Of a stretch of DNA of 45,783 bases, positions 1 to 45,783 are shown in pieces; position 1 is the first letter of the stretch, and each line of letters begins with the position of its first letter. Both the position numbers and the translations under genes were made by a program. This DNA is from a bacterium (lineage in GTDB: Bacteria > UBP15 > UBA6099 > JAJRTR01), in the NCBI GenBank assembly GCA_024278215.1, contig JAJRTR010000093.1, forward strand, positions 1 through 45,783, written 5' to 3'. The notes beneath the pieces were generated by a model. It was not told where the DNA came from. It did not search any database and saw nothing but the letters and a program-made list of their open reading frames with translations.

Positions 1-124
1 AGGCGCAGGTGTGAAATCCTCGCAGGCGTACTTGTAGAGTACGTCGAGGACGATTTCGCGCCGACAACGCAGCTATGGACAATAGCAGCCGACCGCAGCA
101 GAATCATAATTTTGCAATTGGCTC
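1..124 (+). repeat. 178-bp palindromic interspersed repeat, copy 1 (left-truncated by window)
   Basis: This is the right two-thirds of the same element seen complete at 2155, 17863, 28696 and 39501. It ends in the terminal inverted repeat AATTTTGCAATTGGCTC at 108-124. It carries the conserved central hairpin (arms around GTACT / AGTAC near 29-43) and the block reading TGGACAATAGCAGCC. Its orientation matches the copies at 2155 and 39501. The left end and left flank lie outside the window, so a target duplication cannot be tested. I infer a non-autonomous mobile element (MITE-like); no transposase is nearby. Confidence 0.9.
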
Positions 125-148
125 GCACAAAAGAAAGAATTTCATCAT

Positions 149-174
149 CGTTCCCAAGGTAAACCTTGGGAACG
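149..174. repeat. Perfect 11-bp-arm hairpin
   Basis: CGTTCCCAAGG and CCTTGGGAACG are separated by four bases. A partial echo, GGGAACGAG, follows at 183-191. It lies in the intergenic space between repeat copy 1 and the end of the CoA-disulfide-reductase-like gene. It has no U-tract on either strand, so it is not an obvious intrinsic terminator. It is probably a small dispersed palindrome. Confidence 0.6.
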
Positions 175-206
175 AGTAACATGGGAACGAGCAAATATCA
201 TAAACG

Positions 207-252
207 GCACAGGCGAGACGCCTGTGCTGCTTTATATCATAGTGTCTCGCCT
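207..252. other. Overlapping, mutually exclusive stem-loops downstream of the reductase gene
   Basis: Positions 207-215 and 219-227 form a 9-bp stem (GCACAGGCG / CGCCTGTGC, 3-nt loop). Positions 210-219 can instead pair with 243-252 (CAGGCGAGAC / GTCTCGCCTG). The two pairings share bases and cannot form together. On the minus strand this begins about 33 nt after the stop codon of the reductase gene, so it could act in the 3' end of that transcript. Without a U-tract I cannot call it a terminator. Confidence 0.45.
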
Positions 253-284
253 GTCGTACAAGCCTTATGTAACCGATATTTGTT

Positions 285-1979
285 TCAGCCGAGTTTTTCC
301 AGCACGTGCATACCGCCTTCGACAAAAACGGATTCGCGCCCAGCCATTGCAAGCGCACGCTGGACCTCATAGGATCGCGTACCCGTCGCGCAGAACACAA
401 GGACATCCCTGTCTTTCGGCACCCTGTCTATCTCATCCCTGAATCGCTCGATAGGAATATTCAGGACACGCGAATTTCCCTTGTCGACGGGGCTTCTCTC
501 GATTTCCGATTCCGCGCGCACGTCGAGAATACAGAAATCTTTGTCGCTTTCCAGCTTCTTTTTAAAGTCCATAATGGACATGGAAACAGCTATGCCGTCG
601 AGTTTGTTCTGCAATGAATTCGCCGCGTGAATGAGAAGGTCCATTGCGCTTGCGAAGGGGGGCGCGTAGCCCATGTCGAGGTTGCCGACCTGCGCGGCGG
701 TGGCTTTGAATGTGATCATGGCCGCGACAGCGTCCAACCTGCGCGGCACGTTGCCCGCACCGATCATCTGAGCGCCCAGAATACGTCCGTCCGCCGCGTC
801 GGCTATCAGTTTGATAATCATGTCTTTTCCGCCGGGGTAGAAATGGCTGACATCATGGCCTGACAGAAGGAAAGTTTCGATTTTATAGCCGTTTTTTTCC
901 GCAATAGCGCTGGATAGGCCTGTGCGGACGACATTCAGCCCGACGGTTTTCATGAAACCCGTGCCGAGCACGCCGGGGAAAGTCGCGTCACCGCCGGTGA
1001 TATTCGTGCCGATGACCCTGCCGTGTTTGTTCGCGGTGGAGCCGAGCGGGATGTAGGATTTGCCGCCGGTGACAAGGTCGTCGTTCAGGATGCAGTCGCC
1101 GCCTGCGTAGATGTCCGGATCGCTTGTCCGCAGCCTGTCGTCGACGGCGATTGTGCCACGGTCGGTTATATCGAGTCCGGCCTCGCGTGCGATCTCGACA
1201 TTGGGTTTCACACCGACCGCCACAACCACGAAGTCCGCTTTATATTCGCCTTTGCTTGTTATCACCTTGCAAACATTGCCGTTGTCGTCGCCGACGAGTT
1301 TTTCGACGCGCTCGCCTGTGCGGACATCAGCGCCGTGTTTTCTCAGCTGCACTGTGAGAATCCCGGCGATGTCGCTGTCTACCACGTTGGGCAGCACCTG
1401 GTCCATGAGTTCGATAATCGTCGAGTCGACAGCCTGTGCCATCAGCGCGTCGACGACCTCGAGCGCGATGCGTCCGCCGCCCACTATCACGGCATTCTCG
1501 GCGTCCACTTCCTCTATGCAGTTGAGAATTCCCACCGCGTCGTCCGGCCTGCGAAGCTGGAACACATTTTTGAGGTCCATGCCTTCAATCGGCGGCGCCA
1601 CCGGGTTGGCTCCCGAAGCGATCACGAGTTTATCGTAAGGAAAATCCGTCGTTTCTCCAGTGTCCAGGTTCTTCGCTGTTACGGTTTTATTCTCTCTGTC
1701 GATCTTCAGCGCCTCAGTTCTCAGAAGAAGGTTGATCCCTTTTGTGTTTTTGAAAAATTCGGCATCCCTGATCGCACCCCACGGCATAGTCAACAGAGTG
1801 TCGACCGAAGGCACTGCGCCCGCGATAAGAAACGGCAGCCCGCAGCCCGCGTAAGATGCGTAATTACCGCGTTCGAGTATCGTTATCTCGGCCTCGCTGT
1901 CCAGCCTGCGCGCTCGCGCGGCGGCTTTCGCGCCACATGCCACACCGCCTATAATCACAATTTTCTTGCTGTTTCCCAT
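285..1979 (-). CDS. CoA-disulfide reductase-like flavoprotein with C-terminal rhodanese domain
   Basis: This 564-aa cytoplasmic flavoenzyme has the CoADR-rhodanese fusion architecture, a family known to reduce CoA disulfide, CoA persulfide or polysulfide with NAD(P)H. The N-terminal dinucleotide fold starts at residues 7-16 (IVIIGGVACG). The single redox cysteine lies in SYAGCGLP (Cys46), as in CoA-disulfide reductases, which have one Cys instead of a CxxC pair. An NAD-binding motif GGGRIALE is at 167-174 and the second FAD motif YAGGDC at 291-296. A conserved YAPPF tyrosine (Tyr438) is in the dimerisation domain. Residues about 468-564 form a rhodanese domain with active-site Cys530 in CATGTRS. 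The start is supported by an AGGAG ribosome site just upstream. It stands alone between repeats, transcribed leftward. A role in sulfur handling or thiol redox is inferred from the fusion; the exact substrate is not determinable. Confidence 0.9.
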   Translation of the reverse strand: MGNSKKIVIIGGVACGAKAAARARRLDSEAEITILERGNYASYAGCGLPFLIAGAVPSVDTLLTMPWGAIRDAEFFKNTKGINLLLRTEALKIDRENKTVTAKNLDTGETTDFPYDKLVIASGANPVAPPIEGMDLKNVFQLRRPDDAVGILNCIEEVDAENAVIVGGGRIALEVVDALMAQAVDSTIIELMDQVLPNVVDSDIAGILTVQLRKHGADVRTGERVEKLVGDDNGNVCKVITSKGEYKADFVVVAVGVKPNVEIAREAGLDITDRGTIAVDDRLRTSDPDIYAGGDCILNDDLVTGGKSYIPLGSTANKHGRVIGTNITGGDATFPGVLGTGFMKTVGLNVVRTGLSSAIAEKNGYKIETFLLSGHDVSHFYPGGKDMIIKLIADAADGRILGAQMIGAGNVPRRLDAVAAMITFKATAAQVGNLDMGYAPPFASAMDLLIHAANSLQNKLDGIAVSMSIMDFKKKLESDKDFCILDVRAESEIERSPVDKGNSRVLNIPIERFRDEIDRVPKDRDVLVFCATGTRSYEVQRALAMAGRESVFVEGGMHVLEKLG

Positions 1980-2089
1980 GTTTCCCTGCTCCTTTCGCTA
2001 TTATGCTCCAAAACGTCGTAACTCTACTTAACATATTATGTTTTCATATTCTATAACACCAGCCGGCGTTTTTTAAGTATCGCTCTATT

Positions 2090-2115
2090 GCGCCGATTGC
2101 AGAATTATTCGGAAG
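2090..2115. repeat. Possible decayed end of the 178-bp repeat
   Basis: This stretch resembles the left terminus of the interspersed element: about 16 of the first 19 bases agree with GAGCCAATTGCAAAATTAT, followed by TCGG. It lies 40 bp left of intact copy 2 and is not followed by the rest of an element. It may be a solo or degraded terminus; chance similarity is possible over this length. Confidence 0.35.
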
Positions 2116-2154
2116 TTGGGAATAATGCCGCGAAAACGATTGATACTATAGATA

Positions 2155-2332
2155 GAGCCAATTGCAAAATTATGTTCGTAGCGAGGTCGAGCGAAATTGT
2201 TCAGAGCAAGGCGGAGGTGTAAAATCCTCGCAGACGTACTTGTAGAGTACGTCGAGGACGATTTTATGCCGACAACGCAGCTATGGACAATAGCAGCCGA
2301 CCGCAGCAGAATCAGAATGTTACAATTGGCTT
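2155..2332 (+). repeat. 178-bp palindromic interspersed repeat (MITE-like), copy 2, flanked by GATA duplication
   Basis: Complete copy. The left terminus is GAGCCAATTGCAAAATT; the right terminus is a slightly decayed inverse ending in GGCTT. It is flanked on both sides by GATA (2151-2154 and 2333-2336), as expected of a 4-bp target-site duplication. Both halves are imperfect inverse complements, so the whole element could fold into one long hairpin with an apical AGTAC stem. The 457-bp gap from 1980 to 2436 holds this copy, a possible decayed terminus at 2090 and no gene I can support. Confidence 0.92.
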
Positions 2333-2436
2333 GATAGACAGGATGATAAACGCCGGGTGCCGGGACATATATTGAAACGGGCAACCTGCCTGTGTTATCA
2401 TGAAATCATTCCACATTCCGAACGGGGATTCCGTCA

Positions 2437-2979
2437 ATGGCAGAATACAAACTGGGTTACATCGACATCTACAAATCGGGCCGGAGCGATTACATGGGCG
2501 GTGTGCTGATCGTCAACAGGCTCGGCATACCCGTCGAGTTCAGGCACACGGAAGCCGTGTCGCCGACAAGGGTGCAGAAAGTCCTCTACGGCCAGGCGCT
2601 CGAGAAGTTTCTCAAATGCGAAACGCTGGCCAAATGCCTGCTGGGCGACCTGAAGGCGAAACCCGACCTGCTTGTGGTGCCCGACGCGGAGTACTACCCC
2701 CTGACGCGCATGTTCAATTTCCCTTTCGCGCAGCTCGGTAAAGCCAACAGGGAACCCATGCAGAAGCACGGCGATTATGTGGAAGTGCAGGACAATGAAA
2801 TACATTTGCAGGTACTCTCGCTGCGAACACCCATCAGAGTGCGTGTCGACCGCAAGAACGCACCGACACTTCAGGCGATAAAGAGTATACTGGTGGATGT
2901 GGGCCGCACGATGGATGTGCTCGAACCCATGACGAGGGTGCAGGAAGCGCTCAAGGCGCTCGTTACGGAGACCGGCTGA
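2437..2979 (+). CDS. Unrecognised 180-aa protein, first gene of a three-gene unknown operon
   Basis: No family is recognised. The protein is soluble, without signal peptide or membrane segment, and looks mixed alpha/beta. It has two cysteines close together (KCETLAKC, near residue 60-66). A hydrophobic stretch at residues 76-82 (PDLLVVP) precedes an acidic/aromatic DAEYYP. The C-terminus is helical. It overlaps the next gene by one base (stop TGA and start ATG share an A), which implies translational coupling. The start codon has only a weak GGGGA upstream. This is a real gene judging by its operon linkage and normal composition. Function unknown. Confidence 0.75.
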   Translation: MAEYKLGYIDIYKSGRSDYMGGVLIVNRLGIPVEFRHTEAVSPTRVQKVLYGQALEKFLKCETLAKCLLGDLKAKPDLLVVPDAEYYPLTRMFNFPFAQLGKANREPMQKHGDYVEVQDNEIHLQVLSLRTPIRVRVDRKNAPTLQAIKSILVDVGRTMDVLEPMTRVQEALKALVTETG

Positions 2980-3659
2980 TGGCACGCCTGCCACGCACTT
3001 TTCTCTTCAAACTCGACGTCCCGGTGAAATCGTTCTGCCCGGATACGGTGCTGGCCGTATCCGCGCAGAACGACGTCGCCCGCCTCGAAATCGAAACACG
3101 ATCGAACGACTATAAGCTGAAACCCGACAGGGTCGCGACGACCGGCCTGACGATGTCCGGCAAAGTAAAAATCGACTCGGTGCCGCTGCTCCGGGGCGAG
3201 CAGTTGAATGTGTCGAGCACTGCCGTGGAATTCAACAAAGTGGACATGCTGGAAACGTCGACTGCGCTCGAAGTCAGACTGCCGCCATCGCCTCGCGTAC
3301 ACAGGATCGAGTGCCGCCCGCCCGACAAAGTCGAGACCTCGATAAGCCTTATCGTCAACCACATGCCCATCACACTCCATGCGCTGGACACCAGCCACGT
3401 ACCGTATCCGCAGATTACCGAATTCATCATTAAACTGGCGGAAAACGCCGGAACATCATACACTAAGATAAAATTTATCGGTGCTTTCGACCCGGTGCCG
3501 GTACACCTTGCGAAAGACCTGAAGCTGGACACTGATCGCAGGATACTAAAATTTCATATAAGAGAGGAGCCGAACAGGGAACGCCGGTTCGTACGTATGG
3601 TATATGGGCGAATCAGGCTGACCGGCGAGATTATTTCCGCTGTTTTTCCTGTAATGTGA
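2979..3659 (+). CDS. Unrecognised 226-aa protein, second gene of the unknown operon
   Basis: No family is recognised. Starting from an ATG that overlaps the upstream stop codon, it encodes a basic, beta-strand-rich soluble protein without signal peptide or transmembrane segment. Features include many Val/Thr/Ser strand-like stretches, a proline-rich patch (RLPPSPRVHR, about residues 99-108) and a basic C-terminal region. It is followed at once by the third gene, whose ATG starts one base after this stop (TGA T ATG). The three genes are probably one transcript and their products may work together; that is inference from spacing only. Confidence 0.75.
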   Translation: MARLPRTFLFKLDVPVKSFCPDTVLAVSAQNDVARLEIETRSNDYKLKPDRVATTGLTMSGKVKIDSVPLLRGEQLNVSSTAVEFNKVDMLETSTALEVRLPPSPRVHRIECRPPDKVETSISLIVNHMPITLHALDTSHVPYPQITEFIIKLAENAGTSYTKIKFIGAFDPVPVHLAKDLKLDTDRRILKFHIREEPNRERRFVRMVYGRIRLTGEIISAVFPVM

Positions 3660-3660
3660 T

Positions 3661-4197
3661 ATGGGGTTTCTCGTAGCTGTACTCTTAATAATAACATTTC
3701 TTTTCCTCGCTCTGATGGTCAAGCTCATGGTAACGCCGACCGGAGAAAAGACATCGAAGGAAGAAAAAGAAGACTTCCCCATCGAGACGATGCTCGACGC
3801 GCGGCAACGCAACGGTTTCCCTGAAAATAAGCCTGTGCAGGACGATCAGATAGAGGAAGTCGCCGAGCGGATGCTCGGCAGGATCGACCGGCGGATAAGC
3901 ATCCTGCGCGACCTGATCGAAAAGGCCGACCAGCGCATCGAAACAATGCAGAATCCCGGCTATGTACTCCCGGCGGAATTCCCCGGCAGTGGTGAAAAAT
4001 CACTTTCGGACAGGCGTCGAGGTGCCGCAGGCACGCGCAGGAACGCCGATGGAAACAAAAGTTTCGGCCACGACAGGCGCACACGCATCGTCAGCCTCCA
4101 TCGCAGGGGCATCCCGACAGACAAGATCGCAAGGGAAGTAAAGATGGGACAGGGCGAAGTCGAACTAATCCTCAAGGTCGAAGGCTACGATACCTGA
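3661..4197 (+). CDS. Membrane-anchored protein with DUF2802/DUF6115-like C-terminal helix-turn-helix
   Basis: 178 aa. Residues 3-24 are one hydrophobic segment (MGFLVAVLLIITFLFLALMV), which suggests an N-terminal anchor or single-span protein. The middle (about 60-100) is a charged, heptad-like helix (VAERMLGRIDRRISILRDLI), probably coiled coil. After a basic, low-complexity linker, residues about 140-176 (RIVSLHRRGIPTDKIAREVK and onwards) look like the short helix-turn-helix-like tail of the DUF2802/DUF6115 families, in which a membrane anchor plus coiled coil precede a similar tail. Those families often lie near motility genes, but no flagellar gene is in this window. Third gene of the operon with the two unknowns; 45 bp precede the phosphoesterase gene. 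Confidence 0.75.
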   Translation: MGFLVAVLLIITFLFLALMVKLMVTPTGEKTSKEEKEDFPIETMLDARQRNGFPENKPVQDDQIEEVAERMLGRIDRRISILRDLIEKADQRIETMQNPGYVLPAEFPGSGEKSLSDRRRGAAGTRRNADGNKSFGHDRRTRIVSLHRRGIPTDKIAREVKMGQGEVELILKVEGYDT

Positions 4198-4242
4198 CCA
4201 GTCGCTTTTCAGCAATGGCCTTGCGCACAATGTAATGTCGTT

Positions 4243-5067
4243 ATGACTCGAAAAAAAGAAAAACCCATTATCTTTATTTCCGATTTGCACGCCGACAGGT
4301 GGGACCGCGAGAAGCGCGAATCATTCTTCGAGGTTATTGATTTCGTCGAAGAATCCGCAGCCGAACTTTACATACTCGGCGACATCTTCGACTTTCCCGC
4401 GCTCAAAGGCGAGTCGATCTGGCCGAAACACAGCGACCTGATTCTAAAACTCAGGGCGCTGCCCGACAGGGGCGTCCCACTTGTCTACCTGATCGGCAAC
4501 CACGATATTTCACTCCGTGGCATCGAACTCGACGAAGACGGATTCGTCATGACCTACTGCGACCGCAAACGCCCGCTCGAGCGCGTACTCCGCGGGAAAA
4601 AAGTATACATGGAACACGGCCACTACTACGATCCCCTGTTCCGGGATCACATCTACGACGCTATTGATTTTCTGCGTGAGGTCAGCGGGCAGCCGGTGGA
4701 CCGTAAGGCCGTGGACTTTCTGCGCGACATCGTGCGCATCTTCCAGCGGAAGCCGAAGTCCACAGTTGCCGATAAGGGAATAGATGCAGAACAGAAAAAC
4801 GAGGTCGGTGTGCCTTCAAAATTCCTGAAAATATGGGAGCAGGCCGCCGAGCAGATACTGAAACGGACTCGCTGCGACATCGTACTGTTCGGCCACACAC
4901 ATGCTCCCGCCATCACCAGTATGGAGGGCCTTCAGCAATGGTATGTAAACACGGGCGACTGGGTCGATCATTCCACATACGTCGAACTCACTTCCGGCGG
5001 TATCGTCCTGAAAGACCGTATCGCCGGGGAAACATTGCAGGAAGCCGTTTTTGCAGGAAGTGCCTGA
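4243..5067 (+). CDS. Calcineurin-like metallophosphoesterase, LpxH-like (UDP-2,3-diacylglucosamine hydrolase family)
   Basis: 274 aa with the full metallophosphoesterase signature: DLH (Asp14, His16), LGDIFD (Asp47, Asp50), GNHD (85-88), HGH (125-127) and GHTH (217-220). These residues bind the two metal ions. The order and the GDIFD form resemble UDP-2,3-diacylglucosamine hydrolase (LpxH) and its relatives, which cleave the lipid A precursor to lipid X and UMP at the membrane face. An inserted helical segment (about residues 130-200) sits between HGH and GHTH. It may form the lipid-binding cap. The protein is longer than typical LpxH (about 240 aa), so another phosphoesterase substrate is possible. 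No clear ribosome site is seen; it follows the unknown operon by 45 bp and may be co-transcribed. Confidence 0.85.
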   Translation: MTRKKEKPIIFISDLHADRWDREKRESFFEVIDFVEESAAELYILGDIFDFPALKGESIWPKHSDLILKLRALPDRGVPLVYLIGNHDISLRGIELDEDGFVMTYCDRKRPLERVLRGKKVYMEHGHYYDPLFRDHIYDAIDFLREVSGQPVDRKAVDFLRDIVRIFQRKPKSTVADKGIDAEQKNEVGVPSKFLKIWEQAAEQILKRTRCDIVLFGHTHAPAITSMEGLQQWYVNTGDWVDHSTYVELTSGGIVLKDRIAGETLQEAVFAGSA

Positions 5068-5134
5068 CAGAGACATTTTGAACCGCATGGATAAGTTATG
5101 TGGGTTATCATTATAAATATCATCAAAACAAGTC

Positions 5135-5163
5135 TTGACACATTTTAATATGTACAGTAATAT
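5135..5163 (+). promoter_or_regulatory. Sigma-70-type promoter for the 64-aa ORF
   Basis: A perfect -35 TTGACA (5135-5140), 17-bp spacer and -10 TAATAT (5158-5163) lie about 80 bp upstream of the small ORF, in AT-rich DNA. The spacing is ideal. The position and strand fit transcription of the ORF beginning at 5242. Confidence 0.7.
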
Positions 5164-5241
5164 TGTCTGTAGAATATTACTATTACTAATTGTATTAAAA
5201 AGTATTTTTGGTACCGGCTAACAAACATCAGGAGGATGGTC

Positions 5242-5436
5242 ATGTCGTCAATAGGAGCTATTTCGGCTGGAACAACGTCAGGGATGACCGGCGGTGGCCC
5301 CGGCGGGGCAAAATCTGTTATCGAGGCAACACTTGCCGAGATCGAAAAGCAGAAAGCAATTCTCGCAAGGCCTCTGAATATGCCCGATATGAGATACCTG
5401 TACCGTATAGGCACTACCATAGATTTCAGCATATGA
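5242..5436 (+). CDS. Small unrecognised 64-aa protein
   Basis: Two in-frame ATGs exist (5236 and 5242). The ribosome site AGGAGG occupies 5230-5235, directly against the first ATG and six bases before the second, so 5242 is the likely start. The protein begins with a Gly/Ser/Thr-rich stretch (residues about 1-24, SSIGAISAGTTSGMTGGGPG). It continues as one amphipathic helix (IEATLAEIEKQKAILA) and ends hydrophobic. It matches no family I know. The consensus promoter and strong ribosome site argue it is expressed. It is followed by about 330 bp without another gene. Confidence 0.65.
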   Translation: MSSIGAISAGTTSGMTGGGPGGAKSVIEATLAEIEKQKAILARPLNMPDMRYLYRIGTTIDFSI

Positions 5437-5568
5437 ACAAACAACTCTGGATGTGTTTTTTTCGTATATCTGCATTGTGGAGCCGGTTGCAAACTCTGTT
5501 CTACCGCGGTCGGTATCGTGTCCCCATAAATTCCACTATTGTCACGTCATGCTTGTAATGTCGCAAGG

Positions 5569-5660
5569 AGGGCGGAGTCACCGTACCCCGCCTGAACATA
5601 TTTCTCGCGAAAACGGTTTGTACAAGCACAAGTTGAGGCGGGGTACGGTGACCCCGCCCT
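5569..5660. repeat. 92-bp inverted repeat with 25-bp arms
   Basis: Arms 5569-5593 and 5636-5660 are inverse complements with one mismatch (AGGGCGGAGTCACCGTAC against AGGGCGGGGTCACCGTAC, continuing to CCCGCCT), around a 42-nt loop. The right arm is followed by TTTTAT. It lies between the convergent 64-aa ORF and leuS, so it could terminate both transcripts, or it may be a second type of small mobile palindrome. No direct repeat flanks it. The rest of 5437-5767 shows no gene I can support. Confidence 0.75.
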
Positions 5661-5767
5661 TTTATAGTTTTTACGCTACCCCATCTTATATCTTTTCTTT
5701 GTTGACATGGCACTACCTTTAATAAAACGCACAGGTTAAGTAAGTAAAACGGATTTTTACGCAGTCC

Positions 5768-8242
5768 CTATTTAGCAACGATATTGACGAGTTTGCCGGG
5801 CACGACGATTATTTTTTTTATGTCTTTGCCCTCGAGATGCTTCTTCACATTTTTCTGTTCGAGCCCAAGTTTTTCGAGTTCGTCTTTCGGTGTGTCCACC
5901 GAGACACTGCATTTCGCACGCACTTTTCCGTTCACCTGGATAACGACTTCAATAGTATCTTTAATAGTAAGTGTTTTGTCGTATTCGGGCCATTCCTGCT
6001 CGAAGATCGAGTTCCTGTGGCCTGTTTCGCGCCAGAGTTCCTCCGCGAAATGAGGGGCCATCGGGCTGATAAGTATAAGGAATTCCCCGATAGTCTGTTT
6101 TGATATCGCCGCGTCGCTTTTGCCCGGTTCGGTTACCGCGTTGATGAATTCCATGAAAGCGCTGATTATTGTGTTGAATTTGAAGCCCTCGAGCCGCTCG
6201 GTGCAGTTTTTAATGAGGATGTGACGCTCCTGAAGTATCTCCCGCGCGTCTTCGGCACCGGCACGCTCGATATTGTCGAGCACCCACTTCCAAGCTCTTT
6301 TTAGGAACCTGTAGATACCCTCGATGCTCTGATCACTCCATGCGGCGTCCTGCTCGGGCGGACCGGCAAAGAGTTCGCCCATTCGCACGGTATCTGTTCC
6401 ATACTGGTTTACAAGCGCGTCCGGGCTGACAACGTTGCCCTTGGATTTCGACATTTTTTCGCCCTGTCCGGTAGCTTCGTCGATCACGTAGATCATGCCC
6501 TGGTTGAAGAGGCGGGTGAACGGTTCGTCGAATTTAATAACATCGAGATCGCACAGAACCTTTGTAAAGAATCGTGCATAAAGGAGGTGCAGGATGGCGT
6601 GTTCGATGCCGCCGACATAGAGGTCGACAGGCAGATATTTCGCTGCGAGGTCAGGGTCGACGACACCTTCGCAGTACCGGGGCGACGCATAGCGTAGAAA
6701 ATACCACGATGAACCTGCCCACTGCGGCATGGTGTCTGTCTCGCGCCTCGCGGGGCCGCCGCACTCGGGGCATTCGGTGTTGACCCATTCGCTGATCGCC
6801 GCAAGTGGCGATTCGCCGGTTCCGGTGGGCTCGTAGGACTCGACTTCGGGCAGCAGCACCGGCAGTTGGTCTTCCGGCACGGGAACCCGCCCGCATTTCT
6901 CGCAATGAACTATCGGGATCGGCTCGCCCCAGTATCTCTGTCTCGAATATATCCAGTCGCGCAGCTTGTAATTCACGGATTTCTTACCGAGTTTTCTGCT
7001 CTCGAGCATTCCAGTTATCTTCTGTTTTGCTTCGGCCCAGTCGAGGCCGTTATATTCGCCGGAGTTTATGAGTTTACCGGAGCCTGTGTATGCTTCGGCG
7101 AGTGTGCCGTCGTCGTTACGTATCGCATCGTCCGAGTGGATTACTTCGACGATAGGGATGCCGAATTTCGAGGCGAAAGCGAAGTCGCGCTCATCATGTG
7201 CCGGTACAGCCATTATCGCGCCTGTGCCGTAGCCCATCAGGACATAATCAGCAATCCAGATGGGGACCTTCTCGCCGTTTACGGGATTCACGGCGTAGGC
7301 GCCGGTGAAGACGCCTGTTTTTTCGCGTGTGGTGCTTGTGCGGTCGATGTCGGTCTGCCTGGCCGCCCATTCGATATATTTCCTGACATCCGCTTCCTGT
7401 TCGGGCGAGCAGATGTCGGGAACCATTTTATGTTCGGGCGAAAAGACAACGTATGTCGCGCCGAAAAGAGTGTCGGGGCGTGTGGTGTAAACAGTGAAGT
7501 CGATCCGAGCGCCGTCCCTGCCGCTGACGGCGGTGAAGACAACGTCCGCGCCTTCGCTGCGTCCGATCCAGTTGCTCTGCATGGTCTTGACCTTTTCCGG
7601 CCAGTTGAGTTTTTCCAGATCATAAAGCAGCCTGTCGGCATATTCAGTAATTTTGAGCATCCACTGGTTGAGATTTTTCTTGTGTACTTCGTTGCCGCAA
7701 CGTTCGCAGACGCCGCCGACGACCTCTTCATTCGCAAGTCCGGTCTTGCAGGACGGACACCAGTTTATGGGCATATCAAGTTTGTAGGCCAGCCCCATTT
7801 TGAACATTTTCACAAAGGTCCATTGCGTCCAGCGGTAGTATTCGGGATCTGTGGTGCTGAACTCGCGGCTCCAGTCGTACATAGCGCCTATTTCCTTGAG
7901 CTGGCGGCGGATATTGTCGATGTTTTCCTGCGTGTTGATGCGTGGGTGTATCTTCTTTTTAATGGCGTCGTTTTCGGCGGGCAGGCCGAAGGCGTCCCAG
8001 CCCATGGGGTGCAGCACATTGTAGCCCCGGAGCGTCTTATAGCGGCACCAGACATCGGAAAGCACATAGCCGCGCCAGTGTCCGACATGCAGGCCCGAAC
8101 CGGACGGATAAGGGAACATATCGAGGCAGTAGTATTTCGGGCGCGGGTCGTCGTCGCGGCAGGTGTGCAGACCGCTCTTTTCCCAGTATTCACGCCACTT
8201 AGCCTCGAATTTCTTGAAATCGTACTTTCTCGTTTCGCTCAT
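5768..8242 (-). CDS. leuS: Leucyl-tRNA synthetase
   Basis: Class I aminoacyl-tRNA synthetase that charges tRNA-Leu in the cytoplasm. The HIGH-type motif is HVGH (residues 52-55) within PYPSGSGLHVGH. The KMSKS motif is at residues 596-600. The editing domain carries TTRPDTLFGATY near residue 250 and the conserved MAVPAHDERD near 345. A Cys pair region (CPSCKTG followed by CERCGNE) is a likely zinc knuckle. I start at the ATG giving MSETRKYDFKKFE, because bacterial LeuS begins just before this YDFKKFE-type sequence. The open frame reaches 27 codons further upstream without family similarity. The resulting 824 aa is normal length. Cotranscription with the small gene upstream (8388-8627) is possible across a 145-bp gap. 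Confidence 0.98.
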   Translation of the reverse strand: MSETRKYDFKKFEAKWREYWEKSGLHTCRDDDPRPKYYCLDMFPYPSGSGLHVGHWRGYVLSDVWCRYKTLRGYNVLHPMGWDAFGLPAENDAIKKKIHPRINTQENIDNIRRQLKEIGAMYDWSREFSTTDPEYYRWTQWTFVKMFKMGLAYKLDMPINWCPSCKTGLANEEVVGGVCERCGNEVHKKNLNQWMLKITEYADRLLYDLEKLNWPEKVKTMQSNWIGRSEGADVVFTAVSGRDGARIDFTVYTTRPDTLFGATYVVFSPEHKMVPDICSPEQEADVRKYIEWAARQTDIDRTSTTREKTGVFTGAYAVNPVNGEKVPIWIADYVLMGYGTGAIMAVPAHDERDFAFASKFGIPIVEVIHSDDAIRNDDGTLAEAYTGSGKLINSGEYNGLDWAEAKQKITGMLESRKLGKKSVNYKLRDWIYSRQRYWGEPIPIVHCEKCGRVPVPEDQLPVLLPEVESYEPTGTGESPLAAISEWVNTECPECGGPARRETDTMPQWAGSSWYFLRYASPRYCEGVVDPDLAAKYLPVDLYVGGIEHAILHLLYARFFTKVLCDLDVIKFDEPFTRLFNQGMIYVIDEATGQGEKMSKSKGNVVSPDALVNQYGTDTVRMGELFAGPPEQDAAWSDQSIEGIYRFLKRAWKWVLDNIERAGAEDAREILQERHILIKNCTERLEGFKFNTIISAFMEFINAVTEPGKSDAAISKQTIGEFLILISPMAPHFAEELWRETGHRNSIFEQEWPEYDKTLTIKDTIEVVIQVNGKVRAKCSVSVDTPKDELEKLGLEQKNVKKHLEGKDIKKIIVVPGKLVNIVAK

Positions 8243-8283
8243 CTCGCATCGCCTTTTCCAGTAGTTTCCACACACACAACACG

Positions 8284-8303
8284 GGGCACGCACCCGCGTG
8301 CCC
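8284..8303. other. GC-rich hairpin between leuS and the upstream small gene
   Basis: A perfect 8-bp stem, GGGCACGC / GCGTGCCC, has a 4-nt loop. It lies in the leuS leader, about 40 bp upstream of its start codon. There is no U-tract, and I found no T-box consensus (GGTGG-type antiterminator) in the leader. It might be a leader structure or RNA-processing site. Confidence 0.4.
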
Positions 8304-8387
8304 GGAAGGTTATAATTTAGCATATCGATAGTGCCATTTCAAACAAGGCGTCATTCACGTAAGTCGGGAATTCATAAGGGGGGCAAG

Positions 8388-8627
8388 TTACCGTTCCTTC
8401 TCCAATATATTTCTGTGTTTTTCGATGAATTTTTCAGTGAGTCCGTGCCTGGCGAATTCTTCTTTTTTCGCGGGTGTCTGTTTGTCGTAGAGGTCGATGG
8501 CTCTTTTCATTAGCCGGGGCGTGCCTTTGAGTATCCATGTTTTTATGCGCTCGGCAATAGCTGCGTCGTCGAATGTTCCTTCGGCGATTTGATCGTAGAG
8601 TGTTTTCTTTTTGAACCAGGGTAGCAT
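8388..8627 (-). CDS. Small charged helical protein, unrecognised
   Basis: 79 aa, strongly charged (Lys/Glu/Asp/Arg-rich) and predicted mostly helical, with no signal peptide or membrane segment. It starts MLPWFKKKTLYDQI and includes RLMKRAIDLYDKQTPAKKEEF. It starts 10 bp after the stop codon of the DUF2723/TPR gene, so it is almost certainly the last gene of that (-) operon. No family is recognised. Its operon position suggests an accessory role to the upstream membrane protein, or just read-through expression. Confidence 0.65.
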   Translation of the reverse strand: MLPWFKKKTLYDQIAEGTFDDAAIAERIKTWILKGTPRLMKRAIDLYDKQTPAKKEEFARHGLTEKFIEKHRNILEKER

Positions 8628-8637
8628 TGCGTTGCCT

Positions 8638-11337
8638 TTACCGCCTCACTTCTTTCTGTGTTCGCCTGTTATCCGGCGCCGACTGTGAGGAGTTTAATCT
8701 GCTGATGGTTTTTTCGACGTTCTTCCTGTCCGGAGCGTTCGGCAGGGCGGCGATATATTTCTCGAGCAGCGCGGCGGCGCGCGCGTTGTCGATCTTGCGT
8801 CGGAGCAGAAACATGGCGAAATCCCTGTATACATAAGGGTATGCCTCGGCGCCGTCGAGCGCACGTTCATAAGCTGCCTGCGCTTCGTCCAGCTGGTCTG
8901 CACTGTCGTAGCTGAACGCCATCGCGCTTTTTATTATTGCCAGTCGTCGCGGTGTGTCGGCCATGCCCAGTGCGACTGCGTCGTTGAAGTGTTTTATTGC
9001 TTTGAAGTGGCGCCCGAGTTTCTGAAGCAGGAATCCGAGATTAGCATGCACCTGGCCGGCGTCTTCCGCTTCGGGCGCGAGTTCGAGGTAGCGGGTAAGG
9101 AGCGATATGGCGCGCTGCGGCCTGTCTGCTGTATACGCGTTGTAGATTCCGTAATCTTTGTGAACCTCGGCATAGTCGGGGTTGAGTTCCAGTGCCTTCT
9201 TATAGTTCCTTTCCGCATCGGGATAGCTGCGGAGTTTCTCGTAGCATATCCCAAGTATGTTGTGGACCGAGGCGCTCTCGGCGCCCAGTTCGACAGCTTT
9301 TTCCAGTTGCTTGACGGCTTCCATACAATTGTCCATGTGCCAGTATGTCTGGCCGAGATTCACCCTGAGCAGGGGGGTGTCCGGGTCGAGTTCCACAACC
9401 TTTTTCATTGTTTCGAGCGCTTTGTCCTGCATGCCGAGGTGGCCGTAAACATAAGACAGATTGTTGTATATCGCTATTGTGTCGACGCTGAGCTCGACAT
9501 TCTCCGGGTCTGTCGCGAGCGCTTTTTCATATTCCATTCGTGCGCGGTCGAACTGGCCCACCGCCATATATATCGACGCGATGTCGTTGTGCAGGAACCT
9601 GGACTCTGGATTGAAATCGGAGAGGCGGTCCAATAATTGCAGAGCCTGTTCGCCTCGTCCTTCCTCGAGCATTCGCTCGCCCTGGCGCAGGTAATATTTG
9701 CCGACAACATTTTTTGTAATATAGTCGTAGTCGCCGCGTTCGAGGTCTATCCCGGTCAGGTCGATATTGTCCCACGGGTTATGTTTTGCGATCTTCGAGA
9801 CAAGCGGGTTTACCTGGTAGAGCAGGCCGTTGGACTGGGTGATAACGCCTGTCCGCGAGAACGGTTGCCGAAAGGTGAAATAGAGCGGGCGGCGGTATCG
9901 TGTGTGTTTGATAGCGATGTCCTCGGACATGTCGAGTCTGTGGAATCTGCCGGTGTTTTCGTCGCGGGCGATCTGCGGATAGACTTCTTCCGGGCGGTCG
10001 CCCTGGTGGCCGAACAGCATGACATCCTGCCTCACACCGTATACAAGGCGCAGACACACGAGCGGGAACGATTCCGTTTCGAGATTGGTGAAGATCATTC
10101 CGTCGCGCGCGACATTTCGGAGCATGTTTTTCGCGTATGCCGGAGTAAGTAGGTTGCGTGACTTGTCTGCTGTTTTTCTGCTTTCGAGTCCCGAATAAGC
10201 GATTAGTACGGCGATAATCAGCAAGACCGGCTGCCAGGGGAGTTTCATGCTCCGGATGCCGCGCAGAAGCACATCGCTGCCGAGCCCCATCATGACGGCA
10301 ACGAGTGAAAGCGAAGCGATATGAAATACCGATATGACATAGGACGCGCGGGGTCCGTAGAGAAAGTTGAGGATCATAATGAAACCGCCTGTGAGCGTGA
10401 GCCACAAGAGCAGCAGTAGAAGCCCTCGCCTCCGCCCGCGGAAAAACAGTCCCGCCACTCCGGGAATGAGCAGTAACAGCAGAAACGGCGACCACTGGCG
10501 CACTGCGAGCCGCGCGTAATCGGCGACGAATTTTATCTTTTCCGCAAGGCCGACAGTCTGCGCCTCGGAGCGGGTGTCCACACCTCTGAGATGGTTGAGC
10601 ATTCCCGTGATGGTAGACTGGTCGTGCCAGTAGATGGGTGGCCCGGCGGCGGAACGAAGCGGCAGATAGACCAGTATCGAAGCGACGGCCAATCCTGCGA
10701 ATAAAACCGGGAGCACAAGCCGGAGAAGACCGGGAAATTTCCTGCCGTATACGACGAGAATGTATATGAGGCACACAACGGCGACCAGTGCGGTTGTGTA
10801 ATGAGCCAGCATTCCGAGGACGGCTACTGCCGCGAGTGCGGTGAGTTTGCGGGCGTCGCCGCGCGCGCCTTTGATGTCCCATGTGATGTTGAGCATGAGG
10901 AACATGAAAAAAAGATTGAGCGCGTACACCTCCGCCTGCACCGCCTGTCCCCAGGCCGTCGCGCCAACGCAGACCAGCACCGCGCCCACCAGCGCCGGCA
11001 CCCACCAGCGCGTTATCTTTTCTATCAGTTTGTATGCGAGCGCTACAGCGGCGGCAGCGGCGAATACGGACACCAGGTTTACCGCTAACCCTGTACCGAC
11101 AGGTATAAGGAGGAAAAATAGTTTGCCGAAAAGTGAAAAGAGAGGATAGCCCGGCGCGTGTGTTATGCCGAGCGAATGCGCTGCCGCTATGAACTCGGAA
11201 TTGTCGTCGAAGAGGAACTGCGGAGCGGCTGTAAAAAGATAAACAGCGAGCGCCGCGAGAAAAACTGCGGCATACCGCCAACTATCGTTCAGTCCTGGAA
11301 ATTGCCTGGGTGGTCGAATCTTTTCTCCGGGTCTCAC
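8638..11337 (-). CDS. DUF2723-family polytopic membrane protein with C-terminal TPR repeats
   Basis: 899 aa. Residues about 20-400 contain around ten hydrophobic helices. The first periplasmic loop has the DUF2723 signature DDNSEFIAAAHSLGITHAPG, which recalls the acidic first loop of GT-C glycosyltransferases. The domain is related to protein O-mannosyltransferases using lipid-linked sugars. Residues about 537-880 form at least eight TPR units (for example YNNLSYVYGHLGMQDKALET), probably a protein-binding platform. The start codon is GTG, 8 bp after the stop of the TlpA-like gene. It is probably operonic with that gene upstream and the 79-aa gene downstream. Transfer of a sugar onto exported proteins is a family-level guess; no substrate can be read from sequence. 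Confidence 0.85.
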   Translation of the reverse strand: MRPGEKIRPPRQFPGLNDSWRYAAVFLAALAVYLFTAAPQFLFDDNSEFIAAAHSLGITHAPGYPLFSLFGKLFFLLIPVGTGLAVNLVSVFAAAAAVALAYKLIEKITRWWVPALVGAVLVCVGATAWGQAVQAEVYALNLFFMFLMLNITWDIKGARGDARKLTALAAVAVLGMLAHYTTALVAVVCLIYILVVYGRKFPGLLRLVLPVLFAGLAVASILVYLPLRSAAGPPIYWHDQSTITGMLNHLRGVDTRSEAQTVGLAEKIKFVADYARLAVRQWSPFLLLLLIPGVAGLFFRGRRRGLLLLLLWLTLTGGFIMILNFLYGPRASYVISVFHIASLSLVAVMMGLGSDVLLRGIRSMKLPWQPVLLIIAVLIAYSGLESRKTADKSRNLLTPAYAKNMLRNVARDGMIFTNLETESFPLVCLRLVYGVRQDVMLFGHQGDRPEEVYPQIARDENTGRFHRLDMSEDIAIKHTRYRRPLYFTFRQPFSRTGVITQSNGLLYQVNPLVSKIAKHNPWDNIDLTGIDLERGDYDYITKNVVGKYYLRQGERMLEEGRGEQALQLLDRLSDFNPESRFLHNDIASIYMAVGQFDRARMEYEKALATDPENVELSVDTIAIYNNLSYVYGHLGMQDKALETMKKVVELDPDTPLLRVNLGQTYWHMDNCMEAVKQLEKAVELGAESASVHNILGICYEKLRSYPDAERNYKKALELNPDYAEVHKDYGIYNAYTADRPQRAISLLTRYLELAPEAEDAGQVHANLGFLLQKLGRHFKAIKHFNDAVALGMADTPRRLAIIKSAMAFSYDSADQLDEAQAAYERALDGAEAYPYVYRDFAMFLLRRKIDNARAAALLEKYIAALPNAPDRKNVEKTISRLNSSQSAPDNRRTQKEVRR

Positions 11338-11345
11338 AGGCTATG

Positions 11346-12680
11346 TCAACCATCCTTTTTTCCGGCGTCAATTTCTTCGATTGCGCAATGGAGCATCTCG
11401 GCAGTAAAAAGGAACTCACCGCTGAATACCTTTTTTACAATTCCGTCGCGGTCCACGATGAAAGATGTCGGCACACCCTTGATGTTGTACGGGTCCTGGA
11501 TTTTCTGTCCATAGTCGGGGACCATCGGAAACGAAATGCCGAATACATTTATAAGCTGATGTGCCACTTCTTCATATTTGCCGGCGTTTTCTCGTTCGGG
11601 CAGGCTGATAATGCCGACTATTTTCATGTTGTCGGCTTCGGCGAATTCACGATTATAAAGTTCGAGACGCGGGAGCTCAGCCCTGCAATGAGGGCAGGCG
11701 GGCGACCAGAAAACGATCAGCAGGCGTGAAAAGTTTTTGTAGAAGGTGGGCGACTGTTCCTCGTTGTTGTAATCCGGCGCCTTGAAAGCGGGGACGGCTT
11801 TGCCGATCATGTCCTTGTAGTTGTCGGGTATGCTGTGATCGTATAGTTCGCATGTCGGCACATCGCCGCCCTTTGCAACATCGACGACCATGTCCGCGAA
11901 AGTCATCGTATTGATTTTCTGAAGCGGAAGCAGTCTGCCTGCTGCCTGGAGGCTGCCTGCGGCATCTATCAGCACATTGAACGGCACACCCCTCGCCCTG
12001 AACGCCGAAATGGTTTTAAATTCAGTGTCGAAAGCCACAACGGCATCGAGTCCGCTCTTTTTTATCATTTCTACTGCTTTCAACTGTGTTTTCCTGTGGT
12101 CTTCCTCGGTCGGGTCGGGGTCCTCTTTCTTTTCTTTGAATTTCCTCCCCGGAGACACCATTATCAATTGTGCGCGGGCGTTTTTCTTCTTCATTTCACT
12201 CTGCAAAGTCTTCATCTGCTCGATGCAAAGATTGCATTTGACATCCCAGAACGACAGGACGATGGGTTTGCCTTTGAAGTCGGAGGCGGAAACGGGATTA
12301 CCGTCGATGTCGATCAGCTCGAGCGGCGGGGCAGGTTCGTGGAGTCTGAGCACCTGTTCCACGGGCGACTTTTTCATCGTTTCGTTTTCTTTGTCGACTG
12401 GAGTGGTGCCCGAAGTTTTTTTCTCCTCCTTTTTCACCGCCGGTGTTTTTGCCGATGCAAGCTCCATTTCGCGCGTTGCCGTATCAGCGGTGATTGTTTC
12501 GGCATTTTCCCCGGTCGCGGCCTGCTGCTGATTATCCCCGGAAACTGTCTTTTGTTGTTCCTGTTGTGTCTTTTGTTGCCGACCGGCATCCTGCGGTTTT
12601 GCGCAACCCGCCTGTGCTGCAAATACCAGCACACACAACATAACAATTATTTTACCTGCGATTCTTTTTTTTGTAGTCAT
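11346..12680 (-). CDS. Lipoprotein with two tandem TlpA/ResA-like thioredoxin domains
   Basis: 444 aa. A signal peptide ends in a lipobox (AQAGC, Cys26), so the protein is probably anchored in a membrane facing the periplasm. A Gln/Thr/Lys-rich linker (about 27-112) follows. Domain 1 (about 113-275) has CNLC at 149-152 after VLSFWD, and domain 2 (about 293-440) has CPHC at 329-332 after LIVFWS. Both have the thioredoxin-like cis-Pro loop (GVPFNV and GVPTSF). Tandem duplication within one polypeptide is unusual for the TlpA family, whose members normally have one domain. Likely roles are disulfide reduction, cytochrome maturation or peroxide handling in the envelope. An AGGAG site precedes the ATG. 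It is the first gene of the (-) operon with the DUF2723/TPR protein. Confidence 0.88.
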   Translation of the reverse strand: MTTKKRIAGKIIVMLCVLVFAAQAGCAKPQDAGRQQKTQQEQQKTVSGDNQQQAATGENAETITADTATREMELASAKTPAVKKEEKKTSGTTPVDKENETMKKSPVEQVLRLHEPAPPLELIDIDGNPVSASDFKGKPIVLSFWDVKCNLCIEQMKTLQSEMKKKNARAQLIMVSPGRKFKEKKEDPDPTEEDHRKTQLKAVEMIKKSGLDAVVAFDTEFKTISAFRARGVPFNVLIDAAGSLQAAGRLLPLQKINTMTFADMVVDVAKGGDVPTCELYDHSIPDNYKDMIGKAVPAFKAPDYNNEEQSPTFYKNFSRLLIVFWSPACPHCRAELPRLELYNREFAEADNMKIVGIISLPERENAGKYEEVAHQLINVFGISFPMVPDYGQKIQDPYNIKGVPTSFIVDRDGIVKKVFSGEFLFTAEMLHCAIEEIDAGKKDG

Positions 12681-12922
12681 GAGAATTATGTGTTTCTCCT
12701 TTCGGCGTCCTTCATGTGGAGCTTCTTTTATTGATTGCCGGTCACGACAACGCCCGACCGCTCAGCAGTCCTAAGTAGCCTGATGCACACCATACAATTC
12801 TATAGACATTATAAACACTTATTTGTGCCATAATTCAAATGAATAACAAATTCGTGATTTTTATCCGTTACGGCAAGGCATTCATCACACCGACAGGTTG
12901 CAACCCGCGTCCCGGTATATGT

Positions 12923-14719
12923 CTATTCCAATACGTCCAGAAGTTCGTATATTTTAACCGATTTTGTTTTTCCTTTTACTGTTACGGAATCCAGATATCT
13001 CGCGTCGATCAAGTCTTTGACTTTGCCATAAGTGATCTCGCTGATGAGAATCGAACAATGATATTCTTTCGTGAGACTTTCGATGCGGGAGGCGAGGTTC
13101 ACGCTGTCGCCGATCACAGTATATTCCATTCTCTGCATGTGTCCGATGTTGCCGGCGATGACCTCGCCCGTATGGATGCCGATCCCGATTCTCAGAGGCG
13201 GAAGCCCGTCTTTATTCATCCAGATGTCGTTAAGTTCCTCGAGTTCGTCCCTCATGCGCACGGCTGTTCTTATCGCCCTCATGGGATCGTCGTCGTGCAG
13301 GGTGGGCGTGCCGAAGACGGCCATGATGGCGTCGCCGATATATTTATCCAGAGTTCCCTCGTACATGAAGACACAGTCGACCATCACGTTGAAGTATTCG
13401 TTGAGGATACGCACGACCAGTTCCGCGGGCAGTTTTTCCGCAAGCGTTGTGAAACCCCGGATATCGGAGAATAGAATCGTCACTTCCTTACTTTCGCCGC
13501 CCAGGGATATCTTGTTCGGATCGTTCAGTATCTCGTCTGCTACCTGCTTCGACACGTAGCGCGAGAATGTATCCTTAATCATATTTCTTTCTTTAAGTCC
13601 CCTGATCATATCGTTGAACGAGCCAGCCAGTTCGTTGAGTTCGCGGCCGCCGGAAACGTATTTCACTTCGATATCCAGGTTGCCGCCGCCGATCTCACGC
13701 GCTATCGCCGCCAGCTTCTGTATCGGGGCGGCGAACCGGCGCGCCGCAATAATCGATATTGCCGAAGCGACGAGCATGAACGCTATGACCAGCACCGCCA
13801 TGATCAACTTTATCCGGTCCATCTGCCGATAGAGGTTTTCCATGGAATAACCGATGCGCAACACGCCGATCTTGTTCCGTCCGTTCCTGATAAGGAAGGA
13901 ACTGTCCACGATCCGTCCCCATTTCGCGTCCCTGTATTCCTGCATTATCACAGGGCGTCCGGGATTAACTTCCTGGGCGCGTCTCGTCCTGTCGTCTTCC
14001 AGCTGTTTCCCTTCCATCTCCGCGTCTGGGTGGATGAGAATCATGTTGCCGGGGTCGATGATGTAGCAGAAAACAATGTTGGGATTACTGTTCTGGAGTT
14101 CGGTAAGAATCGCTTTCGCTTCGGAGAAATTAAATGTGTCGACCATCATCCTTACAGTTCTGGCGATGGAGTTCCCGAAGATAGCCACCTGCTTCATGCG
14201 CTCGACCTGCAAAACCGGTTCAGGCTGGAACGTAAGGATTACGTAGCCCGAAACATGCTCTTTGCGATCTTCGCCTGAACCTATTACGACCGTCATCTTC
14301 GCAACGATAAGTGTATATTTTTCGCTCCCTATCGAAACGCCCGGTTCGATATGGGTTTTCCCGATTTTGTCCCGGTTCGCAACGATGTATTTCCTGAAAA
14401 CAGCAGTTTCATTTTCCGGTATGCCGTTGTTGAAAAGCGGTTCGACGGCTTTGTCGAACACTACCAGGTGGTCAATTTCGCGCATATCAACAATGACGTC
14501 ATTGACGATTTCTTCGAGACTGTTCAGCTTATGAGCGGCCACCGCGCTGCGTGCGGTAATGGCGATTACACGTGCCACTGCTGTCATCTGCTCTGTGCGT
14601 TCGTTATTGTAAAACCGGTTGTCGATTTTTCTGAGGGAAAAATAAGTCAGACCCGACGCCATGGTCATGAGCAGGACTACCAGAAAAGACAGGTTTACAA
14701 CAATGCTTCGATTTTTCAT
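12923..14719 (-). CDS. Membrane-bound class III adenylate/guanylate cyclase with extracytoplasmic sensor and HAMP domain
   Basis: 598 aa. A transmembrane helix (about 7-29), a roughly 270-residue extracytoplasmic region and a second transmembrane helix (about 304-325) are followed by HAMP (about 326-378). The catalytic domain (about 410-590) has metal-binding Asp419 (FSDIRGFT) and Asp463 (YIGDAIMAVFG). It also has substrate-specifying Lys459, Asp538 (VIGDSVN) and the Asn541/Arg545 pair. The Lys/Asp pair is typical of ATP, so cAMP is the likely product. The N-terminal region between the membrane spans looks like a two-lobed Cache-type sensor, but I cannot name it with certainty. The gene for a PhnD-like binding protein ends 24 bp upstream on the same strand, so the two are probably one operon and one sensing pathway. 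Confidence 0.93.
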   Translation of the reverse strand: MKNRSIVVNLSFLVVLLMTMASGLTYFSLRKIDNRFYNNERTEQMTAVARVIAITARSAVAAHKLNSLEEIVNDVIVDMREIDHLVVFDKAVEPLFNNGIPENETAVFRKYIVANRDKIGKTHIEPGVSIGSEKYTLIVAKMTVVIGSGEDRKEHVSGYVILTFQPEPVLQVERMKQVAIFGNSIARTVRMMVDTFNFSEAKAILTELQNSNPNIVFCYIIDPGNMILIHPDAEMEGKQLEDDRTRRAQEVNPGRPVIMQEYRDAKWGRIVDSSFLIRNGRNKIGVLRIGYSMENLYRQMDRIKLIMAVLVIAFMLVASAISIIAARRFAAPIQKLAAIAREIGGGNLDIEVKYVSGGRELNELAGSFNDMIRGLKERNMIKDTFSRYVSKQVADEILNDPNKISLGGESKEVTILFSDIRGFTTLAEKLPAELVVRILNEYFNVMVDCVFMYEGTLDKYIGDAIMAVFGTPTLHDDDPMRAIRTAVRMRDELEELNDIWMNKDGLPPLRIGIGIHTGEVIAGNIGHMQRMEYTVIGDSVNLASRIESLTKEYHCSILISEITYGKVKDLIDARYLDSVTVKGKTKSVKIYELLDVLE

Positions 14720-14743
14720 AGTTGTTCGGGGGACGAGGCCGGG

Positions 14744-15676
14744 CTATTCCTCGATCGTTTTTTTCCACTTTTCGTAGTCTTTCAGCCAGCCCGCTTTCCT
14801 GGCCGCTTCCACCCGCTTGCGGAAGGGTTCGTAGACTTCCGGCGTCACTTTCTCAAATTTAGCGTTACCCGCAATGAAGTAAACGCGGAATTCCTTGAAA
14901 GCAGGGTCTTTATGCGCCTTCAGAAGCGTCTTCGTGATTGTGATGGCGTCTTTCCAGTCGAAATTCTCGTTAAAGACAAGTGGATCGATCGGGTACTCGC
15001 CCATACACTCGAGTTTCTGTATGTCGTTGAATCTCTTATCGGACACAGCGGCCATTACATAGGCCATTTCGGAGAGCGCCAGCACATCGGTTTTTTTGAA
15101 AATCAGCGTATACAAAGCAGAACTCGGGTTGTTGGCTTCGAGCACCTTCGAGAAATATTCCGTCAGTTTTCCATCAAAACCATTTTTCTTGAGAAAGTTC
15201 TGCGTATACAACCATTCCTTATCGCTCAGGATCATCAGGCGCTTGTCCCGCAGACTGCCGAGCCCCCCCGCCTCGTCGCTGTCTTTGCGCACGTACAGAC
15301 ATATATTCGTAGTCACTTTCCCGCTGAACGCGAGCGAAAGCATCGGCCTTACCGGGAATTTCTCTTCGACCGCCCTGATGTATTGCATCGGCTTGAGAAT
15401 CGCCAGGTCTATCTCGCCGTTCTTGAGTTTCTCGTATACTTCATCCGCAGTCTCAGCCGACAGCATCTCGACTTCGATCCCGGTCTTCTGTTTCACAACT
15501 TCCGCCAGGCCCGAAAACAATGCGTCCACTGTCGCAGCGGATTCGCCGCCCATCGAGAACTGGTAATTCACCATGAACTTGTATGGCCCGCCTGCTACTA
15601 TGACTTGCGGAACGGCGGCAATCGTTAAGAACGCAACAATTGCAACCACAAATAGCTTTATCCCTTTTCCGAGCAA
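14744..15676 (-). CDS. PhnD-like periplasmic substrate-binding protein
   Basis: 310 aa with a cleavable-looking signal peptide (residues about 1-28). The mature part resembles phosphate/phosphite/phosphonate-type binding proteins (PhnD/SsuA fold). Typical stretches are ALFSGLAEVVKQKTGIEVE, ADEVYEKLKNGEIDLAILKP with MQYIRA, and a C-terminal YEPFRKRVEAARKAGW. The start is TTG at 15676: GGAGG lies at 15685-15689 with an 8-nt gap, and the codons following give a proper signal peptide. A nearby ATG is in the wrong frame. No permease or ATPase gene is adjacent; the downstream partner is the membrane cyclase. I therefore infer a sensory binding protein instead of a transport component. The ligand is unknown. 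Confidence 0.88.
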   Translation of the reverse strand: MLGKGIKLFVVAIVAFLTIAAVPQVIVAGGPYKFMVNYQFSMGGESAATVDALFSGLAEVVKQKTGIEVEMLSAETADEVYEKLKNGEIDLAILKPMQYIRAVEEKFPVRPMLSLAFSGKVTTNICLYVRKDSDEAGGLGSLRDKRLMILSDKEWLYTQNFLKKNGFDGKLTEYFSKVLEANNPSSALYTLIFKKTDVLALSEMAYVMAAVSDKRFNDIQKLECMGEYPIDPLVFNENFDWKDAITITKTLLKAHKDPAFKEFRVYFIAGNAKFEKVTPEVYEPFRKRVEAARKAGWLKDYEKWKKTIEE

Positions 15677-15767
15677 AGATCATTCCTCCAGATACGACTG
15701 TCTGGTAATTATATGTAATTTAAAAACGATTGTTTACATTATTTCCTTTTTATTTATCATTCGTCAA

Positions 15768-15805
15768 CCGGACCAGCCTGTTCCTTTTGTATTCGCAGGC
15801 TCCGG
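15768..15805. other. Imperfect hairpin in the leader of the radical SAM gene
   Basis: CCGG plus AGCCTG on the left (15768-15780) pair with CAGGCT plus CCGG on the right (15796-15805), with a short bulge on the left arm. A pyrimidine/AT-rich loop joins them. It ends about 30 bp before the start codon and 19 bp before its GGAG ribosome site. It is a candidate leader structure, with no riboswitch class recognised. Confidence 0.35.
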
Positions 15806-15835
15806 TTGTACAATATAAACAGCGGAGCGTGAAGA

Positions 15836-16747
15836 ATGGTTTCATATAATAAAACCCTCTGGGGATGGATCACGAACATCGGACACGGCACGACAAAAGA
15901 CGGTCCGGGGTGGCGCTCGATTGTCTATTTCAAAGGCTGCAATTTTCGATGCCCATGGTGTGCCGCCCCGGAGACAATCAACTTCGGAGCCGAACTCGCC
16001 CTCTATCCGCGGATGGAGAAATATCCCGAGCGCATCGCGGCATCATGCCCGCACGGAGCAATTTCCGTAGCCGATGCGAAGACATCGACCGACCGTTCGG
16101 TATGCGCCGGGTGCAGGGATTTCAACTGCGCACGTGTGTGCATCGACGGCTCCCGCGAGAAGATCGGTCGCGAAGTCAGTGTCGAGCAAGTTGTGGTCGA
16201 AGTCGCGCAGTATAAGCGGTTCCACAGAGACTACGGCGTCACCCTCTCCGGCGGCGAGGTCACATGCCAGTGGATGTTCCTGCTCGAAATTCTCAAGGGC
16301 ATGAAAGCGCACGGACTACACACCGCTGTCGAGACAAACGCCTCTTTCGACCTGCTTACATCCGCCGCGGAATGGACGGACCTGTTTATCTGCGACCTCA
16401 AGCATCCCGACCCTGCCGAACACATAAAACTCACCGGGTATACGAATGAAATTGTGCTGAAAAACATCATGGAAATAGCGTCGATGAACCACCCTCTGTG
16501 GGTGAGGATACCGCTTGTGCCGGGCATAAACGACGGTGCGGCGCTTGTGCGTTCGGCTGAATTGCTTGCTCCGTTCGGCAGGGGCATGAAGATCGAAGTG
16601 CTGGGCTACAACAGGCTCGGCGTCCACAAGTGGCGGGCGATGGGCCGCGACTACACCCTCGGCAACGTCGAACCGCCTGCAGAGGCCGACCTTGAAAAAG
16701 CACGGAATGTTTTTCGCTCGTTCGGCATGGAAGTTATCAATACCTGA
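15836..16747 (+). CDS. Radical SAM protein, glycyl-radical-enzyme-activase-like
   Basis: 303 aa. The radical SAM cluster motif is CNFRCPWC (Cys35, Cys39, Cys42), preceded by the activase-type DGPGWRSIVYFKGC, which corresponds to the HDGPGIR motif of PflA-type enzymes. TLSGGE (136-141) is the SAM-binding GG motif. An insert between them has Cys71, Cys90, Cys93, Cys98 and Cys102. Activases commonly carry eight Cys for two extra [4Fe-4S] clusters, so here perhaps one is retained. GGAG lies 8 nt before the ATG. No glycyl radical enzyme lies next to it, so its target must be elsewhere, or it does other chemistry. The enzyme is cytoplasmic and oxygen-sensitive. Confidence 0.88.
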   Translation: MVSYNKTLWGWITNIGHGTTKDGPGWRSIVYFKGCNFRCPWCAAPETINFGAELALYPRMEKYPERIAASCPHGAISVADAKTSTDRSVCAGCRDFNCARVCIDGSREKIGREVSVEQVVVEVAQYKRFHRDYGVTLSGGEVTCQWMFLLEILKGMKAHGLHTAVETNASFDLLTSAAEWTDLFICDLKHPDPAEHIKLTGYTNEIVLKNIMEIASMNHPLWVRIPLVPGINDGAALVRSAELLAPFGRGMKIEVLGYNRLGVHKWRAMGRDYTLGNVEPPAEADLEKARNVFRSFGMEVINT

Positions 16748-16861
16748 CCTCATACTGGAAAAGATTGAAAATATCTTTTGCTCCGATTGCCGCCGGACGC
16801 GGAAGAACCTGTTTTTATATTTATTCTGTTACGATTATTAAAGCGCATCGTATCCGCTGCA

Positions 16862-17623
16862 TCATGGTTTCGCGCAGTTTTCATAGTAAAGTGTCTCTTT
16901 CATGTCGAGTGCGCTGTCGATTCTGTCGCTGCTGACATCGAAGTCCGTCCTGTGGATGTCGTAGAGCCGCCACCTCCCGCCGCCGTGATCAGCGAAAGTT
17001 ACCTCGAAAACTGCTTCCGACGCATATCTACCGGCATCCTGTCCGGCTCGTTCCGTGCTTTTAAGTTCCGCTGTTACTTCAACAACGGCGAGCCTTACAA
17101 TCCGCGTGTGAAATTTATAGTAGTTCTTGTCTCCGCTTCGTTTGAAATCCGACACTACGGACATCACAGCGTCACGAAGTCCTTTGTATGGAAGATAAAC
17201 ATCGGAGCGTGAAATATTGTCAACCTCATTGATTATCCGCACATCTCCGGGTACCGGTTGTATTATGCGCGCCCGGGCCGGGATCGCCGCGCAGTAGCTG
17301 TATTTGAAATCGTCCAGCCGGATCGCGAGACCGATACCCAGGGGGCTGTCGAGCACGTAGTCGAGTTTGTCCGGCAGGCGTGCCGGGCTGACACCGAGTG
17401 CGACATCTCTGTAGGAGTCGCCGAAACTAGCGACAACGTCGACTGCGAGGCTGCGGAGTTTGCCCTTGTCGATGTGCTGCTCGGTAGCGGGCGAGCCGGA
17501 GAAATCCGCCGCGCACATAAAACAGGCAATTGCAAACATACTCAGTATAACGCGTCTTATTGTATCTTTTATTTTCAACTTACCGCTCCGAATTGTGCTG
17601 CCGCCGGACTGCCGATTATTCAT
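16862..17623 (-). CDS. Unrecognised exported or membrane-anchored protein
   Basis: 253 aa. A basic N-terminus (about 1-24) is followed by one hydrophobic segment ending near residue 40 (VILSMFAIACFMCAAD), which could be a signal peptide or anchor. The FMCA sequence is not a clean lipobox. The rest is alpha/beta with many charged residues and no known motif. A C-terminal part (about 180-240) resembles a generic FEVTFADHGGGRWRLYDI-type beta-strand domain like those in stress or NTF2-like proteins, but I do not claim membership. It is converging with the radical SAM gene (114 bp gap) and is followed upstream by a 463-bp region containing repeat copy 3. Confidence 0.65.
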   Translation of the reverse strand: MNNRQSGGSTIRSGKLKIKDTIRRVILSMFAIACFMCAADFSGSPATEQHIDKGKLRSLAVDVVASFGDSYRDVALGVSPARLPDKLDYVLDSPLGIGLAIRLDDFKYSYCAAIPARARIIQPVPGDVRIINEVDNISRSDVYLPYKGLRDAVMSVVSDFKRSGDKNYYKFHTRIVRLAVVEVTAELKSTERAGQDAGRYASEAVFEVTFADHGGGRWRLYDIHRTDFDVSSDRIDSALDMKETLYYENCAKP

Positions 17624-17753
17624 TTTTATGCTCTACATTATAGCACCCATGCGGCTATACAGATATAATTTGCCGAAACAGCAATAAGCTATAATTGGAA
17701 ACGTGGAAAATATATTATTACTGAACTATCATCTGTCGCAAGAAATACTTTCA

Positions 17754-17786
17754 GACGGGGTAAGGTGGTACGGTGATGCCGCCTCA
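17754..17786. repeat. Possible relic of the 25-bp-arm inverted repeat
   Basis: The bases resemble an arm of the palindrome at 5569-5660, with GGGGTA.GGTG and GTACGGTGA.GCCGCC recognisable but duplicated or scrambled. No second arm is seen. It lies in the intergenic region 17624-18086, which otherwise holds only repeat copy 3. Confidence 0.3.
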
Positions 17787-17862
17787 TAGCATTCGTGAAC
17801 GTATAAATGCCACAGCGCGTTTTTTAACCCATTGACGCTGCTAAGGAGACATTTATTATAAA

Positions 17863-18039
17863 GACCAATTGCAAAATTCTGATTCTGCTGCGGTCGGCTG
17901 CTATTGTCCATTGCTGCGTTGTCGGCACAAAATCGTCCTCGACGTACTCTACAAGTACGCCTGCGAGGATTGTACACCTTCGCCTTGCTCCGAACAATTT
18001 CGCTCGACCTCGCTACGAACATAATTTTGCAATTGGCTC
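17863..18039 (-). repeat. 178-bp palindromic interspersed repeat (MITE-like), copy 3, flanked by TAAA duplication
   Basis: Complete copy in the orientation opposite to copy 2. The left terminus is shortened to GACCAATTGCAAAATT; the right is intact (AATTTTGCAATTGGCTC). TAAA flanks both sides (17859-17862 and 18040-18043). The central AGTAC hairpin and both half-element blocks are conserved. It sits 48 bp upstream of the YkgJ-type gene, in the 463-bp gap after the unknown exported protein. Confidence 0.9.
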
Positions 18040-18086
18040 TAAAGCATCCGGGTTGTTTTCCTGTGTCCGGCGATTAAAATGTAAAT

Positions 18087-18542
18087 ATGAAAAAGCTTAA
18101 CAGCCATGAGAAAAAAGCAGTTGAAGGAATCCGTTTCGATTGTGTGGAAAAATGTGTGAAATGTTGCGAGATACCCGGCCAGGTGTTTGTCGTGCATAAG
18201 GATATTCCCGCAATGGCCGGATTCTTCAATATGTCGGCGGATCAGTTCATCGAGGAAAAGCTGGCCGAAATAAGGCACGGCCTTTATACACTGGACATGC
18301 CGGACGAGGAACCGTGCGTTTATCTCGAGGACGGCGGTTGCAGTATCTATCCCGCGCGGCCGCTTCAATGCCGCACATTCCCGTTCTGGCCGGAGAATAT
18401 GGCGAGCTTAAAAGAATGGAGAAAGGTGGTAAGACTCTGCCCGGGAATCGGGCGCGGGCGGATGTATTCCGTTGATGAAATAACGGACATCGTTGCGAAA
18501 TCAAGCATACTGAGTGTTCCGTTCATAATGAAAAATGAGTAG
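18087..18542 (+). CDS. YkgJ-type cysteine-cluster protein (PF03692-like)
   Basis: 151 aa. Eight cysteines at 19, 23, 26, 27, 77, 85, 95 and 118 form the pattern CxxxCxxCC near the N-terminus and later single Cys, ending with RPLQCRTFPFWP and RLCPG. This matches the putative zinc- or iron-chelating UPF0153/YkgJ family. The biological role of the family is not settled; members are cytoplasmic and often conserved near cofactor or flagellar genes. The gene follows repeat copy 3 by 48 bp and is followed by ispG 69 bp later. No strong ribosome site is seen; the start is the first ATG with family-like sequence after it. Confidence 0.88.
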   Translation: MKKLNSHEKKAVEGIRFDCVEKCVKCCEIPGQVFVVHKDIPAMAGFFNMSADQFIEEKLAEIRHGLYTLDMPDEEPCVYLEDGGCSIYPARPLQCRTFPFWPENMASLKEWRKVVRLCPGIGRGRMYSVDEITDIVAKSSILSVPFIMKNE

Positions 18543-18611
18543 TGTCGTGTCAACGATGAAAAGTGACAATAACGGGGCTGTGGGCCGCATCGTTGCGGTC
18601 CCTGGTGAAAA

Positions 18612-19688
18612 ATGACAAAAAGCAATAGAAGAAAAACAAAACAGATCGTGGTCGGCGGGTTGCCGGTGGGCGGCGGCGCACCTGTCGCCGTGCAGTCGAT
18701 GACCAAAACAAAAACAGAAGATGTCAAAAGCACTGTGGCACAGATCAGGCTGCTCGAAGGTGCCGGCTGCGAACTGGTCCGTGTGGCAGTGCCGCATAAA
18801 AAGGCGCTGCGGGCGATTGCCGCCATAAAGGAACAGATAACAATACCGCTTATTGCGGATATACATTTCAGTAGCGCGTTTGCAATCGGCGCGCTCGAAA
18901 ACGGTGCGGACTGTGTGAGGATAAACCCCGGTAATCTGGGCGGTATCGAGGAATTCGACAACGTCGCGTCGAAAGCGATATCACTTGGAAAGGCAATAAG
19001 GATCGGCGTCAACTCGGGTTCTCTCGAAGAGGATATCGCACGAAAGGAAAACATGCCGCAGAGCGATAAGTTTGTCGAGAGTGCGCTCAGGTATGTCGAG
19101 GCGGCGGACAGGCTGGGTTTGAAAAATGTAAAAGTATCGCTCAAGGGTTTCGATGTGACGGCGACTATCGAGGCATACAGGAAGTTCGCGCTTGTGAACG
19201 ACACTCCCCTGCATATCGGCATTACGGAGGCGGGCGATGAATTCTCCGGCGCGATAAGATCGGCTGTGGGGCTGGGGATACTTCTGGGCGAGGGCATCGG
19301 CGACACTATGCGCGTGTCGCTTACCGCACAACCTGAAAAAGAGATAGAAGCAGCCTGGGAGATATTGCGTTCGCTGGCCATCAGGCGCAGGGGCATCGAA
19401 ATAGTGTCATGCCCGACATGCGGACGATGCGAGGCGGATGTGCGCGGTATCGCATCGCGTCTGAAACAGGAAGTCAGAACAGTCAGGGCCCCGCTGCGCA
19501 TTGCGGTCATGGGCTGTGAGGTAAACGGACCCGGCGAAGCCGCGTCTGCCGACGCGGGTGTGGCGCTGGACAGAAAAGGCGGCGGTTCTCTTTTTATAAA
19601 AGGTGAAAAGGTGAGGAAACTCGCACCGGACAACCTGCTCGACGAACTGTGTGCGGCAGTGCTGAAATTAGCGAAACATGTAGAGTAA
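18612..19688 (+). CDS. ispG: 4-hydroxy-3-methylbut-2-enyl diphosphate synthase (IspG/GcpE)
   Basis: 358 aa. IspG reductively converts methylerythritol cyclodiphosphate to HMBPP, the penultimate step of the MEP isoprenoid pathway, using a [4Fe-4S] cluster. Cluster ligands Cys267 and Cys270 (SCPTCGRC), Cys302 (VMGCEVNGPGEA) and conserved Glu309 are all present. The N-terminal TIM-barrel half is recognised by QSMTKTKTEDV and by RINPGNLG, which correspond to the conserved QSMTNTxTxDv and R-x-NPGN stretches. The length is that of the short bacterial form, without the plant-type insert. The gene follows the YkgJ-type gene on the same strand. The electron donor in anaerobes is typically flavodoxin or ferredoxin; a 2[4Fe-4S] ferredoxin is encoded 14 kb away. 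Confidence 0.97.
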   Translation: MTKSNRRKTKQIVVGGLPVGGGAPVAVQSMTKTKTEDVKSTVAQIRLLEGAGCELVRVAVPHKKALRAIAAIKEQITIPLIADIHFSSAFAIGALENGADCVRINPGNLGGIEEFDNVASKAISLGKAIRIGVNSGSLEEDIARKENMPQSDKFVESALRYVEAADRLGLKNVKVSLKGFDVTATIEAYRKFALVNDTPLHIGITEAGDEFSGAIRSAVGLGILLGEGIGDTMRVSLTAQPEKEIEAAWEILRSLAIRRRGIEIVSCPTCGRCEADVRGIASRLKQEVRTVRAPLRIAVMGCEVNGPGEAASADAGVALDRKGGGSLFIKGEKVRKLAPDNLLDELCAAVLKLAKHVE

Positions 19689-19703
19689 GGTCCGGCGACG
19701 GCC

Positions 19704-19718
19704 CGGTAAATATTACCG
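19704..19718. promoter_or_regulatory. Palindrome CGGTAAATATTACCG in the leader of the DUF5054 gene
   Basis: A 15-bp perfect palindrome (6-bp arms around ATA) lies between ispG and the DUF5054 gene, two bases before the GGAGG ribosome site (19721-19725). It could be an operator or an mRNA hairpin close to the ribosome site. No regulator can be assigned. Confidence 0.35.
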
Positions 19719-19733
19719 TCGGAGGCAGCGCAA

Positions 19734-21758
19734 ATGCAGATGAAAAAGCAGACTTTCCACATCGTGTTCAAAACACATCTCGATGTTGGGTTCACTGATT
19801 TCGGCAGAAACGTGGAAAAACAGTACCTTGAAGAATTCGTGCCGCGCGCAATGGACCTCGCGGATGAACTGAACGAACCCGGCACGCGGAAAAAGTTTGT
19901 CTGGACCCTCGGATCGTGGATTATTCACCGGTGCCTCGAGGCATACAGGGGTAAGTCCCTGAAAAGATTAGAGGCCGCGCTCGCAGGCGGTGACATCTGT
20001 TGGCACGCCCTGCCCTTCACTACACACTCCGAACTGCTGACACCGTCGCTATTCAAGTTCGGACTTTTGTTTTCACAGGAGCTCGACGCCCGTTTCGGCA
20101 GGCGCACACGCGCGGCGAAATTCACGGATGTGCCGGGCCACACGATAGGTATTGTACCGCTTCTGACGAACGCCGGTGTTCGTTTTCTGCATATCGGCAG
20201 CAATCCCGGATCGACGCCGCCGGACGTGCCCGGGCTTTTCGAGTGGCGTGAACCAGAAAGCGGTGCGAGCATTACTGTGATGTACCAGCCGGGCGGTTAC
20301 GGAAAGCTGTTCCACAGGAAAGACTGCGCCGCCGGGCTGCTCGTTGCGTTTACCGAAGACAACCTCGGGACGCCGTCGAAGGCGGAGATCGAAACGGCAT
20401 TCAGAGTTGTTGACAAGAAATATCCCAATGTAGATGTAAAGGCTTCATCATTAGACGGTTTCTTTGATGAATTCGAGCATAGCCGGTTGAACATCCCCAT
20501 CGTGGAAAAGGAACTCGGCGACACATGGATACACGGGGCGGGCTCGGCACCGGGCAAGGTGCGGCGTTTCAGGGAGCTTTGCCGTCTTCGCGACGAGTGG
20601 ATCGAGGCGGGTGTCGCGCCGAACCGGAGACGCGAATTCTTTTCTTTCAGTGAAAACCTGTTGCTTGTCGGCGAACACACATGGGCCCTCGACGTAAAAA
20701 GCCATCTCGGAGACGACGAGGCGTATTCCCATAATGACTTCAAGAAAGCGCGCCGCAGAAAAAGTTTCAGAAAAATGGAGGCTTCATGGGCCGAGCAGGA
20801 AGCATATATCGACAGCGCGTCAGATGCGCTCGAGGGTACGGCGTGGGGCCGAAAAGCCGTCAGGCGAATTGCCGAATCCGAACCTTACAAGCCGGATATT
20901 TCCGGTTATGAAAAGATCGCAACAGAGAGACTGGTTTTCGAGACGGAACATTTCAGGGCGGGCTTCGATCTCGGTACAGGCACTATCGACAGTCTTGTCG
21001 TCTCAAATAAAAAAGCAAATCTCGCCGGAGAAAACAACACCCTCGGCGCTTTCACATATTATTATTACGGCGCGGACGATTATGAGAGATTTTTTAAACA
21101 GTACGGTTATCGAAACGCGAATAGAATGGACTGGTTCCCGCGGGACTTCGGCAAACCCGGACTGGAGAAAACGCTTAGTCGGGGCGGTCGATACGGTGCA
21201 CGCCTGAAAAGAGCGTATATCAGAAAAGAAAGGACGTGTCCGGCGGACCCTGTCGAGTTGCTTTTCGAAATGTGCGCTCCGGTGGATGCGCCGGCTCCTT
21301 TCGGATTCCCGGCCAGGCTCTTCATGCTGTGGAAACTGCATCACCTTGCGCCACGGATAGAACTCGAAGTGATCTGGAGCGGCAAACCGGCCTGCCGGAT
21401 ACCGGAGTCGATGTGGATCGGATTCGCGCCCCGCAGGATAGACCCCGGAAGTGTGCGAATAGAGAAAACCGGCAGGTGGCTGTCACCGCTCGATGTGGTG
21501 CGCAACGGCAACAGGAAGTTGCACGCGACCAACAGGGGCGTCGCGCTCGTCACATGCGGAATAGAAATGCTGATCGAATCCATCGACGCGCCGCTGGTGG
21601 CGCCCGGCGCACCGTCGCTACTCGACTTCAACAACAGGCGTCCTCCGCTGAAAAGGGGCGTTCATTTCAACCTGTTCAATAACGTGTGGGGTACGAATTT
21701 CCCGCAGTGGACAAGTGAAGACGCGCGATTCAGGTTCGCCGTGGAGTTCAGAAGTTGA
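19734..21758 (+). CDS. DUF5054-type protein related to glycoside hydrolase family 38
   Basis: 674 aa. The N-terminal THLDVGFTDF (His15, Asp17) is a variant of the zinc-binding HxDxGW motif of GH38 alpha-mannosidases. KFTDVPGHT with Asp132 and His136 matches the catalytic-nucleophile region. This combination and the length fit DUF5054, a GH38-related family. The protein has no signal peptide, so it is likely cytoplasmic. The C-terminal 250 residues are beta-sandwich-like (GFPARLFMLWKLHHLAPRIE). GGAGG at 19721-19725 is 8 nt from the ATG at 19734, so I use this start. It begins 45 bp after ispG and its 3' end overlaps the convergent glycosyltransferase by 11 bp. Activity on a mannoside or related sugar is inferred, not shown. 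Confidence 0.85.
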   Translation: MQMKKQTFHIVFKTHLDVGFTDFGRNVEKQYLEEFVPRAMDLADELNEPGTRKKFVWTLGSWIIHRCLEAYRGKSLKRLEAALAGGDICWHALPFTTHSELLTPSLFKFGLLFSQELDARFGRRTRAAKFTDVPGHTIGIVPLLTNAGVRFLHIGSNPGSTPPDVPGLFEWREPESGASITVMYQPGGYGKLFHRKDCAAGLLVAFTEDNLGTPSKAEIETAFRVVDKKYPNVDVKASSLDGFFDEFEHSRLNIPIVEKELGDTWIHGAGSAPGKVRRFRELCRLRDEWIEAGVAPNRRREFFSFSENLLLVGEHTWALDVKSHLGDDEAYSHNDFKKARRRKSFRKMEASWAEQEAYIDSASDALEGTAWGRKAVRRIAESEPYKPDISGYEKIATERLVFETEHFRAGFDLGTGTIDSLVVSNKKANLAGENNTLGAFTYYYYGADDYERFFKQYGYRNANRMDWFPRDFGKPGLEKTLSRGGRYGARLKRAYIRKERTCPADPVELLFEMCAPVDAPAPFGFPARLFMLWKLHHLAPRIELEVIWSGKPACRIPESMWIGFAPRRIDPGSVRIEKTGRWLSPLDVVRNGNRKLHATNRGVALVTCGIEMLIESIDAPLVAPGAPSLLDFNNRRPPLKRGVHFNLFNNVWGTNFPQWTSEDARFRFAVEFRS

Positions 21759-22521
21759 AACGCGGGTCCGCGCATGTGCCCTTCGCGCAACGCCTGAAAG
21801 CGCGCGCCGCGCAGAACACGTTCCAGGCATATTTCAACCCGTTGACATAGCATATTTCATCGCCGTAAAAAGTCGGTATCGGGACTTCCCTGATACGGCA
21901 TCCTTTTTTCACAAGCTGAAATATTATCTCGCTGTCGAAATGGAAGTCGTCGGTATTGCTCTCGAACGGAATGCCTTTCAGGGCTTCGACACTGTATGCC
22001 CTGTATCCGGAATGGAACTCGGAGAGCGCCGCGCCGGTCACCCGGTTCTCGAACGCAGTCAGAATCCTGTTACCGATGAATTTATATAGTGGCATCCTGC
22101 CGCGCCGCGCCGCGCCCGGTTCCATCATTCGCGAGCCGAAAACAGCGTCCGCCTCGCCGCGGTCGAGCGGTCCGATGAGGTCCAACATCACTTCCGGCGC
22201 ATACTGGCCGTCGCCATGCAGCAACACAACGATATCGTAGCCGCGTTCGATGCAGTAACGGTATCCCTTCTTCTGGTTGCCGCCGTAGCCGAGATTAGCG
22301 GGATTCTTTATCAAAGTCAGCTTCTCCGCACCGCGCAACTCACGGTAGTCCAGTCCGACCCTGTATGTTTCATCCTCACTGGCGTCGTCGAACACCATTA
22401 CTTCGTTGACCATGTCCCACACGGAAGCGGGAATACGGTCGAGCACGCAGGCGAGTGTCGACGCATGATTATACGCAACGACAAGAACCGCGATTTTTTT
22501 CTCAGCAGGTTCTGGTTCCAT
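21748..22521 (-). CDS. Family 2 glycosyltransferase (dolichyl-phosphate-sugar synthase type)
   Basis: About 257 aa. It has the GT2 GT-A fold: a nucleotide-binding VLVVAYNH start, FDDASED (Asp47/Asp48 in the frame beginning at the upstream TTG) and HGDGQY with catalytic-metal Asp106. RGEADAVFGSR and the GYRAYSVEALK stretch are typical of polyprenyl-phosphate glycosyltransferases, which build lipid-linked sugars at the membrane. It lacks the C-terminal membrane helices of GtrB types. I take the ATG at 22521 instead of the TTG two codons upstream; no ribosome site decides it. It converges on the DUF5054 gene with an 11-bp overlap of coding ends. Confidence 0.9.
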   Translation of the reverse strand: MEPEPAEKKIAVLVVAYNHASTLACVLDRIPASVWDMVNEVMVFDDASEDETYRVGLDYRELRGAEKLTLIKNPANLGYGGNQKKGYRYCIERGYDIVVLLHGDGQYAPEVMLDLIGPLDRGEADAVFGSRMMEPGAARRGRMPLYKFIGNRILTAFENRVTGAALSEFHSGYRAYSVEALKGIPFESNTDDFHFDSEIIFQLVKKGCRIREVPIPTFYGDEICYVNGLKYAWNVFCAARAFRRCAKGTCADPRFNF

Positions 22522-22664
22522 TTTCAATTACGGAATTGTAGCATGAATAAGGCGATTCGGGCACCTGCATCACTGTAAAATATAATATGAGGGGCTGATA
22601 TGGGTATACAAAAAACACGGCACGTATGGTATGCGCACCGCATTATTGGAATCGTTATGAATCA

Positions 22665-22703
22665 GAGCCGAATGCAGAATGATGATTCTGCCGCTTTCGG
22701 CTC
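22665..22703 (-). terminator. Two-tier hairpin downstream of the sigma-factor gene
   Basis: An outer stem GAGCCGAA / TTCGGCTC (22665-22672 with 22696-22703) encloses an inner stem GCAGAAT / ATTCTGC (22674-22680 with 22685-22691). Read on the minus strand it begins 10 nt after the sigma-factor stop codon. A long U-tract is missing, so termination is likely but not certain. Confidence 0.5.
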
Positions 22704-22712
22704 AACAAAATC

Positions 22713-23525
22713 TTAATTAAGATACTCGCGAAGCACTCTCCTCGCATCGTTTTTCCTGAGTTTGTTTATCGCGTTTTCCTCGATCTGCCTGATTCTTTCG
22801 GGCGAAAGATGGAAGACCTTTCCAACCTCGCGCAACGATCTCGTCTCACCGGAATTAAGGCCGAACCTCATTTCGACGATCCGCCGTTCCTTTTCGGAAA
22901 GCTTATCCATGGCATTATTGAGGTCTTCCCTGAGCTGGCCGGAAATGCTGTAGTCGTCCGGCCCCTCCGCGCCGCGGTCCTCAAGGACATCCATATAGTT
23001 GTTCGAGCCTTCGTCGTCGTCGGAAATCGGTGTGTCGAGAGAAACAGTGCCGGGAATAAGCGACAGGAGTTGCCTGACCATCATTTTGTCCATCTCTGCT
23101 GCCGCCGACACTTCATGCGGGGTCGGGTCGCGACCGAGCTTCCCCTTAAGACTTCTTGAGACCATCAACAGCTTTTTCAGATGAGAAGCATAGTTCGACG
23201 GCTTTTTTACCGTGTCGCCATGTTTAAGAATCGCATCATCTATCGCCTGCCGCACCCACCATGTCGCATAAGTGCTGAACCTGAATCCCCTCGAAGGGTC
23301 GAACTTTTCCGCTGCTGTTATCAGACCGATAATACCTTCCTGCACAAGGTCTTCGAATTCGATTCCACCATGCTCCGCCCTCTTCCTCGCAATGCTGATT
23401 ACGAGCGGCAGGTGGCTTTCAATAAACGCATTCCGGGACTCCATGTCACCCTTGCGGAATCCCTGTGCATAATCTTTTTTCTTGCTTTTCTTTCGTTTTC
23501 TAACTGCCGTCGCGCTGCCGGACAT
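22713..23525 (-). CDS. RNA polymerase sigma factor of the sigma-70 family (group 1/2-like)
   Basis: 270 aa. Region 2 is recognised by EGIIGLITAAEKFDPSRGFR followed by FSTYATWWVRQAI, the region 2.3/2.4 hallmark. Region 3 follows, and region 4.2 contains SLREVGKVFHLSPERIRQIE. It has no region 1.1 or large non-conserved insert, so it is more like a group 2 or sporulation/stress sigma factor than a housekeeping RpoD. A low-complexity basic N-terminus (RKRKKSKKKD) replaces region 1. Start: GGAGGT lies directly against an upstream GTG but six bases from the ATG at 23525, so I use the latter. The gene is not adjacent to an anti-sigma factor. It would redirect RNA polymerase to a gene set that cannot be read here. 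Confidence 0.95.
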   Translation of the reverse strand: MSGSATAVRKRKKSKKKDYAQGFRKGDMESRNAFIESHLPLVISIARKRAEHGGIEFEDLVQEGIIGLITAAEKFDPSRGFRFSTYATWWVRQAIDDAILKHGDTVKKPSNYASHLKKLLMVSRSLKGKLGRDPTPHEVSAAAEMDKMMVRQLLSLIPGTVSLDTPISDDDEGSNNYMDVLEDRGAEGPDDYSISGQLREDLNNAMDKLSEKERRIVEMRFGLNSGETRSLREVGKVFHLSPERIRQIEENAINKLRKNDARRVLREYLN

Positions 23526-23810
23526 AATCACACCTCCCTCTCCAAATGGTTCCTTTGTTCATTAGTTTAGACCGTTAAAGTCTCCGAAAGTTTCTTTTTT
23601 TCTCAAATAATGTGCCTGTTCATATATAAACAAACAAATTCATGACTCGATATGTTCCCGAATCCATATAAATGGGTGGCGAACTGTAACTTTATTATTT
23701 TTACAGGATTTTGAAAAAACGGCGAAAATGAAGAAATTTGCAGTCTGCGCTTAAAAACTGTGTGCGTTTGCATATAAACGGACTGAAGTACGAGTCTCTA
23801 TGAAAAGAGC

Positions 23811-24995
23811 TCATCTGCGCACGATCATGGTGACGGATTCAGCGCCGCCGAGGCAAAGCGACGCCTGGCCGAGCCCGACGTCGCGTTTCTGCATCTCATA
23901 GAGCAATGTTGTCAGCACACGCGCGCCGCTGCATCCGATGGGATGACCCAGTGCTACCGAACCGCCGTTCACATTTGTTATCTCTCTGCTGATCCCGAGT
24001 TCACGCAACACACATACCGTCGAGCCGGCGAATGCCTCGTTTATTTCATGCAGCTCGATATCCTTCAGCTCGACGCCGGACCTTGCCATCACTTTCGGGA
24101 TCGACTTTATGGGGGCAATGAGCACATACTTCAGTTCGATGCCGGAGGCGCCATAGCCGGCAACAGTCGCCATCGGCTCGACACCAATTTTCTCGGCTGT
24201 CTCGCGCGCCATGACACATACCGCCGACGCGCCGTACGCGATAATCGAAGCATTCCCGGCCGTTGCACAGCCGTCTTTTGTGAACGCGGGCCGCATCCCG
24301 GCGAGCACTTCGAGCGGTGTCGGCCTCGGGCCTTCGTCCTGATCGAAAATCGTAACTTTGCCTTTGCGGTCCATCACCTCGACCGGCACTATTTCGTCCT
24401 TGAACCTGCCTGTTTCGATGCTTCTCACCGCGCGCTCGTAGCTCATCGCGGCGAATTCATCCTGTTGCTCACGTGTAATATTGTAATCTTTGCTGATAAT
24501 GTCGTTGCTGGTGCCCATGTGGAAATCGTTGACGACATCCCACAGCCCGTCGTGCACCATGTGGTCCATAATCGGCGCGTTGCCCATGCGCGCGCCGCTT
24601 CGCGCTTTGTCGATGTAGTAGGGAGCGCGGCTCATGTTTTCCATGCCGCCGGCCACCACGATGTCGGCATCGCCCAGCCTGATCGCCTGTGTCGCGAGCA
24701 TCACGGCCTTGAGTCCGCCGCCGCACACTTTATTGATGGTAATACATCCGGTTTCCCATGGCAGGCCCACTTTTATCATCGCCAGCCGTGCCGGATTCTG
24801 GCCGCAGCCGCAGGGCAGCACCTGCCCCATTATCACTTCGTCGACTTTTTCTTTGTCGACTTTCGCGCGTTCTATCGCCTCGCCGATGACTGCCGCTCCA
24901 AGGTCCACCGCGGGCACCGAACTCAGCCCGCCGTTGAACGTACCCAGCGCCGTCCTGCACGCACTTACTATTACCGCGTCTCTCGCATCCTTCAT
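23811..24995 (-). CDS. Acetyl-CoA acetyltransferase (thiolase)
   Basis: 394 aa, the typical size of biosynthetic/degradative thiolase II. Catalytic residues are all present: nucleophile Cys91 (NKVCGGGLKAV), His351 (ALGHPIGCSGAR) and Cys381 (SLCLGGAES). It condenses two acetyl-CoA to acetoacetyl-CoA or cleaves 3-ketoacyl-CoA in the cytoplasm. The last motif reads CLGGAE where many thiolases have CIGGGQ, a tolerated difference. It lies downstream of a START-like protein and an acyl-CoA dehydrogenase on the same strand, so it probably takes part in short-chain acyl-CoA metabolism. A role in polyhydroxyalkanoate synthesis cannot be excluded, because phasin-like genes are encoded at 40.8 kb. Confidence 0.96.
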   Translation of the reverse strand: MKDARDAVIVSACRTALGTFNGGLSSVPAVDLGAAVIGEAIERAKVDKEKVDEVIMGQVLPCGCGQNPARLAMIKVGLPWETGCITINKVCGGGLKAVMLATQAIRLGDADIVVAGGMENMSRAPYYIDKARSGARMGNAPIMDHMVHDGLWDVVNDFHMGTSNDIISKDYNITREQQDEFAAMSYERAVRSIETGRFKDEIVPVEVMDRKGKVTIFDQDEGPRPTPLEVLAGMRPAFTKDGCATAGNASIIAYGASAVCVMARETAEKIGVEPMATVAGYGASGIELKYVLIAPIKSIPKVMARSGVELKDIELHEINEAFAGSTVCVLRELGISREITNVNGGSVALGHPIGCSGARVLTTLLYEMQKRDVGLGQASLCLGGAESVTMIVRR

Positions 24996-25060
24996 ATCAA
25001 CAAACCTCCAGCATCGACACTGTTTTTACAAGCGGCTCGAAGAACAAAGCCGGGCCGCGC

Positions 25061-25573
25061 TCAGCCCTTCTCTTCTTTCATTATGCCGATCATCTTCTGG
25101 ATGGTGTCGTTGTCTTTTTTCAGGTTTTTTTTGTAGGCGTCGAGAATAAACTGCTCGGCCAGCTTGCCGACGAAAGGCATCTTCACCTTCACTTCGAGCA
25201 CTATCTCGCGTTTGGTCTTCTTCTCGCCGTCTTCCTCGAAGTCGGTATACTTCGACCACCCTTTACATGTGAAGGCACTGGTTTTGAACTTGGGTTTGAT
25301 GTCCCATTCATGTGTGCCGGCTTTCATGTCGTAAACCGAATGGTCGATACATTTGAGCATGTCGGGTTTCAGTACGGCCTGTAGCGCTTTCGGCACACTT
25401 GATGCGAGTTCGATCTCACGCTTCGAGTGTATTTTGTCGCCTTCTTCCCTGCGTTCGATTTCGACATGCTTCTGCATTTCCGGGAATTGTTCCGGGTTCT
25501 CGAATCGTTTTTCACGGGCTTCCCATACCATGTCCGTTGGGCCGTTGAAGATATATTTTGCTTTCATTTTCAT
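25061..25573 (-). CDS. START/SRPBCC-like protein (DUF2505-type)
   Basis: 170 aa without signal peptide. It begins MKMKAKYIFNGP, and its pattern of long beta-strands (KIHSKREIELASSV, THEWDIKPKF, REIVLEVKVKM) ending in an amphipathic helix (LAEQFILDAYKKNLKKDN) fits a helix-grip/START-like fold similar to DUF2505. Such proteins bind small hydrophobic ligands. An SD-like GGGAGGAA precedes the ATG with a good gap. It lies between thiolase and acyl-CoA dehydrogenase genes, so a hydrophobic or CoA-linked ligand is a reasonable inference. Fold assignment is by eye and needs a profile search. Confidence 0.6.
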   Translation of the reverse strand: MKMKAKYIFNGPTDMVWEAREKRFENPEQFPEMQKHVEIERREEGDKIHSKREIELASSVPKALQAVLKPDMLKCIDHSVYDMKAGTHEWDIKPKFKTSAFTCKGWSKYTDFEEDGEKKTKREIVLEVKVKMPFVGKLAEQFILDAYKKNLKKDNDTIQKMIGIMKEEKG

Positions 25574-25771
25574 GTCGTATTTTTCCTCCCGGGAATCTGT
25601 TTTACATCTGTCAAATTACAATAAACATTATGCGAAAAGCCGGTTAAAGTCAAGAGACAAAAGCACTGCCGTGGATGTCCTTCTCGCCGTGTCATCCTGT
25701 CTTTTTAAAGTGCGGCTAATAATGTTGTCGCAGAATATGGGTTATGTTCCTGTTAAGCAATTATGGCAACA

Positions 25772-26908
25772 TTATTTCAACGCATTGTTTGCGATGACTA
25801 TTCTCTGGACTTCCGAAGTGCCTTCGTAGATAGTGGTGACGCGCGCGTCGCGATAGAGGCGTTCGACTTTGAAATCTTTGGTGTAGCCATAGCCGCCGTG
25901 TATCTGGAGAGCGTCGTAGCATATACGGACGGCAGCCTCGGAGGAGAAGAGCTTCGATATGGATGCCTGGCGCGTGAAGGATTCGCCGCGATCTTTGGCC
26001 ATAGCGGCGGAAAGTGCCAGCAGGTGCGCCGCCTCGATGTCGCGCGCCGCGTCGGCGATCATCCATTGTATCGCCTGGTTGCGCACGAGAGCACGCCCGA
26101 ACTGTTTGCGCATGCTGCCGTATTTTATCGCCTCGTCGAAAGCGGCGCGGGCGATGCCGATGGCCTGTGACGAAATGCCTATGCGCCCGCTGTCCAGCGC
26201 TGTCATGGCGATCTTGAAGCCTTCGCCTTCGCCGCCGAGCATGTTCTCCGCAGGCACCGCGCAATCGTCGAATACGAGGCTGACTGTGCTCGATGCGCGA
26301 ACGCCCATCTTTTTCTCTTCCGGCCCGATCTCGAAGCCGGGTGTGCCGCGTTCGACGATAAACGCGCTCATCCCCCTGTGCCGCGGCTTGTCGCCAAGTC
26401 GCGCTATCACTATGAAAGTACCCGCATGGCCGCCGTTTGTTATGAAAACTTTACTGCCGTTTATAATATATTTGTTGCCTTTAAGCACTGCGCGAGTGCT
26501 CACGCTCGCCGCGTCGGAACCGGCTTCCGGCTCGGTAATGGCGAATGAGCCGAGTGTCTCGCCGGACGCCAGCGGTATGAGATATTTCTCTTTCTGCTCT
26601 TCAGTGCCGTACTCGAGCAGCGGGCCGCAGACAAGGTTGTTCACCGACATCGTCACAGCCGTCGCGGCGCATGCGTAAGCTATCTCCTGGAGCGCAAGCA
26701 CATAACTTACCGCCGTCGTGCCACCGCCGCCGTACTCTGCCGGCACCATCATTCCCATCAGCCCCAGGCCGCCCATCTTGTCGATGATAGCGGTCGGAAA
26801 TCGCGACTCGACATCGTTCCTCGCCGCCACGGGCTCGATCTCTTTGCGCGCGAACTCACGCACCATCAACTGCACCATGTGCTGTTCTTCTGTTAATGGA
26901 AACGACAT
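25772..26908 (-). CDS. Acyl-CoA dehydrogenase, short-chain type
   Basis: About 378 aa, an FAD enzyme that oxidises an acyl-CoA to the enoyl-CoA and passes electrons to an electron-transfer flavoprotein. The family signatures FAITEPEAGSDAAS (flavin-binding) and the C-terminal QIHGGYGYTKDFKVERLYRD are present. The catalytic base is Glu365 (numbered from the upstream GTG) in TTIYEGTSEVQR, the position used by short- and medium-chain enzymes. I start at the ATG at 26908, which has GAGGTG six bases upstream, and not at the GTG three codons earlier. No etfAB lies in the window. It is part of the acyl-CoA block with thiolase. Confidence 0.95.
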   Translation of the reverse strand: MSFPLTEEQHMVQLMVREFARKEIEPVAARNDVESRFPTAIIDKMGGLGLMGMMVPAEYGGGGTTAVSYVLALQEIAYACAATAVTMSVNNLVCGPLLEYGTEEQKEKYLIPLASGETLGSFAITEPEAGSDAASVSTRAVLKGNKYIINGSKVFITNGGHAGTFIVIARLGDKPRHRGMSAFIVERGTPGFEIGPEEKKMGVRASSTVSLVFDDCAVPAENMLGGEGEGFKIAMTALDSGRIGISSQAIGIARAAFDEAIKYGSMRKQFGRALVRNQAIQWMIADAARDIEAAHLLALSAAMAKDRGESFTRQASISKLFSSEAAVRICYDALQIHGGYGYTKDFKVERLYRDARVTTIYEGTSEVQRIVIANNALK

Positions 26909-26976
26909 CTGCTTCACCTCATTTGTGTCCGGTGCCGGCTTCTGAGTCGTGGAACGAGCTTCCGGTCAAACCCGCA

Positions 26977-27528
26977 TCACGGTGTATACACGACAACAAT
27001 CAGTTCTGTTTTCTTTCTGCCGGGATTGCGAAGTGTGTGCGGCAGGTTGGAATCGAAATGTATGGATTTACCCTTTTTCAGATCGTGCGAGTTCCTGCCG
27101 ACCTTTATTTCGAGTCGCCCCTCGAGCACATAAATAAATTCTTCACCCCTGTGTTTGTATTCCACTTTTTCGTGCTCTTCGCCGGGATCAATAGTTACGT
27201 TGAACGCCTTCATGTATTTATGTTCAGCGTCAGGAGTGAGCACCTTGTAGGAGTATGCTTTTTCTCGCTTTTTGAAGCTCTCCGCTTTTTTCTTGCGCGA
27301 TGTTTTTTCTTCGGCGGACAAAAATGTACCGGCGTCCACCACGAGAGCGCTGGATATCTTGATTATGTCCGACACAGGCGGCATCACATCGCCGCTCTCG
27401 ACTTTTTCGAGATAGTCGACAGCACAACCGCTCTTTTCCGAAAGTTGCTCGATGGTGATTTTATTTTTCTTTCGCAGCCTCTTCATCTTTGCCGCGAAAC
27501 CCGCTTCTTTTTTCTTTTTTGCAGTCAT
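26977..27528 (-). CDS. XRE-type regulator with C-terminal cupin domain
   Basis: 183 aa. The N-terminus has a basic tail, then a helix-turn-helix of XRE type (KNKITIEQLSEKSGCAVDYL, about residues 20-39). The C-terminal part is a cupin with HRGEEFIYVLEGRLEIKVG (about 126-144) and SNLPHTLRNPG, the two cupin motifs that form a beta-barrel ligand pocket. Such XRE-cupin proteins repress catabolic genes until a small ligand binds. It is transcribed leftward, directly upstream of the acyl-CoA dehydrogenase gene, so it may regulate that block. The ligand is unknown. The gene has a GGGAAA-type ribosome site six bases before its ATG. Confidence 0.93.
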   Translation of the reverse strand: MTAKKKKEAGFAAKMKRLRKKNKITIEQLSEKSGCAVDYLEKVESGDVMPPVSDIIKISSALVVDAGTFLSAEEKTSRKKKAESFKKREKAYSYKVLTPDAEHKYMKAFNVTIDPGEEHEKVEYKHRGEEFIYVLEGRLEIKVGRNSHDLKKGKSIHFDSNLPHTLRNPGRKKTELIVVVYTP

Positions 27529-27775
27529 ATCATTTCCCTGCCCGTTCCGTGATTCGTATATTTTACATCCATAAAGTTGATAATTCGAGAAAATATTTCA
27601 AATATGCGCCCGGCTCGATAATGTGTGGGATAACATGTTGCCGTGAAGAAGATAGCGGTAACCGCGGGAGCGACCGGTCTGTACGTTCCCGCCGGGGACG
27701 GTGGAAACACGATGAAGAATGTGGCGGAAGGAGCGTTGAGGTAATATATGCGGTAACGGTCGCGGTCGGGCGCGA

Positions 27776-28483
27776 CTACCAGGCCCGTTTCTTCCTGTCG
27801 TAGAAGAAACAACCCGTGGCGCCGCCGTCGCGCATTGTGGCCAGCCACACGGCAGTATCCGCCGCCTCTTCGACAGTGCGGGAAGCTTTGGGACCGCCGA
27901 TGTCCGTCTTTGTCCAACCCGGACACATCGCGTTCACAAGCACATTTTTCCCGGCGGTCTCTTCGGCGATTATTCTTGTCACTGCGTTGAGCGCGGCTTT
28001 TGAAATCTTGTAGCCGGGCAGACGGCCTTCCATCGTGGAAAGTCTTCCAAGACGGCTGGAGATGTTAACGACGCGGCCATATTTATTCTTTATCATCATC
28101 GGTACGAAAGCACGGCACATTCGCAACGGGCCGTAGGTATTCGTCTGCACGATCCTTTCAATCTCCTCGATGTCCGCGCCGAGCCCCGTTGTTCCCTTGT
28201 CCGTAATACCTGCGTTGTTGATCAGAATATCCAGCCTGCCATGTTCTTTCTTGATATAGTCGCGGCATTTGTCGACACTCTTCTGGTCCGTTACATCGAG
28301 TTGATGGAACAGAACATTACTATATTCGTTTGTCAATTCTTCGTAAGTATTGATCGCCCTGCTTTCGTCACGTGCCGTGAGATACACACTGATCCCTTTC
28401 GCGGCAAGCTGCCTGACTATCTCTTTTCCTATACCCTTGTTGGCTCCCGTAACAAGCGCTATCTTTTCTTTGCCTTTTTTCAT
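27776..28483 (-). CDS. Short-chain dehydrogenase/reductase
   Basis: 235 aa. The nucleotide-binding motif TGANKGIG is at residues about 11-18; INNAGIT is the family NNAG motif; the YKISK triad lies after a NISSRLGR serine stretch. The pattern near the catalytic Tyr and the N-terminus resembles plant-type carbonyl-reductase-like SDRs, not PhaB specifically, so the substrate is open. The open frame runs about 137 codons further upstream, through repeat copy 4, but GGAG (28491-28494) seven bases before the ATG at 28483 and the start of the Rossmann fold mark this start. The enzyme is NAD(P)-dependent and cytoplasmic. The 247-bp gap downstream to the XRE/cupin gene holds no supported gene. Confidence 0.92.
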   Translation of the reverse strand: MKKGKEKIALVTGANKGIGKEIVRQLAAKGISVYLTARDESRAINTYEELTNEYSNVLFHQLDVTDQKSVDKCRDYIKKEHGRLDILINNAGITDKGTTGLGADIEEIERIVQTNTYGPLRMCRAFVPMMIKNKYGRVVNISSRLGRLSTMEGRLPGYKISKAALNAVTRIIAEETAGKNVLVNAMCPGWTKTDIGGPKASRTVEEAADTAVWLATMRDGGATGCFFYDRKKRAW

Positions 28484-28695
28484 GCTTTTACTCCAAAATG
28501 TTTTCTTGTGCATCCAATATAATATTATGCACATCCTTCTAATATATACAATAATAAGCGGAATAAGTTGATTATTGTTCCCAATCGTGTTAATAAAGCA
28601 GAATGGTAAAGAATTCTGATAAAATCCTTTTCCGTTACGGCTATGCGGCGTTCTGTTCTTTCTGTAGGAACGCACAAGTTTATTATGTTTCAAGA

Positions 28696-28874
28696 GAGCC
28701 AATTGCAAAATTCTGATTCGGCTGCGGTCGGCTGCAATTGTCCATAGCTGCGTTGTCGGCGCAAAATCATCCTCAACGTACTCCACGAGTACGCCTGCGG
28801 GGATTTCGCATCTCCGCCTTGCTTCTGAATAATTTCGTTCGACCTCGCTCCGAACATTATTTTGCAATTGGCTC
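28696..28874 (-). repeat. 178-bp palindromic interspersed repeat (MITE-like), copy 4, flanked by AAGA duplication
   Basis: Complete copy, 179 bp, with both 17-bp termini intact. AAGA flanks the element on both sides (28692-28695 and 28875-28878). It is the most diverged in its middle (CTTCTGAATAATTTCGTTCG), yet the central hairpin is kept. It lies between the divergent SDR and ABC ATPase genes, and a likely ABC promoter begins 9 bp past its right end. The SDR-frame reading stays open across the element but has no start signal. The rest of 28484-28922 holds no gene. Confidence 0.92.
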
Positions 28875-28883
28875 AAGATAAGT

Positions 28884-28912
28884 TTGACTTGCACAATTGT
28901 ATTCCATAGTAT
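28884..28912 (+). promoter_or_regulatory. Sigma-70-type promoter for the ABC transporter genes, almost leaderless
   Basis: TTGACT (28884-28889), a 17-bp spacer and TAGTAT (28907-28912) lie between repeat copy 4 and the ATPase ATG at 28923. A start site 6-8 bases after the -10 would be only a few bases from the ATG. No ribosome site precedes that ATG, so leaderless translation is possible. Confidence 0.5.
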
Positions 28913-28922
28913 TTCTTAAAAG

Positions 28923-29660
28923 ATGATAACCGCGGAAAATCTCAGCAAAGTATTTGTAGCCGGCGGACTGAATCCGTTCGGGAAACCGGCCCGAACAACG
29001 GCTCTCGACGATGTCACGTTTGAAATCGGCAGTGGAGAGACGGTGGCTCTTGTCGGACGCAACGGCTCGGGCAAAACAACTTTGCTGAAAATTCTTTCCA
29101 CGCTCATTCTGCCCGACGGCGGAAACGCGACTGTCGGCGGGCTGGACGTTGCCGGATCACCACGGAAAGTGAGAGAGATCATCGGTGTCGTCAACAGCGA
29201 CGAAAGGAGTTTCTACTGGCGGCTTACAGGAGCCGAAAACCTGTATCTGTTCGGCGCGCTGTACGACATCCCGCGCCGTGAGCTGCGAGGACGGGTCGTC
29301 GAGTCGTTGCGGCGATACGGACTTGCGGAACAAACGAATGTCCAGGTGCAGGCGTATTCGGCAGGAATGAAACAGCGGCTTTCGCTCGCTCGCGGCCTGT
29401 TGCACAAACCGTCCGTTCTGCTGATGGACGAACCAGGCAGGAGCGCCGACCCGGTATTCCGGGAAGAATTTTTCGAAAAGCTGCAAAACAGGGAGTTCAA
29501 TGAAGACGGGCGAACAGTCTTTTTCGCGACCCACAGTCTGCCGGAAGCGGTAGACGCTTCGGACAGGGTGCTGATGCTCGATCGTGGCCGGATTGTATTT
29601 TTCGACAGGCCGGGTTCGGTCGGCGCATTGAAAAGGATGATGTCGCGCGGCGACGCATGA
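28923..29660 (+). CDS. ABC transporter ATP-binding protein
   Basis: 245 aa. Walker A is GRNGSGKTT (about residues 46-54). The signature motif reads YSAGMKQRLSLARGLL, with YSAGM in place of the more common LSGGQ, a form seen in NatA/DrrA-type exporters. Walker B is VLLMDEP, the H-loop is ATHS, and the D-loop position reads GRSADP. It is paired with the ABC-2 permease four bases downstream, so the two probably form an export system of the ABC-2 family whose substrate cannot be read from sequence. The start ATG is chosen because the MITAENLSKVF opening is normal for this fold. Confidence 0.95.
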   Translation: MITAENLSKVFVAGGLNPFGKPARTTALDDVTFEIGSGETVALVGRNGSGKTTLLKILSTLILPDGGNATVGGLDVAGSPRKVREIIGVVNSDERSFYWRLTGAENLYLFGALYDIPRRELRGRVVESLRRYGLAEQTNVQVQAYSAGMKQRLSLARGLLHKPSVLLMDEPGRSADPVFREEFFEKLQNREFNEDGRTVFFATHSLPEAVDASDRVLMLDRGRIVFFDRPGSVGALKRMMSRGDA

Positions 29661-29664
29661 TTCC

Positions 29665-30480
29665 ATGATAACGACCTTTTGGAAAACAGGCATACTATTG
29701 AGGAAAATATTCCTCGAAGAGATCAGCTACAGGCTGAACTTCGTCATGGAAATCGGCACGATATTTTTCTATACAAGCGTGTTCTTCTTCATTGCAAAAA
29801 TCATCCCGTCATCCGGCGCGTTGTATCTCGATGATTACGGCGGCGACTACTTTTCTTTCGTGCTGATCGGACTCGCCTTCTCCGGCTTCATGAATGTCTG
29901 CCTCAGCACTTTTTCGACAACACTGCGCAACGAACAGATGACGGGCACTCTCGAAGCGCTGCTCACTACACCGACACCTGTCGGGGTGATACTATTCGCG
30001 CGTCTGCTCTGGAACTTCTTCTACGGCAGTGTCAACATCATAATCTATTTCATATTCGGCATCCTGCTGATGAGCGCGAACTACGGCGGCGCAAACCTGG
30101 CGGCCGTCCCGCTGATATTGCTGCTGTCACTTGTTTCTTTCAGTGCGATGGGGCTGATCTCGGCCTCGTTCATTCTTGTCTTCAAGCGCGGCGATCCGCT
30201 GAATATATTTCTCGGTTTCGCAACTGCTGTCGTGGGGGGAGTATACTTCCCTGTGGCGGCGCTTCCGAACACTTTGCGCGCTGTGTCGGCATATATTCCT
30301 CTTACGTATACACTGCGCCTGATGCGCGACGCCTGCATCCGGGGCGCCGGGATAAGTGAAATGAAGAGTGATATTCTGGTGCTCTCGATGATAACGGCGG
30401 TACTGCTTCCGCTGGGTATATTCTGCTTCGCCGCCGCTCTGAGACGCACCCGCCGCGACGGTTCGCTTTCTCATTATTGA
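29665..30480 (+). CDS. ABC-2 type permease
   Basis: 271 aa with about six hydrophobic helices (residues about 22-42, 60-80, 105-135, 143-170, 176-196 and 235-258). It contains the ABC-2 pattern around LRNEQMTGTLEALLTTPTP, where a conserved E-x-G-TLE segment couples to the ATPase. The gene starts 4 bp after the ATPase stop codon, so the two are coupled. It is an inner-membrane exporter subunit, probably for a lipid, polysaccharide or drug-like compound; the family does not decide. A GCCCGCAT hairpin (30488-30512) follows the stop codon by 7 bp. Confidence 0.93.
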   Translation: MITTFWKTGILLRKIFLEEISYRLNFVMEIGTIFFYTSVFFFIAKIIPSSGALYLDDYGGDYFSFVLIGLAFSGFMNVCLSTFSTTLRNEQMTGTLEALLTTPTPVGVILFARLLWNFFYGSVNIIIYFIFGILLMSANYGGANLAAVPLILLLSLVSFSAMGLISASFILVFKRGDPLNIFLGFATAVVGGVYFPVAALPNTLRAVSAYIPLTYTLRLMRDACIRGAGISEMKSDILVLSMITAVLLPLGIFCFAAALRRTRRDGSLSHY

Positions 30481-30487
30481 GTCGTCG

Positions 30488-30512
30488 GCCCGCATTGGTG
30501 AAATATGCGGGC
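30488..30512. terminator. Hairpin after the ABC permease, shared 20-bp repeat
   Basis: Perfect 8-bp stem GCCCGCAT / ATGCGGGC with a 9-nt loop (TGGTGAAAT). It lies 7 bp after the permease stop codon. There is no U-tract, so termination is only possible. Twenty bases of it (30489-30508) recur at 31762-31781. Confidence 0.45.
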
Positions 30513-30613
30513 TGATTTCAATACCGTTTACTTTAGCAACAATGATGCGCAACAAAGCCTGTATTTATCGCGAATATTGATACCCATATCCTCTTAAGCG
30601 AACGGTATTGGGG

Positions 30614-31735
30614 CTAATCATTTTTCCCTGCCCATCCCCGCCACTGCATAAGCTTGTAAATCACGACTCCCGCGACGAAACCGACCGCCATGTTCGAGCC
30701 CGGAATAATAGATATACCGGCAGTCGCCGCGAGAGGCACGATATCCGCCGACAACTTCACGTCACGAGCGAACTTCATCATATTCAGCCCCACGAGAAAC
30801 ATCATCGAACCAATAATCGCCGTCGGAAAACTCGAGAAAACCGAAGCGATACTCGCCGCGAGAAACAGGCCCAGCGCGATCTCGATAACGCCTTCGATGA
30901 TGTTTGTGCCGCCTGTGCGCGCGCCATAGTAGTACTGTCCCGCAAGCCCGCCCACTCCACGACACATGGCCATACCGCCGAAAAACGGTACGATAATGTT
31001 GGTAAGCCCGTGGTCCATCGCGAGCGCACGCACAGACACTTTGCGGTCGGGCCAGTATTGCGTGATCGTGTCCGATGTGGCGATCACGGCATTGGTCGCC
31101 GTCAGCGGGAGCTGTGCCAGCCCCGCAAGGACAAACGCCGCCCATACATCGGCAACCGCCGGGACGCGAAACTGCGGCAGGCTCAGCGCGGGACCGGCCA
31201 GTCCGTGAAACAGGTCTTTGTACCACATTATGCCCAGCCCCAGCGCGACGAGCACGACAGCTGCCGGGGCGTACTTGTTTTCACGCAATGTAAAGATGAT
31301 GATAAGCGCGATAAGCGCGAGCGCCCATTCGCCACCGACGAGCTTCGCGCCCTGAAAAGCCAGCATCAGGCCCAGTGCCGTCTGTATCCCGCGCACCACG
31401 GGCTGCGGCGTTTGCTTTGCTATCCAGTCGATAAGACCGGTAGCCGACAGAAATATCCATGCGATGCCGACGCCGATACCGGCAGCATACACCATTTCCG
31501 GCTCCCACTTCTGCGCAATCGCAACCACCGCGATTACCTTCATCGGCTCGACAGGCATCGGCAATTTGTATATGAGCCCGGTCGCTATATTCGTCAGGCC
31601 CATCATCACAAGCAGTCCGCACGGGTCGACCCCGCACACGGCGAAGTAGCCCACCGCCAGCGGAAAAAACGTGCCCATGTCGCCCATCGAGCCCGCGAGT
31701 TCCCTCATGTTGAATTCAAAAACGCCGATCTTCAT
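30614..31735 (-). CDS. MOT1/SulP-like molybdate or sulfate permease
   Basis: 373 aa with about ten hydrophobic helices. The N-terminal ELAGSMGDMGTFFPL and the KLPMPVEPMKVIAVVAIA segments match the two hallmark blocks of the MOT1 molybdate-transporter branch (PF16983) of the SulP-related superfamily. A STAS domain is absent, as expected for MOT1. It would import molybdate (or a related oxyanion) across the inner membrane. A mobB gene for molybdenum cofactor maturation lies about 2 kb away on the same strand. No strong ribosome site is seen before the ATG. A 20-bp identical sequence lies on each side of the gene. Confidence 0.85.
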   Translation of the reverse strand: MKIGVFEFNMRELAGSMGDMGTFFPLAVGYFAVCGVDPCGLLVMMGLTNIATGLIYKLPMPVEPMKVIAVVAIAQKWEPEMVYAAGIGVGIAWIFLSATGLIDWIAKQTPQPVVRGIQTALGLMLAFQGAKLVGGEWALALIALIIIFTLRENKYAPAAVVLVALGLGIMWYKDLFHGLAGPALSLPQFRVPAVADVWAAFVLAGLAQLPLTATNAVIATSDTITQYWPDRKVSVRALAMDHGLTNIIVPFFGGMAMCRGVGGLAGQYYYGARTGGTNIIEGVIEIALGLFLAASIASVFSSFPTAIIGSMMFLVGLNMMKFARDVKLSADIVPLAATAGISIIPGSNMAVGFVAGVVIYKLMQWRGWAGKND

Positions 31736-31761
31736 AAGCTATACTTATTTTACAGTTTTTA

Positions 31762-31781
31762 CCCGCATTGGTGAAATATGC
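31762..31781. repeat. Second copy of the 20-bp repeat at 30489-30508
   Basis: Twenty bases identical to 30489-30508 lie 27 bp upstream of the permease start codon. Here the hairpin is less perfect (CCGCAT pairs with ATGCAGG). The two copies bracket the MOT1-like gene in direct orientation, 1,273 bp apart. Confidence 0.7.
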
Positions 31782-31787
31782 AGGTTA

Positions 31788-31829
31788 GAGCCAGTTACAA
31801 GCTTGACACGACAATAGCAGTTTTGGAAT
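31788..31829. repeat. Possible internally deleted relic of the 178-bp repeat
   Basis: GAGCCAGTTACAAGCTT matches the element's terminus GAGCCAATTGCAAAATT at about 13 of 17 positions. GACAATAGCAG, an 11-base block conserved inside the element, follows 7 bp later, and TTTTGGAAT recalls the right terminus. If real, most of the interior is lost. It lies in a 171-bp gap between the MOT1-like and creatininase-family genes. Confidence 0.35.
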
Positions 31830-31906
31830 AAAATCGAGTAATGCCGGAAACGCCAGGGTTCATCTTTATGTATCTCTCAGTCTCGAAATCGCATTCGAAG
31901 CCCTGA

Positions 31907-32824
31907 CTACATAATGTCTCTGAGGAAGCGTGCGGACCAGCCCATGGGCTTGAGCCTGATCTTTTCGCCCGCGAGTGCTTTCGAGAGGAGTTCGTGTGCG
32001 AGATCGGCGCGGTAGTCGAGCATCGCTTCTCCGGCTTCGGGCGATGCGTTTTCCGGGGTGCCCTGGTATGGGTCCATATCGGGGTCGCTGACCCACGCGA
32101 AGCCATGCGCCATAAAATAGAAATCGTGCGCGGCATCCTGCGCGCCTGCCTTTTCCAGTATCTTGCTGACTCCATGTAAAATCTTCGGCAATAATGTCAT
32201 CGGCGACTCTTTCGCCCTGCCGAGTGTCTTCCATGCCTCCCGAACCTTTTTCGGGTGCGCGGCGAGCATTAGCGAAGTCTCGTTTGTGCCTGCATGGGCG
32301 TCGTCCGGCGCGCCGACCGCATTCCCGGGCAGACCGGTCTTCTCGAGCAGGTCCGGGTCGCGGGCTATCATGCGGCGAAACGATTCGTGGAACGGCGCGA
32401 TGAGTGTGAACCCCTTTCGCGCAAGCCGCCGCGCGGCAAGTTCGATGCCCACCTGATGCGACGGACCACCGTGATTGTCGGTGAGCAACCAGTACTTGAA
32501 GCCCATGTCCGCAAGCGCTTTACCCATATCGAATACAGAAAAAAGAAGTGCCTGATATCTGACGGGGAAAGAGCCGGCTACAGGTATCGCGCCCGCGCCT
32601 ATATTCAGGCGCGGCAGCAGAACTATCGTCAGGCCGGGGTGCGACTTTTTCAACCTGTCGATAGTTCTGTCTCTGATTTCGTCCGCGATAAAAAGATCGG
32701 TTCCCATCGGCAGGTGCGGACCGTGTGTCTCGACCGGCGATACGGACGACATGAAAACGGTACTTTCCCTGTCGAGCCGCCCGATCTCGTCATAGGTCAT
32801 TTCTATGTATTCTTGTATTTCCAT
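31907..32824 (-). CDS. Creatininase-family amidohydrolase
   Basis: 305 aa. The family motifs are present: ETHGPHLPMGTD (metal-binding Glu, His and Asp), NHGG (in LLTDNHGG) and DAHAGTNETS with the third-metal Glu. The fold binds two zinc-type ions and hydrolyses small cyclic amides. Members act on creatinine, or in cofactor pathways such as mycofactocin or F420; no such neighbours exist here, so the substrate is open. I start at the ATG at 32824, with GAGGAG five bases before it; the frame opens 12 codons earlier without support. It is transcribed leftward; the downstream gap to the permease is 171 bp. Confidence 0.9.
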   Translation of the reverse strand: MEIQEYIEMTYDEIGRLDRESTVFMSSVSPVETHGPHLPMGTDLFIADEIRDRTIDRLKKSHPGLTIVLLPRLNIGAGAIPVAGSFPVRYQALLFSVFDMGKALADMGFKYWLLTDNHGGPSHQVGIELAARRLARKGFTLIAPFHESFRRMIARDPDLLEKTGLPGNAVGAPDDAHAGTNETSLMLAAHPKKVREAWKTLGRAKESPMTLLPKILHGVSKILEKAGAQDAAHDFYFMAHGFAWVSDPDMDPYQGTPENASPEAGEAMLDYRADLAHELLSKALAGEKIRLKPMGWSARFLRDIM

Positions 32825-32934
32825 AACATCTCCTCTTTCCTCCTGATGTTGTGTCAACAAAGAAAAGGCGTAAGAAAGGTCATCGAAAAAACGATAAAAC
32901 TGTAGATCGGATTCCCATATCCCGCAAAAAGAAA

Positions 32935-32961
32935 CTGGATTCCCGCCTTCGCAGGAATGAC
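32935..32961. repeat. Short dispersed palindrome (CTGGATTCCCGCCTTCGC type)
   Basis: ATTCCCGC and GCAGGAAT pair around CTTC with one mismatch. It resembles the well-known GGATTCCCGCCTTCGC-type intergenic repeats seen in many bacteria. It sits in the 248-bp gap between the creatininase and ferredoxin genes. Confidence 0.55.
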
Positions 32962-32969
32962 ACTAACAG

Positions 32970-32993
32970 CTACCCCGGACTTCAGTCGGGTAG
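32970..32993. other. Bulged hairpin downstream of the ferredoxin gene
   Basis: CTACCC with a 2-nt bulge, then GACT, pairs with AGTC and GGGTAG around TC. It lies about 80 bp downstream of the ferredoxin stop codon (minus strand), where it may act as a 3'-end structure. There is no U-tract. Confidence 0.4.
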
Positions 32994-33072
32994 TTCATTT
33001 CCTGATCGTCCCCAGAAATACAATTGCCTTTTATAAAACGCAGTTCAGTAAAAACCAACGCGACAAAAAAAC

Positions 33073-33243
33073 TTATGCTTCCGAGATGGCGTCGTTGGGG
33101 CAGACTTCCTCGCAGGCACCGCAATCGGTGCATTTCTCAGGGTCGACTTCATACTTCTCGTCGCCCTCGGTGATGGCTTCCTCGGGACATTCCGCTTCGC
33201 AGGCACCGCAGGCCACGCAGTCGTCTGATATTACATGAGGCAT
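33073..33243 (-). CDS. 2[4Fe-4S] ferredoxin (56 aa)
   Basis: This gene is short and easily missed. It encodes 56 aa with two classical CxxCxxCxxxCP motifs: Cys9, 12, 15, 19 and Cys38, 41, 44, 48. Each motif binds one [4Fe-4S] cluster by the bacterial clostridial-type ferredoxin pattern. The protein is acidic (many Glu and Asp), as usual for soluble ferredoxins that carry low-potential electrons. AGGAG lies 9-10 bases before the ATG at 33243. A promoter with TTGAAA and TATACT lies about 75 bp upstream. It may serve IspG, radical SAM enzymes or hydrogenases. The stop codon is TAA at 33073-33075. Confidence 0.95.
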   Translation of the reverse strand: MPHVISDDCVACGACEAECPEEAITEGDEKYEVDPEKCTDCGACEEVCPNDAISEA

Positions 33244-33317
33244 TGTGTATTTCTCCTTTCATTGTTTGTTGTTACGATCAGCGGAAGGTTTGACTCAACC
33301 GCGCCGAATCATGAAAT

Positions 33318-33345
33318 AGTATATGTTGACGATTATATTTTTCAA
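33318..33345 (-). promoter_or_regulatory. Sigma-70-type promoter for the ferredoxin gene
   Basis: On the minus strand, TTGAAA (33340-33345), a 16-bp spacer and TATACT (33318-33323) lie about 75 bp before the ferredoxin start codon. Both hexamers differ from consensus at one base. No competing element is nearer the gene. Confidence 0.5.
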
Positions 33346-33381
33346 GAGAAAAAACGGCCTGAAACAGTCAACAAAAATTGA

Positions 33382-34023
33382 TCAACGACCGATTTTCAGC
33401 CTGATCTTTTCAGGTTTTTTGCAACCCCTGAGCGAGTTGATCATTCCTTTCACCGTCTGGCCGACAAAGGCTTTGACAAACGGTTTCAACTCGATAAACT
33501 CGCCGTCCACCCACAATTTCACCTCACTCCTCGAGCCCTTCTGAAGATACTCACGCTCGATCATGCCGGCTATCCCGGCTATGTCGTCCGGCGCGTATAC
33601 GGGTAGTTCCGTGTCGACTTCGTGCGCCGCAACTATGCCTATCACACCGCCTATATTATTTTCAGTGTGAACGCCCGGCACCGCGCGCACTTCGAGTTTC
33701 GGCGCGTCCGCATCCTTGAAACCCTCGACGACAACGATATCGCACCATGTAAAATACTCTTCCACGATTTCCTCGAGCGGAAGCCCGGGCGCGTCGGGCC
33801 GGAAAAAGGACAACCCTGATTTCGTTATTAGCGCGGCAGCACCCGCACCGGCCACGGTGTATTTCGACGTGTCTTTTCCGGGCGTGTCAAGGTCCACATC
33901 GTGGTGCGTGTGTTTGACAACTCCCACACAGTATCCCCTGCACTTAAGTTCTCCGACAAGCTCGACAATAAGCGTGGTCTTTCCTGAGTTCGAACCGCCT
34001 GCAATACATATCACCGGTACCAT
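33382..34023 (-). CDS. mobB: Molybdopterin-guanine dinucleotide biosynthesis adapter MobB
   Basis: 213 aa. The N-terminal P-loop GGSNSGKTT (residues 9-17) is followed by VGVVKHTHHDVDLDTPGKDT, the MobB signature of substrate-binding residues, and VVVEGFKD. MobB is a GTP-binding protein that assists MobA in attaching GMP to molybdopterin. Residues about 167-213 (VKLWVDGEFIELKPFVKAFV and onwards) extend past the E. coli MobB length by about 40 residues. This looks like a small extra domain found in some delta-proteobacterial-type MobBs. It lies 12 bp downstream of the dihydrouridine synthase gene on the same strand. A ferredoxin gene is downstream. Confidence 0.93.
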   Translation of the reverse strand: MVPVICIAGGSNSGKTTLIVELVGELKCRGYCVGVVKHTHHDVDLDTPGKDTSKYTVAGAGAAALITKSGLSFFRPDAPGLPLEEIVEEYFTWCDIVVVEGFKDADAPKLEVRAVPGVHTENNIGGVIGIVAAHEVDTELPVYAPDDIAGIAGMIEREYLQKGSRSEVKLWVDGEFIELKPFVKAFVGQTVKGMINSLRGCKKPEKIRLKIGR

Positions 34024-34035
34024 ACGCGACCTCCA

Positions 34036-35070
34036 TCAATTTGTGTCGTCTTCACTATCAGATTCATAACGGTCTGCCAGCCGTTTTTCAAACGCGGCGA
34101 GCAGGCTGTTCACTTTTTCCAATCCTGTTGTCGTATTTATCTTCACTCGCACAGCCGCCGCTCCATATAAACCTTTTATATACCAGGCGAGTGGGCCGCG
34201 CATCTCACGCACACCCTTTTCTTCTCCGACATCCGCGACATGAAGTTCGAGATGCCGCCGCGCGTCCGACAGCCGTTTCCTGAAATCCGGCGGCGGCGCG
34301 GGCACTCCGTCCCGCACAAGCCGGCGTGCACGCGCGGGCAGCCCCGGATCGCCCATGCTCGCTCGGCCTATCATCAGCGAATCGCAGCCTGTCTCTCTGA
34401 AACACCGCGCGGCGCTCTCCGGGTCCGCCACATCGCCCGAAGCGATCACGGGCACGTCGACAGCCGCCTTCAGTTTCGCTATGAGCGTCCAGTCCGCGCA
34501 GCCGCCGAAGCGCTGCACACGTGTGCGCGGGTGCAGTGCTACAGCCGCCGCGCCCGCGTCGGCGCACATCCGGGCGACCTCGACGCAGTTGATGCTGCGG
34601 CTGTCCCATCCCGATCTCATCTTAACCGTCACAGGAAGCCTCACAGCCTTCACAACAGCCGCCACGACACTCGCCGCAAGTTCCGGGTTCTGCATCAGAC
34701 GCACTCCCGCGCGGGTTTTCACCACCTTCGGCACAGGGCATCCCATGTTAATATCAATAATATCGGCTTTCCCGGTGTCTTCGATAATGCGGGCCGCTTC
34801 AGCCATTATGTCCGGTGTCGCGCCGAATATCTGAGCCGCCACATCGAGGTTTTCCGCTTCGGGCAGCGAATCTATCATATCCTCTGTTTTGTTGCTGCTG
34901 TAGACAAGTCCGTGACTGGTCAGGAGTCCCGAATAGATAAAATCGCACCCGTTGTCGATCAGCATCCGGCAGAACGCGCGCGTGTTCACACCCGCCATGG
35001 GTGCCATGATCACCCGCCGGTCAAACAACTCTTTTACATCTTTTTCGGCCAACCCGGAACCGACCCCCAT
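34036..35070 (-). CDS. dusB: tRNA-dihydrouridine synthase (DusB/NifR3-like)
   Basis: 344 aa. TIM-barrel FMN enzyme that reduces uridines in the tRNA D-loop. The motifs APMAGVNTRAFCR at the N-terminus, DINMGCPVPKVVKTRAGVRL (with the conserved catalytic Cys in GCP), VTVKMRSGWD and MIGRASMGDP fit the Dus family; NMGCP resembles the NxGCP form. The C-terminal helical domain (about 265-344) binds tRNA. Two in-frame ATGs exist. GGGAG (35079-35083) lies 8 bases before the ATG at 35070 but only 2 before that at 35076, so I use 35070. It lies 12 bp upstream of mobB. Confidence 0.93.
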   Translation of the reverse strand: MGVGSGLAEKDVKELFDRRVIMAPMAGVNTRAFCRMLIDNGCDFIYSGLLTSHGLVYSSNKTEDMIDSLPEAENLDVAAQIFGATPDIMAEAARIIEDTGKADIIDINMGCPVPKVVKTRAGVRLMQNPELAASVVAAVVKAVRLPVTVKMRSGWDSRSINCVEVARMCADAGAAAVALHPRTRVQRFGGCADWTLIAKLKAAVDVPVIASGDVADPESAARCFRETGCDSLMIGRASMGDPGLPARARRLVRDGVPAPPPDFRKRLSDARRHLELHVADVGEEKGVREMRGPLAWYIKGLYGAAAVRVKINTTTGLEKVNSLLAAFEKRLADRYESDSEDDTN

Positions 35071-35233
35071 GAACATATCTCCCGCATATTATCTCCAGTG
35101 CCGGAAAGTTCGGCACCTGTAGATTCGCAGATAATATTATAGCAATGTGGAGGAAAAAACTTATCGGTTCAGGAAATTGAGACATCGAGGCGCTGCTTGC
35201 TGTGTTATGCACACGGTGAGTCCGGGCAGCGGA

Positions 35234-35788
35234 TCAGCTCGAGGATTTTGTCGTAAAAGAACCTGTAGTCTGCATGCCCGAATAATCGGGTGAAGTGCCG
35301 TCTGTATAAAGCAGATTCGTCGGCATCGTAATATTTGTTATCGTGTATGCCGTCGAAGGTTCGAGCGTATGCAGGCCTGCGGATTCGAGTGTTGAATTCG
35401 ACTTGAGTTTGAAGCTGAGCGTATCGTTTGCCGTGTTGGACGAACCCAGAAGGAATGAGCCGTAATCGGAATAATTTGAATAGTTAATCGTGAATGTGTC
35501 GCCAGTCGATGTTTTTTTGATGGTAATAGAGAAACCGGTTATTGAAGATGTAGTATTGGAGTCCAGGCTTTTGGGGAAAACAATGCTGAAAGTAGTTCCG
35601 TCATACTCGACACCTGTCTGGCCGTCCACGGGTGAAAAATATATGCCGGTATAGCAGAGCCAGGGGTTCTTCACACAGGCGTCCGTCGTACCACTGCCAC
35701 CGCCGCAGCCCACGGCAAAGCCCGCAACCGCAGTCAGCACAATGGCCAGCAACACAATAATAGATTTCTTGTATCTGGAAACAGGCAT
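35234..35788 (-). CDS. Small secreted lipoprotein with Ig-like fold
   Basis: 184 aa. The signal peptide ends in a lipobox FAVGC (Cys28 by position), followed by Gly/Ser-rich sequence, typical of a surface or periplasmic lipoprotein. The mature region is Thr/Ser/Tyr-rich and all-beta-like (GFSITIKKTSTGDTFTINYS), consistent with an Ig- or Big-type domain. The composition resembles that of the two large surface proteins at the end of this window, so they may form a related set. An AAGGTGG site precedes the ATG. Function unknown. Confidence 0.75.
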   Translation of the reverse strand: MPVSRYKKSIIVLLAIVLTAVAGFAVGCGGGSGTTDACVKNPWLCYTGIYFSPVDGQTGVEYDGTTFSIVFPKSLDSNTTSSITGFSITIKKTSTGDTFTINYSNYSDYGSFLLGSSNTANDTLSFKLKSNSTLESAGLHTLEPSTAYTITNITMPTNLLYTDGTSPDYSGMQTTGSFTTKSSS

Positions 35789-35915
35789 TCGTCATCCACC
35801 TTCCGAACCTCCCGCACCACATAAACAAGTCGATGGTTCCGGTTCATATTCCTGTGATAATTCCGCACTGTTTTGAAAAAATATACACTTGGGTTCTATG
35901 CCCAGTCAATAGATA

Positions 35916-36425
35916 TTATACCACATTTTGCTTCGCCGCAGTCATAACACCCGATAAAAACTTCATAAAATGCAGTATATATTCCGCAACAAGCGAGTGC
36001 TTGAACAATGAATTATCCAGCCCTCCCGCCTTCGCCTCCACAATGAGCAACACGAGGCCGATAAGGATCACCCCCTGGAGGATACCCACCGCGAGCCCGG
36101 CCAGCCTGTCCACGATGCCCAGAAATGTTTTGCCGATAAGTTTCGATATCGCCCAACCAAGCAGCGACGCCGTTATGCTTACAATAATCACTATCGCCGC
36201 AAATCCCAGCACATTGGCAACCAACTCGTTTTTATCCACCCACGGAAGGAAAACCCTCGCCGCCTCTTCGTAGTAGAACCTCGCCAGCACAACACCGCCG
36301 ACCAGACCCGCGAGCGACAACACTTCTTTCACAAAGCCGCGAAACACGCACCTGATGCCAAACAGCAATATTATTCCGAGCATCACAAAGTCTGCTGTTG
36401 AAAACTTCGCCGCGAACTCACCCAA
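35916..36425 (-). CDS. cvpA: CvpA-family membrane protein
   Basis: 169 aa with four hydrophobic segments (about 13-34, 40-54, 68-90, 107-127) and the CvpA-type FRGFVKEVLSLAGLVGGVVL pattern. CvpA proteins are small inner-membrane proteins linked to colicin V production, purine synthesis and stress; their function is unclear. The start is TTG at 36425, six bases after the larC stop codon at 36432-36434; with the short gap the two are probably co-transcribed and coupled. The initiation context is poor, so the N-terminus is uncertain by a few residues. Confidence 0.85.
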   Translation of the reverse strand: MGEFAAKFSTADFVMLGIILLFGIRCVFRGFVKEVLSLAGLVGGVVLARFYYEEAARVFLPWVDKNELVANVLGFAAIVIIVSITASLLGWAISKLIGKTFLGIVDRLAGLAVGILQGVILIGLVLLIVEAKAGGLDNSLFKHSLVAEYILHFMKFLSGVMTAAKQNVV

Positions 36426-36431
36426 CTGTGC

Positions 36432-37646
36432 TCACATCCCTTTCTTCGTGCCGCCGAACTTCACGGCTGCTGCTCTACGCGCGGTTTCCATCACGTCCGC
36501 GAGTGGAATATTGTTCTCGCGGGCGATCTCCGCGCAGTCTTCATATTCAGGATTGACATTTATAAGCTCATCATTCAGCCTGCCCAATTTTACCCGCACA
36601 GTTCCGTGCGCTGTTTCCACACTCACTGTCTCCCGCTCGGCGCACAAGCGCGACACCCGCTGGAAACGCACTCCCAGCGTGCTTGTCTCCCTCATAATAT
36701 AATCGGCGACATCGCCCAGCATGCCGGGCGCGCACAGAACATTCAATATAAAACCCGGTCTGTTTTTTTTCATATATATCGGCTCTGTATAAACGTCCAT
36801 CGCGCCTGCGGCAAGCAGTCGCTCGCATACATAGCCGCACACGCGCGGGTCCATATCGTCGATATTCGTCGCGATGTGCATGATCTCCTCGAGCCCGGCA
36901 CGCACCGGCCCGGCAGCTTCGCCGACGAAAGCGCGCAGGATATTCGGATGTCCGAAATCCGACGCCCCGGCGCCGTGGCCCACTCGCAGGAGCGTCATAG
37001 CCGGTATCGGCCCGAAATCCGCTGCCAACTGCGTAATCAGCAGAGCGCCCGTAGGTGTCGTCAGCTCACCCTCGAACCGCGAAAACACCGGCGCGCCCTC
37101 CAGCAGCTTCGCCGCGGCAGGCGCGGGCACGGGCAACACGCCATGCCGCATCTCGACAAAACCCGTTCCGACATTCACCGGTGACGAATGCACCGCGTCC
37201 ACACCCAGCATCTCGAGCGCGACATGCGTGCCGGCGATGTCGACAATAGTGTCCAGTCCACTCAGTTCGTGGAACTGTATCTCGCGTGTCGGTTTTCCAT
37301 GAATCTCACCCTCGCACGCTGCGAGCCTTTCGAAAGCCGCAATCGTTTTTGCCTTTATCACCTCGTCGAGATCGCAGCCGCCGATGATTTTCTCGACATC
37401 ATCGAGCCGCCGCGCGGGACCGCCGCCGCCCTCGCAGCCATTCACCCTGAACGAACACCCCCTGATGCCGTGCCGCCGCACTTCGCGCGTCTCGCACTCG
37501 GGGCCTTCCTCAAGTCCGAGTTTTTTCATCTCGTCGAGCCATCCGTCAAAATCCACACCAAGGTCGAAAAGAGCGCCGAGTATCATATCCCCGCTCACTC
37601 CGAAAGAACAGTCGAAATAAATAATTTTTGTTTTGCCCGAATTCAT
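36432..37646 (-). CDS. larC: Nickel-insertion protein LarC (pyridinium bisthiocarboxylate mononucleotide nickel chelatase)
   Basis: 404 aa. LarC inserts nickel into the pyridinium-3,5-bisthiocarboxylic acid mononucleotide (P2TMN) to complete the nickel-pincer cofactor of lactate racemase-type enzymes. The sequence IIYFDCSFGVSGDMILGALF and the central FHELSGLDTIVDIAGTHVAL match the LarC1 part; MHIATNIDDMDPRVCGYVCE is the LarC2 part. They are fused in one frame here, not split by the programmed frameshift known in lactobacilli. I choose the ATG at 37646, where the MNSGKTKIIYFD opening fits the family; the frame opens 17 codons earlier. No larB, larE or larA is in the window. Downstream cvpA is coupled. 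Confidence 0.93.
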   Translation of the reverse strand: MNSGKTKIIYFDCSFGVSGDMILGALFDLGVDFDGWLDEMKKLGLEEGPECETREVRRHGIRGCSFRVNGCEGGGGPARRLDDVEKIIGGCDLDEVIKAKTIAAFERLAACEGEIHGKPTREIQFHELSGLDTIVDIAGTHVALEMLGVDAVHSSPVNVGTGFVEMRHGVLPVPAPAAAKLLEGAPVFSRFEGELTTPTGALLITQLAADFGPIPAMTLLRVGHGAGASDFGHPNILRAFVGEAAGPVRAGLEEIMHIATNIDDMDPRVCGYVCERLLAAGAMDVYTEPIYMKKNRPGFILNVLCAPGMLGDVADYIMRETSTLGVRFQRVSRLCAERETVSVETAHGTVRVKLGRLNDELINVNPEYEDCAEIARENNIPLADVMETARRAAAVKFGGTKKGM

Positions 37647-37723
37647 ATCTTTCAGCAATGTAAACACGTATCCGTCCATAGGGCGGCAACTCCACACCCG
37701 TGAACGGAACGGAAATATATATT

Positions 37724-39373
37724 TCAGCCCAATTTTACACGCACTATATGTCCGGTAGTCGATCCGCCCCCGGAAAGCATTTCACGCATCTTTCCGAAGA
37801 CACCCGTCTGCTCGAAAAAGTCGTATGGATAAAGCGAATAGGCTGCCGACATCGTCATCGGAACCTCCTCGCATATCTGTGTAAGACTCTCATTTATGTC
37901 GGCGAGAATCCGCTCGGCCAACGCCCTGATATCGCCCGGCGCATCGGGGATCAGTACAGCGAATTCGTCTGCGCCCACACGCCCGACATACTCCCTCGCG
38001 GCATGTTCCACCAGCCGCTCTCCGATCTCCTTCAGTATAATATCGCCGCGCTCGTAGCCCAGCTTCTCGTTGACCGCGGAAAATCTGTCCGTATCAAACA
38101 GGAAAAGCGCGAAACACGCGCCGTTCTTGTCGGCCTTCTGTATTTCCTTCGAAAGCAGCTTCTGGAACGAAGAGAAATTCCGCAGTGAGGTCACAGTGTC
38201 GATGTCCTGTTCCGAAGTCGCATCGCTCCGGGCCGAACCGCCAGCGAATATTGTCGTGATGTGTCCGGCCACCCGCCAGAGTATATCGAGGTCCGCTTCC
38301 GACATCCCACCGCCGTCGCGCCTGTCGCCTATCAGCAACACATCCGACACGTCACCGTCGCGAGACAGTGGCAGCAGGACAAAAGAATTGAGATCAAACC
38401 TCGTCAGCGTCGGGTCTCCAATCCGCGAGTCACCGGCAGCGTCCTCGATGAGAAGCGGTTCCGCGTCCGCCCTCAACTCCGCCACCAGCAGCTCGGGAAC
38501 CACAACCGCCGCCTTTACCATCCGCGGCGCGTCGCCACCGGGCTCGTAGTCGAACCTCAGACGATGCCCGGCGTCTTCCCATCTGCCCTGAAACACCTTG
38601 CCGTAACCAAGCACCTCCCCGATAGCGGCCACAATCAATTCGAGCTTCTCATTCTTTGTACACTCGCGGCCCGCATCATCCCTGATCCGCTGCATACCCT
38701 CGACTACATAATCGGTAACTTCATATACTGTGCTGTTCAGCGATTTTTCTTCTATTCCACACGCTATTTCCGACACCGTCATCACATCCGTCAGAAGTAT
38801 CATCGAAATAAAAGCGGCTCCGTATGCCGTATACATAAACACCATAACCGCAATCCCGGCCCTGCCGGGTCCGACCGGTGCAGCCGCCATCGACAACCCT
38901 GTCGCAAGCAACAGGAACACCATGGCCTGCACATAATAATGACGATCCGGAAGTTTCACGTACAGCACATAAGCGATAAAGAAAAGAAGCAGCACAAACG
39001 CAGGCGGCTTCATAAACTCCTCGCCGGGGGGCGCGATCAGCCCCATTCCGCTCACGGCGACTATAATGAGACAGACGGAAACAACCGCGACAACCAGCCA
39101 TTGCGCGACCCTGCGCCCGACGTCGTCATACCACACAAAACCGGCAAACCATGCTATGATCGCAAGGCTCTCCAGCGGCATCGTCGCCAGCGAACCCGGC
39201 GCCAACTCCTGCGGCGCCGCCCTGAAAAACCACACCAGAAAATACAGAACCGCACCCGCGCACAACGCCGGACAACGCCGGTTCCTTATTCGCACATAAT
39301 GCGCACACGTCAACACAATATGTAAACCCGCGAGGGCGAGATTCATGTAGTTGAAAAAATGAAGACCCGGCAT
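37724..39373 (-). CDS. Multi-span membrane protein with GAF-like and degenerate GGDEF (GADEF) domain
   Basis: 549 aa. About eight hydrophobic helices occupy residues 5-205. A GAF-like region follows (about 220-375), then a GGDEF-type domain (about 395-549). The active-site motif is GADEF (residues 467-471) instead of GGDEF, and the upstream DTDRFSAVNEKLGYERGD block replaces the usual Lys after Phe with Ser. The Arg-x-x-Asp inhibitory site is missing. Either the enzyme is inactive and binds nucleotide as a receptor, or it retains altered activity. GGDEF variants with alanine at the second position are usually inactive, but not always. The gene stands alone upstream of repeat copy 5 (2 bp before 39373 to the 411-bp gap). 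Confidence 0.85.
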   Translation of the reverse strand: MPGLHFFNYMNLALAGLHIVLTCAHYVRIRNRRCPALCAGAVLYFLVWFFRAAPQELAPGSLATMPLESLAIIAWFAGFVWYDDVGRRVAQWLVVAVVSVCLIIVAVSGMGLIAPPGEEFMKPPAFVLLLFFIAYVLYVKLPDRHYYVQAMVFLLLATGLSMAAAPVGPGRAGIAVMVFMYTAYGAAFISMILLTDVMTVSEIACGIEEKSLNSTVYEVTDYVVEGMQRIRDDAGRECTKNEKLELIVAAIGEVLGYGKVFQGRWEDAGHRLRFDYEPGGDAPRMVKAAVVVPELLVAELRADAEPLLIEDAAGDSRIGDPTLTRFDLNSFVLLPLSRDGDVSDVLLIGDRRDGGGMSEADLDILWRVAGHITTIFAGGSARSDATSEQDIDTVTSLRNFSSFQKLLSKEIQKADKNGACFALFLFDTDRFSAVNEKLGYERGDIILKEIGERLVEHAAREYVGRVGADEFAVLIPDAPGDIRALAERILADINESLTQICEEVPMTMSAAYSLYPYDFFEQTGVFGKMREMLSGGGSTTGHIVRVKLG

Positions 39374-39500
39374 AATCAGCCCTTACCGCATTCTTCCTAT
39401 ATAATTAATGTACTATATATTTAACTTCCTTTTGACTTAATATATTATCCACAACAGTTATGTTCTTATTACAAAAAAATTAAAAATATTCATTACGCAC

Positions 39501-39678
39501 GAGCCAATTGCAAAATTGTATTCGTAGCGAGGTCGAGCGAAATTGTTCAGAGTATGGCGTAGGTGTATAATCTTCGCAGTCGTACTTGTAAAGTACGTCG
39601 AGGACGATTTTGCACCGACTACGCAGCTATGGGCAATAGCAGCCAACCGCAGCAGAATCATAATTTTGCAATTGGCTC
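39501..39678 (+). repeat. 178-bp palindromic interspersed repeat (MITE-like), copy 5
   Basis: Complete 178-bp copy with both 17-bp termini intact, in the orientation of copy 2. Its flanks do not form a clear direct repeat (GCAC on the left, ACAT on the right). The GCAC on its left equals the bases right of copy 1. It lies in the 411-bp gap 39374-39784 between the GADEF protein and the next unknown gene; no other feature is supported there. Confidence 0.92.
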
Positions 39679-39784
39679 ACATAACGTGATTTCGCTCACA
39701 AAAAGCCTGAATTTCTCCGAAACAGGTTGATAAATCACTGAGTATGCACCACAATTATAAGGCGAGAGGAGAATTACCCCTGTC

Positions 39785-40480
39785 TTGAATAACAGCGACT
39801 TTGAACCCGTCAGGGTGTGGCGAAGGATACACCGACCCGAAGATTACGCGGCAGATGCCGCGAAGTTTGTAGCCCGCGAGATACATATTCCCTTCATTTT
39901 TCTCAAGCCATTCGTCCCCATAGCCAGAAAAATCCTTGCAGGCTGGGACGACGCCGCCATCGAAACTACCGCTCTATATGAAACCCCCGAAGGCAAACGC
40001 ACACTTAGAACATTCTTCCTGATAACAGACTACTCCAACGACGCGGTCTACGGAATGATCGAGAGAATACTTAAACGCATGGGTGTCGGCGCGCGCCTCT
40101 CCCGGAACGACGAAACAGATTTCGCATGGGTTCTCCTCGGCGGCGTGCTCACGGATTATGCCGAAAGCGCGGGGGTATGCAAAAGAACGACCCGCCGCCT
40201 CAACGAGTTCAGACTACCACTCTCCGACTACTTCACCGCTACCACCTGGGAGACGGAATATGTCGAGATCACCAACCTGCGCACCGGAAGAGTGGAAAGA
40301 ATGTACATTCCGGCACGTGATATTTGCACTATAATCAACTGGTCCGTGAACTTCGAAGAGCAAATCTCCTGCTGTAAATCAAAGACCATCGAAAAAGGAA
40401 CCACCGAATATCACGAATTTCTCAAACTGAATGCAAAATACCACGAAATGAAACTGTATCGGCCAGCCGCAAATCTTTAA
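39785..40480 (+). CDS. Unrecognised 231-aa protein
   Basis: No family is recognised. The protein is soluble and mixed alpha/beta, with a helical, Arg/Lys-rich middle (about 95-135) and a C-terminal Lys/Glu-rich helix. It has no signal peptide. Cysteines occur near the end (ISCCKSK, about 199-205). The start codon is TTG, with AGGAG 13 bases upstream, longer than usual, so the start is tentative. It is followed by about 280 bp of AT-rich leader before the phasin-like genes. Function unknown. Confidence 0.6.
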   Translation: MNNSDFEPVRVWRRIHRPEDYAADAAKFVAREIHIPFIFLKPFVPIARKILAGWDDAAIETTALYETPEGKRTLRTFFLITDYSNDAVYGMIERILKRMGVGARLSRNDETDFAWVLLGGVLTDYAESAGVCKRTTRRLNEFRLPLSDYFTATTWETEYVEITNLRTGRVERMYIPARDICTIINWSVNFEEQISCCKSKTIEKGTTEYHEFLKLNAKYHEMKLYRPAANL

Positions 40481-40679
40481 TTTATTTAATTTTATCCTTA
40501 ATTATCTTAATTTCCTTAATCTTTTCTCTCCCACCCACAAATAGTTATTTCAAACTCTTTTGTAAAAAAACACGCAGAACAACAGGGCTTTTTAACATAT
40601 GCAGCATGCAAGACAACATCGCAATAATACATATTATCAAGGTGTTCTTGAATATTATTAATATATTTTTAAAAAACAC

Positions 40680-40707
40680 TTGACATTTCTCATAATTGTG
40701 TTAGAAT
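40680..40707 (+). promoter_or_regulatory. Strong sigma-70-type promoter for the phasin-like genes
   Basis: TTGACA (40680-40685), a 16-bp spacer and TAGAAT (40702-40707) lie in AT-rich DNA, about 50 bp upstream of the first phasin-like start codon. A small hairpin (CACAG / CTGTG, 40717-40733) lies in the resulting leader. Upstream, 40480-40535 has repeated TTAATTT/CCTTAAT-type pyrimidine-rich tracts without a visible gene. Confidence 0.7.
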
Positions 40708-40760
40708 CTTAAACATCACAGCAAATCACTGTGAAAGAAAAAGAAAAGGAGAAAAACAAC

Positions 40761-41138
40761 ATGGCACTGGAAATCGACAAACTGGGATACGCAGGCATCG
40801 GCCTCGTAGCAAAGATGCAGGACCTCATCGAGGACTTCATAGAAGGCCGCGACGATGAAGAGGTCGACGCAGAAGTCGCAGAAGAGGAAGAAGAAAAGAA
40901 CTTCCAGGAAAAATTCGACGCGCTCGTCGAGCTCGGTGAAGAACGCTACGACGAATGGATCGAAAAAAGCAAGGAAGAAAAAGAAAAGATCACCGACAAG
41001 ATCAGTGAACGCACAAGCAAGGTTTTCTCAGAAATCGGCCTCGTGACAAAAGAAGACATAGAAGAACTCGAAGCCAAGATCGCCAAGCTTCAGCGCGCGG
41101 TGAAAAAAGCAGCGGCGTCCGCCAAAAAGGATGCGTAA
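40761..41138 (+). CDS. Phasin-like coiled-coil protein, first of a tandem pair
   Basis: 125 aa, acidic to basic, mostly helical. It begins MALEIDKLGYAGIGLVAKMQ and ends with the Ala/Lys-rich tail typical of phasins. The KEDIEELEAKIAKLQRAVKK helix, with Lys-rich end, resembles the phasin/PhaF-like family, which coats polyhydroxyalkanoate granules or acts as a nucleoid-associated regulator. AGGAG at 40747-40751 precedes the ATG at 40761 by 9 bases. The frame opens 10 codons earlier, but these are only Lys/Glu and lack a site. The downstream paralogue shares most of the sequence. Assignment by composition and motif only; no PHA synthase is in this window. Confidence 0.75.
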   Translation: MALEIDKLGYAGIGLVAKMQDLIEDFIEGRDDEEVDAEVAEEEEEKNFQEKFDALVELGEERYDEWIEKSKEEKEKITDKISERTSKVFSEIGLVTKEDIEELEAKIAKLQRAVKKAAASAKKDA

Positions 41139-41189
41139 GTTTCCAGGAAGGTTATGATGCAGAGTAGTAGCTGAAAGAAACCCGAGACA

Positions 41190-41220
41190 GCGTTTCCGGG
41201 GGGCTACCCCCCGGGAACGC
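41190..41220. other. GC-rich hairpin between the tandem phasin-like genes
   Basis: GCGTTTCCGGGGGG pairs with CCCCCCGGGAACGC around CTA with one mismatch. It is a very stable intergenic stem of the transcript and has no U-tract. It may protect the upstream message or lower expression of the second gene. Confidence 0.6.
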
Positions 41221-41288
41221 CGGGAACTCAAATTGTTAAAGGGGCGGAAAAAACCAGAACGTCCGCTCCGGAAGAAAGGGGAAATATA

Positions 41289-41663
41289 ATGGCACTGGAA
41301 ATCGACAAACTGGGATATGCGGGAATAGGACTACTGGCGAAAATGCAGGACTTGATCGAAGACTTCATCGAAGGTCGCGACGATGAAGAGGTCGAGGAAG
41401 AAGCCGTCGAAGAAAACGAAGACAAAAACTTGAAGGAAAAGTTTGAGGATCTCGTCGAACTCGGTGAAGAACGCTACGACGAATGGCTCGACAAGGGCAA
41501 GGACGAAAGAGAAAAAGTTACCGACAAGTTCAGAGAACGCACAAACAAAGTCTTCTCCGAGATGGGACTTGTGACCAGGGAAGACATCGAGGAACTCGAA
41601 GCCAAGATCGCCAAGCTCCAGCGTGCGATCAAAAAAGCAACGGCAACAAAGAAAAAATCATAA
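41289..41663 (+). CDS. Phasin-like coiled-coil protein, second of a tandem pair
   Basis: 124 aa, a close paralogue of the gene ending at 41138, identical or nearly so at MALEIDKLGYAGIG, MQDLIEDFIEGRDDEEV, EELEAKIAKLQRA and other segments. It arose by tandem duplication; differences cluster in the acidic middle and at the C-terminus (KKATATKKKS). An AAGGGGA site precedes the ATG. A U-rich terminator follows (41691-41716). As in the first copy, a granule-coating or DNA-associated role is inferred. The two could form heteromers. Confidence 0.75.
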   Translation: MALEIDKLGYAGIGLLAKMQDLIEDFIEGRDDEEVEEEAVEENEDKNLKEKFEDLVELGEERYDEWLDKGKDEREKVTDKFRERTNKVFSEMGLVTREDIEELEAKIAKLQRAIKKATATKKKS

Positions 41664-41690
41664 TCCGCAAACAGCAGGATTTGTTACCAT

Positions 41691-41716
41691 AAAAAAGCTC
41701 CTTCGGGGGCTTTTTT
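41691..41716. terminator. Bidirectional intrinsic terminator with UUCG loop
   Basis: AAAAAAGCTCC, TTCG, GGGGCTTTTTT: a GC stem with a UUCG loop and six A and six T at its two ends. It lies 27 bp after the second phasin-like gene and works for either strand, so it also ends leftward transcription from the lipoprotein gene at 41771. Confidence 0.9.
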
Positions 41717-41770
41717 GGGGTTTGGGCGCGATGGAGGGTCGGAATTATTGTGAATATCAACCGTGTGGTT

Positions 41771-43177
41771 TCAACTGTCGGGAGTGCCCGGGTCCGAGCC
41801 GCCCGGATCACCGGAACTTACCGGCTCGATTGTTACATTGAGTGCGGTCGATCCGAGGTTGCCCTGCGAATCTTCGACTGAAACATTCAGGGTTCCATTC
41901 TCTGTGGTTGTTATGTCCCAGAAATTTTCGAGCACGTAAAGATAGCCGTTCGTGTCGTCGATAACCATTCCGACCGGATCGGCGGCAAGGCTGATTGTCG
42001 ATAGCAACGCGCCGGAAGAAGCGTCGATTGATGAAACGGAGTCCACTCCTTTGTTGAGAGAGAAAACACGAGCGGCGGACTGGGCGACGGCGACGGACAA
42101 CGGCTGGTCGCCCACAGTGCGCTCCGCGATGGCGCTTCCATTTGACAGATCATAGATTACTACTTTGTCGTCACCGTAATATGATGCGGACATCCTGTTC
42201 CCGGCGCTGTCACAGGCGATAGACTCGGGGAACGAATCGAGCGAGACAAGTTTTGTGTCGGCACCTGCTCCGTAGAGATATATCCCCCTGTCGGCACCGG
42301 TTCCGCCGGCGTAATAAAGGTTCCCTGTGGCTGTCGTGCCTGCTTCGACAAGCTGCGGCAAATGCTGAAGCGTGCCCGAGCTTACACTTTCAGCGGAACA
42401 GTCGATTATTGAAAGGTCTTTAGACGGATTCGCGAAAATAGCGTATGCGATGGATGTTTGCTTGTTGATGACCATGGCGTGAGGTTCGGCGCCAAGCCCC
42501 GGGGTCGCCAGAAGGTCGCCTGTGGAAACTGAATATATCTGCAATGTGCTGCTGTCTTTCGAAGCGACTATCACCTTGCCGTCTGCGGGGCAGGTTCTGA
42601 TTATTTCAGGACTTGCCGATAGTGACACTTCCCTTATGGTCGCCCCGCTTGTTGAATTGATGAAAATAAGTTTGTTGCGGGAGTTGGAGGCGACAATGAG
42701 TGTGCCGGACGGAATATCTATGTCAATAAGGTTGAGCAGAGCTGAAGCGCCGCCGGACGCGCCGAATATCCTGTAGTTTGTAATCAGCGCTCCTGTGCTC
42801 ACGTTATACTTTGCGGCAATCGTCCAGTATAGCGGTGATATATCGGAACTTGTGGATGCCGAAGAAGCGGACGCATTGAGAAGGTCGGCAAGATCGAAAC
42901 TGGTGTTTCTGAACGTAAACGTGCTCTTCGCCGAGGAAGAGTTTATACCGTCCGGGTCGGAATATGAAAAGGAGATTGAGGCGGGGAGTGCGTTTTCTTT
43001 GTAAGAAACAGAGCCTGAAGATGCAGGCGATGTGAAAGTGACAACCGGGGCCGCCCCCGCGCTGCCGCCGCCGGTCGTGTCACCGCCACCGCCACCTCCG
43101 CCACCGCCGCAACCCGGAACGCATATTACTATCGAGATGATGAATGTCAAAACAACGAACTGAACGAGTTTCTTCAT
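41771..43177 (-). CDS. Beta-propeller (YVTN-type) lipoprotein
   Basis: 468 aa. A signal peptide ends with VPGC (Cys near residue 23), then a Gly-rich run, suggesting a lipoprotein exposed outside the inner membrane. The middle consists of repeated beta-strand units with patterns such as LIVASNSRNKLIFINSTSG and YGDDKVVIYDLSNGSAIAER, like YVTN/NHL beta-propeller blades. A C-terminal Ig-like segment (NVSVEDSQGNLGSTALNVTI) and a Gly/Pro/Asp tail follow. Such proteins are surface or periplasmic; ligand unknown. The gene ends 108 bp from the second phasin-like gene, across the shared terminator. Confidence 0.85.
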   Translation of the reverse strand: MKKLVQFVVLTFIISIVICVPGCGGGGGGGGGDTTGGGSAGAAPVVTFTSPASSGSVSYKENALPASISFSYSDPDGINSSSAKSTFTFRNTSFDLADLLNASASSASTSSDISPLYWTIAAKYNVSTGALITNYRIFGASGGASALLNLIDIDIPSGTLIVASNSRNKLIFINSTSGATIREVSLSASPEIIRTCPADGKVIVASKDSSTLQIYSVSTGDLLATPGLGAEPHAMVINKQTSIAYAIFANPSKDLSIIDCSAESVSSGTLQHLPQLVEAGTTATGNLYYAGGTGADRGIYLYGAGADTKLVSLDSFPESIACDSAGNRMSASYYGDDKVVIYDLSNGSAIAERTVGDQPLSVAVAQSAARVFSLNKGVDSVSSIDASSGALLSTISLAADPVGMVIDDTNGYLYVLENFWDITTTENGTLNVSVEDSQGNLGSTALNVTIEPVSSGDPGGSDPGTPDS

Positions 43178-43313
43178 TTTTCAATATTCTTTGATAGAAA
43201 GATTTTAAGCCGTTTTTTTCTGTAAGCGACAATGTGTTGCCGATAAATAAGATAGCAACTGTCGTTTATCACCTGTTTGGTTCCGGCTTAAGCCGTCGAT
43301 CAATTATTCCCCG

Positions 43314-45560
43314 TCAATTACAGCCATCCGGCGGACACGGCGCCTGTATGGGATCGAGAACCACGGAAATCGTCCCGACGGCACTGCCGGAAGTTGCGGT
43401 GACGACCGCTGTGCCGGGACTTGTCGGCGAGGTGTAAGTGACAGTAACCTTGCCTTCGTCATTCGTTTCCGTCACATCCGGCGAAATGCCTCCCGTGTCC
43501 ACCGAAAAACTCACCTGTATCTCACTTGCGACAATAAAACCCGAACTGTCCTTTACGGTGCCGTAGACTTCTGTTGTCTCTTCACCGTCGGCGTCGATGC
43601 TTGATTTCGCAAGCGATAGCTCGATTTCATAAGGTATTCTGGAAAGTCTCAGGAATGTGTTTTCGTCGATAATTTCCTGTAGTTTCCATTGACCTTCGGT
43701 GTACTCGAAAGTGAACGCGGCGTAGAAATTGTCATTCGACTTATTCGCGACTTCGTACCAGTAGAAGTCGACAGTGCCTCTTTTTGTGATCCGCGAAGCG
43801 TCGAGTTGTTCTATCGTGTAATAAATCTGCCGCCGTCCGGTATCGAAAACAATATTTACGGAACTCTCGAATTCGGTATAGTCACGCAGCCCCTCGATGT
43901 TTGTCGAGAAATCCTGCGAGATCGCCTGATTGAGAGTGCTTCGATCCATATCGTTGAAGGCACGCATGAATGCTTCAAAAGTATCTTTGAGCATCTCCGG
44001 GTCCGTCCTGTAATCGTATTTAAAGGTGTATGGTTCGAACTGTTCCTCGGATGTGTTGCCCATGACATCGACGGCGCGAACCTTTATCGAGTAATTCTCC
44101 AGGTCGTTCGGCCTGTAGCTGTAAGTCCAGGCGGTTGTACCGTTCGCGGTGTTCCAGCCTATACCGTTGTCCACCGAGACTTCGACTTTGTCGATCCCCG
44201 AAAGGTCAGCCGGCAGGGTAACCGATCCGAGGTCATGTTCATTGTCGTCGGTGTCTTTCGCGACAAAGCCGATAGTATATGTTTTCATATTCTGCGGTGC
44301 CACGGCCTGGCCGGAGATCACAATTTTACTGGAGATGAGGTCTTCCCTGTTCAGAATTGATCCCTCTTCGAGGAACTGCTCGGCCGCCTTGTCGCAAATA
44401 GTTATGTTGGAAATCACGGGTACATCGGCGAAGTCCTGAGTGATTTTGAGTTCATAGCTGAAACTGCTGATGCCGTCGAGTTGAGTTTCCTCGTCGTCGA
44501 CTTTGATAAATAGCCGCCACTGGTCGGCTTCGGATGTTGAAGCGGTCCCTGTGATCTTAAGAATTTTCGAATCCGTATCGATGTTCTCGGTGGTGACGTT
44601 CACTGTGTCGCCCGGAGAGGCCTTCACGCCGCCGAAGCTGAGCGAAGTTATTTTCGGCACATCCGACGTTTTCTTTGTTACAGAAACTGTTGTTCCGAAA
44701 CTGAGGTTTTTCTGCGTAACGGTTTTCTTCTTGTCGAACACCTGGATGTTGCCCTGCGCCTGCTCCTGCTCCTGCGCCTGCGTGAGGCCCTTGGCGATTG
44801 CCTGCCCCTCGGGAGTTTCTTCGCCATCCTGGAGAAGCACAACTCTTGTTTTGTTCCAGTATTCATCCGACGGCGTGATATCCGGGACCACCTTGCCGCC
44901 TTTCATCTTGAAACCGGGCATGTCGGGGGTCGGCTTCTCCTTGCTGTAAAGGTCGATGTCGTCCTGCGTAAGTTCGGATACCTCTCCGGTCTCCCCTCCG
45001 GGGCCGAGTTCGAGCATAGCGCCCGCAGGTATATTAACAGGCTCGGGCGCGCCCGTCGGCTGCACCTTCATTTCGCCGGTGATCGACGCGACTACCGAGT
45101 ACTTGTCCTCGTCGAGCATCGCATAGCTGCGACCGTCACAGTATATTGTCTGTCCCGGAAGAATGATTTTCGTCGGCCCGCCTACGACAAGCATCTCGCC
45201 CAGCAGCAACTCGGGGCTGATTGTATATCCGCCGTCCTCTTTTTTCTCTCCCACCAATCGCACAGAGGAAAATGGGTAAATAATCATGGTGAAATCGCCA
45301 AGATCAAAATATATCGTCTCGTCTTTTGTGGCAACCGTATCCCCTAATTTTATGTCGGCTTTTTTACCGCCTGCAAAATCAATAATCGGGTTCTTCGATT
45401 GCCATGTCTTCTGATTGTTTTCCCGGACATATATCCCCGGGTCTTTTTTGCTTTCTTCCTGCGCCGTGCATGTCACATACAAAAACAACACCGGCAGCAT
45501 CAACAGAAGTAACATTCCGACCGGACCCTGTTGATTGTTTTTCCGGTTATTCCTGCTCAT
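43314..45560 (-). CDS. Large exported protein with FecR-like and Ig-like domains
   Basis: 748 aa. A signal segment (about 15-32) is followed by a FecR-like domain (about 45-190: KADIKLGDTVATKDETIYFD, IIYPFSSVRL, GEMLVVGG). The middle contains an Ig-like/adhesin-type region with two strand-rich repeats (about 290-500). A cystatin/NTF2-like part (about 530-640: DTFEAFMRAFNDMDRSTLNQ) follows. The C-terminus is a Big_1-type Ig domain (about 650-735: SLAKSSIDADGEETTEVYGT). The lipobox-like YVTC is imperfect, so anchoring is uncertain. GGGAG precedes the ATG. A role in cell surface structure or adhesion is inferred. The partner lipoprotein lies 136 bp downstream. Confidence 0.82.
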   Translation of the reverse strand: MSRNNRKNNQQGPVGMLLLLMLPVLFLYVTCTAQEESKKDPGIYVRENNQKTWQSKNPIIDFAGGKKADIKLGDTVATKDETIYFDLGDFTMIIYPFSSVRLVGEKKEDGGYTISPELLLGEMLVVGGPTKIILPGQTIYCDGRSYAMLDEDKYSVVASITGEMKVQPTGAPEPVNIPAGAMLELGPGGETGEVSELTQDDIDLYSKEKPTPDMPGFKMKGGKVVPDITPSDEYWNKTRVVLLQDGEETPEGQAIAKGLTQAQEQEQAQGNIQVFDKKKTVTQKNLSFGTTVSVTKKTSDVPKITSLSFGGVKASPGDTVNVTTENIDTDSKILKITGTASTSEADQWRLFIKVDDEETQLDGISSFSYELKITQDFADVPVISNITICDKAAEQFLEEGSILNREDLISSKIVISGQAVAPQNMKTYTIGFVAKDTDDNEHDLGSVTLPADLSGIDKVEVSVDNGIGWNTANGTTAWTYSYRPNDLENYSIKVRAVDVMGNTSEEQFEPYTFKYDYRTDPEMLKDTFEAFMRAFNDMDRSTLNQAISQDFSTNIEGLRDYTEFESSVNIVFDTGRRQIYYTIEQLDASRITKRGTVDFYWYEVANKSNDNFYAAFTFEYTEGQWKLQEIIDENTFLRLSRIPYEIELSLAKSSIDADGEETTEVYGTVKDSSGFIVASEIQVSFSVDTGGISPDVTETNDEGKVTVTYTSPTSPGTAVVTATSGSAVGTISVVLDPIQAPCPPDGCN

Positions 45561-45642
45561 GTTATCTCCCTTCGTCCCCGACTCATCCAGCGATACCGGC
45601 CAACGAGTCTTTCAAGGGAAAACACTTTTGTTTTTTTCCCAT

Positions 45643-45783
45643 GAGCCAATTGCAAAATTCTGATTCTGCTGCGGTCGGCTGCTATTGTCCATAGCTGCGT
45701 TGTCGGCACAAAATCGTCCTCGACGTACTCTACAAGTACGCCTGCGAGGATTTTATACCTCCGCCTTGCTCCGAACAATTTCG
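45643..45783 (-). repeat. 178-bp palindromic interspersed repeat, copy 6 (right-truncated by window)
   Basis: Starts with an intact left terminus GAGCCAATTGCAAAATT and continues in the orientation of copies 3 and 4 to the window end; the last 37 bases or so are missing. Nearly identical to copy 3 over the visible part. Left flank CCAT. It lies 82 bp upstream of the large exported protein's start codon. Confidence 0.92.

Follow-up and report, generated by a model that had tools for sequence, protein, structure and literature searches.

The window, i.e. the whole analysed stretch of 45,783 nucleotides, is one entire contig from a 207-contig, 4.55-Mb assembly, and it contains six copies of a palindromic element of about 178 bp, in both orientations, just where the original prediction had placed them. 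Complete copies are located at 2155..2332 (178 bp, minus strand, which is the strand carrying CTGCTGCGG...CTCGACGTACT), 17863..18039 (177 bp, plus strand, with one base deleted in the left terminus), 28696..28874 (179 bp, plus strand), and 39501..39678 (178 bp, minus strand). The 4-bp target duplications that had been claimed for three of these copies are all real, namely GATA (2151..2154 and 2333..2336), TAAA (17859..17862 and 18040..18043), and AAGA (28692..28695 and 28875..28878), and the copy at 39501..39678 has no recognisable target duplication. Two further copies, at 1..124 (minus strand) and 45643..45783 (plus strand), are cut off by the contig ends. Both ends of the window lie inside copies, so the element breaks the assembly; copies are also found at the start or end of many other contigs.

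Other repeats are present in the window as well. A second dispersed family, with up to 14 alignments in a 0.84-Mb sample, occupies positions 5515-5737 and is preceded by a terminus-like GAGCCGGTTGCAAACTC at 5480. Two 300-bp direct repeats, 81% identical and 528 bp apart from start to start, lie at 40754-41053 and 41282-41581.

When the whole genome was searched with the end motif GAGCCAATTGCAAAATT, allowing up to two mismatches, 662 matches (332 + 330) were obtained, as against none with the reversed control motif. Terminal inverted repeats, GAGCCAATTGCAAAATT at one end and its inverse at the other, are therefore confirmed, and the count of end motifs corresponds to about 330 copies of the ~178-bp palindrome in 4.55 Mb. 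The inverted-repeat termini are approximately 17 bp long with GAGCC/GGCTC as the outermost ends. Full-length copies yield a consensus of 178 bp, to which they are on average 93% identical (median 94%), and this mean identity among copies suggests that the amplification was fairly recent. The element carries no gene. The original statement that all copies are intergenic holds for 65 of 73 copies, which lie outside crude ORF calls; the other eight, including the copy at 28696-28874, overlap crude ORFs, several of which look like over-long ORF starts. Homogenisation of the two arms within the copies of the host genome was rejected, with a single compensated terminal change vs. 83 single ones.

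Target-site duplications were counted for 70 full-length copies with flanks from a 1.38-Mb sample of the host genome. Exact 4-bp duplications were found in 43 of the 70, and agreement at three or more of the four bases in 59, whereas permuted pairing of the flanks gave a mean of 1.7 exact pairs and never more than 7 in 2000 trials. Genome-wide tabulation of the flanks had been set beforehand as the test of the predicted duplications, and the agreement between 4-mers is far over chance. Other duplication lengths are scarce among the same copies (2 bp in two, 3 bp in three, 5 bp in three, and 6-8 bp in none), and controls at shifted positions gave 0-2 duplications. In a larger sample of 1.96 Mb, 65 of 109 copies had an exact 4-bp duplication. 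The duplicated target sites are A+T-rich without conforming to a strict consensus. A single paralogous empty site (L077 vs. L101), 78% identical over only 63 bp, is compatible with a 4-bp duplication.

The element is thus short, non-coding, and present in high copy number, with inverted-repeat termini and a duplication of fixed length, and its reading as a non-autonomous DDE-style transposon, or MITE, is strongly supported by the terminal inverted repeats and the 4-bp duplications. This part of the original interpretation stands on a genome-wide footing, but the mobilising transposase that it assumed was sought and not found, and it had treated the interior as neutral. An autonomous partner was sought among the families PF13751, PF05598, and PF01609 and among all duplication-flanked pairs of ends at distances of 0.6-3.5 kb; none of the pairs with a duplication bore a transposase in the 1.96 Mb examined out of 4.55 Mb (43% of the assembly). 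None of the three DDE_Tnp_1 genes in the host genome is flanked by the ends of the element; one has an inverted repeat of another kind, and the other two read as unrelated truncated transposases. Both matches to DDE_Tnp_1_6 in the host genome are decayed fragments, and DUF772 has no match there. One such DDE_Tnp_1_6 fragment adjoins a copy in contig C188 and was rejected as a partner, since this 178-bp copy is flanked by a CATA duplication of its own and was therefore inserted beside the decayed fragment. Two end-pair candidates were rejected as well. The stretch at L076 (G000:C175) 1696-3518 contains a DUF342-like (FapA) gene and no transposase, and the second candidate spans two neighbouring elements. 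The transposase may be encoded in parts of the genome that were not sampled or not assembled, or it may have been lost. Because no autonomous partner was found, mobilisation in trans is what we infer.

Several structures related to these ends were observed in the host genome. The 1823 bp between the element ends at L076 1696-3518 are flanked by a TTAT duplication and contain part of another repeat; a gene capture is possible, as is a coincidence of two fragments. A mini-family of 62-64 bp (L092 5216-5279, L282 4921-4982, L134 8146-8208, and L142 2002-2063) has the same kind of ends without the central part, or core, that is described below. Perfect 4-bp duplications were found on a 63-bp and a 46-bp core-less copy, that of L134 being GATT. 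Since these short copies have duplications, insertion can apparently proceed without the core, unless the copies lost it later. A third repeat, with a consensus beginning CCCGGATTTCTCACAAAGGAATCCGG, gave 74 alignments in 1.96 Mb (e.g. L093 12843-12978, L081 4484-4619, and L147 5615-5750) and is sometimes fused to half of a 178-bp element.

The interior of the element contains a hairpin, CTCRACGTAC–loop–GTACGCCTSCG, and non-palindromic motifs are found at fixed distances from it, TGCGTTG in the left arm opposite CGCCTTG in the right arm. Together these constitute the core, i.e. the 104-bp centre of the element, in which the stems between the hairpin and the flanking motifs are variable. Covariation in the core stem is 0.315, compared with 0.135 for shuffled sequences and at most 0.07 for slid partners, and 88 double-sided changes were counted. 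This structured 104-bp core is conserved, and palindromic elements in other bacterial families and phyla contain it between different termini.

At the DNA level, a search among relatives revealed elements that are 71% alike in G005, a genome of the same order and another family, with different ends (GAGRCTCTAACAAAA). In G041, which lies outside the order, a match of 37 bases is restricted to the element centre. The core pattern CTCGACGTACT-N6-AGTACGCCTKCG, which specifies about 22 bases of the centre and selects its matches by the core sequence itself, found 30 stretches in 85,000 named genomes vs. approximately 0.015 expected by chance according to our own estimate. These stretches are in records labelled Nitrospirae, Deltaproteobacteria, Omnitrophota, Eisenbacteria, Ezakiella, and RA.bin91 (= G005), and nearly all of them are the centres of palindromes of ~120-180 bp. 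Beyond the bases of the query they share TGCGTTG opposite CGCCTTG and, in the long forms, also TGCTGCG opposite CTCGCTACG.

A covariance model, R1, was built from 14 cores. Within the window it matches the copy at 17863..18039, covering the core hairpin and the flanking TGCGTTG / CGCCTTG motifs at 17900..18002 (plus strand, 74.6 bits, E 4.6e-18). Among 386 genomes, sampled mostly one per family, 29 have R1 matches at E <= 1e-4, and many of these 29 have several copies among the at most 10 candidates scored per genome. Named genomes labelled Nitrospirae, Deltaproteobacteria, Eisenbacteria, Omnitrophota, and Ezakiella were matched by R1 as well, and counts of 40, 37, 23, 23, 13, 9, 3, 3, and 1 copies were found in named genomes. 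Genomes that did not contribute to the training set have an unchanged motif consensus; the search is, however, biased towards the consensus, and its matches lean to it. The arms were examined using only sequence at the edges of or outside R1, in genomes that had not been used for building the model; inverted arms beat all 200 shuffles in 79% of 67 matches, with a median z of 7. Searches of viral contigs, plasmids, and phages found no core match, and carriage by phages or plasmids was rejected on this basis.

The termini joined to this core differ by lineage. Elements of the host genome have termini of the type GAGCCAATTGC, with the 4-bp duplications. GCCCG... termini are found in Nitrospirae, Eisenbacteria, G041, G154, G277, G354, and G377, TACGAACGC... 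termini in G176 and a Nitrospirae genome, and TGAAAAAGG termini in other genomes. Almost every copy of the GCCCG type measures 177-180 bp (vs. 178 bp in the host genome), and many other elements have a short form of ~119-127 bp. Among 41 listed elements, of which ~32 are truly of the GCCCG type, TA flanks occur on the left in 23 and on the right in 18, which we take to be what IS630/mariner-type transposition would leave. TTA/TAA flanks in G005 are suggested by only three copies, and no clear duplication was found for the GAAAAAGG / TGAAAAAGG type. Overall, the case for different transposases in other genomes is not as strong as the duplication evidence in the host genome.

More than one type of terminus can occur in a single genome. 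G392, from Deltaproteobacteria, has at least three, and G176 has two with the same altered core, ACATACT/AGTATGCC. The pattern of G176 is not general, since families within one genome have different cores in G094 and G092. In another observation, the outer terminal bases of L352, L353, L354, and L360 (G392) and of L341-L350 (G386) vary between copies and, unlike in the host genome, are matched in both arms of each copy. This may reflect either arm-to-arm correction or different source elements.

It is probable that these elements are MITEs that are moved in trans and carry an old structured core joined to different terminus/transposase systems. In this scheme a DDE transposase would act in trans on the termini in the host genome, and transposases of other kinds may act on the other terminus types. 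The core would be an old, common module that was joined to these systems and was kept for a purpose other than end recognition. A wider proposal is that the core is an ancient bacteria-wide module, repeatedly taken up by or itself recruiting unrelated transposases and kept for a role in the element or the host beyond end recognition, for example as a binding site for a conserved host protein or as a feature that makes long palindromes tolerable; it is offered tentatively, as a reading with a little less than an even chance of being correct.

MITEs are usually viewed as remnants of a single insertion sequence, and their interior as meaningless. The element could likewise be an internally deleted IS whose interior has no role, whole MITEs having been transferred between bacteria and their termini having then drifted. 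The termini and duplications are textbook examples, and the core-less mini-family with its perfectly duplicated 63-bp and 46-bp copies also fits, unless the core was deleted afterwards. However, the termini of different lineages (GAGCCAATTGC, GCCCG..., TACGAACGC..., and TGAAAAAGG...) are not drifted forms but unrelated sequences, the interior retains its motifs and their spacing while the termini differ, and the searches of viral contigs, plasmids, and phages speak against transfer, so that this explanation appears unlikely. The family could instead consist of structured regulatory RNA genes, as was put forward for the Geobacter relative in 2009 under the name 'predicted short RNA elements' (PMC2700814). 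This would agree with the strong folding of the element (z -4.5) and with the covariation of the core, but hairpins in DNA would covary likewise. Target duplications on the copies also argue against it, as does the lack of any Rfam match for the element at the gathering score or at E up to 1.

Orientation bears on the RNA reading and on another. Relative to co-directional flanking genes it is random (15 same, 16 opposite), and it has no association with GC skew (57/107); this absence of preference speaks against a strand-specific RNA role, and an RNA family seems improbable. Single-strand transposition of the IS200/IS605 or REP/RAYT kind could use the asymmetric hairpin as its substrate, and the conserved, strand-defined hairpin motifs are what would recommend it. 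Orientation is, however, without the link to GC skew, the ends are true inverted repeats without a GTAG end tag, and those systems leave no target duplication, whereas 4-bp duplications are abundant in the host genome. The duplication data argue strongly against single-strand transposition there, and it is regarded as very improbable.

A conserved interior under different ends in many families suggests selection on the interior, and non-autonomous elements may change transposase. Scattered intergenic repeats, including the Geobacter 'short RNA' family, are joined into one testable family, and the core provides a motif for seeking a host factor. A sequence and keyword search of open-licence papers found only the Geobacter note and no description of the wider family, which may be described elsewhere.

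The element resembles bacterial MITEs such as Correia/NEMIS, RUP, ERIC, Nezha, and MITEAba12 in being short and non-coding, with inverted-repeat termini, duplications, and a high copy number. Each of these is known from a single type of terminus and a restricted set of hosts. Unlike them, the element described here has a structured core that is common to elements with unrelated termini, and no matching IS was found.

In the portions of Aklujkar et al. 2009 (PMC2700814, Additional file 4) that concern it, the 'predicted short RNA element' family of Geobacter metallireducens is multicopy and intergenic, with 24 copies, and is described as RNA from three Geobacter species and Desulfotalea. At its centre is the palindrome GRCGTAGCGCTGCTACGCC, which is of the same form as the present core and agrees with the core variant GACGTAG..CTACGCC of G354 and G377. 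The form of this Geobacter-type centre, GRCGTAG-loop-CTACGCC, is that of the core, and the CGTAG/CTACG variant is found in G354, G377, and G094. Unlike the present analysis, those portions of the account mention no transposition, termini, or other phyla.

The GTAG-/CGTC-tagged REP elements are also palindromic, intergenic, and spread over phyla, and CGTC REP repeats are possibly mobilised by a broad range of transposases (PMC3733652). Membership in REP/RAYT was rejected, the element being 178 bp long with GAGCC/GGCTC ends and without the tagged 20-40 bp form. REP elements measure 20-40 bp and have the tag at one end (PMC3733652), whereas the elements described here measure 120-180 bp and have inverted-repeat termini and 4-bp duplications.
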